Shown: piece by piece, positions 1-64,000 of the stretch
Numbering within the stretch: position 1 is the first letter of the stretch
Layout: each line of letters starts with the position of its first letter
Assembly (NCBI RefSeq): GCF_000981585.1
Contig: NZ_LN831776.1
Location: forward strand, 1,441,001-1,505,000
Length of the DNA: 64,000 nucleotides
Direction: 5' to 3'
DNA from: Paenibacillus riograndensis SBR5
GTDB lineage: Bacteria > Bacillota > Bacilli > Paenibacillales > Paenibacillaceae
The notes under the pieces: model-generated
Seen by the model: only the letters and a program-made list of their open reading frames with translations
Told to the model about the DNA's origin: nothing
Databases searched by the model: none
Program-made: the position numbers and the translations under genes

Positions 1-100
1 ACGACAGTAACCCTCGTATATTGAACAATTCAAAGTCCGGCGCGGACGGTTCATGATATGGTCATTCCGCAGATAATTAATGATCAGAGGAGTGTTCCGG

Positions 101-1021
101 TTGAAACCAGCGGTTTTTGAGGCAAGGCATGTAAGCAAGCAATACAGGTCAGGTTTCGCTTTGCAGGGGCTTGATATGAAGATTATGGAGGGGGATATTT
201 ACGGGTTCGTCGGTGAAAATGGAGCCGGTAAAACTACGCTGATGAAAATTATTGGCGGGCTTGTACAGCCGACAGACGGCAGGATTCTGCTGTTCGGACA
301 GCAGGGCAAAAAGGAGCTGTGCGCGGCCAGACGGCGGGTAGGTTTTCTGATTGACATGCCGGCTCTGTATCCGCATATGAGCGCTGAAGAGAATCTGACA
401 TTTTATCATCATGTTCTTGGCATCAGGAATCCCAAAAGAATCGGTGAAGCGCTGCAGGCAGTTGCTCTAACGGATACTGGTAATAAGAGGACCTCGGAAT
501 ATTCGCTGGGGATGCGGCAGCGGCTGGGATTGGCGGTTGCTCTTCTGGGCAGTCCGCAGCTGCTTGTACTTGATGAGCCGATTAACGGGCTTGATCCTGC
601 GGGGATTGTGGATATGCGGCATATTCTGGAGCGTCTGGCGAAGGAGGAGGGGGTTACCATACTGATCTCCAGTCATATTCTTGGTGAGCTGCAGCTGCTC
701 GCTACCCGATACGGATTTATTCATAAAGGGAGGCTGGTGCAAGAGATTGCTGCCGGGGAATTGCTGCAATCCGCCCAAGCTATGATCTGTATTGCTGCTC
801 CGAATGCGGAAAGTACCGCCGAACTGCTGAAGCAGAGGCTGCAAATCCCGGACATTTCCGTCAACACCGCTGGAGAGCTGCAGATTCCCAAATCGAGTGT
901 GGATCTGGAGCGGCTGATGGCTGTGCTTTTGCAGGAGGGGATTCCTGTAGAAGGGTTCAATCTGTCCGCGCCAAATCTGGAGCACTATTATATGGATTTG
1001 ATCGGGGGCGTGAAACGATGA
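101..1021 (+). CDS. ABC transporter ATP-binding protein (BcrA-like)
   Basis: Nucleotide-binding subunit of a two-gene ABC transporter acting at the inner face of the membrane. It has Walker A GENGAGKT at residues 38-45, the ABC signature SLGMRQRLG, Walker B LLVLDEPINGLDP and a switch histidine in SSHI. The overall form is that of the bacitracin/lantibiotic-resistance exporter family, about 300 residues with a C-terminal extension after the ATPase core. I place the start at TTG 101, because AGAGGAG at 86-92 lies 8 bases before it and would be coding if the ATG at 80 were used. The stop overlaps the permease start as ATGA. Substrate unknown. Confidence 0.85.
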   Translation: MKPAVFEARHVSKQYRSGFALQGLDMKIMEGDIYGFVGENGAGKTTLMKIIGGLVQPTDGRILLFGQQGKKELCAARRRVGFLIDMPALYPHMSAEENLTFYHHVLGIRNPKRIGEALQAVALTDTGNKRTSEYSLGMRQRLGLAVALLGSPQLLVLDEPINGLDPAGIVDMRHILERLAKEEGVTILISSHILGELQLLATRYGFIHKGRLVQEIAAGELLQSAQAMICIAAPNAESTAELLKQRLQIPDISVNTAGELQIPKSSVDLERLMAVLLQEGIPVEGFNLSAPNLEHYYMDLIGGVKR

Positions 1022-1815
1022 GAAACTTCCTTCAGGCCGAGATTTATTTTCTGCGGAAAGATGCGGCGTTTAAGAGCATTACCGTGCTGTTCGCGCTCGC
1101 CAGCCTTGGACTGGCGGTGTTTCTTGGAAGCAAGGGGGGCTATGCTCTAGACAGTCCTGCTCAGCCCATGCGGATTGCATCGTCCTTTTCCTTGTTCCTC
1201 TATCTGGTCATTCCGATGTTCGCATGTTTTTTTATCACAGAGGGGTTCGAGCATGGCTCGGTGCAGAATATAATCGCTTCAGGGTTGAGCAGAGCAGGAT
1301 ATTTTCTGGGGAAATACCTGCTGGGGATGCTGGTGATTCTGTGGTGGCTGCTGGAGTTTTACGGAGGTTTTCTGATCGTGTCTCTGTCTGCGGCGCTGAT
1401 CACCGGCTCTCCCGTTGGTCATGAGACAACAATTGAAGATCTGACAGCCTCTGTGCGGGTTTTCGGGTTAAACCTCCTGTATCTGGCTGCTTATTCCGCT
1501 GTTGTGATGATGCTGGGAGTCATGATCCGCAAGGCGGCTTCCGCCATAGTGGCGGCTTTTTTCTTTGTATTTGGTAATTTTCTGCTTACAGGTTACCTTC
1601 AGGGAACGTCTTCGGCGTTTCTGCGGCTGCTGTCCGACCATGCGCTGATGACGCAGATTATGAAATTTTCCGGGATGTACGTGGAGCACTCGAAGGTTAT
1701 TCTGCTGTCAGGTACAAGTGACTACGTCCGGGCGGTGCTTATTCCGGCTATTATAATCATAGTTTGTCTGACAGCTGCCCTGCTTTCTTTGGAAAAAAGA
1801 GATATTCATATATAA
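1018..1815 (+). CDS. ABC transporter permease
   Basis: Integral membrane partner of the preceding ATPase. The 265-residue product has about six hydrophobic segments, for example around residues 15-35, 58-80, 100-125, 155-180, 180-200 and 235-258, and no signal peptide, typical of ABC-2 type permeases. Its ATG overlaps the ATPase stop, so the two are translationally coupled. The methionine sulfoxide reductase gene follows 30 bases after the stop and may be in the same transcript. What it exports cannot be read from the sequence. Confidence 0.8.
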   Translation: MRNFLQAEIYFLRKDAAFKSITVLFALASLGLAVFLGSKGGYALDSPAQPMRIASSFSLFLYLVIPMFACFFITEGFEHGSVQNIIASGLSRAGYFLGKYLLGMLVILWWLLEFYGGFLIVSLSAALITGSPVGHETTIEDLTASVRVFGLNLLYLAAYSAVVMMLGVMIRKAASAIVAAFFFVFGNFLLTGYLQGTSSAFLRLLSDHALMTQIMKFSGMYVEHSKVILLSGTSDYVRAVLIPAIIIIVCLTAALLSLEKRDIHI

Positions 1816-1845
1816 TAGGGACAATTCACAGAGGAGGTGTTCCGG

Positions 1846-2820
1846 TTGAACGAAAAGAACAGAACGGAGCTCGCCACCTTTGCGGGCGGCTGCTTTTGGT
1901 GTATGGTCAAGCCTTTTGACGAGCTGCCGGGAATTGTCTCTGTGGTATCCGGGTATACGGGCGGCCATACGGAGAATCCGACCTACGAGGAAGTGGGGAC
2001 GGAAACGACGGGGCATGTGGAGGCTGTGCAGATTACGTATGAGCCTGAGCTGTTCCCGTATGAGCGCCTGCTGGACATTTATTGGCAGTTGATTGATCCG
2101 ACCGACAAAGGCGGACAATTTATGGACCGGGGGTATTCCTACCGGACGGCAATTTTTGTGCATAATGAAGAACAGCGTGCGAAGGCGGAGGCGTCTAAGG
2201 CGGCTCTACAGGCCAGCCGAAGATTTAAGGACCCGATTGTGACGGAGATTCTTCCTGCCGCTCCTTTCTACTCTGCTGAAGCGCTGCATCAGGATTATTA
2301 TAAAACCCATCCTTTGGATTATAAGCTCTATCTGAAAGGCTCGGGCCGGGACGAATTTCTGGAGCAGCACTGGAACAGCCCTGAGGATCAAAAACGCCTG
2401 CGCAACCAGCTTACCCGGCTGCAGTATGAGGTCACGCAGCATAAGGCATCGGAGCCGCCATATGAGAATGCATATTGGAATGAATTCCGTGACGGCATTT
2501 ATGTCGATGTAATCAGCGGCGATCCGCTGTTCAGCTCGGCGGACAAATTCGACTCCGCTACCGGGTGGCCCAGCTTCACCGGGCCGATAGCCGGGGGACT
2601 GATCCGGCGGGAAGCCGACTACAGCGGCGGAGAGGTGCGGACTGCGCTTCGCAGCAGACTGAGCGGAGCCTATCTCGGCCATTTGTTCTTCGATGGGCCG
2701 GAGCCGGCGAAGCAGCACTACCGGGTCAATTCCGCCGCGCTGCGGTTCATCCCGAAGGAGGAACTGGAGGCGAACGGGCTGGGGCGGTATGTGGGGGTTG
2801 GGAAACATATGTTAACATGA
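1846..2820 (+). CDS. msrAB: MsrA-MsrB fusion, MsrB catalytic Cys missing
   Basis: Peptide methionine sulfoxide reductase fusion. The N-terminal MsrA half carries GGCFWC (residues 14-19; nucleophile Cys16), followed by the family's SGYTGG, GHVEAVQ, IDPTD.GGQF.DRG blocks, so reduction of the S-sulfoxide should be intact. The C-terminal half (about residues 185-315) is clearly MsrB-like (GIYVDVISG, TGWPSF, LGHLF.DGP, NSAALRFIP). The cysteine that normally precedes INSAALRF is Arg293 (codon CGG at 2722-2724), and the CxxC zinc ligands found in many MsrBs are absent. The R-sulfoxide activity is therefore doubtful. The start is TTG 1846, 8 bases after GAGGAGG (1831-1837); GTG 1837 overlaps the ribosome site. 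Confidence 0.9.
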   Translation: MNEKNRTELATFAGGCFWCMVKPFDELPGIVSVVSGYTGGHTENPTYEEVGTETTGHVEAVQITYEPELFPYERLLDIYWQLIDPTDKGGQFMDRGYSYRTAIFVHNEEQRAKAEASKAALQASRRFKDPIVTEILPAAPFYSAEALHQDYYKTHPLDYKLYLKGSGRDEFLEQHWNSPEDQKRLRNQLTRLQYEVTQHKASEPPYENAYWNEFRDGIYVDVISGDPLFSSADKFDSATGWPSFTGPIAGGLIRREADYSGGEVRTALRSRLSGAYLGHLFFDGPEPAKQHYRVNSAALRFIPKEELEANGLGRYVGVGKHMLT

Positions 2821-2871
2821 TTATGCAATAGCAAAATCAGTTTTATTTTCGTGAGGAAGAGGGGGCTCCCG

Positions 2872-3843
2872 ATGGCAAAATGGGATAACATGCTGTCCAT
2901 GCTTTGGATGCTGCGATCCGGGAGGAAGCTCACCGCCGCGCAGATTGCGGACGGTCTGGAGATCAGCGTCCGTACCGTGTACCGGTATATCGATGCATTA
3001 TGCGCCAGCGGCGTGCCGGTCGTCGCGGAATCAGGCCACGACGGCGGCATCCGCATTCTGGACAGCTTTAAGGAGGCGCCCTTGTTCTTCAACTCTGTAG
3101 AGTTGAAAGCGCTTGTGGACGCATTTAAATTTGCGCAAGGTGCTGGCTATCCGTATACGGAGGAACTGGAAGGCGCATTGAAAAAGGTGGAGAACGGGCT
3201 GCACGAAGAGCAGCGCTGCGATCTGTCGAGTCAGACAAGCGGCCTGGATGTGATTTCTCCGGCGCGCCCGCCTTCCAACGTTCTGTTGTTACGGGACCTG
3301 GAGCAGGCGGCGAGGGACGGGCGAACGGTCCGAATCGCCTATCGCAAAGCAAATGCGAAGCAGGCCGATGAACGTGAAGTCGATCCGTACGGATTGGCTT
3401 ACGACCGAAACGACTGGTACGCTGTCACGTTCTGCCACCGGTCGCAGGCGGTGCGGACGTTCCGCGTCGACCGCATCGTGCGGCTGGAGCCGACTGAGGA
3501 GCGGTTCGAAAAGCCGGAGCGTTTCTCCGCGTCGGCCTATTTCCGCAACCAGTCCGAGCAAGAACGGGAGGCGGATGGACCGCTGATAGTCATCCGCATT
3601 GAGGGAGAGCCAGATACGTTGAATGCGGTGTGCGGCCACTGGCACCTGCGCCACTATTTGACGGAACGGACCGATCGGGAGGCGCGGTTCCTGCTCGACG
3701 TCCCGACGATGAACAAGTACCTTACGCAGTATCTGATGACGTTCGGCACGGCCATCCACATTCGCGAGCCGCTTGAGCTCAAGCGTAAGATCCGGGAAAT
3801 GGCGTACACAATCGCACAACATTACGAAGACGATTCCGGCTGA
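2872..3843 (+). CDS. WYL-domain transcriptional regulator (YobV/YafY type)
   Basis: DNA-binding regulator of 323 residues: an N-terminal winged helix-turn-helix (residues 1-60, SVRTVYRYIDALCASGVPV), a linker, and a central-to-C-terminal WYL domain (about 140-320). The start is ATG 2872, 6 bases after a GAGGAAGAGGGGG stretch at 2853-2865; the in-frame GTG at 2851 lies upstream of that site. It closely resembles the regulator at 44464-45423 (shared YRYIDALCASGVPV and APLFF segments). Its stop codon lies 8 bases before a perfect palindrome that fronts the DinB-family gene, so that gene is the obvious regulatory target. Confidence 0.88.
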   Translation: MAKWDNMLSMLWMLRSGRKLTAAQIADGLEISVRTVYRYIDALCASGVPVVAESGHDGGIRILDSFKEAPLFFNSVELKALVDAFKFAQGAGYPYTEELEGALKKVENGLHEEQRCDLSSQTSGLDVISPARPPSNVLLLRDLEQAARDGRTVRIAYRKANAKQADEREVDPYGLAYDRNDWYAVTFCHRSQAVRTFRVDRIVRLEPTEERFEKPERFSASAYFRNQSEQEREADGPLIVIRIEGEPDTLNAVCGHWHLRHYLTERTDREARFLLDVPTMNKYLTQYLMTFGTAIHIREPLELKRKIREMAYTIAQHYEDDSG

Positions 3844-3851
3844 ACTTTTTG

Positions 3852-3885
3852 CTGACAACAGTTGTCAGTGAACCCGGTATACGAT
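3852..3885 (+). promoter_or_regulatory. WYL operator and promoter of the DinB-family gene
   Basis: CTGACAACAGTTGTCAG at 3852-3868 is a perfect palindrome (8-bp arms, 1-base centre). Its TGTCA half ends 12 bases before TACGAT (3880-3885), a plausible -10. No -35 hexamer sits at the normal place, which suggests an activator. The same TGTCA-N12-TAxxxT spacing appears at 25833-25868 and, on the minus strand, at 43086-43121. Confidence 0.6.
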
Positions 3886-3947
3886 AGAGACAAGGCTGCG
3901 GCAGCCGCAGCCAAACAATGATGAATACAGGAAAGGTGGATTCCTAT

Positions 3948-4466
3948 ATGCTTCAACACCCGCATCAATTGTATGAATATCATGTTTGGGCGAATGACCG
4001 GTTATTCACTCACCTGGAGCAGCTTCCGAAGGAAGTGTTCCATGCAAAAGTAACGAGCGTGTTCCCGTCCGTGTCGCAAACGTTTGGGCACCTGTACATG
4101 TACGAACAGCTCTATATGTCTGTGCTCGCGGAGGTTCCGAACGAGAAAATTTTTCCGAGAATCCCGGACTGGACAGAGGAAGCGCAGGGCAAAACAGTGG
4201 ACGAGATGCGGCGGCTGTTCTCCAGCGTCGCCGAACAGTTCCGCGATTTGCTGCGGCGTACGTCCGACTTGGACAAGGCGATGACGATTGAGCATCCGAG
4301 GTACGGCAGTCTCGATACGCATTTCTCCGAAATTCTGCGGCATGTGGTCAACCACGGAACCTATCACCGGGGCAATGTGACCGCGATGCTGAGGCAGCAA
4401 GGGCATACCGGCGTCCCGACCGATTATATGTTCTATTTGGTAGAGCAGCGGGACGGTCAGCCGTAA
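3948..4466 (+). CDS. DinB/YfiT-family protein
   Basis: Predicted cytoplasmic four-helix bundle of the DinB superfamily, 172 residues. Family members usually bind a metal through three histidines; candidates here are His48 (FGHLYMYEQ), His136 and His140 (VNHGTYHRGN). Some relatives are thiol-transferases or hydrolases, but the reaction of this one is unknown. The start is ATG 3948, 7 bases after AGGAAAGGTGG (3929-3939); the ATG pair near 3918 lies upstream of that site. It is a single-gene unit controlled from the palindromic promoter just upstream and most likely by the adjacent WYL regulator. Confidence 0.82.
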   Translation: MLQHPHQLYEYHVWANDRLFTHLEQLPKEVFHAKVTSVFPSVSQTFGHLYMYEQLYMSVLAEVPNEKIFPRIPDWTEEAQGKTVDEMRRLFSSVAEQFRDLLRRTSDLDKAMTIEHPRYGSLDTHFSEILRHVVNHGTYHRGNVTAMLRQQGHTGVPTDYMFYLVEQRDGQP

Positions 4467-4483
4467 ATGGTGCGGAGCGAACG

Positions 4484-4507
4484 GCGGCACCTTTCACCCG
4501 GTGCCGC
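4484..4507. terminator. Hairpin between convergent genes
   Basis: GCGGCACC (4484-4491) and GGTGCCGC (4500-4507) form an 8-bp GC-rich stem with an 8-base loop between the stop of the DinB-family gene and the stop of the GNAT gene on the other strand. There is no good T-run on either side, so terminator function is only likely. Confidence 0.4.
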
Positions 4508-4518
4508 TGTCGGACGTA

Positions 4519-5148
4519 CTATTTCTGATAAAACATACAATACACAGGAATCTGGCCGACTTGGGTGTCTTTGCTTAAAGTAAATCCGAAATTTTGATAT
4601 AGCGCTATATTTCTTTTATTTTCCGTATCCAGGGCGAGTCCCTGTGATTGTTTGTCTGTATTTACCGTCTCCAGAAGGTGTTTCAGCAGTGCCGTTCCGA
4701 CTCCCTTACCCTGCGCTTCCGGTTTTACTCCAATCATGATGAGATAATGATGCAGAAGTGGGGGAGCGGCGGCTCTTGTGACTCTTATATAGGAATTTAG
4801 AAGATGTAAGGTTTGTCCGGAAACCTGAAATAACAACGGAATCAGCCTCCCCAGCAGTAAAACTCCTTTCATCGTCTGACGTATGCCCGCGTGCGGCTTC
4901 TCAACGACATAAGCGCCAAGCAAGCGTTCATGTATAAAATAACCCCACACCTCTTCATGGAGTAAGAAGCTTTTGTCAAACATAAAGGAAACAAATGCGG
5001 TCACGCGGCTTCTTGCTTTGTTGTCGAGCTCTGAATCGCCGAATAAATGCAGGAATAAGGGATCCCGGGCAAATGCACTGCTCATGAGAGCTACGAATAA
5101 AGGCTTGTCTGACTTGGCCAATGGGGATATTCGGTACGAAGGGCTCAT
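4519..5148 (-). CDS. GNAT family N-acetyltransferase
   Basis: Acetyl-CoA-dependent acetyltransferase, 209 residues, cytoplasmic. The acetyl-CoA pyrophosphate-binding motif A is visible as GVKPEAQGKGVGTALL (the QxxGxG pattern) near residue 138, followed by the LALDTENKRNIALYQNFGF strand/helix typical of the fold's second half. The start overlaps the stop of the upstream membrane-protein gene by four bases, so the two are co-transcribed. The acceptor is unknown. The unit faces a TetR-family gene across a long palindrome, which suggests it is induced by the TetR ligand. Confidence 0.82.
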   Translation of the reverse strand: MSPSYRISPLAKSDKPLFVALMSSAFARDPLFLHLFGDSELDNKARSRVTAFVSFMFDKSFLLHEEVWGYFIHERLLGAYVVEKPHAGIRQTMKGVLLLGRLIPLLFQVSGQTLHLLNSYIRVTRAAAPPLLHHYLIMIGVKPEAQGKGVGTALLKHLLETVNTDKQSQGLALDTENKRNIALYQNFGFTLSKDTQVGQIPVYCMFYQK

Positions 5149-5714
5149 AATTGTTCACCGGCGTTGCTGATAGCTTTACGGTAATGGTCGACAGAAAAGC
5201 TGAATAATACTTTCAGCATAAATAATAAGCATGCGGTCAGCATATAGGGCTGGATATCAGGCAGCATAGGCAAGCCGCCCATGCCGAGGGACAAGAGCAA
5301 ACCTGCAACGAAGACTTGCGAAGGTCTCCCCATAACAGCATTCACGATAAATGCTCCCGCGATGGTATACGCCCATACCGCTATTGAATACCCGATATTC
5401 GTATTTAATAAAATGGCTACAAGCACGATATGAACATGAATCGCAATGAATACAATACGATTCGTTTTCCGCGCCGCATAAAAGTTACTGGTCGAGGCCG
5501 TGAAGTTGGCAATACAGCCGGAGAATATATCGAACAGCAGCACCAATGCCAAAACACTGCGCCACACTGGCAAATTGCCGGTCATCTCAGGGAACACCAA
5601 ATATAAGGCAGTGGTCAGCAATGCGCCGAACAGCAGGATTGCTGCTATAGCTGCAATGGACTGCTTTTCACCAAAAACATCATGCAAAAACGAAGGTATC
5701 CTAATTGGTTTCAT
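5145..5714 (-). CDS. Six-helix membrane protein of unknown function
   Basis: A 189-residue hydrophobic protein with about six predicted membrane segments (near residues 18-40, 50-72, 85-105, 108-128, 132-150, 155-178). I do not recognise a named family or any catalytic motif. It is the first gene of a two-gene minus-strand unit with the GNAT acetyltransferase. Its start lies 43 bases from the right-hand edge of a 40-bp palindrome that lies between it and the divergent TetR gene, so control by that regulator is likely. Confidence 0.7.
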   Translation of the reverse strand: MKPIRIPSFLHDVFGEKQSIAAIAAILLFGALLTTALYLVFPEMTGNLPVWRSVLALVLLFDIFSGCIANFTASTSNFYAARKTNRIVFIAIHVHIVLVAILLNTNIGYSIAVWAYTIAGAFIVNAVMGRPSQVFVAGLLLSLGMGGLPMLPDIQPYMLTACLLFMLKVLFSFSVDHYRKAISNAGEQL

Positions 5715-5757
5715 TTCTTTACGCTCCCATCATTCATAGATTGATTTTTGTCTTGCG

Positions 5758-5797
5758 ATAGTTTTGTACTAAATGTAGTTATTTAGTATAAAACTAT
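5758..5797. promoter_or_regulatory. 40-bp palindrome, likely TetR operator
   Basis: ATAGTTTTGTACTAAAT (5758-5774) is followed by six bases and then by its reverse complement with one mismatch (5781-5797). It lies between the divergent membrane-protein/GNAT unit and the TetR gene, close to the former, as expected for a TetR-family dimer-pair operator. Confidence 0.7.
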
Positions 5798-5892
5798 TAT
5801 AAATACATGTAACCCAGATTTCAATAAAGATTTATACTCAATTTGTTGAATTACTCTAAAACTTAAGTTACACTACCTATGAGGTGGAGAAG

Positions 5893-6498
5893 ATGAACGG
5901 CTACGAACGACGGAAACAGAAGAAAATGGAGCAAATATTTAGCGTCTCATTCAAATTATTTTCTAAATACGGCTTTCAGAAGGTCAGCGTAAATGAGATT
6001 GCGCAAGAGGCGAGGGTTTCTCCGGCTACTATTTATAATTATTTTGGGACCAAAGAACAGCTTTATGGCGACATGCTTATATATTGGATGGACAATCAAC
6101 TGGAGCAGTATGAGCAAATTTTGGAGTCCAGCCTCTCTTTTCCTGAGAAAACCAAGGAAATTATGTTGCTTGAGGTAAAAAACTTAAAAATCATATCGGA
6201 TGAATTTATGAAGGCTCCGTCCGCAGAGCAGGTTGGATTGGAGCGAATGATGGAGCAGTACAGCGAGGAAAAAGTCATGCGTTTTTTTATGAAATTTGTC
6301 GCACTTGGAAAGCAGGAGGGTTATATTCACCTGGAGCAAACAGACGAGATGATGGTCATGTACTTCACGATGTACAAGAACGAGTTGGGCCGGCATTGGA
6401 CGGCATCGAACGAAGAAGGAACAACGATAAATATGGATCAATGGCTGAAGTTGTTTTTTTATGGTTTAGGCGGGAGCGCCGCTTATCCGTGCCAGTGA
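5893..6498 (+). CDS. TetR/AcrR family transcriptional regulator
   Basis: Ligand-responsive repressor. The N-terminal TetR helix-turn-helix covers about residues 5-55 (FSKYGFQKVSVNEIAQEARV, then SPATIYNYFGTKEQLY), with an all-helical ligand domain ending LFFYGLGGSAAYPCQ. The start is ATG 5893, preceded by GAGGTGGAGAAG; GTG 5884 lies inside that ribosome site. Length 201 residues, normal for the family. It is divergent from the membrane-protein/GNAT operon and probably represses it through the intervening palindrome. The last residues after LFFYGLGG may be altered: a coding-like stretch in the +1 frame begins at 6482. Confidence 0.87.
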   Translation: MNGYERRKQKKMEQIFSVSFKLFSKYGFQKVSVNEIAQEARVSPATIYNYFGTKEQLYGDMLIYWMDNQLEQYEQILESSLSFPEKTKEIMLLEVKNLKIISDEFMKAPSAEQVGLERMMEQYSEEKVMRFFMKFVALGKQEGYIHLEQTDEMMVMYFTMYKNELGRHWTASNEEGTTINMDQWLKLFFYGLGGSAAYPCQ

Positions 6499-6586
6499 CA
6501 TTGCCCATCTTAACGCGCTGCGGCATGGACTGGATGTGGGGGAGCTGTTGGAGAATCATATTTTGTCGATTTTGACAAGATATTAG
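6482..6586 (+). pseudogene. Orphan coding-like tail overlapping the tetR stop
   Basis: In the frame +1 to tetR, an open stretch of 34 codons (starting LIRASDIAHLNALRHGLDVG, ending at TAG 6584-6586) has strong third-position G/C preference and reads like the C-terminus of a protein. The frame is closed by a TAG at 6467-6469. It could be a remnant of another gene, or the true TetR C-terminus after a frameshift. I do not recognise the family. Confidence 0.35.
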
Positions 6587-6614
6587 ACATTCGTATAATC
6601 CAGACAAACTTAGA

Positions 6615-6643
6615 TTTACATCCGTCCCTTAGGCGTCTATAAT
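6615..6643 (+). promoter_or_regulatory. Promoter of the yjdF leader
   Basis: TTTACA (6615-6620), a 17-base spacer and a perfect TATAAT (6638-6643) form a strong housekeeping-sigma promoter. Transcription would begin near 6650, giving a leader of about 130 bases before yjdF. Confidence 0.7.
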
Positions 6644-6649
6644 TTTCCC

Positions 6650-6779
6650 TGAAACGAGAAAACACAGCCTGGTTGGTAGTCCAGGCGCATGCATGGCTCT
6701 GTATTCCTCAGAACGGCATGTCAGTAGCCTTCCCCCCCTCGGGATGTCCATCGTTTCGATTCAATTGAGGGGGATGGAT
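6650..6779 (+). promoter_or_regulatory. Candidate yjdF riboswitch leader
   Basis: A long structured leader separates a strong promoter from yjdF, the gene that defines the yjdF RNA motif (an azaaromatic-binding riboswitch class, established knowledge). CCCCCTC at 6734-6740 is exactly complementary to the ribosome site GAGGGGG at 6767-6773, so the leader can hide or release the translation start. I assign the class from gene identity and this pairing; I could not check the aptamer consensus base by base. Confidence 0.6.
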
Positions 6780-7190
6780 ATGAAGCTTACAATTTATCAT
6801 GATGGTCAGTATTGGGTTGGAGTCCTGGAGGATCAGGACCAAGGGAAGTTGAAGGCAGTCAGGTACATTTTTGGTGCAGAACCTAAGGACGAGGAGATTC
6901 TACAGTTCATTCGTAACAAGGTGTCGGAGCTTATCAGCAGACTCTCGGAGGAAGTGGCCGTAAAGCCGTCCGAAGTGAAAAAGGTCAGCCCCAAGCGGCT
7001 TGCACGGCAGGCAACTAATGAAGTACGGAGAAAAGGCGTTTCTTCCTATGCTCAAGAGGCTCTTAAGCTGGAGTATGAGAAAAGAAAGCAGGAGAGAAGG
7101 ACCGGTTCGAAACAGCAGTTGGAAGCAGCATTGGCACGTAAACGGGAATTAAAGGTGCTAAAGGCCAAAGAAAAACATCGCGGCCGCTAG
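6780..7190 (+). CDS. yjdF: YjdF family protein (DUF2992)
   Basis: Small basic protein of 136 residues. The N-terminus MKLTIYHDGQYWVGVLED, the GKLKAVRYIFGAEPKDEEIL block and a Lys/Arg-rich helical tail match the YjdF family; its biochemical role is not established. The family is often controlled by the yjdF riboswitch. The start is ATG 6780, 6 bases after GAGGGGG (6767-6773); the upstream in-frame ATGs near 6693 and 6744 lie inside the presumed leader and lack ribosome sites. Single-gene unit with its own promoter and terminator. Confidence 0.88.
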   Translation: MKLTIYHDGQYWVGVLEDQDQGKLKAVRYIFGAEPKDEEILQFIRNKVSELISRLSEEVAVKPSEVKKVSPKRLARQATNEVRRKGVSSYAQEALKLEYEKRKQERRTGSKQQLEAALARKRELKVLKAKEKHRGR

Positions 7191-7212
7191 CAGAACCTGC
7201 TATGTTGTAAAC

Positions 7213-7238
7213 AAAGGGCACCCATCCGGGTGCCTTTT
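7213..7238 (+). terminator. Terminator of yjdF
   Basis: GGGCACCC, a short loop and GGGTGCC, flanked by AAA on the left and TTTT on the right, 22 bases after the yjdF stop: a standard intrinsic terminator. Confidence 0.8.
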
Positions 7239-7295
7239 GACTTAGCATTCATTTTCTGGGTTGATACATTTCGTGCCGTGTAAGTCCGTTTTCAA

Positions 7296-7409
7296 TTACT
7301 CACCCATCATTTGAATATATACTTTACGGGTCTGCGGACCGTCACACTCCACAAGATAGATATGTTGAGCTGAACCACATACCATTCTGGATTCCTGAAT
7401 AGGAAACAT
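7296..7409 (-). pseudogene. 3' remnant of a YjbQ-like (UPF0047) gene
   Basis: On the minus strand an open frame ends ...GSAQHIYLVECDGPQTRKVY plus about seven residues and a TAA at 7298-7296. This matches the C-terminal end of the YjbQ/UPF0047 family as I know it (GTWQ-hydrophobic-ELDGPRTRKV pattern). Sense continues a few codons upstream of 7409 but the rest of the roughly 130-residue protein is absent, and another unrelated fragment begins at 7429. It has no start signal, so I read it as a truncated relic. Confidence 0.5.
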
Positions 7410-7428
7410 ACAGCTATTTCCTACAGTT

Positions 7429-7637
7429 GAAAGAATTATTGCTCCGGGTGAATTTGTCGATGTCGTCTATGCATTTCATTCCCCGGTTTGGAAATCGGCA
7501 AAAACAAATTGGAGCAATAATGCCGGATTGGAAAATGCAATTGACGTAAGGGGGTTCAATTCAAGGTATATGCCGGTTCAGGTGAAATCGTATCGGCTGG
7601 AACGCTCCGGATTACGAATTTTAAGTTGAATTTCTAA
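7429..7637 (+). pseudogene. 3' remnant of a secreted beta-rich protein gene
   Basis: A coding-like stretch reads ERIIAPGEFVDVVYAFHSPV and on through WKSAKTNWSNNAGLENAIDV, then shifts frame near 7550 and ends KVYAGSGEIVSAGTLRITNF-KLNF with TAA at 7635-7637. The aromatic/Asn-rich beta pattern resembles the end of a carbohydrate-binding module of an extracellular protein. There is no start and the frame is broken, so it is a relic. The family assignment is a guess. Confidence 0.4.
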
Positions 7638-7656
7638 GAGCTAAAGAATACAAAGG

Positions 7657-7700
7657 AAATGGCGGCAGAGGGAGTAACTTCCCGGATGCCGCCATTTTTG
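7657..7700 (+). terminator. Terminator after the decayed gene
   Basis: AAATGGCGGCA (7657-7667) pairs with TGCCGCCATTT (7687-7697) and is followed by more T residues. It appears to be the surviving terminator of the relic ending at 7637. Confidence 0.7.
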
Positions 7701-7710
7701 GAATCAAAAA

Positions 7711-7732
7711 AACCTGGCAGAAACGCCAGGTT
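7711..7732 (-). terminator. Hairpin with minus-strand T-run
   Basis: AACCTGGC (7711-7718) and GCCAGGTT (7725-7732) form a compact stem. Read on the minus strand it is followed by a run of T (the A-run at 7706-7712), so it would stop transcription entering from the helD side. Confidence 0.6.
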
Positions 7733-7917
7733 ATTATATGTAAAACCGTTGCAAACAAATAAGCATTGTGCTAAAGTTGAAGAACTGTCGATGTTTTTTT
7801 AAATAAAACACAGTTAACGCATTTTATCTACACCTTTATTGTAGCAGATGGAAATGCATTTTGTCAACAGTCCTTTTTTCTTTGCTAACTTCGTTTGAGA
7901 AGGAGTGTATTCAGAAG

Positions 7918-10332
7918 ATGATGAACATGAATGAATGGCAGCAGGAGCAGCAGCGGCTGGATCTGGTTAAGGAAAAACTGTCATCCGCGATCGTTGAACT
8001 GGAGCCCAAGATAAGCCAATTAAAGGATCAGGCGGCGGATATCCGCAAAAGATTCTGGGAAGAGGTTACGGTCAACACCAGCACGGACGAGGATTTCGAA
8101 GAAACCTTTTTCACGATTAATCAGCAATCTGCAGTGTTGTCCGAACGGGAACGCAGCCATAAACGGCTGGTGCAGCAGTGGAAAAATATGAACCGGCTGC
8201 TGCCCTCTCCTTATTTTGGACGCGTCGACTTTCTGGAAGATGGCCAGGGGATTACGGAGCAAGTGTATATCGGAGTGTCCTCCTTCGCCGATACGGATGG
8301 TCTGAGCTTTCTGGTATATGACTGGCGTACTCCAATTGCGAGTCTTTACTATGACTATCCTCCGGGCACGGCAGCCTATGAAACGCCGGGAGGGCGCATC
8401 ACGGGGACCATGAACCTGAAGCGTCAATACCAGATCCGTGACGGTCATCTCCAGCATATGTTCGATTCGAGTTTAACCATCGGCGATGAATTGCTCCAGC
8501 AGGTGCTCGGTGGAGGGGCAAATGCGCAAATGAAAAGCATCGTGGCGACGATTCAAAAAGAGCAGAACGCGATTATCCGCAACGATAAAAGCAAGATGCT
8601 CATTGTGCAGGGGGCAGCCGGAAGCGGGAAAACCTCTGCAGCGCTGCAGCGCGTAGCATATCTGCTGTATAAACACCGCGATAGGCTCACGGCGGATCAG
8701 ATTGTTCTTTTCTCGCCTAACCCCATGTTCAACAGCTACGTCTCTACAGTTCTTCCTGAGCTGGGGGAAGAGAATATGCAGCAGACCACCTTCCAGGAAT
8801 ATCTGGACTATTGGCTCGGATCAACGTTTCGCCTGGAGGACCCGTTCGATCAGATCGAATATGTGCTGACCGGACAGCAGGGGCCAGAATATAAGGCCCG
8901 TATGAATGGAATTCAATATAAAGCGTCGGAAGCCTACCTTCAGGCACTCCGCAGGTATTCGGTGTGGCTGGAGCGGGAAGGCATGAGGTTTGTCAGCATC
9001 CGTTTCCGGGATCGTGTGTTGATCTCTGATGAGCAGATCAAAGCCAAATTCTACAGCTATGATGCTTCGATCCGCCTGGCCAACCGTATCACACTTGTCC
9101 AGAAATGGCTGCTGCAGGAGCTGGCCCGGCTGGAGAAGGTAGAGCAGGGAGCAGACTGGGTACAGGAGGAGCTTAACTATCTGGACGGGGAGCAGTACGC
9201 TGAAGTATTCAGTATGCTGCACAAAGACCGGGGGGTTTTTGACTTTGCCGAAAAATATGCCCGGATCGATGAAATAGTCCGCAACAAGCCCCGCCCGGAC
9301 GAGGGTGATTTTGATTTTGCCGAGCGGGAGGAAGAGCTGCTGACCCGGATGATCGTGAAAGAGCAATTCCAACCCCTGAGACGGAATGTAAAGCAATTCT
9401 CGTTTATAGATATGCTTGGGCTGTACAGCCAGTTGTTCAGCGATGAAGCTGCATACAGGGAAATGACAGATGAAGCTGAGGTGCCGGAGCATTGGCCGGA
9501 AATCTGCGTGCATACCAAAGATAAGCTGAGCCGGAACGAGCTGTTGTATGAAGATGCTACACCATATCTGTATCTAAAAGAACTTGTCGAAGGTACCCGG
9601 ACCAACACTCAGGTGCGGCATATATTCATCGATGAAGGTCAGGATTATTCGATGTTTCAGTATGAGTTCCTCAAAAGACTTTTTCCCCGTGCCCGGATGA
9701 CCGTGCTCGGTGATTTCAGTCAGGCCATCTTTACACAGGCCACGAACCTGCACGGGATCGGTTCGCCGTTAGTCCGGCTCTATGGCGAGGAGGAGACCAG
9801 CCAGTTTCTTCTTGTCCGCAGTTACCGTTCCACCCGTGAAATTGTGGAGTTCACGAAGCCGCTTTTGCCGGGCGGGGAAACAATTGTACCTTTTGAGCGA
9901 AGCGGCAGAAAGCCCACCCTCACGAGGCTGGAGAGCAGCGGGCGGCGGGTGGAGCGAATAGCGGCAGATATCGCGGCGCTTCAGTCTGAAGGCTATACAT
10001 CCATCGCCGTGATTACGAAAACCGCTGCCGGGAGCACAGAAGCCTATGAGGCTCTGGCAGCCGGGGGGGTCAAAGAGCTGCGGCTGATCACAAAGAACAC
10101 GCCTACTTTTGACAAGGGGATACTGGTCATTCCCGCATATCTCGCTAAGGGGGTAGAATTTGATGCGGTGTTGATTTACGATGCCTCCTTGCAGTCCTAT
10201 CACCGGGAGAACGAGCGCAAGCTCTTTTATACAGCATGTACACGGGCAATGCACCGGCTTCTCCTGTATACGGCAGAGGAATGGACACCTTTCATCCAGG
10301 CGGTAGACACATCTTTGTATGAGTTGGTGTAA
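7918..10332 (+). CDS. helD: HelD-type UvrD/Rep superfamily helicase (RNA polymerase recycling)
   Basis: ATP-dependent motor of 804 residues. Bacillus HelD binds RNA polymerase and strips it from nucleic acid (established for the family). An N-terminal coiled-coil arm (about 1-110; many Glu/Gln/Arg) precedes an SF1 helicase core. Walker A GAAGSGKT lies at residues 232-239, Walker B reads IFIDEGQDYSMFQ, and the QLR-like motif and a C-terminal YTACTRAMHRLLLY motif VI are visible. The first ATG with a ribosome site (AAGGAG at 7900-7905) is 7918; codons upstream lie in the leader. Members are typically 700-800 residues, so it appears complete. Monocistronic, with an AT-rich upstream region holding an imperfect hairpin near 7820-7857. 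Confidence 0.88.
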   Translation: MMNMNEWQQEQQRLDLVKEKLSSAIVELEPKISQLKDQAADIRKRFWEEVTVNTSTDEDFEETFFTINQQSAVLSERERSHKRLVQQWKNMNRLLPSPYFGRVDFLEDGQGITEQVYIGVSSFADTDGLSFLVYDWRTPIASLYYDYPPGTAAYETPGGRITGTMNLKRQYQIRDGHLQHMFDSSLTIGDELLQQVLGGGANAQMKSIVATIQKEQNAIIRNDKSKMLIVQGAAGSGKTSAALQRVAYLLYKHRDRLTADQIVLFSPNPMFNSYVSTVLPELGEENMQQTTFQEYLDYWLGSTFRLEDPFDQIEYVLTGQQGPEYKARMNGIQYKASEAYLQALRRYSVWLEREGMRFVSIRFRDRVLISDEQIKAKFYSYDASIRLANRITLVQKWLLQELARLEKVEQGADWVQEELNYLDGEQYAEVFSMLHKDRGVFDFAEKYARIDEIVRNKPRPDEGDFDFAEREEELLTRMIVKEQFQPLRRNVKQFSFIDMLGLYSQLFSDEAAYREMTDEAEVPEHWPEICVHTKDKLSRNELLYEDATPYLYLKELVEGTRTNTQVRHIFIDEGQDYSMFQYEFLKRLFPRARMTVLGDFSQAIFTQATNLHGIGSPLVRLYGEEETSQFLLVRSYRSTREIVEFTKPLLPGGETIVPFERSGRKPTLTRLESSGRRVERIAADIAALQSEGYTSIAVITKTAAGSTEAYEALAAGGVKELRLITKNTPTFDKGILVIPAYLAKGVEFDAVLIYDASLQSYHRENERKLFYTACTRAMHRLLLYTAEEWTPFIQAVDTSLYELV

Positions 10333-10440
10333 CAGACAGTTCCCAGAGGCTTCCTTAACTGGTATCGGCTGAACATCCGGAACATGACAGTAAGTTGTCT
10401 ACTTTCTTATTGTACAATTCAGTGAAAAGGAGAGTGGACC

Positions 10441-10923
10441 ATGAACACTTATACCGTTCACAAACAAAACCTGATCATAACAGGAGTTGCTGTACGTACT
10501 ACAAACGCAGAAGAGGCGGGACCGGAGGGGAGATTGCCCAAGCTGTGGGAAACTTACTTTCAGAGCAATCTCTTATCTGCGGCGGGAGGCGAAAATCCGC
10601 ATTTTATTTACGCTGTGTACACGGATTATGAGAGCGACGCAAACGGCGCTTATACCGTTGTAATTGGGCATGAATCAAGCGATAAGCCGGTCCCGGATGA
10701 CAAGAATCATGTCGTTGTGGCCGTCCCCGGGAGTAAATACAGGGTATTCACGACAAAAAAAGGGCCGGTGTATGAAGTGGTGGCACAAGCGTGGCGCGAG
10801 ATTTGGGCCTATTTCGGGGAATCCACAGAGAAGAGAGCCTACACAGGCGACTTTGAGCTGTATGATGCCAGAGACTTTGATCCGGCGAACACAGAGCTAC
10901 AGATTTACATTGCTATAAGATAA
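10441..10923 (+). CDS. GyrI-like / effector-binding domain protein
   Basis: A 160-residue cytoplasmic protein consisting of one GyrI-like small-molecule-binding domain, the fold also found fused to AraC or MerR regulators (BmrR type). Support comes from the ITGVAVRTTNAEE opening, the central YAVYTDYESDANGAYTVVIG and the C-terminal FELYDARDFDPANTELQIYI signature. There is no DNA-binding domain, so it probably binds or sequesters a ligand or protein. Start ATG 10441 with AAAAGGAGAG upstream. The first tnpB element lies 24 bases after its stop. Confidence 0.8.
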   Translation: MNTYTVHKQNLIITGVAVRTTNAEEAGPEGRLPKLWETYFQSNLLSAAGGENPHFIYAVYTDYESDANGAYTVVIGHESSDKPVPDDKNHVVVAVPGSKYRVFTTKKGPVYEVVAQAWREIWAYFGESTEKRAYTGDFELYDARDFDPANTELQIYIAIR

Positions 10924-10947
10924 TGAGCTAATCTTGATTTATTTAAC

Positions 10948-12274
10948 CATCAGTTGTCAGAATTCCCCCATTTCTAAAATGGTGGGATGAATGGCAACGG
11001 TCTTTCTTATCTAAAGGAAATTATCTTCCATAAATACGAACATTTGTGCTATGATGGATTCGTAAATTCCTGGAAAGGAGTTGCGAGGCATGTTCGTACT
11101 TAAAGCGTATAAGTATCGGATCTACCCCACCCATGAGCAACAACAATATCTGGAAAAGGTGTTCGGATGTGTCCGTTTTATCTACAACAAAATGCTTGCG
11201 GATAAGATCGAACACTATAAACAAACGGAGAAAATGCTCCATAATACACCTGCCAGGTACAAGAAAGCATTCCCGTGGCTGAAAGAAGTGGACAGCCTGG
11301 CCTTAGCAAACGTTCAGCTCAACCTGGAGAAAGCCTATAGGCATTTTTTTCGGGATAAGAACGTGGGTTTCCCTACATTCAAAAGCAAGAAAACGAACAA
11401 CAATAGCTTCACAACGAACAATCAAAACGGAACGATAGCCACCAAAGCTGGAACGATTAAAATTCCGAAACTAAAGACAAGAATCCGAATCAAGGTACAT
11501 CGTCCATTCTGGGGGCGAATCAAATCCTGCACCCTATCCAAAACACCATCAGGAAAATATTTTGCCTCCGTACGGGTAGAAACAGATATCGCTCCTTTGC
11601 CAAAAACAGAAAAGAAGATTGGCGTAGATCTGGGACTAAGAAACTTTGCGATTACTTCGTGTGGCGAAGTGATCGCAAATCCGAAACATCTTCGTCAATC
11701 GGAACAACGATTAGCCAAACTGCAAAAGGACTTGTCGAGAAAGAAGAAAGGAAGCCATAACCGAAATAAAGCACGTTTGAAGGTCGCCAAGCTTCATGAA
11801 AAAATAGCGAATCAGCGTAAAGACTTCTTGCACCAAACGTCAACCCAAATGATACGCGAAAACCAAGTGATCGTGATGGAAGACCTGCGTGTAAAGAACA
11901 TGATGCAGAATCATAAATTAGCTAAAGCCATATCCGAAGTATCTTGGAGCATGTTTCGAGCGATGCTCGAATACAAGGCGAAGTGGTACGGGAGAACATT
12001 GATGATTGCCCCAAAACACTTTGCGAGCAGCCAAAGATGTTCCTGCTGCGGCTATAAAAACGCAGAAGTGAAGAACCTTGCGGTACGTGAATGGACTTGT
12101 CCTGAATGTAGTGTACAACACGACAGAGATGTAAACGCAGCTAAAAACTTACTACAATTAGCCATATAAAATGGCAACGATTGGGCTAGGAACTAGCCTC
12201 TAAGCTTGGGTAAACTTGGAGCAGTAGCTCTATTGACCAAGAAGCACCCACCTCTTAGGTGGTGTGTAGTTCAC
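10948..12274 (+). mobile_element. IS605-type tnpB-only element, copy 1
   Basis: A 1327-bp unit that recurs, at identical length and with about ten base differences, at 43141-44467. It begins after TTTAAC and starts ATCAGTTGTCAG after a variable first base. The left end carries an imperfect hairpin (CCCATTT / AAATGG-T-GGG, about 10968-10990) and the right end a hairpin CCACCT-CTT-AGGTGG (about 12250-12264) before the final GTAGTTCAC. There is no tnpA (Y1 transposase), so mobility must depend on a transposase elsewhere. No target-site duplication is expected for this family. Confidence 0.85.
11090..12169 (+). CDS. tnpB: TnpB RNA-guided endonuclease, copy 1
   Basis: OrfB/TnpB protein of 359 residues, the IS605-family RNA-guided nuclease related to Cas12. 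The RuvC triad looks intact: Asp180 (GVDLGLRN), Glu264 (VIVMEDLRV) and Asp347 ([10 protein letters not shown]). A CxxC...CxxC zinc ribbon (CSCCGY...CPEC) sits between the last two. The N-terminus [13 protein letters not shown] is the family's helix-turn-helix opening. The start is ATG 11090, 9 bases after AAAGGAG (11074-11080). Against copy 2 it differs at five residues: E/A, TK/IE, R/K and SSQR/SSQL. Both appear functional. Confidence 0.92.
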
Positions 12275-12294
12275 TCTAAAAGGAACAGAAGAAG
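12120..12294 (+). ncRNA. Predicted omega (reRNA) guide RNA region of copy 1
   Basis: In TnpB systems the guide RNA overlaps the tnpB 3' end, runs to the element's right end and continues into flanking DNA as the guide. Here that would include the CCACCT-CTT-AGGTGG hairpin, end at 12274, and use the flank TCTAAAAGGAACAGAAGAAG (12275-12294) as guide. Inferred from family knowledge and the shared right end of both copies; the 5' limit is unknown. Confidence 0.45.
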
Positions 12295-12372
12295 CGGCCT
12301 CGAAAACTTACGCATAAATTTGTACTGAAGACTTACTTCAACGGCTGAGCGGCCAGCGGCAATACTTAAAAT

Positions 12373-12418
12373 AAAACAGGACGTTTCCCTGGTATCTTAC
12401 GGGGAGTCGTCCTGTTTT
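12373..12418 (-). terminator. Terminator of the LysR gene
   Basis: AAAACAGGACG (12373-12383) and CGTCCTGTTTT (12408-12418) form a stem which, read on the minus strand, follows the LysR stop at 12428 and ends in T-rich sequence. Confidence 0.75.
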
Positions 12419-12427
12419 GCCAAGGAA

Positions 12428-13300
12428 TTACATCTCCAAAAAAGCCTCAGCCGCAAGTGACAGGGACGAATGCTTGCGAACAGCGATGCCAATATGACGG
12501 TCAGGGATGGGGACAGCCGTGTGAAGCTCTACTAAAGACCCTCCCGTAATACGTGAGGCCACAAAAGCACGAGGCAGGAAGGCTGCTCCATATCCCCGCT
12601 CGGCAAATTCGGTGAGCATTTCCAGACTGTTCAGTTCAAAGTCGGCTTCGGCTTCTATCCCCTGGGACCGGAACCATTCTTCAATGAAGGAACGCGTGGT
12701 GCTGCCCGGAGACAGCATCAGGAGTGGAAGCTCCATCAACCGTTCCGTTGGCAGGGGTTGCTGTGACCAGTCTGCAAAGGCAGTTCCCACAACCGCACAA
12801 AAAGGTGAGGCATGGGAGGCCACGATCCTAATCTCTTCATCGGAGACGGGCAGATAAATATAGCCGAGGTCCAACGAGCCCCGCTTCAACCGCTCCAGGA
12901 TGAGGCTGGTCTTCTCCTGCGACAATTGAATGCGAATGTTGGGATAGCGGGCATGAAACTGGTCGAGCAGGGGGACAATGAAATCCTTAATAATTGCCCC
13001 GTTCGCGCCGATTCGCAGCCGGCCTTCACGGTACTGCTGCATATTCTTCATTTGACGCTCAGCGGAGTCAAGTTCCTCGAAGGCCTGCCGGACATGCAGA
13101 TACAGAGTTTGTCCTTCTTGTGTTAACCGGACGCCCTTGGATAACCGGTCAAACAGCCGGACGCCAAGGGCTTCTTCAAGCTGCTTGATCGCGTAGCTGA
13201 CGGATGGCTGCGTCATATTGAGGTTTTGTGCAGCTTTGGTTAGATTGGAACAATCAGCGGCATGGAGGAAAATACGGTACCATTCACTGTTAATGATCAC
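12428..13300 (-). CDS. LysR family transcriptional regulator
   Basis: A 290-residue LysR-type regulator. The N-terminal winged helix-turn-helix reads LTKAAQNLNMTQPSVSYAIK followed by QLEEALGVRLFDR, a linker helix follows, and a periplasmic-binding-like effector domain runs from about residue 90 to the end. It is divergent from the aroC gene with about 110 bases between them, the usual layout for control of the neighbour. CTTAGACTAAG at 13364-13374 is a small palindrome in that gap and a candidate operator. The effector is unknown; it might be an aromatic-pathway intermediate given the neighbour. Confidence 0.88.
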   Translation of the reverse strand: MIINSEWYRIFLHAADCSNLTKAAQNLNMTQPSVSYAIKQLEEALGVRLFDRLSKGVRLTQEGQTLYLHVRQAFEELDSAERQMKNMQQYREGRLRIGANGAIIKDFIVPLLDQFHARYPNIRIQLSQEKTSLILERLKRGSLDLGYIYLPVSDEEIRIVASHASPFCAVVGTAFADWSQQPLPTERLMELPLLMLSPGSTTRSFIEEWFRSQGIEAEADFELNSLEMLTEFAERGYGAAFLPRAFVASRITGGSLVELHTAVPIPDRHIGIAVRKHSSLSLAAEAFLEM

Positions 13301-13409
13301 TTGTTATCAATCCTCTCTATGGCAGATGCTGAATATTACAATTTCATTTATTTCAAGTATACCCTTAGACTAAGAAAAGAAGGAACTCTAAGAACAGGGG
13401 GGCATTGAA

Positions 13410-14477
13410 ATGGCGGGAAGCACGTTTGGGGAAAGATTAAAAGTGACTACGTTCGGAGAATCCCATGGAGAGGCCGTAGGTGCTATTGTGGAGGGGGTTA
13501 CCCCGGGTGTCGAATTGGACGAAGCATACATCCAAGTTCAGATGGACCGGAGAAGACCAGGGCAGTCCTCCGTCACGACTCCCCGGAAGGAATATGATAA
13601 GATCCGCATCCTGTCCGGCCTCTTCGAGGGCCGGACAACAGGTACACCACTGTGCATCATGCTGGACAATACGGACATGCGCCCGTCGGCGTATGATGAT
13701 ATTAAATCTATGTACCGGCCCGGACATGCGGATTTCACCTACGAGAAGAAATACGGGGTTCGTGACTATCGCGGGAGCGGCAGGGCGTCGGGCAGAGAAA
13801 CGGCGGCCCGCGTGGCTGCGGGGGCGGTTGCGCGCAAGCTGCTGGAGCATCGGAACGTGAAGGTCCTGGCTTATACCACCGAAATCGGCGGCATCCGCTG
13901 CGGGACATTTGACCCGGAGGTTATCGAATCCAACGTGGTGCGGGCGTGCGATCCTGCGGCGGCAGAACGTATGATTAAGCGGATCGAAGAGCTGGCTGCT
14001 AAGGGCGACAGCTGCGGAGGAATTGTGGGATGCCGGATTAGCGGCGTCCCGGCAGGACTTGGGGAGCCTGTGTTTGACAAGCTGGATGCAGAGCTGGCCA
14101 AGGCAATGCTCTCCATCGGGGCGGTCAAAGGCATTGAATTTGGCGCCGGTTTCCAGGCGGCAGCCATGCTTGGAAGTGAACACAACGATCAGATGGACGC
14201 AAGCGGATTTCAGACGAACCATGCCGGAGGGGTTATCGGCGGCATCAGCACAGGGGCAGACATCGTCTTCCGGGTGGCCGTCAAGCCGACCTCTTCGATT
14301 TCAGTCCCCCAGCGGACCATCGACACCGGCGGCAATGAACGGGAAATCGTGACCAAAGGCAGGCATGATCCCTGCATCTGCCCCCGTGTTGTGCCGGTGA
14401 TTGAAGCCATGGCCTGCCTGGTGATCGAGGATCATTACAAGCGGCAGGCGGCGTTGCTGGATAACTTCTGCCTCTGA
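13410..14477 (+). CDS. aroC: Chorismate synthase
   Basis: Last enzyme of the shikimate pathway: converts 5-enolpyruvylshikimate-3-phosphate to chorismate with reduced FMN. The 355-residue length and the blocks TFGESHGEAVGAIVEG, MDRRRPGQSS, RPGHADFTYEKKYG, YRGSGRASGRETAARVAAGA and HDPCICPRVVPVIEAM are those of bona fide AroC. ATG 13410 lies 8 bases after a GGGGGG ribosome site. Unusually it stands alone beside a divergent LysR gene; in Bacilli aroC usually sits in an aro/trp operon, so this may be a second, separately regulated copy. Confidence 0.92.
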   Translation: MAGSTFGERLKVTTFGESHGEAVGAIVEGVTPGVELDEAYIQVQMDRRRPGQSSVTTPRKEYDKIRILSGLFEGRTTGTPLCIMLDNTDMRPSAYDDIKSMYRPGHADFTYEKKYGVRDYRGSGRASGRETAARVAAGAVARKLLEHRNVKVLAYTTEIGGIRCGTFDPEVIESNVVRACDPAAAERMIKRIEELAAKGDSCGGIVGCRISGVPAGLGEPVFDKLDAELAKAMLSIGAVKGIEFGAGFQAAAMLGSEHNDQMDASGFQTNHAGGVIGGISTGADIVFRVAVKPTSSISVPQRTIDTGGNEREIVTKGRHDPCICPRVVPVIEAMACLVIEDHYKRQAALLDNFCL

Positions 14478-14519
14478 CCGAAACTATTTGAGGCTCAGAC
14501 TGGGCTAGCCGATATTCAA

Positions 14520-14700
14520 TTGCACTTTATACAGTAGATGTTCCCTAAATTGACTGGAAACTTGATTCTGTTGCACTTTGTACAGCAGAATTGGGCAAAA
14601 AAGGCCCTGTTGACTCAAAATCAAGAAATCTATTGCACGGAATACAGCAGAATGCGATTCGCCGCAGAAATCTCAGCTTTCTATTGTACAAAGTGCAATC
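14520..14700. repeat. Intergenic ~51-bp-period repeat array D
   Basis: After aroC the unit TTGCACTTTrTACAGyAGA occurs at 14520 and 14571, a diverged form TTGCACGGAATACAGCAGAA at 14633, and an inverted core TTGTACAAAGTGCAA at 14684. The spacings are 51, 62 and 51 bases. No gene fits this stretch. The outer inverted copy can pair with any of the direct copies. Confidence 0.55.
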
Positions 14701-14752
14701 CATCAGAACGTGTAATCCCTCAATGGATGGCCTTGTTTTTGCGGAAAAAGGT

Positions 14753-15121
14753 TCACAGATTCGCCAGAACAACAGCGAGAATAGCCGCGAAGGCCGGAAG
14801 GCCCTGGACGAACAGAATCGATTTCTTGGCAGTGATGCTGCCATAGACCGCTGCTACGCCTACACAAATCAGAAAAAATAGTTGAAGCTGGAACCCGAAC
14901 GTATCGTTCGGATGGAACAGGCCCCATATTAAACCCGCTGCCAGAAAGCCATTATACAACCCTTGGTTGGCCGCGAGCGATTTCGTCTCCTTAGCGAACT
15001 GGCTGGTGGTCCCGAACGCCTTCTGCGCTCTTGGGGTAGCCCACATAAACATCTCCAGGATTAAAATATACACATGCTCAAGTGCTACAAGCGCTACAAG
15101 TATTGTACTTAAGATCATCAT
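14753..15121 (-). CDS. DUF1304 family membrane protein
   Basis: Small integral membrane protein of 122 residues with four hydrophobic segments. The opening (MILSTILVALVALEHVYILI) and the LEMFMW, SLAANQGLYNGFLAAGL and ITAKKSILFVQGLPA blocks are typical of DUF1304, whose function is not known. Three start codons lie together; ATG 15121 is best spaced (7 bases) from GAGGG. Monocistronic on the minus strand, facing the repeat array that follows aroC. Confidence 0.82.
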   Translation of the reverse strand: MMILSTILVALVALEHVYILILEMFMWATPRAQKAFGTTSQFAKETKSLAANQGLYNGFLAAGLIWGLFHPNDTFGFQLQLFFLICVGVAAVYGSITAKKSILFVQGLPAFAAILAVVLANL

Positions 15122-15318
15122 AGCCATTCCCTCATTTTCGTTGGATTAGTACGCATAGACAAATTTATATTTTGCAAAATTTAATTTAACAAAAGTAAAT
15201 ATACCTAAATCCAGCTTTTTTGTCAATTTAGAAATATATGAGGGCCTGTACCTAGGGGAAACCGGTATAATGATATAAGGAAGGGATTTTTTAACAAACA
15301 CAGTAAGGAGGCAAAGCC

Positions 15319-15834
15319 TTGTACATAAGAACACTGACTTCCGCCGATGCGGAGATTTACCGCGAACTCCGGCTGCAGTCGCTGCTGCAGAACCCGGAGG
15401 CTTTTCTCAGCACTTATGAATCCGAGTTCAAAATCTCCATTGTCACTACACGGATCAGACTGGAACCGGCGGATGATCATTTTACACTGGGAGCCTTTGA
15501 TACAGGGGAAAAGCTGGTGGGCATCATCACTTTTTTCCGTGAGAGCAGACCGAAGATTCATCATAAAGCCCATGTATATTCCGTATATGTTGATCCGGGC
15601 GCCCGCCGGCAGGGAGTGGGACGGCTCCTGATGCTGGAACTGATCAGCCGTGCCAAAGCATTGCCGGGTCTGGAAATTCTTAATCTGACGCTTACCTCCA
15701 CCAACCTGCCCGCCAAACGGCTGTATGAAACTCTGGGTTTTATCTGCTACGGCACAGAGCCGAAGGCAATGAAGCTGGGGGAGGAATATCTGGATGAGGA
15801 TCTGATGTATTTGCAGATTGTGCCGGAGCTGTAG
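15319..15834 (+). CDS. GNAT family N-acetyltransferase
   Basis: Acetyl-CoA-dependent acetyltransferase of 171 residues. Motif A VYVDPGARRQGVGRLLMLEL contains the RxxGxG acetyl-CoA loop, and LNLTLTSTNLPAKRLYETLG is the usual motif B. The start is TTG 15319 after TAAGGAGG (15302-15309). The substrate is unknown; the general form resembles acetyltransferases acting on amino groups of small molecules or protein N-termini. It stands alone with the ZIP transporter gene 88 bases downstream on the same strand. Confidence 0.83.
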   Translation: MYIRTLTSADAEIYRELRLQSLLQNPEAFLSTYESEFKISIVTTRIRLEPADDHFTLGAFDTGEKLVGIITFFRESRPKIHHKAHVYSVYVDPGARRQGVGRLLMLELISRAKALPGLEILNLTLTSTNLPAKRLYETLGFICYGTEPKAMKLGEEYLDEDLMYLQIVPEL

Positions 15835-15922
15835 GAGGAAAATGGAAATTATTAGACATAACTAAGGCTGCTTATAGCATAAGCTGGGTCTAGGAGTCCT
15901 GTCCACTAAAGGGGTTGAAGAC

Positions 15923-16654
15923 TTGGCAACTGCGCTTTTTGGCAGCTTTTTATCGGCTATGGCTACTGTGCTTGGGGTGGTTCCCATTCTGTTTGTCCGG
16001 AGATTGTCCGAGCTGTGGAAGGATGTGCTGGTCGCCTTCACCGCCGGAATTATGGTATCTGCATCCACCTTTGGGTTAATGCCGCAGGCGATCAAGGAGT
16101 CGGGAATCATCGCCCTGTCCCTGGGTTTGATTACCGGTGTGCTGCTGCTCGATCTGATTGAGAATAATATTCCCCATATTGATGTAGAGAATAAACCCGG
16201 CTTCACCAACATGGATTCCAAAGCGCTGCTCGTGCTGATCGCGCTGTTCATTCATAATATTCCCGAAGGCCTCAGTACAGGCTTCAGCTACGCCAGCCAG
16301 CAGGCCAGTCTCGGTCCCATGGTGGCGATCGCCATCGGGGCGCAGAACATGCCGGAGGGACTCATTCTGGCGGTGTTTTTGCTCAATTCCCAAGCGACCC
16401 GGCGAAAAGCGCTGATCATGGCCGCCTTGACCGGCCTTATGGAGATGGTATCGGCGGTCATCGGTTATTTTACAGCCAGCTATGTGCAGAATGTAGTAGG
16501 GTACGGGCTGGCATTTGCTGCCGGAGCGATGCTCTTCATCGTCTATAAGGAACTGATTCCCGAGAGCCACGGTCATGGTTACGAACGCCCGTCCACCTAT
16601 TCTTTTATCTTCGGGCTGCTGGTGATGGTGTATATTACGCAAGTTTATGCGTGA
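15923..16654 (+). CDS. ZIP family metal transporter
   Basis: Divalent metal (zinc or iron) uptake permease of the ZIP/ZupT family in the cytoplasmic membrane, 243 residues, about eight helices. The signature metal-binding helices are plain: ALFIHNIPEGLSTG (HNxPEG) in helix IV and GAQNMPEGLILA (QNxPEG) in helix V. A short His-containing loop (PESHGHGYERP) precedes the last helix. The start is TTG 15923 after AAAGGGG. It ends at a strong two-way terminator shared with the aldo/keto reductase gene. Confidence 0.88.
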   Translation: MATALFGSFLSAMATVLGVVPILFVRRLSELWKDVLVAFTAGIMVSASTFGLMPQAIKESGIIALSLGLITGVLLLDLIENNIPHIDVENKPGFTNMDSKALLVLIALFIHNIPEGLSTGFSYASQQASLGPMVAIAIGAQNMPEGLILAVFLLNSQATRRKALIMAALTGLMEMVSAVIGYFTASYVQNVVGYGLAFAAGAMLFIVYKELIPESHGHGYERPSTYSFIFGLLVMVYITQVYA

Positions 16655-16660
16655 AGAAAA

Positions 16661-16713
16661 AAAGAGGCTGTCCTGCACGGTTAGAACTTAACCGTTCAAG
16701 GGACAGCCTCTTT
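16661..16713. terminator. Bidirectional terminator
   Basis: AAAGAGGCTGTCC (16661-16673) and GGACAGCCTCTTT (16701-16713) form a 13-bp stem between the convergent ZIP and aldo/keto reductase genes, with A-runs left and T right; it can serve both strands. Confidence 0.8.
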
Positions 16714-16734
16714 GGCATGTGCTGCTCTGCTGCT

Positions 16735-17643
16735 CTACCGGTGCTGCGCGTACCGGTTGCTTTTGCTGGCAGCCCGGAAGGCTGCCAGCTCTGCCGGAGT
16801 AAGCGGGGCCGACGCAGCTGCCGCTGCATTCAACCGCAGCTGCTCCAGGCTGCTCGCCCCCGGAATAACCGCAGCCACCGCCGGGTTTGCCAGCGGATAA
16901 TGCAGGGCCGCCTCCGTCAGGGTGCGGGAGGGACCGGTCTGCTCCAGCAGGTGTTCGTGGAGCAGGGGCAGTTCCTCGCTGCTGTAACCGAGATATTCCC
17001 GGTGTGCTTTGCTGCCGCCATGCCCGGTTAATATGCCCCCGGCCAGCGGCCCCCGGGCAATCAGGCCAATGCCATGCTGTTCCAGCAGCGGCAGTACCGC
17101 TTCCTCCGGCCGCCGGTCCAGAATGCTGTACTGGCTCATGACGCTGACAATATGGGAGCGGGAGACATATTCGCGGATTACATTCGGACGGATGGAGGAA
17201 ATGCCATAGTACCGGATAAGACCTTCCTGCTTCAGCTCCTCAAAGGCTTCAATCGTCTCGCCGATCGGATCCTCGAGAGTTCCTCCGTGCAACTGGTACA
17301 GGTCTATATAATCGGTCTGTAATCGGCGCAGACTGCCCTTTACTGCCGATTTGATATAGGCTTTGGAAGGGTCCCAGCTCCAGCCCGCTTGTCCGGGAAT
17401 TCTGCGGTTGCCCACTTTGGTGGCAAGAATAACATCCCCGCGGCGCCCGCGCAGTGCCTGGCCGATAATTTCTTCATTGCGCCCTTCATCATAAAGGTCA
17501 GCGGTATCCAGGAAGTTGATGCCCAGCTCCAGCGCTTCGTGAATGATTGCGGCAGCCCTGGCCTCATCTGTTCCGAGAGACATGCAGCCTAGTCCCATGG
17601 CGCTTACGTATAAATCGGAATTTCCTAAACGGTTTGTCTTCAT
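16735..17643 (-). CDS. Aldo/keto reductase
   Basis: NAD(P)H-dependent carbonyl reductase, 302 residues, TIM-barrel fold. The catalytic tetrad is recognisable: Asp and Tyr in LDTADLYDEGRNEE, Lys in ILATKVGNR and His in LYQLHGG. The C-terminal cofactor strand AAVIPGASSLEQLRLN is also present. The natural substrate is unknown. It lies 29 bases after another aldo/keto reductase gene and downstream of an AraC-type regulator on the same strand, so the three may form a small carbonyl- or sugar-metabolism unit. Confidence 0.87.
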   Translation of the reverse strand: MKTNRLGNSDLYVSAMGLGCMSLGTDEARAAAIIHEALELGINFLDTADLYDEGRNEEIIGQALRGRRGDVILATKVGNRRIPGQAGWSWDPSKAYIKSAVKGSLRRLQTDYIDLYQLHGGTLEDPIGETIEAFEELKQEGLIRYYGISSIRPNVIREYVSRSHIVSVMSQYSILDRRPEEAVLPLLEQHGIGLIARGPLAGGILTGHGGSKAHREYLGYSSEELPLLHEHLLEQTGPSRTLTEAALHYPLANPAVAAVIPGASSLEQLRLNAAAAASAPLTPAELAAFRAASKSNRYAQHR

Positions 17644-17672
17644 CTGCTGTCCTTTCTGAGCTGCTTTTAAGC

Positions 17673-18662
17673 TTATCCCCGCAAAATATTCTCGATTTGC
17701 TCCAGCTCCTCCGCGCTGAGCTCAGGCGCGTTCAGGGAGGCAACCGCGTCTTCGATCTGGCTGACCTTGCTGGCACCGATCAGGGCCGAAGTGACTTTGC
17801 CGCCACGGAGAACCCATGACAAGGCCAGCTGCGACATTTTTTGCCCGCGTGCGGCAGCGAGCTCATTCAGCTTGCTTACTTTGCCAATGACCTCTGCGGT
17901 GATCTCCTTCTCGGAGAGGAACACGCTGGGTCCGGCCGCGCGGGAATCCGGCGTGATGCCTTTGAGGTAGCGGTCGGTCAGGATGCCTTTTTGCAGCGGC
18001 GAGAAGGCGATGGTGCCGATGCCTTCTTCGGCGAGCACATCCTGCAGCCCGTCTTCAATCCAGCGCGACATCATGGAATAATTCGGCTGATGGATCAGGC
18101 AAGGTGTGCCCAGGCGGCGCAGAATCTGCGCCGCTTCACGCGCTTGTTCGGCATTGTAGTTGGAGATGCCGACATACAGCGCCTTGCCCTGGCGCACCAG
18201 CAGGTCCAGTGCGGACATCGTTTCCTCCAGCGGTGTGTTCGGGTCGGGACGGTGATGATAGAAAATATCCACATAGTCCAGTCCCATCCGCTTCAGGCTC
18301 TGGTCGAGGCTGGAAACGAGGTATTTCTTCGAGCCCCATTCGCCATAAGGGCCTGGCCACATATAGTAGCCGGCTTTGCTGGAGATGATCAGCTCGTCGC
18401 GGTAAGCGGCGAGATCTTTGCGCAGGATTTGCCCGAAGCTCTCTTCGGCGGAGCCGGCCGGCGGGCCGTAGTTATTGGCCAGGTCAAAGTGGGTAATCCC
18501 CAGGTCGAAGGCCCTTCTGATCATGGCGCGGCCGTTCTCGAACACATCATTGCCGCCAAAGTTATGCCATAGTCCAAGCGAGATTGCGGGCAGGAGCAGG
18601 CCGCTGCGGCCGGTACGGTTATATTTCATCTGGCTGTAACGTTCAGAATTTGCAGAATACAT
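17673..18662 (-). CDS. yghZ: Aldo/keto reductase, YghZ/L-glyceraldehyde-3-phosphate reductase type
   Basis: A 329-residue aldo/keto reductase whose sequence around the active site (FDLANNYGPPAGSAEESFG, SSKAGYYMWPGPYGEWGSKK, DIFYHHRPDPNTPLEETM) is that of the YghZ subfamily, known to reduce L-glyceraldehyde 3-phosphate and methylglyoxal with NADPH. The likely role is detoxification of reactive carbonyls. A ribosome site AAGGAGG precedes ATG 18662. It is upstream of the second aldo/keto reductase and downstream of an AraC regulator on the same strand. Confidence 0.88.
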   Translation of the reverse strand: MYSANSERYSQMKYNRTGRSGLLLPAISLGLWHNFGGNDVFENGRAMIRRAFDLGITHFDLANNYGPPAGSAEESFGQILRKDLAAYRDELIISSKAGYYMWPGPYGEWGSKKYLVSSLDQSLKRMGLDYVDIFYHHRPDPNTPLEETMSALDLLVRQGKALYVGISNYNAEQAREAAQILRRLGTPCLIHQPNYSMMSRWIEDGLQDVLAEEGIGTIAFSPLQKGILTDRYLKGITPDSRAAGPSVFLSEKEITAEVIGKVSKLNELAAARGQKMSQLALSWVLRGGKVTSALIGASKVSQIEDAVASLNAPELSAEELEQIENILRG

Positions 18663-18768
18663 CGGATTTGTTCCTCCTTAAAATGTTTTCTTTACCAGTT
18701 TGGGCTAAAGGCTTCGCTTTTATTGTAGCGGAAGTGCAGGAACAAAAGTATGTCAGCAAGGAAGAAGT

Positions 18769-19617
18769 TTATAGAACAATGTCATTACCGGCATGGCGGA
18801 TGCGGTACTCCTTGGGCGAGCAGCCTTTGACTTTCTTGAACATGCGGGAGAACAGCAGCGGGTCCTGATAGCCGACAGAGCGTGAAATTTCACCGATTGT
18901 GCAGGGGGTCTCCGTCAGCAGCTCACATGCCTTGGCGATGCGGAAATTAAGCAGGTACTGCTGCGGCGGCAGGCCGACGGTTTTTTTGAACAATGCCGAT
19001 AAATATTTGCGGTCCAGCTTCAGGGAGGAGGACATGCACTCTACAGTCACATTCTCACAGTAATGGGCATGCAGATAATGCAGACACTGCTCCACATAGA
19101 TACTTTTTTGACGGGGGAGCGGGATGGGATGGGCAGCCGCCGGAACCATGCGCACCAGCAGCCCGAAGAACTCATACATGATCGCCTTAAGAGGCAGATC
19201 AAGACTGTCCTTATAGTCCGCAGCCGCGCTAAGCCGGTCATAGAGTGCGGGCATAAGCGAATCATCCATCGGGAAGACGGGATGCTCCGGCGAGAGCGAG
19301 GTTTTGGACAGCAGATAACCGATTTCCTCTCCCGTAAAAGCAACCCATGAATAGGTCCAGGGCTGATCCATATCTGCGGCATAATGAGTAACGATATGAG
19401 GATAAGTCAGGAACGCCTGACCGGGCTGCAGCATGTGGGTTTCTCTCCCGACTGTGACCCGGCCGGTTCCGGCATGAATGAAATGGATTTTGTACAGGTC
19501 CCGCACGCCGGGGCCAACGCTGTGTCCGGGAGCACACTCTTCACGGCCCCAATAATGAAGATGCAGATCGGGATTGCCCCGGAAAGGGCGCTCTGAATTA
19601 TATTTGAATATAGCCAT
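18769..19617 (-). CDS. AraC family transcriptional regulator
   Basis: A 282-residue regulator with an N-terminal cupin-like sensing domain (about residues 20-150; LQPGQAFLTYPHIVTHY is the beta-barrel core) and a C-terminal double helix-turn-helix AraC domain (about 185-280; CMSSSLKLDRKYLSALFKK and ISRSVGYQDPLLFSRMFKK). The form is typical of sugar-responsive activators in Paenibacillus. It is followed on the same strand by two aldo/keto reductases after a gap of about 105 bases, so it may control them. The effector is unknown. Confidence 0.87.
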   Translation of the reverse strand: MAIFKYNSERPFRGNPDLHLHYWGREECAPGHSVGPGVRDLYKIHFIHAGTGRVTVGRETHMLQPGQAFLTYPHIVTHYAADMDQPWTYSWVAFTGEEIGYLLSKTSLSPEHPVFPMDDSLMPALYDRLSAAADYKDSLDLPLKAIMYEFFGLLVRMVPAAAHPIPLPRQKSIYVEQCLHYLHAHYCENVTVECMSSSLKLDRKYLSALFKKTVGLPPQQYLLNFRIAKACELLTETPCTIGEISRSVGYQDPLLFSRMFKKVKGCSPKEYRIRHAGNDIVL

Positions 19618-19714
19618 GCTTCAGCCTCTTTTCAGTGTAGGATGGCTCCAGGCAATTACCTTGATAGACATCCTCTATTATACATTAGATTGTCCAAGGC
19701 TGATCAACCGCAAA

Positions 19715-19746
19715 AAGTCCCAGACCCCAGGCTGTGGGCGGGACTT
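19715..19746 (-). terminator. Terminator of the 2Fe-2S protein gene
   Basis: AAGTCCC (19715-19721) and GGGACTT (19740-19746) with inner pairs form a stem; on the minus strand it is followed by TTTTT, about 85 bases after the stop of the gene at 19832-20143. Confidence 0.6.
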
Positions 19747-19831
19747 ACAGGGTTTAGATAAGAAGGGGTTGTACGGGGGTTAATGCAGCAATAGAAATAT
19801 GCAGCCAGCCGGTGCGGGCAGGAATCAGGCT

Positions 19832-20143
19832 TCAGGCTTCCATTTTGAGCATTACCAGTTCTTCGACAGGCTCGCCATTCACCAGATGCTCTTCCACGAT
19901 ACGTTCCACATCATCTGTAGTCACATTGTAATACCAGATGCCGTCGGGATAAACAATCACAAAAGGGCCGTTGCCGCACAGGCCGAGGCAGCTGGTTTTG
20001 TTGATTTTGACGGTTTTGTTAATCCCCTTCTCCACGAGCTGTTCTTTGAATTCCTGCATGACATCTTCCACATCCTGATTATTGCAGTGCTCGCTGCAGC
20101 AGAAGAGCAGGTGCTTCTTCAGCACCTTGAGTCGCATATTCAT
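19832..20143 (-). CDS. Thioredoxin-like [2Fe-2S] ferredoxin family protein
   Basis: Small redox protein of 103 residues with the thioredoxin-like 2Fe-2S fold (NuoE C-terminal/Shethna type). The cysteine ligands appear as CCSEHC near residues 15-20 and TSCLGLCGNGP near 51-61, followed by FVIVYPDGIWYYNVTTDDVE and a conserved EEHLVNGEPVEELV tail. It probably passes electrons in the cytoplasm; the partner is not evident. The ribosome site AAGGAGG precedes ATG 20143. Monocistronic. Confidence 0.85.
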   Translation of the reverse strand: MNMRLKVLKKHLLFCCSEHCNNQDVEDVMQEFKEQLVEKGINKTVKINKTSCLGLCGNGPFVIVYPDGIWYYNVTTDDVERIVEEHLVNGEPVEELVMLKMEA

Positions 20144-20494
20144 ACCTGAGCCTCCTTGACCGAGTCATAATAGTTGACCTATCTTACGAGGAGTATATTC
20201 CCTTTTGCAGCATCTGTAATGGGGTAGCGGTCAATGTTCCAAAAGGCTTAACAAATGGGTAAAATCGGGGATATTTGCGTCAGATTATCTAACCTGAATT
20301 CAAGGAAATTGATCAAAATGTGTCTTTTTATATATTTCCCGAATTATTTCCTGTTTGATAAATTCTTTTGTGGATTCAGCCTGAAAAGAGATATTATGCA
20401 GTTTAGGCTCTGTGTGTTTGGTTAAGTAAGGGATGTGAAAACAAGCAGCATGATGAATTGACACCCAATAAAAAGCCATCAGGAGGGAATCGTT
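20144..20494. other. 350-bp intergenic region, no gene seen
   Basis: This divergent gap between the 2Fe-2S gene and the general-stress gene becomes AT-rich after 20290. I looked for a sigma-B-type GTTTAA...GGGTAT promoter ahead of the stress gene and found only weak partial matches. No RNA gene or repeat was recognised. Confidence 0.5.
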
Positions 20495-21682
20495 ATGAAC
20501 AAGAAAATTGTTGGTGTATTCCATACCGAACATGAAGCTTCACAGGCCATTGAGGCGTTGAAAAGCCGCGGATTTCTGACAGAGGATATCTCGGTGATTG
20601 CAAGAAATAAGCAGGATGTCGAAACGATCAATGATGAAACGGGTACCAAAGCCCCCGAGGGAATGGCTTCAGGTGCGGCGACCGGCGGCGTGCTGGGCGG
20701 TGTAACCGGACTTCTGGCGGGCATCGGCGCACTGGCGATTCCGGGAATCGGACCCATTCTTGCGGCGGGGCCCATTGCGGCAACACTGGCAGGAGCTGCG
20801 GTAGGTGCCGGAACCGGGGGACTTGTCGGCGGGCTGATCGGACTTGGCATACCGGAGGATGAAGCGGAAAGCTATGATAATTATGTGGATGAAGGCCGCA
20901 TTCTCGTTATGGTGGATGCCGACAGCACGCGGGCCAATGATGTATACTCGGTGTTCCGCAGCCACAACTCCGCAAATGCTGACCGTTATATAGATGAGGC
21001 AATTCCTGAAGGTGAGGCGGCGAAAGCCCGGCATTCAGTAAGTGATACGGTGGATGCCGCATTCAATGGCTCCGGGCTGGAGGGACGCGAGGATACTGGA
21101 CTGGATACGATGAATTCCGCACCGGTGAATGATCTTCCGGGGAGCAGAAGGCTGGATGATGTGAACCGGCCGGGGATGACGGGAGATGTCTATTCCAGCT
21201 CACGGGAAGGCATGGACAGCGCACTGGACAACACAGGATCCGATGATTGGGCTGACCGTGAGCGAGAGCGCGATGAAGCGCGTAAGCTGCGCTTGCGGGA
21301 AGAACAGCTCGACGTTTCCAAAAATAAAGTGCAGACCGGTGAAGTGAACGTGCGGAAAGAGATCGTTGAAGAGCAGAAAACGATTAATGTTCCAGTCAGC
21401 CATGAAGAAATTGTCATCGAACGCCGTTCCGTTAATCATGATTCCACGGCAGAACCCGTCGGAGCCGGTGAGACGATTCGTATTCCTGTAAGCGAGGAAC
21501 AGGTCGAGGTCAACAAGAATACGGTGGTCACCGGTGAAGTGGATGTTCATAAACGTGAAATTCAGGAGACGGAGCAGGTTAAAGATACCGTTAAACGTGA
21601 GGAAGCCCGGGTGGATAAGACGGGTAATGTGAAAGTTAACAATAATAGCGGGGTGCTGAGAGACCACAGCCGGACCCGTTAA
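20495..21682 (+). CDS. General stress protein 17M-like / DUF2382 (YsnF) protein
   Basis: A 395-residue two-domain protein. The N-terminal part (about 1-165) is the YflT/general stress protein 17M domain: KKIVGVFHTEHEASQAIEAL, then a long Gly/Ala-rich stretch (GGVLGGVTGLLAGIGALAIP) that may insert in or skim a membrane, and YVDEGRILVMVD. The C-terminal part (about 270-385) is a DUF2382 domain with paired LDVSKNKVQTGEVNVRKE and VEVNKNTVVTGEVDVHKRE repeats, often linked to stress survival. An acidic, Asp/Arg-rich linker joins them. Start ATG 20495 after CAGGAGGG. Confidence 0.85.
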   Translation: MNKKIVGVFHTEHEASQAIEALKSRGFLTEDISVIARNKQDVETINDETGTKAPEGMASGAATGGVLGGVTGLLAGIGALAIPGIGPILAAGPIAATLAGAAVGAGTGGLVGGLIGLGIPEDEAESYDNYVDEGRILVMVDADSTRANDVYSVFRSHNSANADRYIDEAIPEGEAAKARHSVSDTVDAAFNGSGLEGREDTGLDTMNSAPVNDLPGSRRLDDVNRPGMTGDVYSSSREGMDSALDNTGSDDWADRERERDEARKLRLREEQLDVSKNKVQTGEVNVRKEIVEEQKTINVPVSHEEIVIERRSVNHDSTAEPVGAGETIRIPVSEEQVEVNKNTVVTGEVDVHKREIQETEQVKDTVKREEARVDKTGNVKVNNNSGVLRDHSRTR

Positions 21683-21736
21683 GAGGAATTCGCAAGCAGG
21701 GGGCATTGCCTCCGTGGAGTAACGATTATTGGAGTA

Positions 21737-21779
21737 AAAGAAGGGTTTCCCTGAGTTGGACTTGGGGGAACCCTTCTTT
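21737..21779 (+). terminator. Terminator of the stress protein gene
   Basis: AAAGAAGGGTTTCC (21737-21750) pairs with GGAACCCTTCTTT (21767-21779), about 55 bases after the stop codon. Confidence 0.75.
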
Positions 21780-21859
21780 GTAATGAGTGAGCGGGAATCT
21801 GCGGGCTGCGGGGTGCGTAACCAGCAGATTCGTTTTGGGCTGATGTTTCATAAGCACTC

Positions 21860-22246
21860 TCAATCCCTCATTCTCTCGTAAAGAAGGCTCAGTATCTCCT
21901 TTGCTCTTAGTATCACTCTTTTCATATCCTCATCTTGTATCACCTCTAACTCCTTCCCCTCCCCATTAACGATATAATTTAACTCGCCAACAAACACCGC
22001 AATCTCAAGCCCAGGATTATAATCCGTATGTATAAGTAGCAAAAGATCAATTAATGATATTTCTGAACCGAACTCTGCCTTATGTTCATAAATGTATAGC
22101 GCACGGGTCATGGAGATGAGCGCTGAATGACAAAGAAAGAACGAAGCTTTAAACTGATTGTGTTTTCTCATAATCTGGGCTAATTTCATATGATATTGAG
22201 CAAGTTGATAATAATCGTCGATTTTCTCTTGCAAGCTTTTACCCAT
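21860..22246 (-). CDS. HEPN-like domain protein
   Basis: A 128-residue, all-helical protein. The stretch FKASFFLCHSALISMTRALY followed by IYEHK resembles a HEPN domain and contains R-x6-H (RALYIYEH), the spacing of the RNase motif R-x4-6-H in active HEPN toxins. I do not recognise a closer family. It faces an XRE-type regulator across about 145 AT-rich bases, an arrangement also seen in toxin-antitoxin and defence loci, but no nucleotidyltransferase antitoxin is present. The HEPN call is from pattern only. Confidence 0.5.
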   Translation of the reverse strand: MGKSLQEKIDDYYQLAQYHMKLAQIMRKHNQFKASFFLCHSALISMTRALYIYEHKAEFGSEISLIDLLLLIHTDYNPGLEIAVFVGELNYIVNGEGKELEVIQDEDMKRVILRAKEILSLLYERMRD

Positions 22247-22391
22247 AGCTAATGCCTCCTAGACTATAATTGGAAAAGCATCACATAATTATAATACTTA
22301 TAAATATTAAAATAAATAATAATATTCATTGTTTGGTGTTTACCTTTATGAAACTTGTCTACACTTTTGACATGGAGAGGTGAATACCATA

Positions 22392-22724
22392 ATGGATAAA
22401 GAAATATTGAAGCTCGTAGGAACCCGGATTCGTGCTCTTCGGAAAGAGCGGGGATTATCGCAGGAAGCGCTTGGGGAGAAAGGCGGATTTCATTTTTCAT
22501 ACATAGGGCAGATTGAACGCGGCGAGAAGAATGTTTCTTTATTGAATTTACATAAGATAGCAGAATCGCTTGAAGTTAATTTAATTCAGCTGTTTGCGTA
22601 TCTGAATGAAGAGTTTATGGTTACATCAGCAGAGAGCGATATTCAAGATATTGTAGGTATGCTTCGTGATGCCAATGATGAGAAAATCCGTGTGGCTAAA
22701 AATGTACTAAAGGAATTATTATGA
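22392..22724 (+). CDS. XRE family helix-turn-helix regulator
   Basis: Small DNA-binding protein of 110 residues. The N-terminal XRE/Cro helix-turn-helix (about residues 8-65) reads VGTRIRALRKERGLSQEALG and FHFSYIGQIERGEKNVS, followed by LLNLHKIAESLEV. A short helical tail may mediate dimerisation. It resembles SinR-type or restriction-modification controller proteins. The start is ATG 22392 after GGAGAGG (22375-22381); GTG 22380 overlaps that site. It is divergent from the HEPN-like gene and upstream of an Mrr-like nuclease, so it may control one or both. Confidence 0.82.
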   Translation: MDKEILKLVGTRIRALRKERGLSQEALGEKGGFHFSYIGQIERGEKNVSLLNLHKIAESLEVNLIQLFAYLNEEFMVTSAESDIQDIVGMLRDANDEKIRVAKNVLKELL

Positions 22725-22765
22725 GGCAAGGTCCTACAGGGCAACAAATGAGGTCGTAAGAAGTA

Positions 22766-22796
22766 AAAACGCACAAGCCAGTGGCTTGTGCGTTTT
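22766..22796 (+). terminator. Terminator of the XRE gene
   Basis: AAAACGCACAAGCC, AGT, then GGCTTGTGCGTTTT: a perfect 14-bp stem 42 bases after the XRE stop, which separates it from the downstream nuclease gene. Confidence 0.85.
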
Positions 22797-22890
22797 GCTG
22801 TAGCGTAAGTGTAGTGCTTCTTTTATGATTAATGGCAATGACCTAAAGTTTGATATTCAAGAAATTTTATTAATTTATCAAGGAGCAGCC

Positions 22891-23616
22891 ATGACATCAT
22901 TTATCGGATTTATAGTAGCTATTATTGTCTTATCCACTTTAACCGGGATGATGCAAGGAAATAAGAAGAAGAGAAGACGCAGTACAGGCAAGCGGCAGAC
23001 TACTGTTAAGAAAAGTACTGCCAAAAGCACTGCTACTTTTAACCGTTCCTCTACGACGTGCAGACCGGATGATGTGCTTTTAAAAACACCTCTGGACAAA
23101 ATTAATGGTGCTGAGTTTGAGCGATTGCTGTCCCTGTATTTCCGGGATCTAGGCTATACCGTTAAAGAAGTAGGTGTGGGAGGCAAGGATGGAGGCGTAG
23201 ACTTGGTAATCGTCGATAAACGCGGTGAAAAAACTGCGGTTCAAGCTAAATGTTACGCTGATCATAATAAAGTGCAAGTTATGACCGTCCGCGAGCTGGT
23301 GGGCGCAAAAAGAAATCATGACTGCATTCTGTCTCTGCTGGTCACTACTTCCGATCTTACATCAGAAGCGAAGCGGGAGGCCGAGCAATTCAAGGTTGAT
23401 TACTGGCATGGTGGTCTTGTTGAGAACAAGCTCCGTGCCTGGGGGAAATGGCAGCCAGCTAGAACCAAAGCAAAGCCCAAAAAAGCTACTAGTTCTACAG
23501 TCAAAGCCGTAACGTGCGCATGCGGGGCTCCAATGGTTCAACGTAAGAATAAGGAAGGCATAGCTTTCTGGGGTTGCAGTAATTATCCGAGTTGCCGGAA
23601 GACGAAGGCTATATAA
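22891..23616 (+). CDS. Membrane-anchored Mrr-like restriction endonuclease with zinc finger
   Basis: A 241-residue protein of three parts: an N-terminal membrane helix (SFIGFIVAIIVLSTLTGM, about residues 3-20) followed by a Lys/Arg-rich stretch; an Mrr-cat/restriction endonuclease-like domain (about 70-190) with GGVDLVIVDKRGEKTAVQAK, the D-x(n)-QxK catalytic pattern; and a C-terminal four-cysteine topoisomerase-type zinc finger (CACGAPM...WGCSNYPSC). It should cleave DNA, perhaps at the membrane as in other anchored Mrr-like proteins; target and role are unknown. Start ATG 22891 after AAGGAG. Confidence 0.85.
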   Translation: MTSFIGFIVAIIVLSTLTGMMQGNKKKRRRSTGKRQTTVKKSTAKSTATFNRSSTTCRPDDVLLKTPLDKINGAEFERLLSLYFRDLGYTVKEVGVGGKDGGVDLVIVDKRGEKTAVQAKCYADHNKVQVMTVRELVGAKRNHDCILSLLVTTSDLTSEAKREAEQFKVDYWHGGLVENKLRAWGKWQPARTKAKPKKATSSTVKAVTCACGAPMVQRKNKEGIAFWGCSNYPSCRKTKAI

Positions 23617-23879
23617 ACGCAAACTAAGACCATCCTTAAGATAGCTATCCAAACTTGCCCTATCAGCCAATGCGGAGAACCGTATTATACGTGATTTTGG
23701 TTCTTATCAAAAGTGAATTTATACGCCGTAGAGATTCTGTCAGGAAAAACAGAACTCCTGAATGAATATGTTCGCTTTGTTCATACCTATGTGAAGGGAA
23801 TTTCGGACTGTTTGTGCAGTCGAAGTACAGAAGATTTTGTTATCTTAGGGGTTTATATGATTAGAAAGGTTGGTTTTAA
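23617..23879. other. Intergenic region with a weak small ORF
   Basis: The gap between the nuclease and kinase-fold genes holds an open stretch 23695-23886 (reads NLYAVEILSGKTELLNEYVR and on) with a GTG at 23713 but no ribosome site. It overlaps the next gene's start in another frame. I do not annotate it as a gene; it may be a relic. Confidence 0.3.
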
Positions 23880-24887
23880 ATGCTGTTGACGACTGAGGAC
23901 CAATTAGTCAACGAAATCGCGGACTGGCTGAAAAAGCATTTTTCGGCTGAGATGCTGTCCGCTGAGCGTGTTAGGCGCGGGCTAATGAACGAGAAGTGGA
24001 TTGTTGAGACGAACAAGGGAAGGCTGTTCGCCAAAAGCTATCACCCTGAGCGGTTTAAGATGCATGATCCGGAATTTCGCGGCAAGATTGAAAATGCGCT
24101 GCAACTGCAGCTTCTTTTTTATCAGGCGGGAGGACCGTGTCCTGAGCCGCTGGTGCTGGAAGGGCGCTGCATGCACATCCTGCCGTGCGGAAGGTACATG
24201 ACCGTCATGATGTGCTGTCCGGGCGCTATGGTGCCCGCTGGCATGATCGGTGAGCATGGGATGCACTCACTCGGACGTGCTGCCGCAGATATGCATGCCG
24301 TCTGGGATTCCGCGGCGGCATCAGGGTTCGGAGCAGCAGTGCCGCCGGAGGAACCGGTTTGGCGGTTGTCCCGCAAGGAGATGGAGCGCACCTGGGAGGT
24401 GAATTGGGATGCGGCTCGTGACTCGTCTGAGCGTGTCCGGAATGCATTGCAATTACAGAAGGCGATTGTTGATTCACTTGGAGATGATGACTTTACACCT
24501 CTGACTGCAGGCTGGGCCCACCTCGATCTGTGGGCAGATAACCTGCTTTTTGAAGGGGATGCTCTGACAGCCATCGTTGATTTCGACCGGGCGCGCTACT
24601 CGTTTCCAGCGCTGGACCTCGGGCGGGCTGTCCTTTCCGGCACGCTCAGCGGGCGCGGATTCCGCAAAGATGCAGTGGCCGCTTTCGCTGAAGGCTACCG
24701 TAGTGTGCGGGCGCTGCCGCAGGGCTCGCTTGTGAGGGCAATCAAGTACGTCTGGTGCATCGAATCGCTTTGGTGGATCAAGCCGTCGTTCGAATCGTCC
24801 AGCGCGGTCCCTGTCCGTTTTGCTGAGGAAATGATCCATACTGCGGAGCGGTGGGAGCAACTGGACGCTCTTCTTGGGGGCATTTAA
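23880..24887 (+). CDS. Phosphotransferase (APH/choline-kinase fold) protein
   Basis: A 335-residue protein with the aminoglycoside phosphotransferase-type kinase fold. The catalytic loop reads GWAHLDLWADNLLFEG (HxDxxxxN) and the metal-binding motif AIVDFDRARY; the N-lobe has the beta strand WIVETNKGRLFAKSY with a candidate ATP-binding Lys. Such proteins phosphorylate small hydroxyl compounds (homoserine, choline, sugars, antibiotics); the substrate here cannot be inferred. Its stop overlaps by four bases the stop of the convergent WYL-regulator gene. Confidence 0.82.
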   Translation: MLLTTEDQLVNEIADWLKKHFSAEMLSAERVRRGLMNEKWIVETNKGRLFAKSYHPERFKMHDPEFRGKIENALQLQLLFYQAGGPCPEPLVLEGRCMHILPCGRYMTVMMCCPGAMVPAGMIGEHGMHSLGRAAADMHAVWDSAAASGFGAAVPPEEPVWRLSRKEMERTWEVNWDAARDSSERVRNALQLQKAIVDSLGDDDFTPLTAGWAHLDLWADNLLFEGDALTAIVDFDRARYSFPALDLGRAVLSGTLSGRGFRKDAVAAFAEGYRSVRALPQGSLVRAIKYVWCIESLWWIKPSFESSSAVPVRFAEEMIHTAERWEQLDALLGGI

Positions 24888-25795
24888 GAATATTTCTCCA
24901 CCATTCTAATTAAATAATTTCGAAATTCTTCAACATAGGTTTTGGGTTCTACGATTTCCAGGTCTGTACCGAAGCTTGCTAAAAATTGAAACCCAATACT
25001 GTTTTGAGGAACGTGGATGGTGGCTAAGAAATAGTCAGAACTATAGTTTTCAATACTCTTCCGGCCGTACCTTTCAATGAATTGATCTTTTATGCCAGGT
25101 GAAATCAACGCTTTAATAGCGGCTAATTGCGGTTGATAACTTGCTTCATGTGCTTGTTCCACTAAATAATCTCTAGGGTTAAATGAATTTCCCTCCATAT
25201 GAAGATGATCGATCCTGGATAATTTAAATGTTCTATATCCCTGGCGATGTAAACAGAATCCCTTCAAATACCAACTCGTTTCGCTAAAATGAAGCTGGTA
25301 CGGCTCGACAATCCTATTCGTCGTGGTGCCATTTTTATCTATATAATCAAATGAAACTAACCTTCTCTTAAGTATCGATTCTTGGCATATCTTCAAGGTT
25401 GGAAGAATCTCAGCCCGGCCCTCCCAGTCATAAAATGACAGCTCGATTGAACCTTTTGGGGACAATGGGCTAACCATGGCTTCTATTTTTTTGATCGTCA
25501 CCTCAACTTCTTCGCTAATTAGAATTTGCTCCAATCCGCCAAGCGCAGTCAATATATTCTCCAAGTCGGGGCTGCTTAACAGACGTTTATCCACCTTGTA
25601 TTCATCCATAATACCGTAGCCGCCATGAACGCCATTGACCGAATAGATCGGGATGTTTGATAAACTCAGCGTCTCCATATCGCGAAGAATCGTCCTTTTG
25701 GAAACATGAAATAATTGCGCGAATTCATTTGCCGGAACGATATCTTTTTTCAGTAATATCATAATGATAGAAATCAGCCTCTCGACCTTGTCCAT
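24884..25795 (-). CDS. WYL-domain transcriptional regulator (YafY type)
   Basis: A 303-residue regulator with an N-terminal HTH_11 domain (VPANEFAQLFHVSKRTILRD followed by METLSLSNIPIYSVNG) and a WYL domain (about 140-215; LVSFDYIDKNGTTTNRIVEP, then YQLHFSETSWYLKGFCLHRQ). Codon usage is more AT-rich than in the other two WYL genes of the window, suggesting a separate origin. It is divergent from a VOC-family gene with a palindromic operator between them and presumably controls it. Confidence 0.87.
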   Translation of the reverse strand: MDKVERLISIIMILLKKDIVPANEFAQLFHVSKRTILRDMETLSLSNIPIYSVNGVHGGYGIMDEYKVDKRLLSSPDLENILTALGGLEQILISEEVEVTIKKIEAMVSPLSPKGSIELSFYDWEGRAEILPTLKICQESILKRRLVSFDYIDKNGTTTNRIVEPYQLHFSETSWYLKGFCLHRQGYRTFKLSRIDHLHMEGNSFNPRDYLVEQAHEASYQPQLAAIKALISPGIKDQFIERYGRKSIENYSSDYFLATIHVPQNSIGFQFLASFGTDLEIVEPKTYVEEFRNYLIRMVEKYS

Positions 25796-25832
25796 ATTTC
25801 ACCCTCCTTTTTCTCTACATTAATCTAAGAAC

Positions 25833-25868
25833 GGTGACATAAAGCTGTCACCTTTAGTGGATTATACT
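25833..25868 (+). promoter_or_regulatory. WYL operator and promoter of the VOC gene
   Basis: GGTGACATAAAGCTGTCACC (25833-25852) is a perfect palindrome with a 6-base centre. TGTCA ends at 25850, and 12 bases later stands TATACT (25863-25868), a good -10. The same geometry occurs at 3852-3885 and 43086-43121. Confidence 0.65.
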
Positions 25869-25898
25869 ACATTTATAACAAGAAGGAGGTTATGTCCT

Positions 25899-26363
25899 AT
25901 GTCAGCTATTGCCTATTTAAACTTTGATGGAATCGCAGAACAAGCAATTGAATTTTATGCGGAGGCTTTAAACGCAAATGAAGTAAAAAAGGTGAAATTC
26001 GGTGATATCCCGCAAGATCCAAACTACCCAATGCCGGAAAATGAGTTAAATATGATCATGGAGTCTTCCATAGAATTTGCAGGCGGGAAAATCATGATGT
26101 CGGACATTTTGCCTTCAATGAAGGCGGTAACAGGTGAACTGGTACAAGGAAATAATATTCTGATTAATCTGGTCATCGATGATAAGCAAAAGCTGGAAGA
26201 ATACTTTAACCATTTGGCCCTTGGCGGTCATGTCATCATGCCGTTATCCAATACCCCTTGGTCTTCCTGCTTCGGAATGCTGGTTGATAAATTTGGAGTT
26301 AACTGGAAGTTTAATAGCGATGCAGATCAGTTCCTTGATAAAGTTATTTCCAATAAACAGTAA
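25899..26363 (+). CDS. VOC family protein (PhnB/3-demethylubiquinone methyltransferase-like)
   Basis: A 154-residue glyoxalase/bleomycin-resistance superfamily protein of the PhnB-like branch. It opens MSAIAYLNFDGIAEQAIEFY, has GGKIMMSDILPSM in the middle, LGGHVIMPLSNTPWSSCFGM, and ends VDKFGVNWKFN, the classic C-terminal metal-site strand pattern. The reaction is unknown. ATG 25899 lies 9 bases after AGAAGGAGG (25881-25889); the upstream in-frame ATG falls within the promoter. It is the single gene controlled from the palindromic promoter shared with the divergent WYL regulator. Confidence 0.85.
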   Translation: MSAIAYLNFDGIAEQAIEFYAEALNANEVKKVKFGDIPQDPNYPMPENELNMIMESSIEFAGGKIMMSDILPSMKAVTGELVQGNNILINLVIDDKQKLEEYFNHLALGGHVIMPLSNTPWSSCFGMLVDKFGVNWKFNSDADQFLDKVISNKQ

Positions 26364-26369
26364 CTCATT

Positions 26370-26402
26370 AAAAATGGTCTTGCAATTAAAGGCCATTTTT
26401 TT
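26370..26402 (+). terminator. Terminator of the VOC gene
   Basis: AAAAATGG...CCATTTTTTT just after the stop at 26363 forms an intrinsic terminator. Confidence 0.75.
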
Positions 26403-26473
26403 AATATTTCTTTCGCGTGGAAGGTATAGTATGGTAATGTGAATCAATTTGGAAAGGATAATGGTTTTTATCT

Positions 26474-27043
26474 ATGGAAATTGAAAATTTAATTCCGGTA
26501 AAATCGAGGGAAGATTTAAGGAATTGGCTGCAGGACAATGGTAAGACTGAAAAGTGTTGCTGGGTCTTGGTTAGTCTGACGCCCATCCCCGATGTGTTGT
26601 TATATTTGGACGCGGTCGAAGAAGCTTTATGCTTTGGATGGGTCGATGGGGTCAAGAAGAAAATATCTGAAACGGAGCTGGCACAGAGACTGTCCCCTCG
26701 AAGCAAAAAAAGCTCATGGACTGAATTAAATAAAGAACGTGTCCGCCGCCTCGAAAAGCTGGGGTTCATGAGAGACGAAGGAAGAAGGGTTCTTCCTGAT
26801 ATGGATCACCATTCTTTTACAATAGATAAAGATATCGAGCAAAGGCTAAAAGAGGAAAAGCAAGTATATGAGAATTTCATGGCATTTCCGGATCTTTACC
26901 AAAGAGTTCGGATCGACACGATACAAAGCTATAGGAATCAGCCGGAAGTATATAAGAACAGATTAGACAAATTCATAACAAACACGAGAGCAAACAAAAT
27001 GTACGGTCAATGGAACGATTATGGACGACTACTAAATTATTAA
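26474..27043 (+). CDS. YdeI/OmpD-associated family protein
   Basis: A 189-residue cytoplasmic protein of the YdeI/OmpD-associated family. Recognisable blocks are the opening IPVKSREDLRNWLQDN, the central YLDAVEEALCFGWVDGVKKK, RLSPRSKKSSWTELNKERV and RLEKLGFM. The family is sometimes called bacteriocin-protection protein, but no reaction is established. AT-rich codon use matches the neighbouring VOC and sigma genes. ATG 26474 follows GGAAAGGATAATGG. Ends at its own terminator. Confidence 0.82.
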   Translation: MEIENLIPVKSREDLRNWLQDNGKTEKCCWVLVSLTPIPDVLLYLDAVEEALCFGWVDGVKKKISETELAQRLSPRSKKSSWTELNKERVRRLEKLGFMRDEGRRVLPDMDHHSFTIDKDIEQRLKEEKQVYENFMAFPDLYQRVRIDTIQSYRNQPEVYKNRLDKFITNTRANKMYGQWNDYGRLLNY

Positions 27044-27120
27044 GTATTGCGGAGTAATGGCTGGTATCCGTTAGAACTGGGAGAGGAGCGGTATTATCCG
27101 GAAAGCCTGATCTAAAAATG

Positions 27121-27151
27121 AAAGGGGCATCCTGCAAAGGGTGCCCCTTTT
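27121..27151 (+). terminator. Terminator of the YdeI-like gene
   Basis: AAAGGGGCA (27121-27129) pairs with TGCCCCTTTT (27142-27151). Confidence 0.75.
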
Positions 27152-27196
27152 AAAACTGCTTGCGAACCCATTAATATTAGAGAATCGAAAAGAAGT

Positions 27197-27221
27197 GCAA
27201 CCAATTCTACGAATTTTCTAC
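27197..27221 (+). promoter_or_regulatory. Possible autoregulated ECF promoter
   Basis: GCAACC (27197-27202), 15 bases, then CTAC (27218-27221) resembles the AAC...CGTC pattern of ECF sigma promoters and lies 44 bases before the sigma gene. Weak match; ECF genes often control themselves. Confidence 0.35.
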
Positions 27222-27264
27222 TATATAGATAAGAGGGATAAGATTTGTAAAAGGAGAATACCGG

Positions 27265-27822
27265 ATGGAAGATCAGGGAATAGTCCGCCTATATTTACAG
27301 CGTTCGCAGCAAGCTATTATAGAGACTAAGAATAAATATGGGGCATACTGCAGAATGATTGCCAGAAACACACTCTCCAGTTATTCGGATATTGAAGAAT
27401 GTGAGAACGATACATACTTAGGAGCATGGAATGCAATCCCCCCTAATCTGCCTAGGAAGTTCCCTGTATTTTTGGGGAGGATCACACGTAATATTGCGCT
27501 TGATAAACATGGCTATAACACAGCGAAAAAGCGTAATCGTGAGTTTGAAGTTATTCTGACTGAATTAGAAGATTGTATAGCTTCCCCTGATACTGTAGAA
27601 ACAGAGTATGAAGCAGGTGAGATAGCCAATGCAATAAATCAATTTTTATATGGCTTGGATGAGCAAGCAAGAAATTTATTTATTGGGAGGTACTGGTACT
27701 CCTATTCCATAAAGGACCTTTCTATGAATTTTAATATGAGTAGCAGCAAAGTAAAGTCCATTTTATTCAGGTTAAGAAATAAACTTAAAGTTCATCTGGA
27801 GAAAGAGGGGGTTAACCTGTGA
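27265..27822 (+). CDS. ECF-type RNA polymerase sigma factor
   Basis: A 185-residue sigma factor with region 2 (about residues 25-85; YGAYCRMIARNTLSSYSDIE followed by ECENDTYLGAWNAIPPNLP) and region 4 (about 125-175; LDEQARNLFIGRYWYSYSIK, then DLSMNFNMSSSKVKSILFRL). No region 1 or 3. It starts at ATG 27265 after AAAGGAGA. Its stop overlaps the downstream GTG start as GTGA, so sigma and membrane protein are coupled, the usual sigma/anti-sigma layout. The regulon and the signal are unknown. Confidence 0.86.
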   Translation: MEDQGIVRLYLQRSQQAIIETKNKYGAYCRMIARNTLSSYSDIEECENDTYLGAWNAIPPNLPRKFPVFLGRITRNIALDKHGYNTAKKRNREFEVILTELEDCIASPDTVETEYEAGEIANAINQFLYGLDEQARNLFIGRYWYSYSIKDLSMNFNMSSSKVKSILFRLRNKLKVHLEKEGVNL

Positions 27823-28769
27823 AGAGAGAAGAGTTATATAAAGAGATCGGATTAATTGATGAGAACTTAATTGAAGCGGCCGGGCACAGTATGGAGAAAA
27901 GGAAAAAAAGTATTTCTAAAAAGTGGGTGGTTTTGGTTGCCTGTCTTATCCTTTATAGTTCTACGGCTTCAGCATTATTAGCAACAGAATATTATAAAAA
28001 TCAAAATGCAGAGCCTTATATACGTTATTTAAGAGCTGAAGACATGGAGTTAGCACCTGTTGCCCGCTATGATGCGGAAAAATTTCTACAAGCTTTAAAA
28101 AGTAATAATAATGAACATATATATATTGCTATTAATAGGCTGGTAGAATGCTTTAATGATCAAAAGCTGAGAGAAAAAGCGTTAAATGCACTCCAGCCAT
28201 TTTTAAAAAATGATAATCCAAAAATCGCTGATTCAGCTGCTTTCGCCATAGATATTCTGTCCAAAAGTTATCGGAGCCCGTATATTTTTAAGTTAGCAGA
28301 CGGAAGTATAATGTTTACGTTATTTAACAATTATTCGGATTATGGAAGTCAAAATGTCCTTTGGAGGATAAAAGACAATGTGCTTCAAGAGTATTTAAGC
28401 TTTTCTCCACCATCTATGTATATTACAGATATTATTCCTTCACCGGATAAGAAGTTAGTTGCGGTCATGACAAGCTCTAATAAAAGTGAATTTGTTCAAA
28501 TTATGAATATTGAAGAGGGAAGAATAAGTCCAGAGTTAGTAGAATCTGCAAGAGTCAAATATGGTGCACAAAAAAAATTGGATACATGGACCCGCCCGGA
28601 TCATGAGAATTACAGCTACGCAGACAAAGTAGTGTGGAAAGACAATGATACTTTAGAGTTTGAGGGCTCCCTTGCATATCAGGATACTGAGATTATAGAA
28701 AACGTTACTGTAGCGTATCAGTTTAGTAAAAAGGTAATGGAGGTAAAAGGACTTGATTCGTCTCGGTGA
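27819..28769 (+). CDS. Membrane-anchored protein, likely anti-sigma factor
   Basis: A 316-residue protein with a short N-terminal cytoplasmic segment (about 1-35, ELYKEIGLIDENLIEAAGHS), one membrane helix (WVVLVACLILYSSTASALLA, about 37-56) and a large extracellular part. The helical stretch at about 85-155 (LKSNNNEHIYIAINRLVECF, LREKALNALQPFLKNDNPK) looks like HEAT-type repeats; the remainder is beta-rich. The coupled start after the sigma gene and the topology fit an anti-sigma factor; sequence identity to a named anti-sigma family is not obvious. Start is GTG 27819 after AGAGGGGG. Confidence 0.65.
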   Translation: MKREELYKEIGLIDENLIEAAGHSMEKRKKSISKKWVVLVACLILYSSTASALLATEYYKNQNAEPYIRYLRAEDMELAPVARYDAEKFLQALKSNNNEHIYIAINRLVECFNDQKLREKALNALQPFLKNDNPKIADSAAFAIDILSKSYRSPYIFKLADGSIMFTLFNNYSDYGSQNVLWRIKDNVLQEYLSFSPPSMYITDIIPSPDKKLVAVMTSSNKSEFVQIMNIEEGRISPELVESARVKYGAQKKLDTWTRPDHENYSYADKVVWKDNDTLEFEGSLAYQDTEIIENVTVAYQFSKKVMEVKGLDSSR

Positions 28770-28796
28770 GAAGTGAATGGTTAAACTCTACAGACC

Positions 28797-28829
28797 GAAG
28801 CGGGAATATGGTCAGACCATATCCGCTTC
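28797..28829 (+). terminator. Inverted repeat after the anti-sigma gene
   Basis: GAAGCGGGAATATGGT and ACCATATCCGCTTC pair almost completely around a CAG loop, 27 bases after the stop. T-run is weak, so terminator function is probable, not certain. Confidence 0.55.
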
Positions 28830-28845
28830 GTGACTTGTTGCCCAG

Positions 28846-29727
28846 CTACCATGCTTTTGACCACATTTCCCGGTGGCAGGCGGTTTCAAAGCCAATTTTG
28901 GGATAAAAGTCAGGAGCACCTCCGAAACAATATGTAGCCCCCAGTTGTTCAGTGCGTTTCATTAGCTCGGTTACTGCTACAGTTGCAAGCCCTAAACTGC
29001 GATATCGCGGATCTGTAGCGAGTGGTTCAAGATATGCAAAATCGTTCACACCATCAACCCACATTCCGGCAAAGCAGGCGTACTCTCCATTGGGGGCTTT
29101 TATTATTGCGGTAAGGTCCTTTCTGAAATGTGGACCACTCTGCATGAGCAATCTGGAGTCAAGGTCATCGTCAGGCTCGTCTCCATGGTTGAATCCCCGC
29201 CACAATACATCGTTAATTTTACGCAGGTCATTTTCATTTTCTAAAGTTATGAAAGTGAACCCCTCGGGTAATAAGCGCGTGGAAAAACCCGAAACGTAAT
29301 TGTAAACTCGGATTGGCTCACTGTATACCTTGTGATATCCTTTTTGGACAAGCAATTTTATAAGATATTCTTCATAATCGTATACCCTAACATCGAGGCT
29401 GTATTGGTCAGCTGATCTCTTTGACAACTCTGTCTCTGCATATTCAACCATTTCTTGTTTTAAAAAATCATATCCTTCTTTGGTTGAAAAGTAGCATTCG
29501 CCAACGTCCATTTCATAGCAAGCTACACCTACAATTTCTTCGTTCTCCTCCCAAATACCGAATCGGTGTGTTAGAGAATGATTAAAGTAAGGATGTGTAT
29601 GCGCATACTCCCAAAAAGGCTGCGGGACATTACCACCCAACTGATACTTCTTAAAGTTTAATCGCATGAACTGAGAGACTCTTTCGAAATCGGAAAGTAA
29701 TCTATACCTTCTTAACGTGATCTTCAT
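28846..29727 (-). CDS. GNAT family N-acetyltransferase
   Basis: A 293-residue acetyltransferase, long enough to hold two GNAT modules: a degenerate N-terminal one and a C-terminal catalytic one with YLEPLATDPRYRSLGLATVA (motif A) followed by VTELMKRTEQLGATYCFGGA. The substrate is unknown. The start is ATG 29727, preceded by GGAGG at 29734-29738; the in-frame ATG at 29766 lies upstream of that ribosome site. It stands alone between the sigma/anti-sigma pair and the glpX operon. Confidence 0.82.
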   Translation of the reverse strand: MKITLRRYRLLSDFERVSQFMRLNFKKYQLGGNVPQPFWEYAHTHPYFNHSLTHRFGIWEENEEIVGVACYEMDVGECYFSTKEGYDFLKQEMVEYAETELSKRSADQYSLDVRVYDYEEYLIKLLVQKGYHKVYSEPIRVYNYVSGFSTRLLPEGFTFITLENENDLRKINDVLWRGFNHGDEPDDDLDSRLLMQSGPHFRKDLTAIIKAPNGEYACFAGMWVDGVNDFAYLEPLATDPRYRSLGLATVAVTELMKRTEQLGATYCFGGAPDFYPKIGFETACHREMWSKAW

Positions 29728-29925
29728 GTTATAACCTCCTCCGTCGTTGTATGAATAAGGTATCATGAGATTTTTTTATAATCTATGCAGAGAACATATT
29801 AAACAAAACTTGCCGCTTCAATCAACGCAGAGATCACGGGGAATGATGAATAAGCTGTCAACTGCATGATGTTTTCTTATATTGGATTAGATGTTCCCTG
29901 ACGGGGAGCGTTAGTGCAAATTTTC

Positions 29926-29954
29926 AAAAGAAAGGCCATCCGCAAAGGATGGCC
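29926..29954 (-). terminator. Terminator of the ccpN-yqfL-glpX operon
   Basis: GGCCATCC (29934-29941) and GGATGGCC (29947-29954); on the minus strand the stem is followed by TTTCTTTT, 39 bases after the glpX stop. Confidence 0.8.
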
Positions 29955-29992
29955 TAAAACTTGCTATTACAGCCAGTACGGTGAACCGCAGA

Positions 29993-30988
29993 TCAGATGA
30001 AAGCGGCATCCGGTCTGCTGGCCGTTACCTGCGGAATCTCCTTGCCCGGCAGGAAATGAATACTGCGGATGTAGCGGATTGTGCGGCTCTGCGCCCGCAT
30101 GATGACGGAATGAGTCTCGGCGCGTTCCTTGCCGATGAAGCGGACTCCGTTTAAAAATTCACCGGAGGTCACGCCCGTCGCCGCGAAGATGACGTCGCCG
30201 GTGCCGACCATATCCTCCATCGAGAGGACGCGCGTCGGATTCTCGATGCCCATCATCAGGCAGCGCTGCAGCTCGAAGGGGCCCTCCGGCAGCAGCTTGC
30301 CCTGCAGCTCACCGCCGAGGCATTTCAGCGCGGCTGCTGCCAGCACGCCTTCCGGTGCTCCGCCGGAGCCCATGTACAGATCAACATCGCTGTCCGGCAG
30401 CGCTGCCGCTATGGCTCCGGCCACATCGCCGTGGCCGATCAGCTTGACGCGCACGCCCAGCCCGCGCAGCGTGGCGAGCAGCTGCTCATGCCGCTTGCGG
30501 TCAAGGACCATCACCGTCAGCTCGGAGAGCGCTTTGCCGGTAATGAGGCTGGCCTTGCGCAGCGTGGTCTCAGCCGGATCTTCCAGGCTGAGCCTGCCAG
30601 CCAGCTCGGGACCGCAGGCGAGCTTCTCCATGTATATATCAGGCGCATGGAGCAGGCTGCCCCGGTCGGCAATGGCGATTACCGATTGGGCATTATGGAG
30701 CCCGCAGGCTACCACCTCTGTGCCTTCCAGCGGATCAACGGCCACATCAACGGAGGGGCCGTTCCGGTTCCCGACCTGCTCACCGATGTAGAGCATCGGC
30801 GCTTCGTCCATTTCCCCTTCGCCGATGACCACTGTCCCGTCAATGGAGACGGAATCGAACATGGAACGGATGGCGGTTGTGGCCGCATCATCCGCAGCAT
30901 TTTTATCGCCCCGTCCTATCCAGCGGGCTGAAGATAAAGCGCCCAGTTCAGTTACCCGTACAATTTCCAGTGCCAATTCGCGTTCCAT
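29993..30988 (-). CDS. glpX: Class II fructose-1,6-bisphosphatase
   Basis: Gluconeogenic enzyme that hydrolyses fructose 1,6-bisphosphate to fructose 6-phosphate. The 331-residue protein carries the class II metal-site blocks GRGDKNAADDAAT, IGEGEMDEAPMLYIGE and VAVDPLEGTE, plus YMGSGGAPEGVLAAAALK. The start is ATG 30988, 7 bases after GGAGGG; the longer open frame upstream (to 31129) overlaps the preceding gene and has no ribosome site. It is the last gene of a ccpN-yqfL-glpX transcript, so a repressor of gluconeogenesis, a PEP-synthesis switch and a gluconeogenic phosphatase travel together. Confidence 0.92.
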   Translation of the reverse strand: MERELALEIVRVTELGALSSARWIGRGDKNAADDAATTAIRSMFDSVSIDGTVVIGEGEMDEAPMLYIGEQVGNRNGPSVDVAVDPLEGTEVVACGLHNAQSVIAIADRGSLLHAPDIYMEKLACGPELAGRLSLEDPAETTLRKASLITGKALSELTVMVLDRKRHEQLLATLRGLGVRVKLIGHGDVAGAIAAALPDSDVDLYMGSGGAPEGVLAAAALKCLGGELQGKLLPEGPFELQRCLMMGIENPTRVLSMEDMVGTGDVIFAATGVTSGEFLNGVRFIGKERAETHSVIMRAQSRTIRYIRSIHFLPGKEIPQVTASRPDAAFI

Positions 30989-31058
30989 ATGATTTCCCTC
31001 CAGTATTCTATTTGTATAAGCTAAGGCCGGACAGGCTAAGACCAGCAGTAAAACGATT

Positions 31059-31871
31059 CTACGGAGAATCAGTAATATAACCCATAATAATGCCTGCAGT
31101 TTCTTCAATGGCCTTGTTCGTGATATCAATCACCGGGCAGCCCAGCTTCGCGAACAGCACGGCGGCGTATTCCATCTCTTCGGTGATGCGCTCCAGGCTG
31201 GCATACTGCGAGCCCGCCGGCAGTCCAAGCTGCTTCAGCCGCTCGGAGCGGATCTTCAGCATATACTCGGACTTCATCGTAAGCCCGATGAGCCGGTTCG
31301 GCGGCAGGCTCATCAGCTGCTGCGGCGGTCCGATTTCGGGAACGATGGGGTAGTTCACAACCTTTTTGCCCCGGTGGGCGAGAAAAATGCTGAGCGGGGT
31401 TTTGGAGGTGCGGGACATGCCCAGCAGCACAATATCCGCCTTCAGCATGGCGCCAAGATCGCGCCCGTCGTCACAGGCCACGGTGAATTCAATCGCCTCG
31501 ATCCGCCGGAAATAGTCCTCGTCGAGCTGGTGAAGCAGCCCTGGCCGGGCCTGGGGCGCATCATCAAAGGTATCGATGAAGGCCTGCATCATCGGGCCCA
31601 TGATATCGACAATCCGCAGGTCGAGGCGCACTGCTTCCTCGCGGATCATCTCCCGCAGCTCCGGCTGAACCAGCGTGTAGGCGACAAAGCCCTGAAGCTG
31701 GGCAGTCTCCTCCATCAGCTTCCGCAGCTCGTCTTCATGCCTTACATTGCCGTATCTTCTGATCGTGACACGCTGATTCTGGAATTGGTGGATAACAGCC
31801 TGCACGACAGCCTCTGCTGTATCCCCTATAGAATCCGAGCATATCGTAATGAAATGTGAGGATGGCTCCAT
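31059..31871 (-). CDS. yqfL: PEP synthase/PPDK regulatory protein (bifunctional kinase/pyrophosphorylase)
   Basis: DUF299-family protein of 270 residues that switches pyruvate phosphate dikinase or PEP synthase off by ADP-dependent threonine phosphorylation and on by phosphate-dependent dephosphorylation. Hallmarks are ICSDSIGDTAEAV at the N-terminus, the P-loop LLGMSRTSKTPLSIFLA and NYPIVPEI. It lies 19 bases after ccpN, the conserved partner in Bacillus, and 70 bases before glpX. Thus it sits within a gluconeogenesis-control operon. Confidence 0.92.
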   Translation of the reverse strand: MEPSSHFITICSDSIGDTAEAVVQAVIHQFQNQRVTIRRYGNVRHEDELRKLMEETAQLQGFVAYTLVQPELREMIREEAVRLDLRIVDIMGPMMQAFIDTFDDAPQARPGLLHQLDEDYFRRIEAIEFTVACDDGRDLGAMLKADIVLLGMSRTSKTPLSIFLAHRGKKVVNYPIVPEIGPPQQLMSLPPNRLIGLTMKSEYMLKIRSERLKQLGLPAGSQYASLERITEEMEYAAVLFAKLGCPVIDITNKAIEETAGIIMGYITDSP

Positions 31872-31890
31872 GCGTTTTTGATTCCTCCCG

Positions 31891-32535
31891 TTATCCTTTG
31901 GCTTCTAGATCGAGGAGCAGTTTGACGATGGAAGTTTTGGTCAGCCGTCCGACCACGTCGAGCCCGGGGCCGTTTTCTTCCACAGTACCGGGGATCACCA
32001 CCGGCAAACTGTCCACCTCGTGAAAAATCATTTTTTGTGCGGCATCAAGCACCGTATCTCCGGGAGAAACCGTCACGACCTTGGGCTGGCGGGTCATCAC
32101 CATGCTCACAGGCATGGATACCGCGCCGGGATTGCCCAGCGTAACCTTCAAAAAATCCTTGCGCGAGGCCACTCCAGTCAGCTTGCCATCCCCGTCGCAG
32201 ATGATCAGCGTGCCGACATCCTGCAGAAACAGTGTAACTACGGCATCCTGAATCGTTGTCGTCTCGCGGATAATGATCGGAATGCTCTGAATGTCCTTGA
32301 CCTTGGTTTCCTTCAGCAGATAGCTGCCGCTGAGGCGCTCCGCGGTTTTTTTGCCGGGAAAATAACCCACCTTGGGTTTGGCGTCAATGTACTCCAGCAT
32401 GACGAGCACGGACAAGTCCGAGCGGATCGTCGGCTTGCTGAGGTTGAGATGCTCCGCAATTTGCTCGGCGGTTATGGGTGCTCTTTTCTTAACAATTTCA
32501 ACAATTTGCAGTTGACGGGGTGTCAGTTCGATCAC
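31891..32535 (-). CDS. ccpN: CcpN-type repressor of gluconeogenic genes
   Basis: A 214-residue regulator with an N-terminal winged helix-turn-helix (LTPRQLQIVEIVKKRAPITA, EQIAEHLNLSKPTIRSDLSV) and two CBS domains (about 75-135 and 140-210) that sense adenine nucleotides. Bacillus CcpN represses gapB and pckA during glycolytic growth. The start is GTG 32535 (VIELTPRQ), 5-6 bases after GGAGGG; the longer frame to 32613 has no ribosome site. First gene of the ccpN-yqfL-glpX unit; its own promoter carries CcpN-like boxes. Confidence 0.9.
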   Translation of the reverse strand: MIELTPRQLQIVEIVKKRAPITAEQIAEHLNLSKPTIRSDLSVLVMLEYIDAKPKVGYFPGKKTAERLSGSYLLKETKVKDIQSIPIIIRETTTIQDAVVTLFLQDVGTLIICDGDGKLTGVASRKDFLKVTLGNPGAVSMPVSMVMTRQPKVVTVSPGDTVLDAAQKMIFHEVDSLPVVIPGTVEENGPGLDVVGRLTKTSIVKLLLDLEAKG

Positions 32536-32654
32536 AGGTTCCCTCCACTTTCCGGATGCAATCTGGCGTTCCTTCACTGAAAAGGAGCACCGTTTGCCGA
32601 TTCCCCCTTCCATTCTTACGTGCTATTGGAATATATAGCCCTTAACTTGCTTAT

Positions 32655-32699
32655 ATAATACGCAATAATGATCATTAATGCAACATATAATACGTCATA
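32655..32699 (-). promoter_or_regulatory. ccpN promoter with palindrome and CcpN-like box
   Basis: On the minus strand: TTGCAT (32683-32678), a 17-base spacer, TATTAT (32660-32655). The spacer holds the perfect palindrome TAATGATCATTA (32666-32677). Six bases upstream of the -35 stands TATGACGTATT (32699-32689), which matches the CcpN operator consensus as I remember it (TRTGHYATAYW) at ten of eleven positions. Autoregulation is possible. Confidence 0.5.
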
Positions 32700-32861
32700 T
32701 ATAATATATTATTGAAAAATAGACGTTTTTATTCGCGATCGGGAACGTAGGCGGTTAAGAGCAACGGAAATTGCTGGAGCGCTTCCCACTCCCGACCTAT
32801 ACAGCCCGGAGCTCATCCCCACCATAAAACCTGCCGATGCAACCTGGAATGTGGGGTGGGA

Positions 32862-33170
32862 GCAGGGAGAAATTAGTGGCTGAGTGGGAGTGGGGAGTAT
32901 CTGATTGGGGAGCATGAGTGGGGGCAGGGGGGAGGGAGTAATTAGTGGTTGAGTGGGAGTAGAGAGTAGCTGAGTGGGGGGCATGAGTGGAGGGCATGAG
33001 TGGAGGGCAGGGAGGAGGGAGTAAATTAGTGGTTGAGTGGGAGTTGGGAGTAGCTGATTGGGGAGCATTGAGTAGGGGGCAGAGGGTAGGGAGTAATTAG
33101 TGGTTGAGTGGGAGTGGAGAGTAGCAGATTGGGGGGCAGAGAGTAGCTGAGTTGCAGGTGTTAGGTTCTT
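32862..33170. repeat. G-rich degenerate tandem array E
   Basis: Four degenerate copies of a 70-84 bp unit containing TTAGTGGTTGAGTGGGAG, GGGAGTAGCTGATTGGGG and AGCATGAGTGG. The TGAGTGGG marker falls at 32881, 32950, 33034 and 33105. The plus strand is almost free of C and full of GGG/GGGG runs. No credible gene: the open frames on the opposite strand are Pro/Leu/Thr/Gln repeats without ribosome sites. Confidence 0.75.
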
Positions 33171-33230
33171 AGCGTTGCGGACACAGATGCGCTTATTTTG
33201 TAAAAATGAGTATTTTTACTGGTCGTGAGC

Positions 33231-33440
33231 GGGCGCCGCAAACCGAAACAACGGCAAAACTGCCGTTGTTAGCGCCGCCCCCGGCGCCACAAGCCAAAAC
33301 AACGGCAAAACTGCCGTTGTTAATGCCGCCCCCGGCCCGGTAAGCCGAAACAACGGCAAAACTGCCGTTGTTAGCGCCGCCCCCGGCGCCGCAAGCCGAA
33401 ACAACGGCAGAACTGCCGTTGTTAGCACTGCCCTTGCCCT
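33231..33440. repeat. 51-bp tandem array A (four hairpin units)
   Basis: Arms AACAACGGCA and TGCCGTTGTT around a 4-base loop recur at 33247, 33298, 33349 and 33400, exactly 51 bases apart, joined by GC-rich linkers (GCGCCGCCCCCGGCGCC). Because 51 is a multiple of three, several frames stay open and give 17-residue repeats, but none has a start signal. It lies between the G-rich array and the EamA gene's 3' end. Confidence 0.85.
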
Positions 33441-33553
33441 GCGCCGCCCCCGGCTCCGCGCCGAGCCCGGCCGCGTTGGGCCGCCGCAGCCACCCCCCGC
33501 GCCGCCAGCCGTCGCAGCCCAGCGGCCTGCGCCAGCCTAGCAACCCGCCGCCC

Positions 33554-34513
33554 TCACAAAATCCGCTTCCGCGGATAAGCTTCCGCTCCCGGCGGCTGCA
33601 TCAGCGGTGCGCTCTGCTTCGGCTTGAACAGCAGCTGCTTCAGTGCGCCTGCATTTACAAGCACGGTGCCGGTGATGATGGTGAAGACGCCGAGCAGAGT
33701 GAGCCAAGTTACAGTCTCTCCGTAGAATAGAAAACCTACGCCAACCGCAATCGGCGGGGAGATGTACAGCCATGTAGAAGGAAAGACGGGATTCGTTTTG
33801 GCAACCAGCCAGTAGAACAGCGTGTGCCCGACCATGGAGCCGACCACGGTCAGATAGAGCAGGGAACCGGCTGTCTCGAACGACAGCAGAAATCCGGGAT
33901 GCACGTTTTCGGTGAACAGGGACAGAACGAACAGCAGCGCGCCGCCGTATATCATCTGTGCTGCATTCAGGGCAACGGGTGATTCGCCGGAGAAGGTGCG
34001 GGTTACTTTTTTGGAATAAATCGCCCCCGCTGCGTAGCAAATTTCTCCGGTCAACACTATGGCGCAGCCGGCGATCCACAGGGGAGAAACATCAATGGCA
34101 AGGCTTGGCAGCACCAGCAGCAGCACGCCAGTGAAGCCGATGATGCAGCCCAACAGCGAATAGGAGGGCGCTTTCTGCCGGAGAAACGCGGTCTGCATCA
34201 GCAGAATCATCATGGGACCGGTAGCGGACAGCACCGCAGCAAGCCCTGAGGAGACATATTGCTCGGCCCAGTACAGCGCGGAAAAGGTTCCAAAAGTCAG
34301 CGCAGCGCCGGTGAACAGCATTTCTTTGCGCAGGAGCAGGCGGAAGCTGGCTTTGCCTCTCCAGGCCATAAAGAGAAAGAGTACAGCACCCGCAACGAAA
34401 AAGCGCAGACCCGCCGAGAAAAACGGAGGCGTCCCGGCGTCTACGCCGATTTTTATAGCCAGGAAGGTAGTGCCGAAGATCAGACAGACGAGCGAGTAAG
34501 CGAGCATAATCAT
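33554..34513 (-). CDS. EamA/DMT family transporter
   Basis: A 319-residue drug/metabolite transporter of the EamA (RhaT) family with ten predicted membrane helices in two repeats of five. Typical landmarks are GTTFLAIKIGVDAGTPPFFS near the start and the EamA GFTGVLLLV segment. It probably exports amino acids, a vitamin-B6-related compound or other small metabolites. It is divergent from a MocR-type regulator gene, whose family commonly controls exactly this kind of neighbour. Start ATG 34513 after AAAGGGGAA. Confidence 0.87.
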   Translation of the reverse strand: MIMLAYSLVCLIFGTTFLAIKIGVDAGTPPFFSAGLRFFVAGAVLFLFMAWRGKASFRLLLRKEMLFTGAALTFGTFSALYWAEQYVSSGLAAVLSATGPMMILLMQTAFLRQKAPSYSLLGCIIGFTGVLLLVLPSLAIDVSPLWIAGCAIVLTGEICYAAGAIYSKKVTRTFSGESPVALNAAQMIYGGALLFVLSLFTENVHPGFLLSFETAGSLLYLTVVGSMVGHTLFYWLVAKTNPVFPSTWLYISPPIAVGVGFLFYGETVTWLTLLGVFTIITGTVLVNAGALKQLLFKPKQSAPLMQPPGAEAYPRKRIL

Positions 34514-34584
34514 GGTTCAGTTCCCCTTTGTAATGGTAATGTGGCAGCCGGTTGAAGGTTTTGGTTAATCATATCCGAAGAGGA

Positions 34585-34614
34585 ACAGAACAGATTATAG
34601 ATGACAGAACAGAT
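34585..34614. promoter_or_regulatory. Direct repeats, candidate MocR operator
   Basis: ACAGAACAGAT occurs at 34585-34595 and 34604-34614, 19 bases apart start to start, in the gap between the EamA and MocR genes. MocR/GabR regulators typically bind two direct repeats in such gaps. TACAAT (34631-34636) further on could be the -10 of the regulator gene. Confidence 0.55.
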
Positions 34615-34712
34615 GTGGAGCGGAATGTAGTACAATAGGGCAAAGAGAAGTTAGTTGGTGTGAATATTGGCCTTGGCTGTTTGACAGGTCATTGTGGAGA
34701 GGAGACAGATGG

Positions 34713-36131
34713 ATGAAAAAAGCAGCAGGTGCAGAACAGAGCCATCCTCTGTTTCGCCAGGTATACCAGTATATGCACAACCGGATGGAACGCGGGGAGT
34801 GGAAGGCGCATGACAAGCTGCCGTCCATCCGGCTGCTGGCCGAGGAGCTGAAGGTTCACAGGCTTACGGTGTTCAAGGCTTACCGGGAGCTGACTGAAGA
34901 CGGCAGAGTGTATGTAAAAGATAAATCCGGTTATTACATGTCTCCGGTCAGCAGCCCGACGAAGGAGTCAGCGGAAGGGGACGGAGCAGCAATTTCCTCC
35001 TACATGCTGGCGAATCCCATGTCCGATATTCAGCGGATGCCGGTCAGCTACCAGTTCTCGCAGGCGCTCATAGATCCGGGACTGCTGCCCAACCTGTTCC
35101 TGTCCGACTATGTCAAAAAAGTGTTCGACCTCTACCCGAAAGTTATGGGAACATACTCTTCCGTCCAGGGAGATGAGGAGCTGCGCGAAACGCTTAGCCG
35201 CCATTTCCGGGAGCAGCACCGGCTGCACCTGTCGCCGCGCGAGCTGCTGATAACCTCGGGGGCTCAGCAGGCGATCAATCTGATTGCAGGCATTGTGCTG
35301 GGTCCGCTGGATGCGGTGCTGGTGGAGCGGCCGACGTACAGCGTGGCGATGGATATTTTCCGGCGTCTGGGGGCACGGCTGGTGCCGGTGGAAATTACTC
35401 CGGAGGGCTATGATCTGCAGCAGGTCGAGGAGCTGATGCGCAGGCACCGGCCGCGGATGTTCTACATGAACCCGACGCATCACAATCCTACTGGCTTTAC
35501 CGTTCCGGCGCGGCAGCGCAAGCTCCTGATTGAGCTGGCGGAGCGCTACCGCTGTCTGCTCGTGGAGGACGACCCGTTCCGCGATATGTATTTCGCGGAG
35601 CCGCCGCCGCCCCCGTTTTTTGCCTATGATACGGAAGGCTGGGTAATCTACATCAGCAGCTTCAGCAAATATGTGGCCCCGGGCCTGCGGATCTGCGCTG
35701 TAGGGTGCCGCTATCCGTTCATGGAACAGCTGATTACCGCCAAATCGCTGGCAGACAACGGTACGCCGATTTTGAACCAGAAAATCTTTCTGCACTACTA
35801 CACCTCACCGCGCCTGCAGCAGCATCTCGGGAAGCTGCGGATCGCGCTCCAGGTACACAAGGAGATCGTGGAGGAGGAGCTGGCCGCCACCGGGTGGGAA
35901 TGGACGACTCCGCAGGGCGGGCTGAATCTCTGGGTGAAGCTGCCGGAGCCGGTCTCCGTGTCTGCGCTGTTTGTGCGCGCTATGGAGCAGTCCATCTCTT
36001 TTGTCCCGGGTGAAATTCTCGATCCGCTGGGGGAGATGAAGTCCTGGCTGCGCCTCAGCTACTCTTTCGCCGGCGAAGGGGTGCTGCGCGAAGGAATACG
36101 CCGTCTGGCGGCACTTGCGCGGGAGCTGTAA
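34713..36131 (+). CDS. MocR/GabR-type PLP-dependent transcriptional regulator
   Basis: A 472-residue fusion of a GntR winged helix-turn-helix (about 5-75; KLPSIRLLAEELKVHRLTVF, KAYRELTEDGRVYVK) to a fold-type I aminotransferase domain (about 110-470; TSGAQQAINLIAGIVLGPLD, NPTHHNPTGFTV, SSFSKYVAPGLRICAVG). The Lys of SSFSKY is the expected pyridoxal-phosphate lysine. Family members sense PLP or an amino acid such as GABA. The start is ATG 34713, 7 bases after GAGAGGAGA. It is divergent from the EamA transporter and probably controls it. Confidence 0.9.
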   Translation: MKKAAGAEQSHPLFRQVYQYMHNRMERGEWKAHDKLPSIRLLAEELKVHRLTVFKAYRELTEDGRVYVKDKSGYYMSPVSSPTKESAEGDGAAISSYMLANPMSDIQRMPVSYQFSQALIDPGLLPNLFLSDYVKKVFDLYPKVMGTYSSVQGDEELRETLSRHFREQHRLHLSPRELLITSGAQQAINLIAGIVLGPLDAVLVERPTYSVAMDIFRRLGARLVPVEITPEGYDLQQVEELMRRHRPRMFYMNPTHHNPTGFTVPARQRKLLIELAERYRCLLVEDDPFRDMYFAEPPPPPFFAYDTEGWVIYISSFSKYVAPGLRICAVGCRYPFMEQLITAKSLADNGTPILNQKIFLHYYTSPRLQQHLGKLRIALQVHKEIVEEELAATGWEWTTPQGGLNLWVKLPEPVSVSALFVRAMEQSISFVPGEILDPLGEMKSWLRLSYSFAGEGVLREGIRRLAALAREL

Positions 36132-36255
36132 AGAGGGGAAACGAAGTGCACAGGGAGTACCGGACTGTTGGCTGATTTTTTGCCGGACCGTGTCCTGTAC
36201 TGAAAGCTGCCTGGACAGGCATTTTTTGCTCTAAGCGGTATGTTGTTTGTGTGGT

Positions 36256-36294
36256 TTTACATGAATCGGACATTCGCCAAATATCCCCTTAACA
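36256..36294 (+). promoter_or_regulatory. Pho box (PhoP binding site)
   Basis: TTTACA-N5-CGGACA-N5-CAAATA-N5-TTAACA at 36256, 36267, 36278 and 36289: four hexamers at an exact 11-bp period, the form of Bacillus PhoP boxes (TT[A/C/T]A[C/T]A repeats). The outer two match fully, the inner two partly. It lies 47 bases before the alkaline phosphatase start, with TAGTAT downstream as possible -10. Confidence 0.7.
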
Positions 36295-36340
36295 TATTTG
36301 CTCTAGTATGAGGGAGTAATTAACCTTAAGGAGGGTATAT

Positions 36341-37609
36341 ATGAAATCTCAGAAAAAGAATAGATTTAAGACGGCTTTGACCGTAACTGCGGCAGGGGCG
36401 CTTTTGGCTACAAGTGTAGTGGCTACACAGCCTGCCAAACCGGCTCAGGCGGCTTCTTCAAAAACGAAAAATGTCATTCTTTTTGTCGGCGACGGCATGG
36501 GAACAGCAGCACGCAATGCAATCCGTCTGGCGACTGTAGGCGAAAAAGGCAAGCTGGCCATGGATGATATGCCCTACGCGGGCCTGGTACATACGAGCTC
36601 TACTGTACCGGTTACAGATTCAGCTGCATCCGCCACAGCTTATGCCAGCGGAGTGAAGACATATAATGGCGCCATCGGCATGGATGCCAACAAAAAATCG
36701 GTTAAAACGATTGCGGAATACGCCAAAGAAGCCGGCAAATCCACAGGCGTGGTAACTACCAGCCAGATTACAGATGCTACGGGCGCAGCTTTTGGCGCAC
36801 ATGTGGAAGACCGCTCGAAGCAAAGCGACATCGCACTGCAGCTCTTGACCAAGAGCAAAGTGGATGTTCTGCTCGGCGGCGGTGAGGATTTCTGGTATCC
36901 GGCCGGCGAAGCAGGCAAGTTCCCGGATGCCCCGGCAGAAGATCCTTCAGAGAAAAGCAAAGGAACCCAGGGTAATCTGGTCACCAAAGCAAAGCAGCTT
37001 GGTTACAACTATGTGTCGACCAAAGACGGCCTGAAGCAGGCCAAAGGCGGCAAGCTGCTCGGACTGTTTGCCAACGAGGAAATGTTCCAGCAGAATGAGG
37101 AAGGCAAAGGGGATATTTATAATCCTGTAGTCTCGCTGCCGGAAATGACTAAGAAAGCAATCGACACTCTGTCCACGAACCAAAAAGGCTTTTTCCTGAT
37201 GGTAGAGGAAGAAGGCACGGATGAGTTTGCCCATAAAAATAATGCCAAAATGACGATCAAATCCGGCCAGGCTCTGGATGCGTCTGTGCAAGTGGCCAAG
37301 GATTTTGCCAAAAAGAACCCGGACACGCTGGTGCTGGTGCTGGCTGACCATGAAACCGGGGGGCTGTCCATCGAACCGGTGGATGCAGAGGATGAAACAG
37401 GAGACGGCATCTCCCAAGAAGATGGCCCGTTCGCTATCGCCAATTCCAAGGAAAGCTTTGTAGTGGACTGGACAACCTCCGGACATACAGCGGTGGATAT
37501 TCCGGTTACGGCGATGGGCAAAAACGCCCAGCTCTTCACGGGAGTTTTTGAGAACACTGCCGTGTTCGATAAGCTGATGCAGGCGTACGGTTTTAATGCA
37601 AAAAAATAA
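36341..37609 (+). CDS. phoA: Secreted alkaline phosphatase
   Basis: Zn/Mg-dependent phosphomonoesterase released outside the cell to free phosphate. The 422-residue precursor starts with a Sec signal peptide (charged n-region KSQKKNRFK, hydrophobic core, cleavage near AQA at about 37). DGMG (51-54) is the first metal site; Ser94 in VTDSAASATA is the phosphorylated nucleophile; EEEGTDEFAH, LADHETGG and SGHTAVDIPV give the remaining metal ligands. Preceded by a four-repeat Pho box, so phosphate starvation should induce it. Start ATG 36341 after AAGGAGGG. Confidence 0.92.
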   Translation: MKSQKKNRFKTALTVTAAGALLATSVVATQPAKPAQAASSKTKNVILFVGDGMGTAARNAIRLATVGEKGKLAMDDMPYAGLVHTSSTVPVTDSAASATAYASGVKTYNGAIGMDANKKSVKTIAEYAKEAGKSTGVVTTSQITDATGAAFGAHVEDRSKQSDIALQLLTKSKVDVLLGGGEDFWYPAGEAGKFPDAPAEDPSEKSKGTQGNLVTKAKQLGYNYVSTKDGLKQAKGGKLLGLFANEEMFQQNEEGKGDIYNPVVSLPEMTKKAIDTLSTNQKGFFLMVEEEGTDEFAHKNNAKMTIKSGQALDASVQVAKDFAKKNPDTLVLVLADHETGGLSIEPVDAEDETGDGISQEDGPFAIANSKESFVVDWTTSGHTAVDIPVTAMGKNAQLFTGVFENTAVFDKLMQAYGFNAKK

Positions 37610-37646
37610 TACGGCAGAAGGAGCCCCCTTCCTTATGCAATAAACT

Positions 37647-37681
37647 AGCTGGCCGGATTTTCCGGCTGGCTTGTTTTTTTG
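37647..37681 (+). terminator. Terminator of the alkaline phosphatase gene
   Basis: GCTGGCCGGA, TTT, TCCGGCTGGC and then TTGTTTTTTT, 38 bases after the stop. Confidence 0.85.
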
Positions 37682-37839
37682 TTGTGGATCATATGCTCTA
37701 TTGTCTGGCAAATATCCGTTGTGCCGCTTCCATTCCGTATATTTACATTTTCTTAGTAACATTTGTAACTGACGATCTGGGCAGGGAACTGATAAATATA
37801 GTATGTAAGCGTTTCTATTAATCGACTGGGGGAATGGTT

Positions 37840-38391
37840 GTGAAAAAAGTAACAAAATTATTATTGGCAGCTGGCATCTCGCTGGCAGTAGTCGGCGTAG
37901 GCAGCAGCGGCGTCCTGAGCAATATATCTTCAGCTGCTAGCGCACCGCTTAAGGTTGGACGGATCGAAGCTGCCGCTCACGGCACGAAATGCTTCACTGT
38001 GGCAGTTGCCGTAGTCCAGAATGGCGTTATCGTCGCCGCTTCGCTGGATGACTATCAATTCCTGGGTTCGGATGTGGCCAAAGGAGTGCCTAACTCCGAC
38101 AAAGACTTCGGACAGAATTACAAAGATCCTGCAATGGTCCTGGCTTCGAAGAAAGCCAATGCCAAATACTATAGCGAACATATGAAAGAAGAAGCCAAAT
38201 CCACGGTTTCCTATGACAAGAACATGGCTGCTATTGAGAAATTTGCAACAGGCAAAACGATCAAATCGCTTGAAGCTACACTGGCTGCAAAAAGCAAGGA
38301 ACAGATGGTTGATGCTGTCAGCGGAGCCACACTGGTAGACACCCAAGGCTACCTGAAAGCTATTCTGGCTGCTGCCAAGGCTGCAAAATAA
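37840..38391 (+). CDS. Secreted FMN-binding domain protein
   Basis: A 183-residue extracellular protein with a signal peptide (KKVTKLLLAAGISLAVVGVG) and an FMN-binding domain. The C-terminal VDAVSGATLVDTQGY holds the DxxSGAT motif to which ApbE-type enzymes attach FMN covalently in NqrC/RnfG relatives. FTVAVAVVQNGVIVAASLDD forms the domain's first strands. It may therefore be a flavinylated electron carrier at the cell surface. Start is GTG 37840, 6 bases after CTGGGGGA; ATG 37834 abuts the ribosome site. It faces the feo operon. Confidence 0.78.
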   Translation: MKKVTKLLLAAGISLAVVGVGSSGVLSNISSAASAPLKVGRIEAAAHGTKCFTVAVAVVQNGVIVAASLDDYQFLGSDVAKGVPNSDKDFGQNYKDPAMVLASKKANAKYYSEHMKEEAKSTVSYDKNMAAIEKFATGKTIKSLEATLAAKSKEQMVDAVSGATLVDTQGYLKAILAAAKAAK

Positions 38392-38409
38392 GCTGCCGCT
38401 TCGTTAACA

Positions 38410-38447
38410 AAAGCTCCTTCACGGTTTTGGCTGTGAAGGAGCTTTTT
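38410..38447. terminator. Terminator between FMN-binding gene and feoB
   Basis: AAAGCTCCTTCAC and GTGAAGGAGCTTTTT form a stem of about 13 bp between convergent genes; A-run on the left and T-run on the right let it serve both. Confidence 0.85.
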
Positions 38448-38473
38448 GCGTCTGCTTTTGTGGTTTTCCGCCA

Positions 38474-39883
38474 TCACACCCAGCCTAACAACCGGGCTGC
38501 CTGGGCAACGGCAAACGTTACAGCAATGGCAATCCCGAGCGGAATGACGGCAGAGAGCACCGCCCACTTCATACTGCGGGTTTCTTTGTAAATATTGATC
38601 AGCGTGGTGCCGCATGGATAGTGGAGCAGGGAGAACAGCATCATATTCAGCGCGGTCAGCCAAGTCCAGCCATGATTCAGGAAAATATCCTTAATGCCGC
38701 CGAGTCCATCGATATCGACCATGGCGCCTGAGGACATATAGCCCATGAGCAGGATCGGCAGTACGATTTCATTGGCAGGGAGCCCCAGGATAAAGGCCAT
38801 AATAATGAAGCCGTCCAGCCCGAGCAAATTCGCAAAAGGATCAAAAAAAGCAGCCATATGGTTCAGTACGCTGTCTCCTCCGACCATCACATTGCCCAGT
38901 ATCCAGGTGAGAATTCCGGCAGGCGCAGCGACCACGATTGCCCGGGTCAGCACATTCAGGGATTTTTCTTTGGAGGTAATCAGTATGGTTTTCCAAATTT
39001 GCGGACGGCGGTAGGGCGGAAGCTCCAGCGTGTAGTGAGTTGGCACTCCGCGCAGCGCGGTCTTGGACATCACCCAGGAGACGGTCAAGGTGACGATGAT
39101 GCCGATCAGGACAATGCCCATCAGCACCAGGGCTGTTGATAAAGTGCGCAGTGCGCCCGCTGCGGCCCCGCCGACCATAAACAAGGATGAGAGCAGAATC
39201 AGCGTAGGCCAGCGTCCGTTGCAGGGTACGAAGTTATTGGTCAGAATGGCCAGCATCCGTTCCCGGGGCGATTCGATAATGCGGGTGGAGAGAATGGCGG
39301 CGGCATTGCAGCCGAAGCCCATCGACATGGTCAGGGCCTGCTTGCCGTGGCCGCCGGATTTTTTGAACAACCGGTCCATGTTAAAAGCCACGCGCGGCAG
39401 ATAGCCGAAATTCTCCAGCAGCGCAAACACCGGGAAGAAAATCATCATGGGCGGCAGCATGACACTGATGACCCAGGAGGTTCCGCGGTACAGCCCCAGC
39501 ACGAGCACGCCATGCAGCCAGGCCGGTGCGTTCACAGCCTCAAAACCCGCAGTCAGATAGCCTTCAATCCAGCCAAAAAAGGAAGCGAGCCAGCCCGAAG
39601 GATAATTGGCGCCCGCAATTGTAATCCAGAATACGAGGCCGAGGCCGGCGAGCATAATGGGGAAGCCCCAAATTTTGGAGGTGACGATACTGTCCAGTTT
39701 ATAAGTGCTGGCGAGCTTCTTCTGGTCCTTGTAGGTGACAGCCTCCCGGCAGATTCCAGCCGAAACCCCGTAAATTCCACTGACTATTTCATCCCGGATC
39801 GCGCCTTTGTCCGCGAGCTTCTTCGCAGCTGACAGCAGGGAATCCATGGCGTCCGTTCCTTTAATGGCATGCGGTGACTCCAT
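38474..39883 (-). CDS. feoB: FeoB membrane (Gate domain) subunit, separate gene
   Basis: The 469-residue membrane part of the ferrous iron transporter FeoB encoded on its own. It starts within what is the helical spacer of full-length FeoB (RDEIVSGIYGVSAGICREAV). About nine membrane helices and two Gate (nucleoside-recognition) segments follow, including SMGFGCNAAAILSTRIIESP and LGLPANEIVLPILLMGY. The ATG 39883 has its own GGAGG and overlaps the GTPase gene by 23 bases in another frame. An in-frame stop lies just upstream, so this is not simply a broken single ORF. Confidence 0.85.
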   Translation of the reverse strand: MESPHAIKGTDAMDSLLSAAKKLADKGAIRDEIVSGIYGVSAGICREAVTYKDQKKLASTYKLDSIVTSKIWGFPIMLAGLGLVFWITIAGANYPSGWLASFFGWIEGYLTAGFEAVNAPAWLHGVLVLGLYRGTSWVISVMLPPMMIFFPVFALLENFGYLPRVAFNMDRLFKKSGGHGKQALTMSMGFGCNAAAILSTRIIESPRERMLAILTNNFVPCNGRWPTLILLSSLFMVGGAAAGALRTLSTALVLMGIVLIGIIVTLTVSWVMSKTALRGVPTHYTLELPPYRRPQIWKTILITSKEKSLNVLTRAIVVAAPAGILTWILGNVMVGGDSVLNHMAAFFDPFANLLGLDGFIIMAFILGLPANEIVLPILLMGYMSSGAMVDIDGLGGIKDIFLNHGWTWLTALNMMLFSLLHYPCGTTLINIYKETRSMKWAVLSAVIPLGIAIAVTFAVAQAARLLGWV

Positions 39884-40592
39884 GGGCAATTACCTCCTTT
39901 GTTCCGGGAATATTTTGGCGTCCCATATGGGCCTTCAGCGAAGTGAGCAGGCTGTCATCACCATCCAGCAGCCGCAGGGCGATCCAGCGTGCCGGATATC
40001 TTGAGCCAACAGTCTGTTCAACCATGGGGATAAGCTCGGCGATGCCTTGTTCAATTTCGTCACTGTAGTTGATGCGCAGCGGCTGTGCCGTAAAGGCACC
40101 GGTGGCCACGCGCTCAATCTGATCCAGAAGAGCCTCAATGCCGATTTTGCCCCGGGCAGAAATGGCTGCAACCGGTACGCCCAGCCGTTTTGAAATCGCC
40201 TTCAAGTTGATGTCGATGCCGAGCCTCCGGGCTTCATCGATCAGGTTGATACAGATCACGGCCCGTCCGGTAATCTCCAGCACCTGCAGGGCAAGGTTGA
40301 GGTTGCGCTCCAGCGACGTTGCGTCCAGTACCACCAGCGTCACATCGGGCTCCTCGAAAATAATATAATCTCTGGCCGCCTCTTCGTCAGCGGAATTGGA
40401 GTACAGCGAGTAGGTGCCTGGAAGATCGACTGCACGGTACTTATGGTTGTTGTGGGTAAATTCGCCTTCGGCGGTAATGACGGTTTTGCCCGCCCAGTTG
40501 CCTGTGTGCTGCCGCAGTCCGGTCAAAAGATTAAACAGCGTGCTTTTCCCCGTATTGGGGTTGCCGGCAAAAGCCACAGTAAATTGACTCAT
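39861..40592 (-). CDS. feoB: FeoB small GTPase subunit, separate gene
   Basis: The 243-residue soluble G-protein part of FeoB. G1 GNPNTGKS (residues 10-17), G3 DLPGTYSL and G4 NLIDE are intact, and a short helical spacer domain follows. In full-length FeoB this part is fused to the membrane pore and gates Fe(II) uptake by GTP hydrolysis; here it must act by non-covalent contact with the next gene's product. Its start overlaps the feoA stop (ATGA), and its end overlaps the membrane-subunit start. Confidence 0.88.
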   Translation of the reverse strand: MSQFTVAFAGNPNTGKSTLFNLLTGLRQHTGNWAGKTVITAEGEFTHNNHKYRAVDLPGTYSLYSNSADEEAARDYIIFEEPDVTLVVLDATSLERNLNLALQVLEITGRAVICINLIDEARRLGIDINLKAISKRLGVPVAAISARGKIGIEALLDQIERVATGAFTAQPLRINYSDEIEQGIAELIPMVEQTVGSRYPARWIALRLLDGDDSLLTSLKAHMGRQNIPGTKEVIAHGVTACH

Positions 40593-40843
40593 TCGTCTCC
40601 ACCTCCAATCAAAGTTCCATAGATCAATTCACTTTCTTCCCGCCGCAGTGCTATGGTTGTATTGCTTACACGGAATGCCGTAGGGTCACCCAGCGGGCTG
40701 CGCCGCAGTACCTCTACAGCGTTGCCGACAACAAATCCGAGATCAAGCAGCCTTCTCCGCAGCACGCCCTGCACTTCTATGCCGCTGATCACCAGCTTGC
40801 TGCCGTTTACTGCCTCAGATAATGGAATAACAGCTCCAGCCAT
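40589..40843 (-). CDS. feoA: FeoA domain protein
   Basis: An 84-residue SH3-like FeoA protein, cytoplasmic accessory factor of ferrous iron uptake. The blocks IPLSEAVNGSKLVISGIEVQ, RRRLLDLGFVVGNAVEVLRR and SPLGDPTAFRV are typical. The start is ATG 40843 with TAGGGG 5 bases upstream; other in-frame ATGs (40861, 40915) lack a ribosome site. First gene of feoA-feoB(GTPase)-feoB(membrane), all overlapping, so translation is coupled. Confidence 0.88.
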   Translation of the reverse strand: MAGAVIPLSEAVNGSKLVISGIEVQGVLRRRLLDLGFVVGNAVEVLRRSPLGDPTAFRVSNTTIALRREESELIYGTLIGGGDE

Positions 40844-40921
40844 AACATCCCCTACTTTCATATTTAGAATTAAGTATATATTGTGCACTAGGGATAGATT
40901 CTTGTAGTCTGCCACAATAGT

Positions 40922-40950
40922 AGTATACGTAAATAAATTTGTCTTGGCAA
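40922..40950 (-). promoter_or_regulatory. Promoter of the feo operon
   Basis: On the minus strand TTGCCA (40950-40945), 17 bases, TATACT (40927-40922), about 80 bases before the feoA start: a good housekeeping promoter. Confidence 0.65.
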
Positions 40951-40958
40951 CAAAAAAG

Positions 40959-40972
40959 TTTCCCTAGGGAAA
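40959..40972. promoter_or_regulatory. Palindrome upstream of feo, possible metalloregulator site
   Basis: TTTCCCTAGGGAAA is a perfect 14-bp palindrome 8 bases upstream of the feo -35 box. It resembles MntR/DtxR-family operators in centre and arm spacing more than a Fur box. Which regulator binds is not shown. Confidence 0.45.
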
Positions 40973-41050
40973 AATAAAAGAGGGATAATTTTAATGTGAA
41001 TTGAAACGGCCATTACGCAGGGAATACGGATTAAATGTGGATGGTAAAGC

Positions 41051-41095
41051 AAAAACAAGCACTCGGACCTCTAAGGGTCACGGGTGCTTGTTTTT
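41051..41095. terminator. Terminator downstream of asparaginase
   Basis: AAAAACAAGCAC (41051-41062) and GTGCTTGTTTTT (41084-41095) with inner pairing. It follows the asparaginase stop on the minus strand and is symmetrical enough to act in both directions. Confidence 0.8.
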
Positions 41096-41151
41096 CTTCA
41101 AATATAGGATTTATTATGCTTCATGAGTTTCTGCTTGCTTGCAGCTATCCG

Positions 41152-42327
41152 TTATTTGCCCGCAGTGTCGATTTGACCTGAGCCATAAGTGTCAAACCAG
41201 CCTTTTATCGTGTTGAAATCGCTGCTGAAAGAAAGGCTTAACATCAGTAGAATGCGGGCATGTGCGGCGTTTAAGTTGTCTCCTGCAATGATGCCGTCGG
41301 CGCTTGTGTAGTTACTGCCGGAACCCGTACGGGTTGTTGCAACGAAGATAACGCCTTTCTCTTTAATCGCCTTCGTCCGGGCTTCTCCCATTGCTTTGGA
41401 AATCCCCCCGGCTCCTGTGCCGGCAGTAACAATCCCCTTAGCGCCGTCCTCGACAAAACCTGTGATTGCTCCAGCCCCGGCATCTTGATAAGAATAGGCA
41501 ATTTCCACCTTTGCCAGGCTGGATGGGGAGATTTTACTCAAATCAAAGGGTGTTGCCCATTTATCTTCACTCATAAGTGATCTGGCATTGGAGCGATAGA
41601 TGCGAATGTTTTTTTCGTCGATATATCCGAGCATCCCAAGCTTAGGTGTTTCAAAAGTATCTGTCCGGTAAGCGTTGCTTTTAGTAACTTCTCTTGCCGT
41701 ATGGAATTCATCATTCAGCATCAGAACGGTTCCGAAATACTTTGTTTTTCCACTTGCAGCCAGCTTGATGGCATTGTATAAATTCGCTTGAGCGTCACTG
41801 CCGATAACTGTCCACGGGCGCATTGAACCTGTAATCACAACGGGTTTGGGGCTGCGCACCGTGAGATCAAGAAAATAAGCGATTTCTTCCATCGTGTCTG
41901 TACCTGTAGTTACGACGACTCCATCCTGTGTCTTAAGCGCTTCATCGACTTTTAAGGAAAGACTGTATAATTGCTGCATTGAGTAGGAGCCGGAACCCGC
42001 ATTGCCAAATTGATAGCTGGAGACTTCAGCGATTTGATCTTTATTGGGCAGCGCTTTAACCATATCTTCGATTAATAAAGTGCCTGCTTTGTAATTTTGA
42101 AAGCTGGTTTCATCCACAGATTGGCCTGCGATGGTGCCCCCGGTTGCAATAACCTGTATCTTGGGCAGTTTGACTGGTGATTGAGTAGATACGACTGTTC
42201 CCTGGACTGCAACCTCTGCTGCATAGGCGTTTGAGACCGGAAACATGGTGACCGTTGGAAAAAGCGCACCTAAAGCCAGGCCAGCAGTTAAAGCAGTTTT
42301 TAGCCATAATGATTTGGATAATGACAT
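41152..42327 (-). CDS. ansZ: Secreted L-asparaginase (type II-like)
   Basis: Hydrolyses L-asparagine to aspartate and ammonia outside the cytoplasm. The 391-residue precursor has a signal peptide (LWLKTALTAGLALGALFPTV, cleavage near AYA at about 36). The two catalytic threonine motifs are intact: IQVIATGGTIAG and VVTTGTDTMEEIAYFLDLTV. ITGSMRP and the C-terminal domain (VTAGTGAGGISKAMGEA) are also those of type II enzymes. Resembles Bacillus AnsZ. Monocistronic on the minus strand. Confidence 0.9.
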   Translation of the reverse strand: MSLSKSLWLKTALTAGLALGALFPTVTMFPVSNAYAAEVAVQGTVVSTQSPVKLPKIQVIATGGTIAGQSVDETSFQNYKAGTLLIEDMVKALPNKDQIAEVSSYQFGNAGSGSYSMQQLYSLSLKVDEALKTQDGVVVTTGTDTMEEIAYFLDLTVRSPKPVVITGSMRPWTVIGSDAQANLYNAIKLAASGKTKYFGTVLMLNDEFHTAREVTKSNAYRTDTFETPKLGMLGYIDEKNIRIYRSNARSLMSEDKWATPFDLSKISPSSLAKVEIAYSYQDAGAGAITGFVEDGAKGIVTAGTGAGGISKAMGEARTKAIKEKGVIFVATTRTGSGSNYTSADGIIAGDNLNAAHARILLMLSLSFSSDFNTIKGWFDTYGSGQIDTAGK

Positions 42328-42573
42328 AATTTCAACCCCCCAGAGTATGTATAATCATTCATTCGCGTCACTAAACATTACATATTGAATGATTATTAAG
42401 GGGATTATATCTACATGTTAGTTTTTATGGCAAATATATAACATGGCCAAGAAAGCGTTTTAATATACTGTTTTATCATTTGCAAGCCTGATTATCGACA
42501 AATATCGACCTTTGTTAAAATTAAAAATGAAATTTAAAATATTTGGATAAAAAGTTAAATTAGTATCGGCCTG

Positions 42574-43032
42574 CTATTCCCCGCTGCCGAAATCCAAGGT
42601 GCGGCCGGTCTCGGCCAGGGTTTTGGTGTTGCTTAAGATATGCCACCAGGCGCTGTCGCTGGCTGCATAGGCAGGGTCGTCCGGATGCCAGTTATCGTGA
42701 ATCAATGTTAATCTGGTGCAACTGCCGGCCGGCTCCAGCATCCAGGAGATGCGGGATTCGTAGTTTTCTCTGTCTTTGAGATAGGATGGGCCTACCTTGT
42801 GCGTGAAGCTCAGCACCTTCTCCGGGGTATACTCCAGCAGCGTTCCGTACACATGTACTGTCTCGTCGCCTTCGGCACCGGGGCCGACATATTCTATCAG
42901 TTCTCCCGGCTTGAAGCTGGAGCGGATCACGCAGCCGTAATAGATTTGCTTGACTTGCCCGGGTGAAAACAGCGTGTCCCATACGTGCGCCGGGGTACCG
43001 GCAATATAAAATTCATATTTTAATTCGTTCAT
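42574..43032 (-). CDS. SRPBCC/AHSA1-like domain protein
   Basis: A 152-residue START-like (SRPBCC) protein of the AHSA1 branch: KYEFYIAGTPAHVWDTLFSP near the N-terminus, FKPGELIEYVGPG, EKVLSFTHKVGPSY and a C-terminal helix. It should form a hydrophobic ligand-binding cavity; ligand and role are unknown. The start is ATG 43032 with GGGAGG about 10 bases upstream. Its promoter has the WYL-type palindrome, and the likely regulator gene (44464-45423) lies on the same strand on the far side of the second tnpB element. Confidence 0.82.
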   Translation of the reverse strand: MNELKYEFYIAGTPAHVWDTLFSPGQVKQIYYGCVIRSSFKPGELIEYVGPGAEGDETVHVYGTLLEYTPEKVLSFTHKVGPSYLKDRENYESRISWMLEPAGSCTRLTLIHDNWHPDDPAYAASDSAWWHILSNTKTLAETGRTLDFGSGE

Positions 43033-43085
43033 TTCATTTGTTCCTCCCTGGAAGTGTATTTTCATACGGCCTTAAGCCTGTCTTC

Positions 43086-43121
43086 ACTATAACAAAAGAC
43101 CACTGACAGTTATGGTCAGTG
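43086..43121 (-). promoter_or_regulatory. WYL operator and promoter of the SRPBCC gene
   Basis: CACTGAC (43101-43107) and GTCAGTG (43115-43121) form a perfect 7-bp palindrome with 7-base centre. Read on the minus strand, its TGTCA half ends 12 bases before TATAGT (43091-43086). The same TGTCA-N12 to -10 spacing occurs in front of the DinB and VOC genes. Confidence 0.6.
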
Positions 43122-43140
43122 ATCCAGGAGGAAATTTAAC

Positions 43141-44467
43141 TATCAGTTGTCAGAATTCCCCCATTTCTAAAATGGTGGGATGAATGGCAACGGTCTTTCT
43201 TATCTAAAGGAAATTATCTTCCATAAATACGAACATTTGTGCTATGATGGATTCGTAAATTCCTGGAAAGGAGTTGCGAGGCATGTTCGTACTTAAAGCG
43301 TATAAGTATCGGATCTACCCCACCCATGAGCAACAACAATATCTGGCAAAGGTGTTCGGATGTGTCCGTTTTATCTACAACAAAATGCTTGCGGATAAGA
43401 TCGAACACTATAAACAAACGGAGAAAATGCTCCATAATACACCTGCCAGGTACAAGAAAGCATTCCCGTGGCTGAAAGAAGTGGACAGCCTGGCCTTAGC
43501 AAACGTTCAGCTCAACCTGGAGAAAGCCTATAGGCATTTTTTTCGGGATAAGAACGTGGGTTTCCCTACATTCAAAAGCAAGAAAACGAACAACAATAGC
43601 TTCACAACGAACAATCAAAACGGAACGATAGCCATTGAAGCTGGAACGATTAAAATTCCGAAACTAAAGACAAAAATCCGAATCAAGGTACATCGTCCAT
43701 TCTGGGGGCGAATCAAATCCTGCACCCTATCCAAAACACCATCAGGAAAATATTTTGCCTCCGTACGGGTAGAAACAGATATCGCTCCTTTGCCAAAAAC
43801 AGAAAAGAAGATTGGCGTAGATCTGGGACTAAGAAACTTTGCGATTACTTCGTGTGGCGAAGTGATCGCAAATCCGAAACATCTTCGTCAATCGGAACAA
43901 CGATTAGCCAAACTGCAAAAGGACTTGTCGAGAAAGAAGAAAGGAAGCCATAACCGAAATAAAGCACGTTTGAAGGTCGCCAAGCTTCATGAAAAAATAG
44001 CGAATCAGCGTAAAGACTTCTTGCACCAAACGTCAACCCAAATGATACGCGAAAACCAAGTGATCGTGATGGAAGACCTGCGTGTAAAGAACATGATGCA
44101 GAATCACAAATTAGCGAAAGCCATATCCGAAGTATCTTGGAGCATGTTTCGAGCGATGCTCGAATACAAGGCGAAGTGGTACGGGAGAACATTGATGATT
44201 GCCCCAAAACACTTTGCGAGCAGCCAACTATGTTCCTGCTGCGGCTATAAAAACGCAGAAGTGAAGAACCTTGCGGTACGTGAATGGACTTGTCCTGAAT
44301 GTAGTGTACAACACGACAGAGATGTAAACGCAGCTAAAAACTTACTACAATTAGCCATATAAAATGGCAACGATTGGGCTAGGAACTAGCCTCTAAGCTT
44401 GGGTAAACTTGGAGCAGTAGCTCTATTGACCAAGAAGCACCCACCTCTTAGGTGGTGTGTAGTTCAC
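43141..44467 (+). mobile_element. IS605-type tnpB-only element, copy 2
   Basis: Second 1327-bp copy, again directly after TTTAAC and ending GTAGTTCAC. It is inserted between the SRPBCC promoter and the 3' end of the WYL-regulator gene. Its last four bases supply the present stop codon of that gene. Left-end and right-end hairpins are as in copy 1. There is no tnpA in the window. Confidence 0.85.
43283..44362 (+). CDS. tnpB: TnpB RNA-guided endonuclease, copy 2
   Basis: A 359-residue TnpB, nearly identical to the copy at 11090-12169. The RuvC Asp/Glu/Asp residues ([27 protein letters not shown]) and the four-cysteine zinc ribbon are intact. Residue changes against copy 1 are few and outside the catalytic motifs: YLAKVF, AIEAGT, KLKTKIR and SSQLCSCC. 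The reading frame is open throughout, so both nucleases could be made. Start ATG 43283 with AAAGGAG 9 bases upstream. The gene reads opposite to its neighbours on both sides. Confidence 0.92.
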
Positions 44468-44487
44468 GATTCATTGTAATAGGCTGT
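44313..44487 (+). ncRNA. Predicted omega (reRNA) guide RNA region of copy 2
   Basis: By analogy with other TnpB elements, the guide RNA covers the tnpB 3' end and right end (hairpin CCACCT-CTT-AGGTGG) and takes its guide from the flank GATTCATTGTAATAGGCTGT (44468-44487), which is antisense to the WYL gene's 3' end. 5' limit not determinable. Confidence 0.45.
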
Positions 44488-45423
44488 AAGCTCTGCGGTC
44501 ACTTCAGCGAGCTTCTTCTTCAAGGCAGCGGGCTCCCGGATGGTCAGCGCTTTGCCGTAGGGCAGCAGAAAGTACGGAGTGTAGCTGTATAGAGTGGCCT
44601 CATCCAGCAGGAACCTTGCTGTGTTCTCACTCCGCTGCTCCAGTGTATGCCCGAACAGCCAATGGCTGCACAGGTCATTTAATACGTCTTCTGCGGCTGA
44701 AATGACAACGGCAGTCAGCTTTGCCGGGTTGTTCTGGCCGGGGAGAAGGCTCTGCAGCAGGAACTCGCGTGCCGAGAAGCTGGCGGGGCGTATAAAGCCT
44801 GCCCCCGTCCTGCGCAGGCCGGCGATCCGGTCCACCCGGAAGCTGCGGACCTCCTGGCGCTGATGGCAGAACCCGGTTAGGTACCACTGGCCTTTCCATA
44901 ACACAAGTCCGTAAGGATCAATACAGCGGGAGGATGGAAATCCGCCGTTGCCCTTGCGGTATTCCATCTCCAGCGTCAGGCTGTCTGCCGTACAGGCCTC
45001 AAGCTCTTCCAGCAGCTGCGCAAGCGGGGCAGCCGGCGAATGGAGCGTCTCCAGACCGCTCTCGTGGCGCTCCATTTGCGAGAGCTGTTCAGCATTGCTG
45101 TAACGCTTAAGCTTGGCAATCGCCCCGTCTAACGCCTGCTCATAGGGATAGCCGCTTCCCCTTGCAAAGGCCGAGGCCTGCACAAGCGCCCGCCGTTCCC
45201 CGGCGTCGAAGAACAGCGGAGCCGCGCTGAAATGCTCCGGCAGGCTATAGCCGCCGCCCGGGCCGGCATCCGCGATGACGGGAACACCGCTCGCGCAGAG
45301 GGCGTCAATATAGCGGTAGACTGAGCGTACACTCAGCTCCAGCTCCCCGGCCAGCTCCGCAGCGGTTCTTTTGTGCTGCTGCAGTATCCACAGAATGGAC
45401 AACATGTAATCGGCCTTGGACAT
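44464..45423 (-). CDS. WYL-domain transcriptional regulator, C-terminus altered by tnpB element
   Basis: A 319-residue regulator: winged helix-turn-helix (KRTAAELAGELELSVRSVYR, YIDALCASGVPVIADAG) and WYL domain (TLEMEYRKGNGGFPSSRCID, PYGLVLWKGQWYLTGFCHQR). It is a paralogue of the regulator at 2872-3843. The stop codon and first base of the last serine codon come from the tnpB element. Removing the element in silico and joining 43140 to 44468 extends the protein by seven residues (LNFLLDH) to a TGA inside the operator palindrome. Function is probably kept, since only the tail changes. Confidence 0.87.
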   Translation of the reverse strand: MSKADYMLSILWILQQHKRTAAELAGELELSVRSVYRYIDALCASGVPVIADAGPGGGYSLPEHFSAAPLFFDAGERRALVQASAFARGSGYPYEQALDGAIAKLKRYSNAEQLSQMERHESGLETLHSPAAPLAQLLEELEACTADSLTLEMEYRKGNGGFPSSRCIDPYGLVLWKGQWYLTGFCHQRQEVRSFRVDRIAGLRRTGAGFIRPASFSAREFLLQSLLPGQNNPAKLTAVVISAAEDVLNDLCSHWLFGHTLEQRSENTARFLLDEATLYSYTPYFLLPYGKALTIREPAALKKKLAEVTAELTAYYNES

Positions 45424-45522
45424 ACGTCCGTAACCCCCTTATTCATTGGCTGTTTCAATATAGCCAGTGTACCTGTATCACGGCTTGCCGTCCAACCCGG
45501 GATCCCAGCCAATGCAGGGAGT

Positions 45523-47469
45523 CTACACCATCATTTTCTTCAGACTATGAATATAGCGGGATCGGACAATGATGAAATATACCGTTTGCACCGCCAAAAA
45601 GGCTGCTGCCGTTACCAGAACCGGCATCGTGACATTGCGGATGCTGATCTGATACAGCACCGGACGGATGACCACCAGCGTCTGCACCGCAGCGACAAGA
45701 ATAGGGATATAGAACAGCAAAGCAATCTGGCGGGTTGCGGCTGCCGACATTTCTCTGACGCTCAGGCCTATTTTGGACAAAGAATGGTACATTTTCATAT
45801 CAGCGTTCAGCTCCGTATGCAGCTTGAAATAGAGGAAGCTTGCAGACGACAGTGAGAAGATCAGGGCGATAAAAATGCCGATGAAGCTGAGCATGGACGT
45901 TCCCTGCTTCGAGGCCATATAGTCGCCCGCCGAAGTACTGATTAGGGTATCCCAGTTGTCATTGGCGGAGTTCCAGTTCCGGCTCCATGTCTCCAGTTCG
46001 CTTGAAATGAGGGTCTTCGGTTCACCTGCTTTGGGCGGCGCATCGCCCCAATCCGGGATGTTATATAAGTAATACTCCATTAGGTTGGAACGGTCAGCCG
46101 CAGCAGCGGCTTGTTCATAATAACCATCGCTCACAATTAATACAGGTGCGGTATATTGGCCGAAAGGCATCGCCTTTGGTGTTTGAACCTGCTTCAAGGC
46201 CAGCTTCTGCTCATTTGGAGCCGGTAAGGATACCGTCTGGCCGGAATCGAACTTGACATCCCTATACCGGGGATTAAGCACCAGCACGGCTTCTCCGTCC
46301 GTAAGAGCAGGCAGGGCGTTAGACTCTATTTGTCCGGCGAGCTGATTGAAGCGGGAAAGGGGGAGCAGCATAACACTCTTGAACTTGTCCCTTTGGTCTT
46401 TAATAGAGCTGCGGATGAAATTAACTTTGTTCTCTGTATATTTGATTCCGTTTTGCTCCAGTGTGCTTAAGATTTTCTGTCTCCCGGTATCAGCCGCAGC
46501 AGCACCACGATCATAGATCGTGTAGATAATTCCAAACGGGCTGTTCATATAACCCGTCCGGTTCGACTGGCTGACGGACAGCAGGAACCCCGCAGCCATA
46601 CAGGCCAGAGAGGTAACGACTGTAACCAGAAACAGCATCCGGGCGTTGTCCTTAATTTTGTAGCTCATCTCTGAAATCCATAGCAGATTGGTTCCCCGCC
46701 ACACCCGTTTGCGGCTGATCTTCAGCAGGCGCATCCCCAGCACGGACAGCTGCGAATAGAAGAAATAGGTGCCGGGAATCCCTGTAACAGCAGCGGACAG
46801 CAGGGAGAGCGGCGATAACGGAGTCCAGATGAAGCAGGCACCAGCCGTCAGCAGGGCCAGCCCAAGGATCGACAGCAGCCAGGAGACTTTGGGCTCCTTT
46901 TTTGGCTTCACGCTGCCCTTTAGCAGCTCCAGCACCTGATTTTTGCGGATGAACAACAGTGTGAATACGGAATTGGCCAGAAAAAGGGCAATAAAAGCAA
47001 CGGAGGTCGTAACCAGCGCCTTGACCGGCCAGTAGAACGGCAGATTGTCAATGCCTATAGCCTTCGTGCTCAGGAGCAGAAACAGCTTCGACAGCAGCAT
47101 TCCGGCGGCCATCCCGGTTACGATCGACAGCAGGCCGATCAGCATGTTTTCCAGCATAATCAGCCGGTTGATCTGCCCCGGACGTGCACCAAGAATCATC
47201 AGAATGCCGAATTCCTGATTGCGCAGCTTCAGAAAGGCGCTGATGGAATACATCACGAAGAAAAAAGCAAAAATGAACACAATATATGAAGCAATCATCA
47301 TCCCTGCAGCCGAATTTTCACCCATTTCGATAGACGTAACTCCAGGGTGATACATAAATACCGAATAGGAGAAGAAGATCATGACCATGAAGGCGCTGCT
47401 GAGAAAAAAAGCCATATACGTACGCGCACCCCGCCGCACATTGTTAAACGCGAATTGAGGAAAGCTCAT
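45523..47469 (-). CDS. Bce-type ABC transporter permease (FtsX family)
   Basis: A 648-residue permease with ten predicted membrane helices and a large extracellular domain (about residues 300-500) between helices VII and VIII, the hallmark of BceB-type antimicrobial-peptide resistance and sensing transporters. It starts MSFPQFAFNNVRRGARTYMA, typical of the family. Start ATG 47469 with GGGGAGGG upstream; the longer open frame runs into the ATPase gene. It overlaps the ATPase gene end by 26 bases. The matching Bce-type sensor pair lies about 6 kb away beyond the ger operon. Confidence 0.88.
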   Translation of the reverse strand: MSFPQFAFNNVRRGARTYMAFFLSSAFMVMIFFSYSVFMYHPGVTSIEMGENSAAGMMIASYIVFIFAFFFVMYSISAFLKLRNQEFGILMILGARPGQINRLIMLENMLIGLLSIVTGMAAGMLLSKLFLLLSTKAIGIDNLPFYWPVKALVTTSVAFIALFLANSVFTLLFIRKNQVLELLKGSVKPKKEPKVSWLLSILGLALLTAGACFIWTPLSPLSLLSAAVTGIPGTYFFYSQLSVLGMRLLKISRKRVWRGTNLLWISEMSYKIKDNARMLFLVTVVTSLACMAAGFLLSVSQSNRTGYMNSPFGIIYTIYDRGAAAADTGRQKILSTLEQNGIKYTENKVNFIRSSIKDQRDKFKSVMLLPLSRFNQLAGQIESNALPALTDGEAVLVLNPRYRDVKFDSGQTVSLPAPNEQKLALKQVQTPKAMPFGQYTAPVLIVSDGYYEQAAAAADRSNLMEYYLYNIPDWGDAPPKAGEPKTLISSELETWSRNWNSANDNWDTLISTSAGDYMASKQGTSMLSFIGIFIALIFSLSSASFLYFKLHTELNADMKMYHSLSKIGLSVREMSAAATRQIALLFYIPILVAAVQTLVVIRPVLYQISIRNVTMPVLVTAAAFLAVQTVYFIIVRSRYIHSLKKMMV

Positions 47470-48214
47470 GAGAATTCCCTCCCCAGAATGAAAGTGTGTC
47501 GATAATTTTCTGGAAGAAGGCCTGGCGGTTGTCTCCGCGGTGGATTTCCGCCGCCAGCCTGCCGTCCTTAATGAAGACGATGCGGTTGCAATAGCTTGCC
47601 GCCAGCGGGTCATGCGTGACCAGCATCAGTGTGGTGCCTTCCTTGCGGTTGATGTCCTCCAGCGACTCCATTACGATCCGTGAGGAATTGGAATCCAGCG
47701 CACCAGTAGGTTCATCGGCCAGTATAATTGCAGGGGAAGTGATCATTGCCCGGGCAATCGCCGTGCGCTGGCGCTGTCCGCCGGAGATTTCATAGGTCCG
47801 CTTATTCAGGATATCCTTGATATTCAGCCGGTCCGCAACCTTGTGCAGCAGAGCGTCCATTTCGGCCAGCTTGCGGTTGTCCAGGGTTAAGGGGAGAACG
47901 ATGTTCTCAGCTACGGTCAACGTCTCCAAAAGATTGAAATCCTGAAAGACAAAGCCAAGCTGCCTGCGGCGGAACAGGGCCAGCTCCTTTTTGTTCATGA
48001 GGTAGGGATCGCTGCCCCCGATGTTCACGACGCCCGAAGAGGGCTGGTCAATCGTGGAAACCATGTTCAGCAGGGTGGTTTTGCCGCTGCCCGAGGGTCC
48101 CATAATGCCAACGAATTCGCCTTGCTCAATACTGAGGTGAATATCTGTGAGGGCCTGGGTATTGACTTTGCCCGGATACACTTTGTTCAGTGCGGTTACT
48201 TCCAGTACATTCAT
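47444..48214 (-). CDS. Bce-type ABC transporter ATP-binding protein
   Basis: A 256-residue ATPase of the MacB/BceA family. Walker A is GPSGSGKTTLLN, the Q-loop FVFQDFNLLETLTV, the signature ISGGQRQRTAIARA, Walker B IILADEPTGALDS and the switch LMLVTHDP. It powers the downstream FtsX-like permease to detoxify or sense cell-wall-active peptides. The start is ATG 48214, 9 bases after AGGAAGG; ATG 48223 lies directly on the ribosome site. Confidence 0.9.
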   Translation of the reverse strand: MNVLEVTALNKVYPGKVNTQALTDIHLSIEQGEFVGIMGPSGSGKTTLLNMVSTIDQPSSGVVNIGGSDPYLMNKKELALFRRRQLGFVFQDFNLLETLTVAENIVLPLTLDNRKLAEMDALLHKVADRLNIKDILNKRTYEISGGQRQRTAIARAMITSPAIILADEPTGALDSNSSRIVMESLEDINRKEGTTLMLVTHDPLAASYCNRIVFIKDGRLAAEIHRGDNRQAFFQKIIDTLSFWGGNSHELSSIRV

Positions 48215-48373
48215 TTCTTTCATTCCTTCCTGTTGGAAACTTAAGTCACCCTAATCTGGTGCGGATATGCTTAAGGTTTCGCCTCTGTTTCCGAGTGTAC
48301 AGGATGGCCATCCGGTAAGCTATGGATTTATCTTAATGAATTCTTACGGCCCGTTTAAGATTATGTTCGTAGA

Positions 48374-49471
48374 TTAAGAGGAGGATCGTGCAAACCAGCT
48401 GCGCAGCAGGATGGAAACAGCCAGCAGCAGAGGGATCGCCACCTGGAACACAGGATCGATTTTCAGACTGGGCCCAAGGCCGATAGCAATATGCTGCGTA
48501 TAGTCTCTTTCCAGAAAAGAAGCTCCATAAATGACTGCACCTACGGGGAATACCCACCATTTGGCGGATTTTCCGGTCAGCCCGGTTAAGGCTTTCACAG
48601 AACAGAAGTAGAACAGCATCATCTTGATCAGCAAACCGATAAAAAGCTGAATGGTAACCAGAATATCCAGGCGTTCGATAAACTTTAGACTCGACAGGGT
48701 GCGTACAGTTTTTAAAAAAGGCAGTTGACTGGTCCCTGCAATGGACGGCCCGAGAACGGCTATATTGAGTGCGTTCATGAAGATCAGAAATATACTAATG
48801 AGGAGATAAGCTGTCACCGTGCTTTTTACCGGAACCCCCGGTTTATCCCATAAGGACCACAGCATCAGAAATACAATCATCTGTCCGAAGGGGAAGGAGA
48901 CAATATCGGGCAGCGCGGCGTCCGCAATCGGCTTAAATCCGTTCTCAAAAACAGGCGCCAAATGGTTGAAGTCCAGGGAGCCCATGATGCCGAGCAGAAG
49001 AACAAGCACAGCATAAAAAGACAGCACCACCGGCAGCAGGACCTCCGGCAGGCGGAAGACCACCTCGGTCCCTTTCCAGATGGCGTAAAGGGCAGTTCCG
49101 ACAAAAATCAGCATCGTAACAGACATCGGTGAGTTCGGCAGCATGGTCAGCGCGGTCAGTTCACCCAGATCCCGGACATTGCGCATCGACTGGTAGGCGA
49201 AATACAGGCTGTACATTCCGCCGAGTGCTGAACCGGCAATCTTTCCAAAGTGAAGGGCGAGCATGCCGATAAGGTCGTTGTGCCGGGAACGGTATTGAAT
49301 CCACATCAGAAGCATCAGCAGAACCAGACCTGCTGCCGAGCCGGTGCACATCGCCAGCCAGGAGTCTTGTTTGGCCTTGGCGCCAAGCAGAAACAGCGGT
49401 GTGCTGCCGATTTCAAACAGCATGATCATGAACGAGAGCTGCAGGGCAGACACCTGCTCCTTGTTGTGCAT
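48374..49471 (-). CDS. gerAB: GerAB-family germinant receptor permease, second copy in the operon
   Basis: A 365-residue APC-superfamily permease of the GerAB/YndE spore-germination family with about ten membrane helices (SALQLSFMIMLFEIGSTPLF, then LLGAKAKQDSW at the N-terminus). It belongs to the germinant-binding B subunits of inner-membrane spore receptors. It is the last gene of a five-gene operon that already has another GerAB (50956-52059). The gap to the upstream small gene is 9 bases. Divergent from its partner, so not a recent duplication. Confidence 0.85.
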   Translation of the reverse strand: MHNKEQVSALQLSFMIMLFEIGSTPLFLLGAKAKQDSWLAMCTGSAAGLVLLMLLMWIQYRSRHNDLIGMLALHFGKIAGSALGGMYSLYFAYQSMRNVRDLGELTALTMLPNSPMSVTMLIFVGTALYAIWKGTEVVFRLPEVLLPVVLSFYAVLVLLLGIMGSLDFNHLAPVFENGFKPIADAALPDIVSFPFGQMIVFLMLWSLWDKPGVPVKSTVTAYLLISIFLIFMNALNIAVLGPSIAGTSQLPFLKTVRTLSSLKFIERLDILVTIQLFIGLLIKMMLFYFCSVKALTGLTGKSAKWWVFPVGAVIYGASFLERDYTQHIAIGLGPSLKIDPVFQVAIPLLLAVSILLRSWFARSSS

Positions 49472-49480
49472 GGGATAAGG

Positions 49481-49714
49481 TCAGCCTCCTAACCACTTGA
49501 TGATTGCCCGTCCCGCAGGCTGGAAGTATGCGATATATAGCGCAGACACGCCGAAATGCGGAGTTTCCGTAATGCCGCAAATATGAACATAGGCACAATA
49601 GACCAGGATACAGCCGAACCATAGCCTGTGCAGTTTGCGCTTATGACCCTGCAGCAGGACGCAGCCCCGCCAGAAAGCGAGGATATAGAGCCCCAGAATT
49701 ACAGCTATTTTCAT
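49481..49714 (-). CDS. Small two-helix membrane protein, germinant receptor D-subunit-like
   Basis: A 77-residue membrane protein with two hydrophobic helices (IAVILGLYILAFWRGCVLL and LWFGCILVYCAYVHICG). Its size, topology and position after the C subunit fit the small D subunits (GerKD type) of GerA-family receptors, which modulate germination. Sequence similarity is too short to be sure. The start is ATG 49714, 7 bases after AAAGGAGC. Confidence 0.65.
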   Translation of the reverse strand: MKIAVILGLYILAFWRGCVLLQGHKRKLHRLWFGCILVYCAYVHICGITETPHFGVSALYIAYFQPAGRAIIKWLGG

Positions 49715-49726
49715 AGACAAGCTCCT

Positions 49727-50959
49727 TTATTTCTCGTGAACAGATTGGAAGGATTTATTGCTGAGTCCTGTCCGCTCAATTTCAATCGAAACATGAGGCC
49801 GGATTTCGATCTCCTGGAATACGCGGTCCCAGCTCTTGTCCTTCCGGATCTGCTTGAAGCGTTTGCGGTCGCTGCGGTGGATTTTGATTGCGAAGCCGGT
49901 GACATCGGCACCGAGCTTCCTGACTTCCTTCCAGGAATTGTCCACCAGCTCCAGCACCTGCTGTTCGAGAGACTGCTCCATCTCTGTAATCGAAGCCCGC
50001 TCGTTCAAATCCATGACGCTGCCGAGTTCGGTTAATACCCCGCTGCCTTTAATATTCATATCGATAACATAATGGTCTTTTTCCCATTTCGGCTGAACCG
50101 TGGTCCTGGATTTCTGGAGGACAAAAGAAGCATCCGGCTTGCCGCCGGATTCGGGCTTGGACGGGAAGGCGATTGTGGCTGTCTTTATTTTGTCCGTCAT
50201 AAAGGACAAGCCGAAGGCCTGCTTCTGGCTGAGCCATCCGACCAGCTTCTCGCCCTTCAGCACGCCCAGTCTTCCCAGGGCCAGCCGGGTCTGTAGGTCT
50301 GTTCGTCCGGTTTCTTGCGTTTCATCCATAATCTCCGGCCCGGTAAGGAGGATTTCTGGCAGGACCGCACTGCCCGATTCGGAGGAAAGGGCCATTGCGA
50401 GCTCGAACATCCGCGTGCCGGGGTAATAGGAGAGCAGCCGGGATTCCTGCTCTATCATCAACTGGATTCCGGCTCCCTGGTTTTTGGTCAGCTGCATGAG
50501 CTGATCCAGAATATCGCCGGCTTCGCCTTTGGCAATAAATACAAAGACGGTTTCCCTGGCGTCCTGCTTGCGCAGGAACAAATCAATTAATTGATTGACA
50601 CCGTGTCTGGCCACACTTTCGCCCATAACGGTAATCCGTGAATGGGAAAAGAACATTTCACGTGTGCTGGTCAGGTTGGTTTTTTCAACCGCCTCCATAA
50701 TGGTCCTTCCCTTGACCGTAAAGGTGACGAATGGAGGCGAACTGGTGCTTCCACCCCCGGTTCCCCCCGTATTGCTGGCGCCGGAAGAAGGGTTGATTAC
50801 CTGGTAAGTGGCCTTCCACTGGTTATCCTCCCAGTCATAGGCTGAACCGGAAGTGATGCCAAGCTCGCTCAGCTCGCGGTCGTCCCAGCATCCGGACAGC
50901 AGTGTGGATAAGAGGGGAAGGCACAGCAGGCAGAAGAGGGTTTTTTTTGAAAGATTCAT
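49727..50959 (-). CDS. gerAC: GerAC-family germinant receptor lipoprotein
   Basis: C subunit of a spore germinant receptor: a 410-residue lipoprotein with a lipobox LLSGC (Cys24) followed by WDDRELSELGI, the family's usual opening. A Gly/Ser/Thr-rich patch (SSGASNTGGTGGGSTSSPP) occurs at about residues 56-74. The rest follows the three-domain GerAC pattern. ATG 50959 is 9 bases after AAAGG and overlaps the stop of the preceding permease gene. Attached to the outer face of the spore inner membrane. Confidence 0.88.
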   Translation of the reverse strand: MNLSKKTLFCLLCLPLLSTLLSGCWDDRELSELGITSGSAYDWEDNQWKATYQVINPSSGASNTGGTGGGSTSSPPFVTFTVKGRTIMEAVEKTNLTSTREMFFSHSRITVMGESVARHGVNQLIDLFLRKQDARETVFVFIAKGEAGDILDQLMQLTKNQGAGIQLMIEQESRLLSYYPGTRMFELAMALSSESGSAVLPEILLTGPEIMDETQETGRTDLQTRLALGRLGVLKGEKLVGWLSQKQAFGLSFMTDKIKTATIAFPSKPESGGKPDASFVLQKSRTTVQPKWEKDHYVIDMNIKGSGVLTELGSVMDLNERASITEMEQSLEQQVLELVDNSWKEVRKLGADVTGFAIKIHRSDRKRFKQIRKDKSWDRVFQEIEIRPHVSIEIERTGLSNKSFQSVHEK

Positions 50960-52059
50960 GCTCCCCATCCTTTCCGCTTGGCTTTAGCCTTCGTGAACCG
51001 GTCCAGTCCAACCGCCCCCAAAGGAACGAGTACGTTAAAGATAAAGAAAACCAGAAAACGCCCTTCCTTGTTATAAAGGTTCAGTTTCTCTGTACTCTCC
51101 CAGGTATACAGGCACTCCAGAACGATAAGCAGGCCTAAGGTGCCGATAAAAGGCCGGCTGCTGCCCACCTTGAAGGTTTGCTTGAAGCACTCTACAGTAG
51201 CAAACAAAAAAATCGAAAATTTCACATAGATGGACAACACCCAGTAAGAAATGAAGAGAATATCCAGCTTCTCGATAAATCTTCCGAGATGTACAATGCC
51301 GGCGGCTGAGAATCCGGGATACGCACTGAGCCTGACAAGGTCGGGGCCAAATACCATCAGCGCAATAACGAGGGAAAACATCATCAGCAGGGCAACAAAA
51401 ATCAGGCCGGTCCAGCCAATGATCCGGGCCTGCCGCGGAGCTTGCAGATACGGCGCCATGAACAGCAGCACGGCCACTTCGGACATCCATGTGGTTGGAG
51501 TAATGCTGGCAAGGGTCAGATCAGCGAGAGAATGATCGAACATCGGCAGCAGCTGGTGCACATTCATCTCGTTAGCCAAACCGAATATATACAGCGGCAC
51601 AAATAACAGATACAAGAGAATCACCAGGCTGTTTACCCGGGCGATGGCTTCCAGGCCTTGCCTTACCATATAAATGGTAATGAGCAGAATCAATACGGAT
51701 AGTATCGAAATCGGTGTATTGATGAGTACATTGTCCTTCAGGAAATTGACGAATTCCCGCAGAATCGTCGCAGAAGTGTCCAGGTAGAACTGCAGCATGA
51801 AGAGGCCCAGGATTGCAGCAATTACGGGCGAGCTTTTTTCGCCGACCCATGTCAGAAACGGAGCGCCGTTGGTACAGCGGACCGCGCTGCCGACAATATA
51901 TGCGATGAGCAGCCCGAAGAAAGTGGAGAGCAGAATAGCGAGCGGCGCATCCTGTTCCGCATAGCTGCTGATAATTGCGGGAAGCACGACAGTGGCAGTG
52001 GGCAGTATTGTGTTGACAATCAGCATAGCTGCCTGGGTAGTGCCGATTTTTCTATTCAT
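50956..52059 (-). CDS. gerAB: GerAB-family germinant receptor permease, first copy
   Basis: B subunit of the receptor: 367 residues, ten helices, opening RKIGTTQAAMLIVNTILPTA. It shares the ger permease motif pattern (TTWMSEVAVLLFMAPYL and FIEKLDILFISYWVLSI) with the second copy. Its start overlaps the gerAA stop (ATGA) and its stop overlaps the gerAC start, so A-B-C are translationally coupled. GerAB subunits bind the germinant, usually an amino acid (family knowledge). Confidence 0.9.
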   Translation of the reverse strand: MNRKIGTTQAAMLIVNTILPTATVVLPAIISSYAEQDAPLAILLSTFFGLLIAYIVGSAVRCTNGAPFLTWVGEKSSPVIAAILGLFMLQFYLDTSATILREFVNFLKDNVLINTPISILSVLILLITIYMVRQGLEAIARVNSLVILLYLLFVPLYIFGLANEMNVHQLLPMFDHSLADLTLASITPTTWMSEVAVLLFMAPYLQAPRQARIIGWTGLIFVALLMMFSLVIALMVFGPDLVRLSAYPGFSAAGIVHLGRFIEKLDILFISYWVLSIYVKFSIFLFATVECFKQTFKVGSSRPFIGTLGLLIVLECLYTWESTEKLNLYNKEGRFLVFFIFNVLVPLGAVGLDRFTKAKAKRKGWGA

Positions 52060-53636
52060 GCGTGATCCTCCCCTTGCGGCTTGGGTTTTTGTTTGTCACC
52101 TTGCCTGCGTGTTTCCCGGCCCAGAATGGTCTTGGGACGCATCGTCATATCCCAGAGCGGCACACGGATAAAGATATCCTTAAGATATCGCGGAACCATT
52201 GGAGCCACCGGGGACAGGTACGGCACCCCAAACGAACGCAGTCCGGCCATGTGAATCAGCAGCACGATCAGAAAGGACATTATGCCAAAGAGCCCCAGCG
52301 TCGCGGCGATAAACATCATGACAAAGCGGATGAGCCGGATCGAGTTGGCAATTGCCAGCGATGGAATCACAAAGTTGGAGATCGCAGTAAAAGATACAAC
52401 AATTACCATTGCGGCCGAAACCAGTCCGGCCTGAACCGCAGCCTGCCCCAGCACCAGGGCGCCCACGATGGAAATCGCCGGGCCGATGGTGCGCGGCATG
52501 CGCACCCCCGCTTCGCGCAGCACATCGAAGGTCAGCTCCATCAGCAGCGCTTCCGCCAGCGCCGGGAGCGGAACCCCCTCCCGCTGTGCGGCAAGACTGA
52601 TCAGGAGGGTGGTCGGCAGCATTTCCTGATGAAAAGTAGTGACAGCAATATATAGAGCAGGCAACAGCATAGATACAAAAAATGCTGAATACCGGATCAG
52701 CCGCAGGAACGAAGTGATATCATAACGCTGATAGTAGTCCTCGCTGGACTGAAAGAAGTTGAAGAATGTGGACGGTGCAAGCAGCGCAAAGGGCGTACCG
52801 TCAATAATGATGCCGACTTGCCCTTCCAGAATGCCTCCGGCCATCGCATCCGGGCGCTCCGTATTCTGGATCGTCGGAAACGGAGTCAGACCGCCGTCCT
52901 GAATGAATTCCTCAATATAGTTGCTCTCCAGAATGCTGTCGGTATTGATCGCTTTCAGGCGGCGGCGGATTTCCTCCAGCACCTGCTCACTTGCGATGCC
53001 CTCCAAATAGACCAAGGCCACTCCGGTCTGGGTGCGCTGGCCGATTTTATATTCCTCAATGCGCAGATCAGGGGTTTTCAGTCTGCGCCGCAGCATGGAG
53101 GTGCCGGTCCGCAGGCTTTCGGTGAACCCCTCTTTGGGTCCCCGGATGACGCCTTGGGAGGTTGGCTCATTGATGCCGCGTTTCTCCCAGCCGGAGGTAT
53201 CCGCAGCCATTCCCGCTTGAAGCCCTCCCAGCAGGATTAAGGTATAGCCGTCGAACAGCATGGGCAGGAGCGCTTCCAGGGTATTGCCTTCTTTAACCCC
53301 TCCAATGGGCAGCATTTGATTTTTGATGACATGAAAGGCATCAGCGGCACTGATCAATTCGCTGTTCAGTTTAACTGTTTCCAGCAAGGGTTGAAGTACA
53401 GCCTGATTGACCACGTCGGCGTTGACCAGCCCGTCAATATAGATTAAAGCCAGCTCTAGCGGGCCCAATGACTCATTGGTAAATCTGCGGACCACAATAT
53501 CCGAACTATGGCCAATCCGCTGGCCAAGCTCCTGCAAATTCACCTCCAGTGAAGGATCAAGAGGAAACGGGGCGGGTGCGGATTGTTCTGGGTTGTCGCT
53601 CTTGCTGCGGTTGGCCCGCGGCGGGTTGCCTGGCAT
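52056..53636 (-). CDS. gerAA: GerAA-family germinant receptor subunit
   Basis: A subunit of a spore germinant receptor (526 residues): a soluble N-terminal half (VNLQELGQRIGHSSDIVVRR, LALIYIDGLVN, VKLNSELISAADAFHVIKNQ) and a membrane half with about five helices (TPFALLAPSTFFNFFQSSED, PRTIGPAISIVGALVLGQAA). GerA-type A subunits form a pentameric ion channel that releases cations when the germinant binds (recent family knowledge). Start ATG 53636 after GGAGG. First gene of the ger operon, with a forespore-type promoter upstream. Confidence 0.92.
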   Translation of the reverse strand: MPGNPPRANRSKSDNPEQSAPAPFPLDPSLEVNLQELGQRIGHSSDIVVRRFTNESLGPLELALIYIDGLVNADVVNQAVLQPLLETVKLNSELISAADAFHVIKNQMLPIGGVKEGNTLEALLPMLFDGYTLILLGGLQAGMAADTSGWEKRGINEPTSQGVIRGPKEGFTESLRTGTSMLRRRLKTPDLRIEEYKIGQRTQTGVALVYLEGIASEQVLEEIRRRLKAINTDSILESNYIEEFIQDGGLTPFPTIQNTERPDAMAGGILEGQVGIIIDGTPFALLAPSTFFNFFQSSEDYYQRYDITSFLRLIRYSAFFVSMLLPALYIAVTTFHQEMLPTTLLISLAAQREGVPLPALAEALLMELTFDVLREAGVRMPRTIGPAISIVGALVLGQAAVQAGLVSAAMVIVVSFTAISNFVIPSLAIANSIRLIRFVMMFIAATLGLFGIMSFLIVLLIHMAGLRSFGVPYLSPVAPMVPRYLKDIFIRVPLWDMTMRPKTILGRETRRQGDKQKPKPQGEDHA

Positions 53637-53677
53637 CGTAACGCCTCCGTTCTGCTGGAATCTGGATTCTTTGGCGT

Positions 53678-53708
53678 TATTATCCCCGGGCCTTCAATTC
53701 CTTATTCT
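53678..53708 (-). promoter_or_regulatory. Candidate sigma-G promoter of the ger operon
   Basis: On the minus strand AGAATA (53708-53703), an 18-base spacer, GATAATA (53684-53678), ending 41 bases before the gerAA start. Against the sigma-G consensus as I recall it (GHATR, N17-18, CATNHTA) only the first -10 base differs. GerA-type operons are forespore-expressed, which supports it. Confidence 0.6.
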
Positions 53709-53761
53709 GCCTGGATGAGAGTGTGGTCACTAAGAGGCCGGAACCGCCGAATCGGGAACGC

Positions 53762-53802
53762 CAAACGGAGCACGCAAACCGTGTATGCCAAACCGTACAT
53801 GC
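53762..53802. repeat. 14-bp tandem triplet
   Basis: CAAACGGAGCACG, CAAACCGTGTATGC and CAAACCGTACATGC follow each other directly, the last two differing at two positions. The triplet lies between the terminator of the sensor kinase gene and the ger promoter. Function unknown. Confidence 0.45.
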
Positions 53803-53803
53803 C

Positions 53804-53840
53804 AAAAAAAGGCCCGGCCTCAGCTGTGAAGGCTGGGTCT
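53804..53840 (-). terminator. Terminator of the sensor kinase operon
   Basis: AGACCCAGCCT and AGGCCGGGCCT (minus strand, with two G-U pairs) form a stem followed by TTTTTTT, about 15 bases after the kinase stop. Confidence 0.75.
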
Positions 53841-53854
53841 CGGACCTTATGATT

Positions 53855-54847
53855 TTATTGGAGGCCAGTTCCGTTAAAAATAATTCGCACCGTGGTTCCC
53901 TCTCCGGGCTTGGACTCCAGGCCGACCTTATGGCCGAGACGGCTGCAAATCTCGCGGACCAGGTACAGGCCCATCCCGGTCGATTCATGATACTGCCGTC
54001 CGCGCTCACCCGTGAAGTAGGGATTAAATACCCTTTTCAGATCTTCAGAGGAAATGCCGATGCCCTGATCCGCAATGTCAAGTTGGATGTCTTTGCCCAT
54101 GGCCTGTGCCGTGACGGCAACGGTTTTGCCTGACCCGGAAGTATAATTCACGGCATTGACCAGGATCTGGGTCAGCATGAACATCAGCCATTTGGCATCG
54201 CTGTAGACGGTCAAACTCTCATCCACCCGGATATCAACCTTGATGCCTCTGCGGATGAACAGCCTGCGGTTCTCGGCTACCGCTTCGCTGATGATCCGGC
54301 GCAGCGGCAGAGACTGCACCTGAAAGTCATCCTCAAACCGCTCCAGGCGGGAAGTGTAAATGACCATCTCCAGCCCCTTGCGCAGCCGTTCAAGCTCTTC
54401 CTGAATGCTGCCTGCCGCCTCATCGTCCAGCTCCTGCAGCGTAAGCTGGATAACGGACAGCGGAGTCTTCATCTGGTGTACCCAGCGGTTGATAAAAATG
54501 ATATGCTGATCCATCCGGCTGATATGGCTCTGGAGCTGCTCCTGATAGTGGCGGTGGGTCGCCTGGAGCAGCTCGCTTACGGCTTCGGACAGCGGTGCAT
54601 CATCCAGCGGAACAGACAGCTCGCCGGGTGCGGCGGCCGGCTGGGCCAGGCGGCTGTACAGCTTATGGTGCTGGATATATCTGTACACCAGATAGACGAG
54701 GAGAACCGCAGCGCTAAGGGCCATTCCATACAGGATGATCGACAGCGGCCTGGATTCGCCGGACAAATAATACAGAACCGGAACGAGGATCATCTGCAGC
54801 AGATAAAAGAGCAGCAGCGGCCGCTGGTCCTTGAGGAACAGCCTCAC
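53855..54847 (-). CDS. Bce-type intramembrane-sensing histidine kinase
   Basis: A 330-residue sensor kinase with two closely spaced N-terminal membrane helices (about 13-28 and 35-57) and almost no extracellular loop, the BceS-type layout in which the signal comes from a Bce transporter. The phosphorylation site is WVHQMKTPLSVIQL, and the ATPase part has the N box (ILVNAVNYTSGS), DIADQGIGIS and GMGLYLVREIC. Its start overlaps the response regulator stop by four bases. No Bce transporter is adjacent; the probable partner is the ABC pair at 45523-48214. Confidence 0.9.
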   Translation of the reverse strand: MRLFLKDQRPLLLFYLLQMILVPVLYYLSGESRPLSIILYGMALSAAVLLVYLVYRYIQHHKLYSRLAQPAAAPGELSVPLDDAPLSEAVSELLQATHRHYQEQLQSHISRMDQHIIFINRWVHQMKTPLSVIQLTLQELDDEAAGSIQEELERLRKGLEMVIYTSRLERFEDDFQVQSLPLRRIISEAVAENRRLFIRRGIKVDIRVDESLTVYSDAKWLMFMLTQILVNAVNYTSGSGKTVAVTAQAMGKDIQLDIADQGIGISSEDLKRVFNPYFTGERGRQYHESTGMGLYLVREICSRLGHKVGLESKPGEGTTVRIIFNGTGLQ

Positions 54848-55542
54848 AGGCTGTCTCCGGAAGCGCTTAGCCTGTAGCCTGCGCCTCTGACCGTTTCCAC
54901 GATTTCCTCAAGCCCCAGATCCTTGAGCTTCTTCCGCACCCGCGTAATATATACATTCAAGGTATTGTCATCAATAAAATGCTGGTCCTCCCACATCAGA
55001 TCAAGCAGCCGTTCACGGGTGACAACCCGCCCTTCCTTGAGCATTAGCGCTTCCAGCAGCACGGCTTCCTTCTGGGTAAGCTCTGCGGATTGACCGGCAT
55101 ACTGAATGATGTACCTTTCCGGCAAAAGGGTAAGGCCCCCCGTCTCCAGCCTGCGTTCCTCCTGGCTCTGGGCATACGAGCCGTAGGCTCTGCGCAGATG
55201 GCTGCGGATTTTGGCCAGCACCACCTCGTATTGAAAGGGTTTGGTAATGTAATCGTCGCCGCCGTTCTCCAGCGCCATTACCTGATCCATCCCGCTGTCA
55301 CGGGCAGAGATGAACAGAATCGGGCACAGCGAAGACTTGCGCAGCTGGCGGCACCAATAGAACCCGTCATACCTGGGGAGATTGACATCCAGGAGCACCA
55401 GGCTGGGAGCCGCTTGCTCAAAAGTCTCCAGCACCCGGTTGAAATCCTCCACAACTACCGTACGGAAATCATATTTGGAGAGATAGGCATCCAGCAGGTC
55501 CGCCAGCTTGGCGTCATCCTCAACAATCAGAATCGTATCCAT
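54844..55542 (-). CDS. OmpR-family response regulator (BceR type)
   Basis: A 232-residue response regulator. The receiver domain (1-120) has the acidic pair VEDD, phospho-acceptor Asp51 in LLLDVNLPRYDG and a KPFQ lysine motif. The C-terminal winged helix (about 135-228) ends RVRKKLKDLGLEEIVETVRG, AGYRL. Forms a two-component pair with the downstream intramembrane-sensing kinase and would activate a peptide-antibiotic resistance transporter. ATG 55542 preceded by AAGGAGTG. Confidence 0.9.
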   Translation of the reverse strand: MDTILIVEDDAKLADLLDAYLSKYDFRTVVVEDFNRVLETFEQAAPSLVLLDVNLPRYDGFYWCRQLRKSSLCPILFISARDSGMDQVMALENGGDDYITKPFQYEVVLAKIRSHLRRAYGSYAQSQEERRLETGGLTLLPERYIIQYAGQSAELTQKEAVLLEALMLKEGRVVTRERLLDLMWEDQHFIDDNTLNVYITRVRKKLKDLGLEEIVETVRGAGYRLSASGDSL

Positions 55543-55736
55543 GAGATCACTCCTTTATCCAGTTATACAGTAACATGTCCAGGGAAAGTCCTGCAAAGTC
55601 TAGACAGGCCCCGCTGCGGGCCGGGAGCTTGAAGGAGCATTTTCCGCAGCAAAACCCCCATAGCTTCCGGTCCTAAGGACTGGTGCTTGGAGGCAGGCGG
55701 GGTTAATAGAAGGATTATGGCCCCGATTTCGGGGGC

Positions 55737-56891
55737 TTAGTTGGTTTTGACCACCAGCGCATTGCTGATCAGCCGTCCGGGTGAGGTCAGATATTTACCG
55801 CTGTAAAAAAGGCCGCTCGATGCGCCGCCATCCAGGTTCATCGCCTGATACGCTCCGGCCTGCTTCATGATCTGTGCCAATTGGGGGATGGTTGCCCCGC
55901 CGGAGGTCAGAAGGATTAGCTTATGGTCCCGGGTCAGGCCCAGTGCGCTGCGGGAGCCGCCGCCGGTTAAGATTTTGGGGTCCCGGAAGCCTTCAGCGGC
56001 TACATTCAGCGCCACTTTACCGTCTACAAGCAGCCGGGGACCCGCCTGGATTGCTCCTGTGACAGTACCGGCATTGAAGCGCGCCAGGAATTGACTGCCC
56101 GGAATCAGTTCGGCCAGAAGGTTGTTGTCATAAGCGAAGACGGTCCGTTTATCTGCCGGGCTGTCTTTCAGCATTTTTCCGCGGCTGATAATATAACCGT
56201 AAGGAGCTTTGTAGGCCGCATCTGTATAAGCGTCAAAAAACGTACCGTTAATGGCGGCAACAGCCCCGCTGCGCTTGGCTATACTGCCGAGCGCTTCCGT
56301 CTTGCCTACAGTGTTGCCTGCAAGGACAACATCCAGCTTGAGCGCGGGGTGCAGCAGGGACACGGTCACCATCTGTACAGGGAAGGATCTGCCGCCTACT
56401 GTATAGGTGTGCCTGGAGCTTACGGCCGCCGGAGAGCTTGCGGAAATAAGAGCACCGGATAACACAGGCAAAGTAGCAGAATCATCACCGGCAGCTAAAG
56501 TAAGGGAAGCGGATGTTTTATTCCACACTAACTGCAGGCCAAAGGTTTGACTGATAAAGGACAGGGGGACATAGGTTGTCCCATTGCCGCTGAAAGGCCG
56601 TTCGCTTAGCTTAACGGACTTGCCGCCCACGGAGGCCGACGCTTGGCCTGATACCAGGACTACAGTTGTCCCGTTTTTGGAGAGGGTCATTTCTTTGCCG
56701 TTTTGGCCGCTCACGCCTGCCTGAATACCGGCAAAACCGTTCAGGAACCTTAGCGGAATGAAGGCGTGGTTGTCTTTGTCGACATAGACGGCGGTTTTGG
56801 GTGCCGCAGTAGCTGCGGCGCTGGCAGGTAGAGCCGGGAGTGCAGTGAGCATGAGCGTGAGCACGAGGGATAGAATGGACAGCTTTTTCAT
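55737..56891 (-). CDS. Secreted phosphodiester glycosidase with copper-amine-oxidase-type N domain
   Basis: A 384-residue exported protein: signal peptide (KKLSILSLVLTLMLTALPAL, cleavage near ASA), a copper amine oxidase N-terminal-type domain (about 30-135; DNHAFIPLRFLNGFAGIQAG, TYVPLSFISQTFGLQLVWNK) that is common as a wall-binding module in Paenibacillus, and a C-terminal NAGPA/phosphodiester glycosidase domain (about 165-380; AAINGTFFDAYT, GGGSRSALGLTRDHKLILLT, MNLDGGASSGLFYSGKYL). It may remodel wall or spore polysaccharide. ATG 56891 has AAAGGAG 13 bases upstream, a wide spacing. A GC hairpin (CCCCG/CGGGG, 55720-55733) follows the stop. Confidence 0.87.
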   Translation of the reverse strand: MKKLSILSLVLTLMLTALPALPASAAATAAPKTAVYVDKDNHAFIPLRFLNGFAGIQAGVSGQNGKEMTLSKNGTTVVLVSGQASASVGGKSVKLSERPFSGNGTTYVPLSFISQTFGLQLVWNKTSASLTLAAGDDSATLPVLSGALISASSPAAVSSRHTYTVGGRSFPVQMVTVSLLHPALKLDVVLAGNTVGKTEALGSIAKRSGAVAAINGTFFDAYTDAAYKAPYGYIISRGKMLKDSPADKRTVFAYDNNLLAELIPGSQFLARFNAGTVTGAIQAGPRLLVDGKVALNVAAEGFRDPKILTGGGSRSALGLTRDHKLILLTSGGATIPQLAQIMKQAGAYQAMNLDGGASSGLFYSGKYLTSPGRLISNALVVKTN

Positions 56892-57171
56892 AATAAACAG
56901 TGATCTCCTTTGAAGTATGATACTTATCCGTTGTAGAGCAACGGACATAGAAACTTGGCCTCTTTGAGAGGACCGTATGTAAAAAGGAATGGATGCCGGG
57001 TTGCGGCAAACAGGCCCATATCATCATATATCCAGGTGGAAGTACCGTCAATGTTTCCCATCGTACGCCTTATGTTTTCCTTGGGATTCAGCGGCGCCTG
57101 CATGCATCTGTTGCAGCGATGGTTTATAATCTACAGAATGCTACACACAATGAATAAAGGTGGGCCACCCA

Positions 57172-57756
57172 ATGACAACCATAGGCTTGATTCGGCACGG
57201 CAGCACAGCATGGAATAAGGAAGGCCGGATTCAGGGACATACTGATAACCCGCTTGATGAGGAGGGGCTGCAGCAGGCAGCGGCTATCGCCGAACGTCTG
57301 AGCGGGGAGCAGTGGGATTACATCTATTCAAGCGATTTGCTGAGAGCGGTACAGACAGCGGAGGTGATCTCGAAGCGGCTCGGTATTCCGATTGCAGGGC
57401 AGGTACCGGGAGTTCGGGAGATGAACGGCGGTCTGATTGAAGGCACCACAGAAGACGAACGTGTGCAGCGCTGGGGCAGCGGATGGAAGAGCATGGACAT
57501 GGGGCTGGAAAGCGACGAATCGGGCCAGCAGAGAGGCAGCCGGGCCATCGAGGAAATTGCGGCACGGCATCCCGGCAAAAGAATCCTCATCGTCAGCCAC
57601 GGCGCCATTCTGCGCAGCAGCCTGAGAAAGCTGGTTCCGGGCCTCGATGTGGGCGAGCTGCTCAAAAACACCTCGATCACCCACATCGTCAAGGATAACA
57701 GCGGCTGGACCTGTGCACTGTACAACTGCGTGGCACATATGGAAGCTGAACGCTGA
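57172..57756 (+). CDS. Histidine phosphatase (phosphoglycerate mutase-like) family protein
   Basis: A 194-residue histidine acid phosphatase superfamily enzyme. The phospho-histidine motif GLIRHGSTAWN is near the N-terminus, with EMNGGLIEG in the middle and the second catalytic His in ILIVSHGAILRSSLRKL. Relatives are cobalamin phosphatases, broad phosphatases and phosphoglycerate mutases; which one cannot be told. The start is ATG 57172, 7 bases after AAAGGTGGG. A 51-bp repeat array begins about 75 bases after its stop. Confidence 0.87.
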   Translation: MTTIGLIRHGSTAWNKEGRIQGHTDNPLDEEGLQQAAAIAERLSGEQWDYIYSSDLLRAVQTAEVISKRLGIPIAGQVPGVREMNGGLIEGTTEDERVQRWGSGWKSMDMGLESDESGQQRGSRAIEEIAARHPGKRILIVSHGAILRSSLRKLVPGLDVGELLKNTSITHIVKDNSGWTCALYNCVAHMEAER

Positions 57757-57829
57757 ACAGTATGCACCGGGCAGTCCGGGCAGAGCTTCGGGCCGCGGGA
57801 ATGAAGGCCCTGCGGGCGGAGCGCCTGGC

Positions 57830-57993
57830 CGTCGGCGGCCGAATCAAAGGTAGAAATACCTTTGAATTGGCGCGGCTGGCCGTCGGCGGCCGAATCAAAG
57901 GTAAAAATACCTTTGAATTGGCGCGCCTGGCCGTCGGGGGACGAATCAAAGGTAAAAATACCTTTGAATTGGCGCGCCTGGCCTACCGGTTGG
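57830..57993. repeat. 51-bp tandem array B (three hairpin units)
   Basis: GAATCAAAGGT...ACCTTTGAATTGGCGCG units start at 57841, 57892 and 57943, exactly 51 bases apart, separated by GGCCGTCGGCGGCC-type GC linkers. Each unit holds a hairpin CAAAGGTA/TACCTTTG with an A-rich loop. An open frame (57762-58061) reads RLAVGGRIKGKNTFELA three times but has no good ribosome site. Confidence 0.85.
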
Positions 57994-58055
57994 CAACTGA
58001 AATCAAGGATGCCAATCCGTCCATTCACCGGACAGATTTTTTGGATCAGTTATTA

Positions 58056-58400
58056 GTTTAGTTGGAAAAAGTAAACTTATTTCTCCCCCAAAATCAACAA
58101 TTGTGAGATTTAAGTGGAAAAAGGGAACCTAATTGGTCTAAATTACCTTGTTTGGAGCAAAGTGAGCCGAATTAGTTGACCTTTTTCCACTTAGCTAGCA
58201 GAACAGAAGGTGTTCGAGGCAGATTAGTTGACCTTTTTCCACTTAGCTAGCGAAACAGAAGGTGTTCGAGGCAGATTAGTTGACCTTTTCCACTTAGCCA
58301 GCGAATCACAAGGTGTTCGAGCTGATTAGTTACCTTTTTTCCACCTAGCTACCGAATCACAAGGAGCTTGAGCTACAACTGTTAACCTACTTCCACTTGA
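58056..58400. repeat. ~52-bp repeat array C with inverted leading copies
   Basis: Units ATTAGTTGACCTTTTTCCAC + TTAGCTAGC...GGTGTTCGAGG start at 58171, 58223, 58275 and 58325, with a weak fifth near 58376 (spacings 52, 52, 50, 51). Two inverted core copies (TTGGAAAAAGT at 58062, GTGGAAAAAGG at 58114) precede them 52 bases apart. Inverted and direct copies can pair into long stems. No gene fits. Confidence 0.8.
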
Positions 58401-58451
58401 AATTGCGGCGCGATTCATGGGAGGCTCCAGGCAGCGCAAAATTGAAATCGG

Positions 58452-58490
58452 AAACGGCTACGTTGTCCAGCGAAGGACGACGTAGCCGTT
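58452..58490 (+). terminator. Strong hairpin before the IS91-like element
   Basis: AACGGCTACGTTGTCC and its near-complement close a stem of about 16 bp ending CGTAGCCGTT, followed by TTGTTCTTG. It may be a terminator, an end structure of the mobile element, or both. Confidence 0.55.
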
Positions 58491-58564
58491 TTGTTCTTGT
58501 TTAGGAAATTATGCAATGCAAAAAAATGTGGATAACTCCGATGAAAAAGGTAGGAGGGATGAAC

Positions 58565-59842
58565 GTGAAGAACCAGGAGACGTGGAAGAAACGAGGAATC
58601 ATCCGGCAGATTCTAAAAGATCACTTTCATGGATTCATGGAAATGCACGGACATCACTTGCCCAAAGGACTTCATAGCAGCATCACGGAAACCGTGAATA
58701 AAGCGATACGCTGTGGCACACGGGATATGGGCTATGCCAGATATGAGTGCAAGGGATGCACGAAGGGAGCACCGGAGCCCGTGTTTATTTGCTTTACCTG
58801 TAAAAGCCGCTTTTGTCATGGATGTGGGAAGAAATATACGGATGAATGGGCGGAAAAGCAGCAAGAGCGAATCCTAAATGTACCTCATCGTCACATGGTA
58901 TTTACGGTGCCGCAAGAATTGCGCAAGGTATTTTTTCAAGACCGACACAAGTTAAATGAACTGAGTAAGCAAGTGGCCAAGGTCATTCAATATTATTACC
59001 GGCGGAAAAACAAGAGCAAGAAATATGAAGTCGGTGTCATTACAGTGATTCATACGTTTGGAAGAGATTTAAAATTCAACCCACATATCCATACATTAAT
59101 CACAGAAGGTGCGCTAGAGCAGAACAAGGAGTGGAAGAAGGTAGAGTATATCTCCTATGAGTACTTGCGGAAAGCGTGGCAGAAGCTACTTCTGGATTTA
59201 ATGATGAAATGGTATCCGAAGGAAGAATGGATAAAGGGACTGGTGAATGAGCTATACCAGCGTTATCCGCAGGGGTTCTACGTAAATGCGGAGCAGCGGA
59301 TGAAAGATGCCCGGGGAGCCTCGAAATATATAGGGCGTTACTTAGCGCGCCCGGCGATTGCAGAGTACCGTGTAGTCAGCTATGACTACCACAAGGTACA
59401 CTACTGGTACAAGGATCACCGAACAGGGAAACGGGTGGACGTCGTGTCGCCAGTAATGAAATTTATCTATGATTTGGTCCAGCACATCCCCCCGAAGCAT
59501 TTCCGGATGGTGGGCCGCTATGGTCTATATAGCAGAGGAAAAAACAAAGAGTCGCAGAAGGTGATTAATCTGTGGCGGTTCATGGTACATAAACAAATCG
59601 AAATGACGTTTCCTGCGGAAGAACGAAAGAAAAAAAGTTACCGCCAGCGGATGTTGGAAAGCTACGGGCGAGACCCGATGCGCTGTCCATGCTGCAAGCA
59701 CCGGATGTTGCTTGTGGTGATTTGGCATGCAGAATATGGGCGAATTTATTATTATGACGAGGAGCGAGAATACGCAAACCAAAAGAAATGGGGGATGAGA
59801 AAAGGTGGGAAAAGTACGAGGACAAAAGAACGAACAGGATAA
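58565..59842 (+). CDS. IS91 family HUH transposase
   Basis: A 425-residue rolling-circle transposase. A zinc-binding N-terminus (CKGCTKG, CFTCKSRFCHGCGKKYTDEW) is followed by VPHRHMVFTVP, the HUH histidines in LKFNPHIHTLI, and GASKYIGRYLARPAIAEYRV with the candidate catalytic tyrosine region. A C-terminal CPCCKHRM motif follows. These are IS91/IS801-type features. I prefer GTG 58565, 7 bases after AGGAGG (58552-58557); ATG 58559 touches the ribosome site and ATG 58511 lies in the flanking repeat. Apparently intact. Confidence 0.88.
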   Translation: MKNQETWKKRGIIRQILKDHFHGFMEMHGHHLPKGLHSSITETVNKAIRCGTRDMGYARYECKGCTKGAPEPVFICFTCKSRFCHGCGKKYTDEWAEKQQERILNVPHRHMVFTVPQELRKVFFQDRHKLNELSKQVAKVIQYYYRRKNKSKKYEVGVITVIHTFGRDLKFNPHIHTLITEGALEQNKEWKKVEYISYEYLRKAWQKLLLDLMMKWYPKEEWIKGLVNELYQRYPQGFYVNAEQRMKDARGASKYIGRYLARPAIAEYRVVSYDYHKVHYWYKDHRTGKRVDVVSPVMKFIYDLVQHIPPKHFRMVGRYGLYSRGKNKESQKVINLWRFMVHKQIEMTFPAEERKKKSYRQRMLESYGRDPMRCPCCKHRMLLVVIWHAEYGRIYYYDEEREYANQKKWGMRKGGKSTRTKERTG

Positions 59843-60053
59843 CCCGAGCGAATGGGATTTGTGGGAGCCATGGGAGGAAGAACCTGAGGTATGGATTGAT
59901 TATGTCTGCGTAGAATGTGGGATGGTAGATCCTGTCCCTGAATTTATAGTGGCAGAGTGTTCGTATGAACTTGAAGCCGGAGCATCCCCGGAGTTCTTCT
60001 GTCCGGTTTGTAATGGAACCTTGGTGAGAAAAGAAGAGCCAGCGGACAAATGA
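59805..60053 (+). CDS. Small zinc-ribbon protein of the IS91-like element
   Basis: An 82-residue acidic protein (WDLWEPWEEEPEVWIDYVC) with two CxxC pairs, YVCVECGM and FFCPVCNG, that should bind one zinc. It overlaps the transposase end by 38 bases in another frame and starts at GTG 59805 behind a weak site (GAGAAAAGG). Being inside the flanking repeats, it belongs to the element; it may assist transposition or regulate it. I do not recognise a named family. Confidence 0.6.
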   Translation: MGKVRGQKNEQDNPSEWDLWEPWEEEPEVWIDYVCVECGMVDPVPEFIVAECSYELEAGASPEFFCPVCNGTLVRKEEPADK

Positions 60054-60330
60054 CCGTTGGCTAGAAGGTTATTCACCCGCCAGGGTGATTTTGTTCTTAC
60101 TTAGGAAATTATGATGTCCTTTTCTTCTGTGCTTAGCCTGCTGCATCGGATTCCAAAACATCCCATGCAGGGAGAAGGTGATCCTGCCGATAATAAGCAT
60201 AATACTTATGCTGTCTGCTTTTTTCCCGCTGTGATTGATAGTGGTGTTCAGATAATGTTCAGTGTATTATTGTACAGTACAGCTTCAGAGTGCGAAACTA
60301 TTCACACGCAAAAGGGAGTGCTAGTGAACG

Positions 60331-61239
60331 ATGGAAGCCCGAAATTATATGCTGGCCTTATCGTCGGTGCTCATAGCAGCATTGACCATCTATAGTATTT
60401 ACTATTTGTCCCCAAAATTCGGCGGCAAACATCAAAAAGCCCGCGCAATACGCGCGGTCTTCATGATTCTTATTGCAGGCGCCGGATTAAGCGTCATGCA
60501 TCTGCTGGGGATGCAGACCCTCTCGGAATATGCCCCTGATAGTGAAAGCCTGTTCCTTCCGCTCACCCTTTATGTTCTGACGCTGGCGGGGATGCTGTTC
60601 CTGTTCTCCCGGCTGCGCCAGCTCCTGGCGGAACGGGAACAGTTGAAGGAATTGGCCTACCGGGATTCCTTGACTGGTCTTTTGAACAAGAACGGCATGG
60701 ATCACTTCTGGGACCATTGCAAGCCTAACGAGCAGCTCGCCGTGCTGTTTCTGGATCTGAACCGCTTCAAAGCGATCAACGATACGCTTGGACATCATGT
60801 GGGCGATTTGCTGCTTAAAGCAGTCGGCACCACGCTGAGCCAATTCTCCAGCAAAGGCAAGCGGCATATCTTCCGCATTGGCGGGGATGAATTTGTGATC
60901 ATCGCCAAGCGCTGCAGCCGCAAGGATGCGGAACAGCTGGCGCTGCGGATTCTGGAGAAGACGACCCGCAATTATAAGCTGGAGAAACATGAATTGTTTG
61001 TTTCAGCCAGCATCGGCATTACTATGAGCCATGGCAGAATCGACCGCCAGAAGCTGCTCAAAGAGGCCGATTCTGCCATGTACAACGCCAAACAGTTGGG
61101 CAGCGGCCGCTATTCCCTGCACAAGCAGGGCCAAAGTGCAAGTCCAAGCAACCCCGCCGGCGGCTCCGCCAGCCTGCTCCACAGCAGCGCTTCCAGCACG
61201 AATAGACTTGGCGATAAGCAGAACTCCATGCGGGCGTGA
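60331..61239 (+). CDS. Membrane GGDEF-domain diguanylate cyclase
   Basis: A 302-residue protein with about three N-terminal helices (about 5-25, 40-60, 75-93) and a GGDEF domain (about 105-260) that makes cyclic di-GMP. RDSLTGLLNKNGMDHF opens it, LDLNRFKAINDTLGHHVGD follows, and the active site is the full RIGGDEF (182-188). The RxxD inhibitory site five residues upstream is missing, so product inhibition there is not expected. SVMHLLGMQTL in the membrane part resembles one MHYT-like motif. ATG 60331 follows AAAGGGAG at a wide 12-base spacing. Confidence 0.87.
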   Translation: MEARNYMLALSSVLIAALTIYSIYYLSPKFGGKHQKARAIRAVFMILIAGAGLSVMHLLGMQTLSEYAPDSESLFLPLTLYVLTLAGMLFLFSRLRQLLAEREQLKELAYRDSLTGLLNKNGMDHFWDHCKPNEQLAVLFLDLNRFKAINDTLGHHVGDLLLKAVGTTLSQFSSKGKRHIFRIGGDEFVIIAKRCSRKDAEQLALRILEKTTRNYKLEKHELFVSASIGITMSHGRIDRQKLLKEADSAMYNAKQLGSGRYSLHKQGQSASPSNPAGGSASLLHSSASSTNRLGDKQNSMRA

Positions 61240-61258
61240 GCAGGGAGTTCTGTTTTTT
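61219..61258 (+). terminator. Terminator overlapping the GGDEF gene end
   Basis: CAGAACTCC (61219-61227) lies in the last codons of the gene and pairs with GGGAGTTCTG (61243-61252), followed by TTTTTT. Confidence 0.8.
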
Positions 61259-61263
61259 CGCGG

Positions 61264-62520
61264 TTACGCTTTATTGGAATGGACGGTGTTCACTGCTCTG
61301 GCACGTCCTTTCATCAGCAGCAGGCACACAAGGGCAAACGCCATGCTGGCGGTTGCCGCATAGAACAGGGTAGAGTAATCCGTAAGGTCAATCAGCAGCC
61401 CCAGCAGGGGAGGCGATGTAATAGCAGCAAGCGAGGAGACCAAATAATATATTCCGGTCCGTGTGCCAATACTTTCTTCATTTCCTGTAGCCACTACAAA
61501 AGGATAAGAATTGATATTGATGCAAGCCCAGAATATTCCGCCCAGCAGCAGCAGACCACGCAGCAGCAGCACATTTTCTGCAAAACCTACGAGTGCAAAT
61601 ACCGCCATCAGTCCGCATACCCCAAGAATAATAACTGGCTTCTTCCCGAACCGCCCGCCCAGCCAGCCGCTTGGAATCGCAAAAATCACAAAAGCCAGCG
61701 AAAAGAAGGTGAGCGAAAAGGAAGCCGCTTGCTCACTAAGACCGAGATGATGTTTGCCGTACAAGGTGAACAACGTCTCAACACCCTGATAAGCCACGAA
61801 CCAGAAAAAGATAGCCGCCAGCAGCCAGACCGTTGTCCGGTCCAGCTGTTTTTTCAGGGAGACGCGTGCAGGTCTGCTCAAGGGAAGAACAAGCTCCCCC
61901 GGCTGAAGAGCCCTGTCAGCAGCAGGACCTGCCGGGGCATTAGCTGCCGCCGTATTGACGCCATCCCGGCCCTCCTTGATGAACCGCGATACAATGAACA
62001 GGCACAGCAGTGTGATCAGGCCAGCCGCCACGAATGGCAGCACGGGGCTCGAATCGTAAAGATAGGACCCTGCGCCAAAAGCGAGAATGGAACCTGCTCC
62101 GCCCATAAAGTTAATCAGCCCGTTGGCCTTGGTGCGCTGATGCTCCGGCGTGATGTCCGGCATCAGCGCCACCGTTGGCGACCGGTACAGGCTCATGGCC
62201 AGATTCATCAGCATCATGAACAGCAGGAGAGTGAATAGTCCGCTGTGGAACGGAATCAACATAGTCAGCACAGCAGCCAGTGGCATGCCGATCATCAAAT
62301 AGGGCATTCTGCGCCCGAAGCGGGTCGCCGTACGGTCGCTGCGGTTGCCGATCCACGGCTGCAGAAACAGTGCGAAATAATTATCGATGGTCATCATGAA
62401 GCTGATCAGGGCGACGCTATGCACATATTTTTCCAGAAAAAAAGGAACAAACGCATTGTACAAGCTCCATGTAATGCTGATGCTGAAAAAGCCGAAGCCA
62501 AGCAGCCAGACTTTTTTCAC
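61264..62520 (-). CDS. MFS transporter (SLC45/GPH-like)
   Basis: A 418-residue major facilitator with twelve predicted helices. The opening LLGFGFFSISITWSLYNAFV, the SLYRSPTVALMPDITPEHQR and KANGLINFMGGAGSI loop and the long central loop are typical of the SLC45/sugar-cation symporter branch, so a disaccharide or glycerophosphodiester-derived substrate is possible. The start is GTG 62520, 9 bases after GAGGAG. That site overlaps the stop of the upstream phosphodiesterase gene (gap 4 bases), so the two form an operon. Confidence 0.83.
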   Translation of the reverse strand: MKKVWLLGFGFFSISITWSLYNAFVPFFLEKYVHSVALISFMMTIDNYFALFLQPWIGNRSDRTATRFGRRMPYLMIGMPLAAVLTMLIPFHSGLFTLLLFMMLMNLAMSLYRSPTVALMPDITPEHQRTKANGLINFMGGAGSILAFGAGSYLYDSSPVLPFVAAGLITLLCLFIVSRFIKEGRDGVNTAAANAPAGPAADRALQPGELVLPLSRPARVSLKKQLDRTTVWLLAAIFFWFVAYQGVETLFTLYGKHHLGLSEQAASFSLTFFSLAFVIFAIPSGWLGGRFGKKPVIILGVCGLMAVFALVGFAENVLLLRGLLLLGGIFWACININSYPFVVATGNEESIGTRTGIYYLVSSLAAITSPPLLGLLIDLTDYSTLFYAATASMAFALVCLLLMKGRARAVNTVHSNKA

Positions 62521-62524
62521 TCCA

Positions 62525-63262
62525 TCACACTCCTCTGGATGCCAGCAGTCCGGCGAGTACATCCGGAACATCGGTAATAATCCCCGCTACACCGGCCTCA
62601 ATTAAATATTTCATCCGTTCCGGATCATTTACGGTCCATGGATGATAGACAACCCCATGTTCCGCAGCCCCGGCTACAAACTCCGGCAGCACGGCCAAAT
62701 GATAGGCATGCAGCGCATCGGCCTGCAGAGAAGCGGCATAATCCCATGGGCGGTACAAGCCTTCTCCATATAAAATCCCGGTGCGGATCTCCGGTGCCAG
62801 CGACTTGCAGTAAGCGAGAGAATAATGGTTGAAGCTAGACAGCACAATGCGCTCACTCATGCCATACTCCCGCACAGCGGCGATCACTTTTTCCTCCATG
62901 CCGGGGTAGAGATAGGTGCCGTTTTTCAGCTCGATATTCAGGATGGTGTCACGACCTTGCAGCAGATCGAGCAGTTCTTCCAGGACAGGAATCCGTTCTC
63001 CGGCAAATTCAGCGCCAAACCACGATCCGGCATCCGCCTTCAGTACCTCGCTCAGTGTCATATCCTTTACCAATCCGCTGCGATTCGTTGTGCGGTTCAG
63101 GCTCTCGTCGTGAATGAGGATCAGCCTTCCGTCAAGGGTCATCTGCACATCGGTTTCAATGCCGGTTGCCCCGAGCTCAAGACCTTTGCGGAATGCCGCC
63201 ATCGTATTCTCCGGACAGACCGCAGATGCGCCGCGGTGCGCAAAATTAATTGTGTTGTTCAT
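62525..63262 (-). CDS. Glycerophosphodiester phosphodiesterase
   Basis: A 245-residue GDPD-family enzyme that hydrolyses glycerophosphodiesters to glycerol 3-phosphate and an alcohol. Catalytic signatures: FAHRGASAVCPENTMAAF, IETDVQMTLDGRLILIHDES, LNRTTN and LNIELKNG. There is no signal peptide, so it is cytoplasmic. ATG 63262 lies after GGAGGAACTGAATGAG; the upstream in-frame ATG precedes that site. It is the first gene of an operon with an MFS transporter, which might import its substrate. Confidence 0.88.
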   Translation of the reverse strand: MNNTINFAHRGASAVCPENTMAAFRKGLELGATGIETDVQMTLDGRLILIHDESLNRTTNRSGLVKDMTLSEVLKADAGSWFGAEFAGERIPVLEELLDLLQGRDTILNIELKNGTYLYPGMEEKVIAAVREYGMSERIVLSSFNHYSLAYCKSLAPEIRTGILYGEGLYRPWDYAASLQADALHAYHLAVLPEFVAGAAEHGVVYHPWTVNDPERMKYLIEAGVAGIITDVPDVLAGLLASRGV

Positions 63263-63591
63263 CTCATTCAGTTCCTCCGTCTCATTAGTGTAAGTGTACA
63301 TTTGCCGCAGCAGGTGCGGGTCTTCCTATTTCATATTCAACACTCCAGCAGGAAACCCTGTCCGCCGGAAGCGAAAGGGCGCTGATTTGGCAATTTTAAC
63401 ATTGAGCTGACGTTAATGAAACATTAAGCGGGCTATTTTGGTCTGCTTTCGTGGGCTATTCGGTCTGCTTTAAATCTCATTGACGATTCAAATTTGGCCA
63501 TGCTATCATATCACTAATTCTTTTAAATCCGATAAGTAAACTATGCTTTTGCTTTCGGAAACTTTTTTTAAGATGAAAAGGGGTTTGGCGC
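63263..63591. other. 329-bp divergent intergenic region
   Basis: Between the GDPD and metQ-like genes. It holds a 19-bp direct repeat (GGGCTATTyTGGTCTGCTTT type) at 63430-63449 and 63453-63471 just upstream of the metQ-side promoter, and otherwise no recognisable gene. The metQ leader is only about 75 bases, too short for an S-box or T-box. Confidence 0.5.
63480..63509 (+). promoter_or_regulatory. Promoter of the metQ-like gene
   Basis: TTGACG (63480-63485), 18 bases, TATCAT (63504-63509), about 83 bases before the start codon. The direct repeats at 63430-63471 lie right upstream of the -35 and could bind a regulator. Confidence 0.55.
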
Positions 63592-64000
63592 ATGAAAATC
63601 AGAACATTGGCAGCTGCAGCACTGGTAGGAATGTCGGTAGTGCTTGGCGCGTGCGGGAACAAAGAGGCTGCCGGTGCAGACAAAAAGGACATCGTCGTCG
63701 GCTTTGGTGTAGGCACTTATGAGGAGCAGTTCCGCCTCGGCATTGTACCGATTCTGGAGAAAGAGGGCTATAAGGTGATGATCAAAACCTTTTCCCAGAA
63801 TATGCAGGTCAACCCGGCGATGAAGGAAGGCTCTATCGATGCCAGCATTTTTCAGAGTACCGCGTATATGGAGGGCATTAATAAGGAAATTGGTGCGGAT
63901 ATGGCAGTGCTGAATTTCGTGCCGAGTGCGCCGCAAGGGCTGTATTCCGAGAAGCACAAGTCGCTCGACGAGGTGAAGGACGGCTCGGTTATCGCAATAC
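63592..64000 (+). CDS. metQ: MetQ/NlpA-family substrate-binding lipoprotein (5' part)
   Basis: First 136 codons of a gene cut by the window end. A lipoprotein signal peptide with lipobox VLGAC (Cys21) is followed by the NlpA/MetQ domain: DIVVGFGVGTYEEQFR, PILEKEGYKVMIKTFSQNMQ, VNPAMKEGSIDASIFQSTAY and NFVPSAPQGLYSEKHKSLDE. Family members bind methionine or related amino acids for an ABC importer (MetNPQ). ATG 63592 has AAAAGGGG upstream. The specific substrate cannot be fixed from this fragment. Confidence 0.85.
   Translation, partial: MKIRTLAAAALVGMSVVLGACGNKEAAGADKKDIVVGFGVGTYEEQFRLGIVPILEKEGYKVMIKTFSQNMQVNPAMKEGSIDASIFQSTAYMEGINKEIGADMAVLNFVPSAPQGLYSEKHKSLDEVKDGSVIAI

Follow-up and report, generated by a model that had tools for sequence, protein, structure and literature searches.

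TGACA–TGTCA palindromes set 12 bp ahead of −10 boxes accompany WYL-regulator genes in Paenibacillus and are likely operator–promoters

Introduction

More than 15,000 WYL proteins are known (PMC12340889), and the WYL activators studied so far sense single-stranded DNA (PMC10693628, PMC11804915, PMC12340889). In the openly licensed literature that we searched, operators are described for a mere handful of WYL proteins, and we found none for Paenibacillus or other Firmicutes; an absence from this literature carries little weight.

DriD of Caulobacter, a homodimeric WYL activator, has the consensus ATACGAC(X)7GTCGTAT with the −35 region at its centre and one to two of six −35 matches (PMC12340889). 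The sites described here resemble it in the palindrome centred on −35, the constant distance to the −10 box and the poor −35; its core, GAC-N7-GTC, is that of our N5 class, and the proteins share a fold. In contrast, DriD serves a DNA-damage regulon of one alphaproteobacterium through weak −10 boxes, whereas here we find many paralogues that apparently have one or few genes each, two half-site spacings and good −10 boxes.

The mycobacterial PafBC motif has been published as tTGTCRgtg-8nt-TannnT (PMC5656591) and as TGTCAG-N10-TAnnnT (PMC8151990), that is, a TGTC box near −26 followed by TAnnnT. PafB reads the −26 motif, and in the sigma adaptation described for this system the WYL protein is placed between sigma domain 4 and the DNA (PMC11804915). 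Our sites have a TGTC box and a TAnnnT of the same kind at a fixed spacing, which is 12 bp and not 11, and in structural comparison the closest match is with a PafBC chain. PafBC, however, is a heterodimer, and its published motif has a spacing of 11 and is no palindrome; each module in our window has a single WYL gene instead of two adjacent ones, and its operator is palindromic.

SiwR of M. smegmatis is a homodimeric WYL activator encoded beside DinB-family or glyoxalase-like genes, with a palindrome between −10 and −35 and a −26 region that is needed (PMC10693628). A WYL gene beside a DinB or glyoxalase gene, with a palindrome upstream of the −10, is also what modules 1 and 2 and clusters 1–3 display. 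SiwR differs in being actinobacterial and in its conserved GGA at −26; the likeness noted here is one of layout and neighbours. BrxR and CapW, finally, are WYL proteins of the same fold that act on inverted repeats (PMC9122601, PMC9122588), but they repress, and their operators overlap or follow the −10, while the cores described here end 12 bp upstream of it.

Results

Modules in the window

The window, the whole stretch of DNA analysed, covers 64,000 nucleotides of the Paenibacillus riograndensis SBR5 genome. A sequence-only reading had placed three palindromes of the TGACA…TGTCA type in it, each 12 bases before a −10 hexamer, without a −35 and next to a WYL gene, or so placed but for a mobile element. 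We reproduced their coordinates and letters (Table 1). The gap between TGTCA and the hexamer is 12 bases at all three sites, and the best match to TTGACA at spacers of 15–19 is at most 3/6. The palindrome type holds for site 1 (core TGACAACAGTTGTCA, 3853–3867, + strand) and site 2 (core TGACATAAAGCTGTCA, 25835–25850, + strand), but the core of site 3 is imperfect, its distal half reading TGACC. Since TGACC occurs in 8/8 SRPBCC sites (cluster 5, seven of them in relatives), it is the rule of the SRPBCC class, not decay.

Table 1 Coordinates of the features in the window.
Feature	Position	Strand	Remarks
WYL regulator 1	2851..3843	+	HTH_11 - WYL - WCX; longest ORF, ATG at 2872 is the likelier start
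Putative operator 1, CTGACAACAGTTGTCAG	3852..3868	+	N5 half-site spacing; orthologous sites in named relatives
Putative −10 box of module 1, TACGAT	3880..3885	+	12 bp 3' of TGTCA
Candidate target gene 1, DinB family	3948..4466	+	PF05163, E 5.2e-35
Fourth site, TGACAGTAAGTTGTCT-N12-TACAAT	10385..10418	+	Same build, TGTCT in place of TGTCA
Candidate target gene 4, GyrI/Cass2-like	10441..10923	+	PF14526, E 3.1e-22; PF06445
WYL regulator 2	24884..25795	-	PF13280, E 6.4e-20; reads away from its own target
Putative operator 2, GGTGACATAAAGCTGTCACC	25833..25852	+	N6 half-site spacing
Putative −10 box of module 2, TATACT	25863..25868	+	12 bases from TGTCA
Candidate target gene 2, VOC-like	25899..26363	+	PF06983, PF00903; NCBIfam YjdN model below cut-off
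Candidate target gene 3, SRPBCC/AHSA1	42574..43032	-	PF08327
Putative −10 box of module 3, TATAGT	43086..43091	-	12 bases from TGTCA
Putative operator 3, TGACCATAACTGTCA	43104..43118	-	N5, distal half TGACC
Mobile element	43140..44467		IS605-type tnpB gene at 43274–44362, + strand; PF01385/PF07282; parts operator 3 from WYL regulator 3
WYL regulator 3	44464..45423	-	PF13280, E 2.2e-21

Profile matches confirm all three neighbouring regulators as PF13280 WYL-domain transcription factors, with HTH and WYL above the curated cut-off; WCX is assigned to regulators 1 and 2 and is not listed for regulator 3. The mobile element of module 3 amounts to 1328 extra bases relative to the genome of relative G015 (locus L076). 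There, the insert is missing and the SRPBCC operator begins 18 bp past the WYL gene, in line with the claim that the two would adjoin without the element. The VOC genes of cluster 3 carry the site in eight relatives as well, with the CCT flank in seven of these.

A minus-strand TAATGT, 12 bp from site 2 and directed toward its own WYL gene, was considered as a sign of two-way autoregulation. We dropped this candidate because TAATGT is a poor −10; no other VOC-class site among the clustered sites shows such a minus-strand −10. Elsewhere autoregulation is possible, as three cluster-8 sites stand ahead of a WYL gene.

The fourth site of Table 1 had been overlooked by the earlier reading. In a relative of the same genus (locus L159), its GyrI/Cass2-like counterpart has an intact TGTCA; a search for WYL ORFs up to about 5 kb from that GyrI-class site found none. 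A second IS605-type tnpB gene lies at 11081–12169, near the GyrI-like gene of the window.

Abundance and association with WYL genes

TGACAN3-7TGTCA is found twice in the window against 0.19 expected, a count reached in 1/100 shuffles. The host genome (7.92 Mb) contains 14 strand matches to TGACN5-7TGTCA-N12-TANNNT and one to the reversed pattern; L035 (within an ORF) and L040 (with the look of a plain hairpin) were left out of later sets. Over 23 genomes of the genus, TGACAN5-6TGTCA-N12-TANNNT gives 117 matches versus one for its reverse, and 22 of the 23 genomes have it. As controls we used reversed patterns and, within each locus, the stretches classed as ‘far’.

Setting aside the three window sites and one duplicate context leaves 113 unique sites, which are phylogenetically dependent on one another. 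We searched their surroundings for WYL ORFs with a profile built from the host genome's regulators. Such an ORF lies within 500 bp of 62 sites (0.37 expected) and at 500–4000 bp from two; the remaining 49 have none within 4 kb, a number affected by loci that end at contig edges. The motif is therefore not as common away from WYL genes as near them.

A motif-blind set from the genus comprises 40 loci of about 20 kb (one of 11 kb), picked by WYL match alone and containing 45 WYL ORFs of more than 200 aa. Exact TGACAN4-7TGTCA is 27 times denser within 300 bp of these genes (16 near, 6 far). An intact TGTCA with at most one distal mismatch and a TANNNT at 12 bp occurs 28 times near, where 0.49 are expected, and five times far. 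When spacings of 6–19 are scanned, 12 bp dominates with 29 near (6 far), and the runner-up is 9.

The observation made on three sites is thus real and far from chance. The sequences support the proposal of a recurring regulon type, the assignment of the sites to WYL genes and putative −10-only promoters in which the regulator would sit in place of the −35.

TGACG distal halves fell outside most counts, and the sets of TGACA and TGACC sites therefore miss some sites, such as L037 (host 4887003–4887035). There, a TGACG-N5-TGTCAGGGAAG site leads an ORF resembling the DJ-1 group. A similar TGACG site stands ahead of an ORF similar to that of L037 in the same-class locus L258.

Anatomy of the sites

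Half-site spacings of 5 (N5) and 6 (N6) both occur, and the distance from TGTCA to the −10 is 12 bp in both, so that the promoter-proximal half sets the register. A lone mismatch falls in the distal and the proximal half in a ratio of 14:1 in the genus, 5:0 in the same class and 13:0 in named GTDB loci, where each locus contributed its best site. The palindrome reaches about 10 bp past each core half, with flank complementarity of 0.50–0.88 at distances 1–10; the flank bases are class-specific (GTGAAG, GTAGCG, CCT, TAC and others). With the −10 box taken as −12 to −7, the operator is centred near −32, on the missing −35, and its proximal half spans about −29 to −25.

At spacers of 16–18, the closest match to a −35 box averages 1.83/6 over 108 unique sites, versus 2.53 in shuffled sequences. 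The extended −10 TG is present in just eight of these sites. The −10 box agrees with TATAAT at five or six positions in 87, three positions being preset by the search, and the start codon lies a median of 34 nt downstream. Eight sites were folded: seven form hairpins of −11.4 to −25.6 kcal/mol, some followed by T-runs, and the GyrI site of the window forms none. Two operators right behind WYL genes, L074:9490–9560 and L053:10320–10385, have hairpins of −25.6 kcal/mol each.

Recognition helix and operator classes

Among 69 pairs of regulator and operator, 67 helices were read. R-x3-R-Y goes with N5 in 25/25 and R-x3-R-D with N6 in 42/42, an association inflated by relatedness and by regulators counted twice. 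The two unread pairs are L126, where the ORF start is over-long, and L200, an N5 site whose regulator has R-x3-R-D by eye. The L200 site sits inside an ORF and is perhaps there by chance. L229, an N5 site outside the genus, has R-x3-R-D and is another exception. Judged from their sequences, recognition helix and operator vary together, with exceptions and partly driven by clade.

The same arginine spacing is known from SiwR, where mutation of both R38 and R42 abolishes promoter binding (PMC10693628); the mapping of residues onto our helices is that of the present analysis. In the profile alignment, the helix of PafB is R-x3-R-D and that of PafC is not, the chain being called PafB by exclusion. 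Alignment A2 shows no variation at R193, F195 and R199, a pattern at most compatible with switching on by single-stranded DNA.

Within the genus pairs, residue x of S-x-R is associated with the base after TGTCA: V with G (29) and A (1), I with G (15), K with C (10), T (2) and G (1), Q with T (5), P with A (2), L with A (1) and G (1). These pairs are not all distinct regulators, as L165, L181, L190 and window site 2 were read on both strands. A one-residue specificity code was rejected on the combinations found outside the genus, V-T (L227, L229, L249), P-T (L224) and K-G (L231); these mismatches imply that clade explains much of the pairing. Bases outside the core are probably what makes WYL paralogues specific.

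Class II sites, defined by the exact pattern TGTCAGTAG, occur in 18 of the 23 genomes, and orthologues of the class II regulator (at least 50% identity) in the same 18, in G020 as two contig-edge pieces; both are absent from the other five (Fisher p 3e-5). The site adjoins its regulator in 16 of the 18, so that this co-occurrence is largely linkage. In the host, the 250-bp flanks of the class II regulator (4266821) hold only a decayed TGACA-N6-TGGCA without a −10, and class II sites stand elsewhere, ahead of YceI, DinB and EVE genes. With these sites distant and none intact beside it, the host regulator probably works in trans. The proposal that each activator drives one small protein was too narrow, as one regulator class apparently controls these unlinked genes.

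Proposed mechanism and alternatives

From what can be read directly in the DNA (the geometry, the link with WYL genes, the asymmetry between the two halves, the missing −35 and the association of helix and operator), we consider it likely that the sites are operator–promoters of homodimeric WYL activators, which would straddle the −35 region and replace the contact between sigma and the −35 box. The activator, predicted to be a homodimer and often encoded next door, would bind TGACA and TGTCA with its two winged-helix domains, one helical turn apart. Centred near −32, the dimer would take the position from which sigma region 4 otherwise contacts a −35 box, with the register fixed by the proximal half. 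The regulator would then anchor the sigma-A RNA polymerase at a good −10 without a −35, like DriD as a homodimer or PafBC as a heterodimer. Single-stranded DNA arising from genotoxic stress is the probable trigger if these regulators behave like PafBC, DriD and SiwR. That a WYL activator replaces the −35 contact, as the sequence-only reading had it, is well supported by sequence; activation itself, like binding, polymerase contact, specificity and the single-stranded DNA trigger, we infer.

It is conceivable, though unlikely, that the WYL proteins are repressors instead, the palindrome blocking a weak −10-only promoter in the manner of BrxR and CapW at phage-defence operons. WYL repressors that act on inverted repeats of 11 bp, spaced by 5 bp, are known (PMC9122601), and arms and spacing here are similar. 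But CapW sites overlap the −10 and BrxR repeats follow it, whereas the core here ends 12 bp upstream of the −10. In addition, a −35 or an extended −10 would be expected at a repressed promoter, neither of which is present as a rule, and repression needs no fixed 12-bp spacing.

We give little credence to the palindromes being intrinsic terminators behind WYL genes, followed by a −10-like sequence through chance. The hairpins and T-runs would suit them, as would the same-strand upstream ORF at 55 of the 68 WYL-adjacent sites. Yet the upstream ORF is divergent at 13 of these 68 and at 20 of the 46 orphan sites, according to a crude ORF test, and site 2 of the window sits between divergent genes; a terminator also has no role for a −10 at 12 bp or for the recognition-helix association. 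A double role as WYL terminator and operator is possible: hairpin-forming operators behind WYL genes may also end the WYL transcript.

A MerR-like promoter, with the distal TGACA as a −35 box and an over-long spacer distorted by the regulator, strikes us as highly improbable too. CTGACA does resemble TTGACA and ends 22 or 23 bp ahead of the −10; however, it is the distal half that degenerates (TGACC, TGCCA) and that lies at either of two distances one bp apart, whereas the proximal half keeps its position. A spacer of 22–23 bp is moreover about half a helical turn off the usual 17, which counts against this reading.

That some other regulator binds the sites, with WYL neighbours incidental, is scarcely credible: the 49 of 113 sites without a WYL ORF within 4 kb would allow it, but the 62 close to one, the covariation of operator and WYL helix, and the joint presence (18) or absence (5) of class II sites and regulator in 23 genomes speak against it.

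If the sites are operator–promoters of WYL activators, TGACA-N5/6-TGTCA-N12-TANNNT would predict where a site lies, which way it reads, which gene it serves and often which regulator it belongs to. The prediction would cover Paenibacillus and its relatives, and single cases among the Clostridia. The rule would join the −26 box of PafBC and the −35-straddling dimer of DriD in one geometry, and extend DNA-damage control as known from mycobacteria and Caulobacter to a family of switches with mostly one gene each. Small ‘orphan’ proteins (DinB, VOC, SRPBCC, GyrI-like) can now be tested for a part in the response to DNA damage or toxins, and many natural paralogues are on offer for reading the protein–DNA specificity of WYL activators.

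Occurrence beyond the genus

Beyond the genus, we examined same-class loci of about 3.2 kb, chosen by WYL match in 28 genomes: 12 of the 28 have a site anywhere in the locus and 16 have none. Selection by N5-type WYL proteins gave 80 named GTDB loci, of which 49 have a site near the WYL gene and 31 have none there; they overlap the other loci analysed, and the two sets are not independent. Paenibacillus, Cohnella, Fontibacillus, Brevibacillus, Bacillus, Rossellomorea, Heyndrickxia, Clostridium and Pseudobacteroides are among those with a site. Among the 80, no site was found at the Virgibacillus locus or at either of the two Desulfosporosinus loci. WYL genes without such sites are common.

Phylum-wide, the pattern occurs in 35/149 genomes. 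Outside the genus (147 genomes), 58 matches stand against 21 for reversed controls, a weaker excess. Of 28 loci fetched from these matches, 11 have a WYL-profile ORF. It lies about 100 bp or less from the site in L222, L223, L224, L227, L229, L231, L244, L246 and L249, and about 0.5 kb away in L243; in L245 the WYL match is a short one of 68 aa only.

Taken jointly, the WYL activators of Bacillota, Actinomycetota and Pseudomonadota may share one grammar: a GTC half-site near −26, an R-x3-R helix, no −35, and a WYL protein that recruits RNA polymerase. In Bacillota this grammar would have been multiplied into insulated switches, each of one regulator and one or few genes with its own flanking-base address. 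Together, they would form an SOS-independent network of genotoxin and toxin defence (DinB, VOC, DJ-1, ClbS-family, AlkC, EVE, epoxide hydrolase). The weak phylum-wide excess leads us to rate this cross-phylum reading lower, at somewhat less than an even chance.

Candidate target genes

Sites with a TGACA or TGACC distal half number 126 when those of the window are counted. An ORF lies downstream of 114, and these ORFs form 31 clusters, of which 13 have a single member. ORFs were called mechanically, and start codons and several of the singleton ‘targets’ are crude. The Pfam names of cluster representatives include DJ-1/PfpI, DinB groups, several glyoxalase/VOC groups, AHSA1, EVE, MFS, YceI, epoxide hydrolase, GyrI/Cass2, alpha/beta hydrolases, phosphotransferase (APH), SfsA, OmdA and the metallo-beta-lactamase fold. 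In three cases WYL genes are themselves the targets. GyrI-like, DinB, PNPOx-like and DUF1706 genes are found outside the genus, DUF1706 being the family of the colibactin-resistance protein ClbS (PMC10693628).

Many of the genes presumed to be regulated encode small detoxifying or repair proteins, a common theme that is suggested by these family names and not proven. Defence against toxins or genotoxins would suit the list no less than the ligand binding that had been proposed. ‘Small’ does not describe every target, as some are large, for example the MFS transporter, the epoxide hydrolase and the AlkC glycosylase.

The last of these, encoded in L205, was identified from its sequence as an AlkC DNA glycosylase (E 6.5e-71). 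Sites of the TGTCAAATTGG class stand ahead of an AlkC-type DNA glycosylase gene in both L173 and L205; no WYL ORF was found in the 5 kb fetched for either. A TGCCA-N6-TGTCAACA-type class (TGCCA-N6-TGTCA) is represented by L055:7750, L060:10561, L066:10540, L072:10626, L073:10522, L081 and L086. Its targets are ORFs resembling GFO/IDH/MocA oxidoreductases, with WYL genes adjoining (Pfam was run for L060).

In the host, the region 7842000–7861900 (L189; also L042 and L043) contains two copies of a WYL gene about 11 kb apart, both with a TGACGCCCTGGTGTCA-N12-TATAGT operator. The ORF downstream begins identically in both copies, and about 5 kb beyond them there is a class II site.
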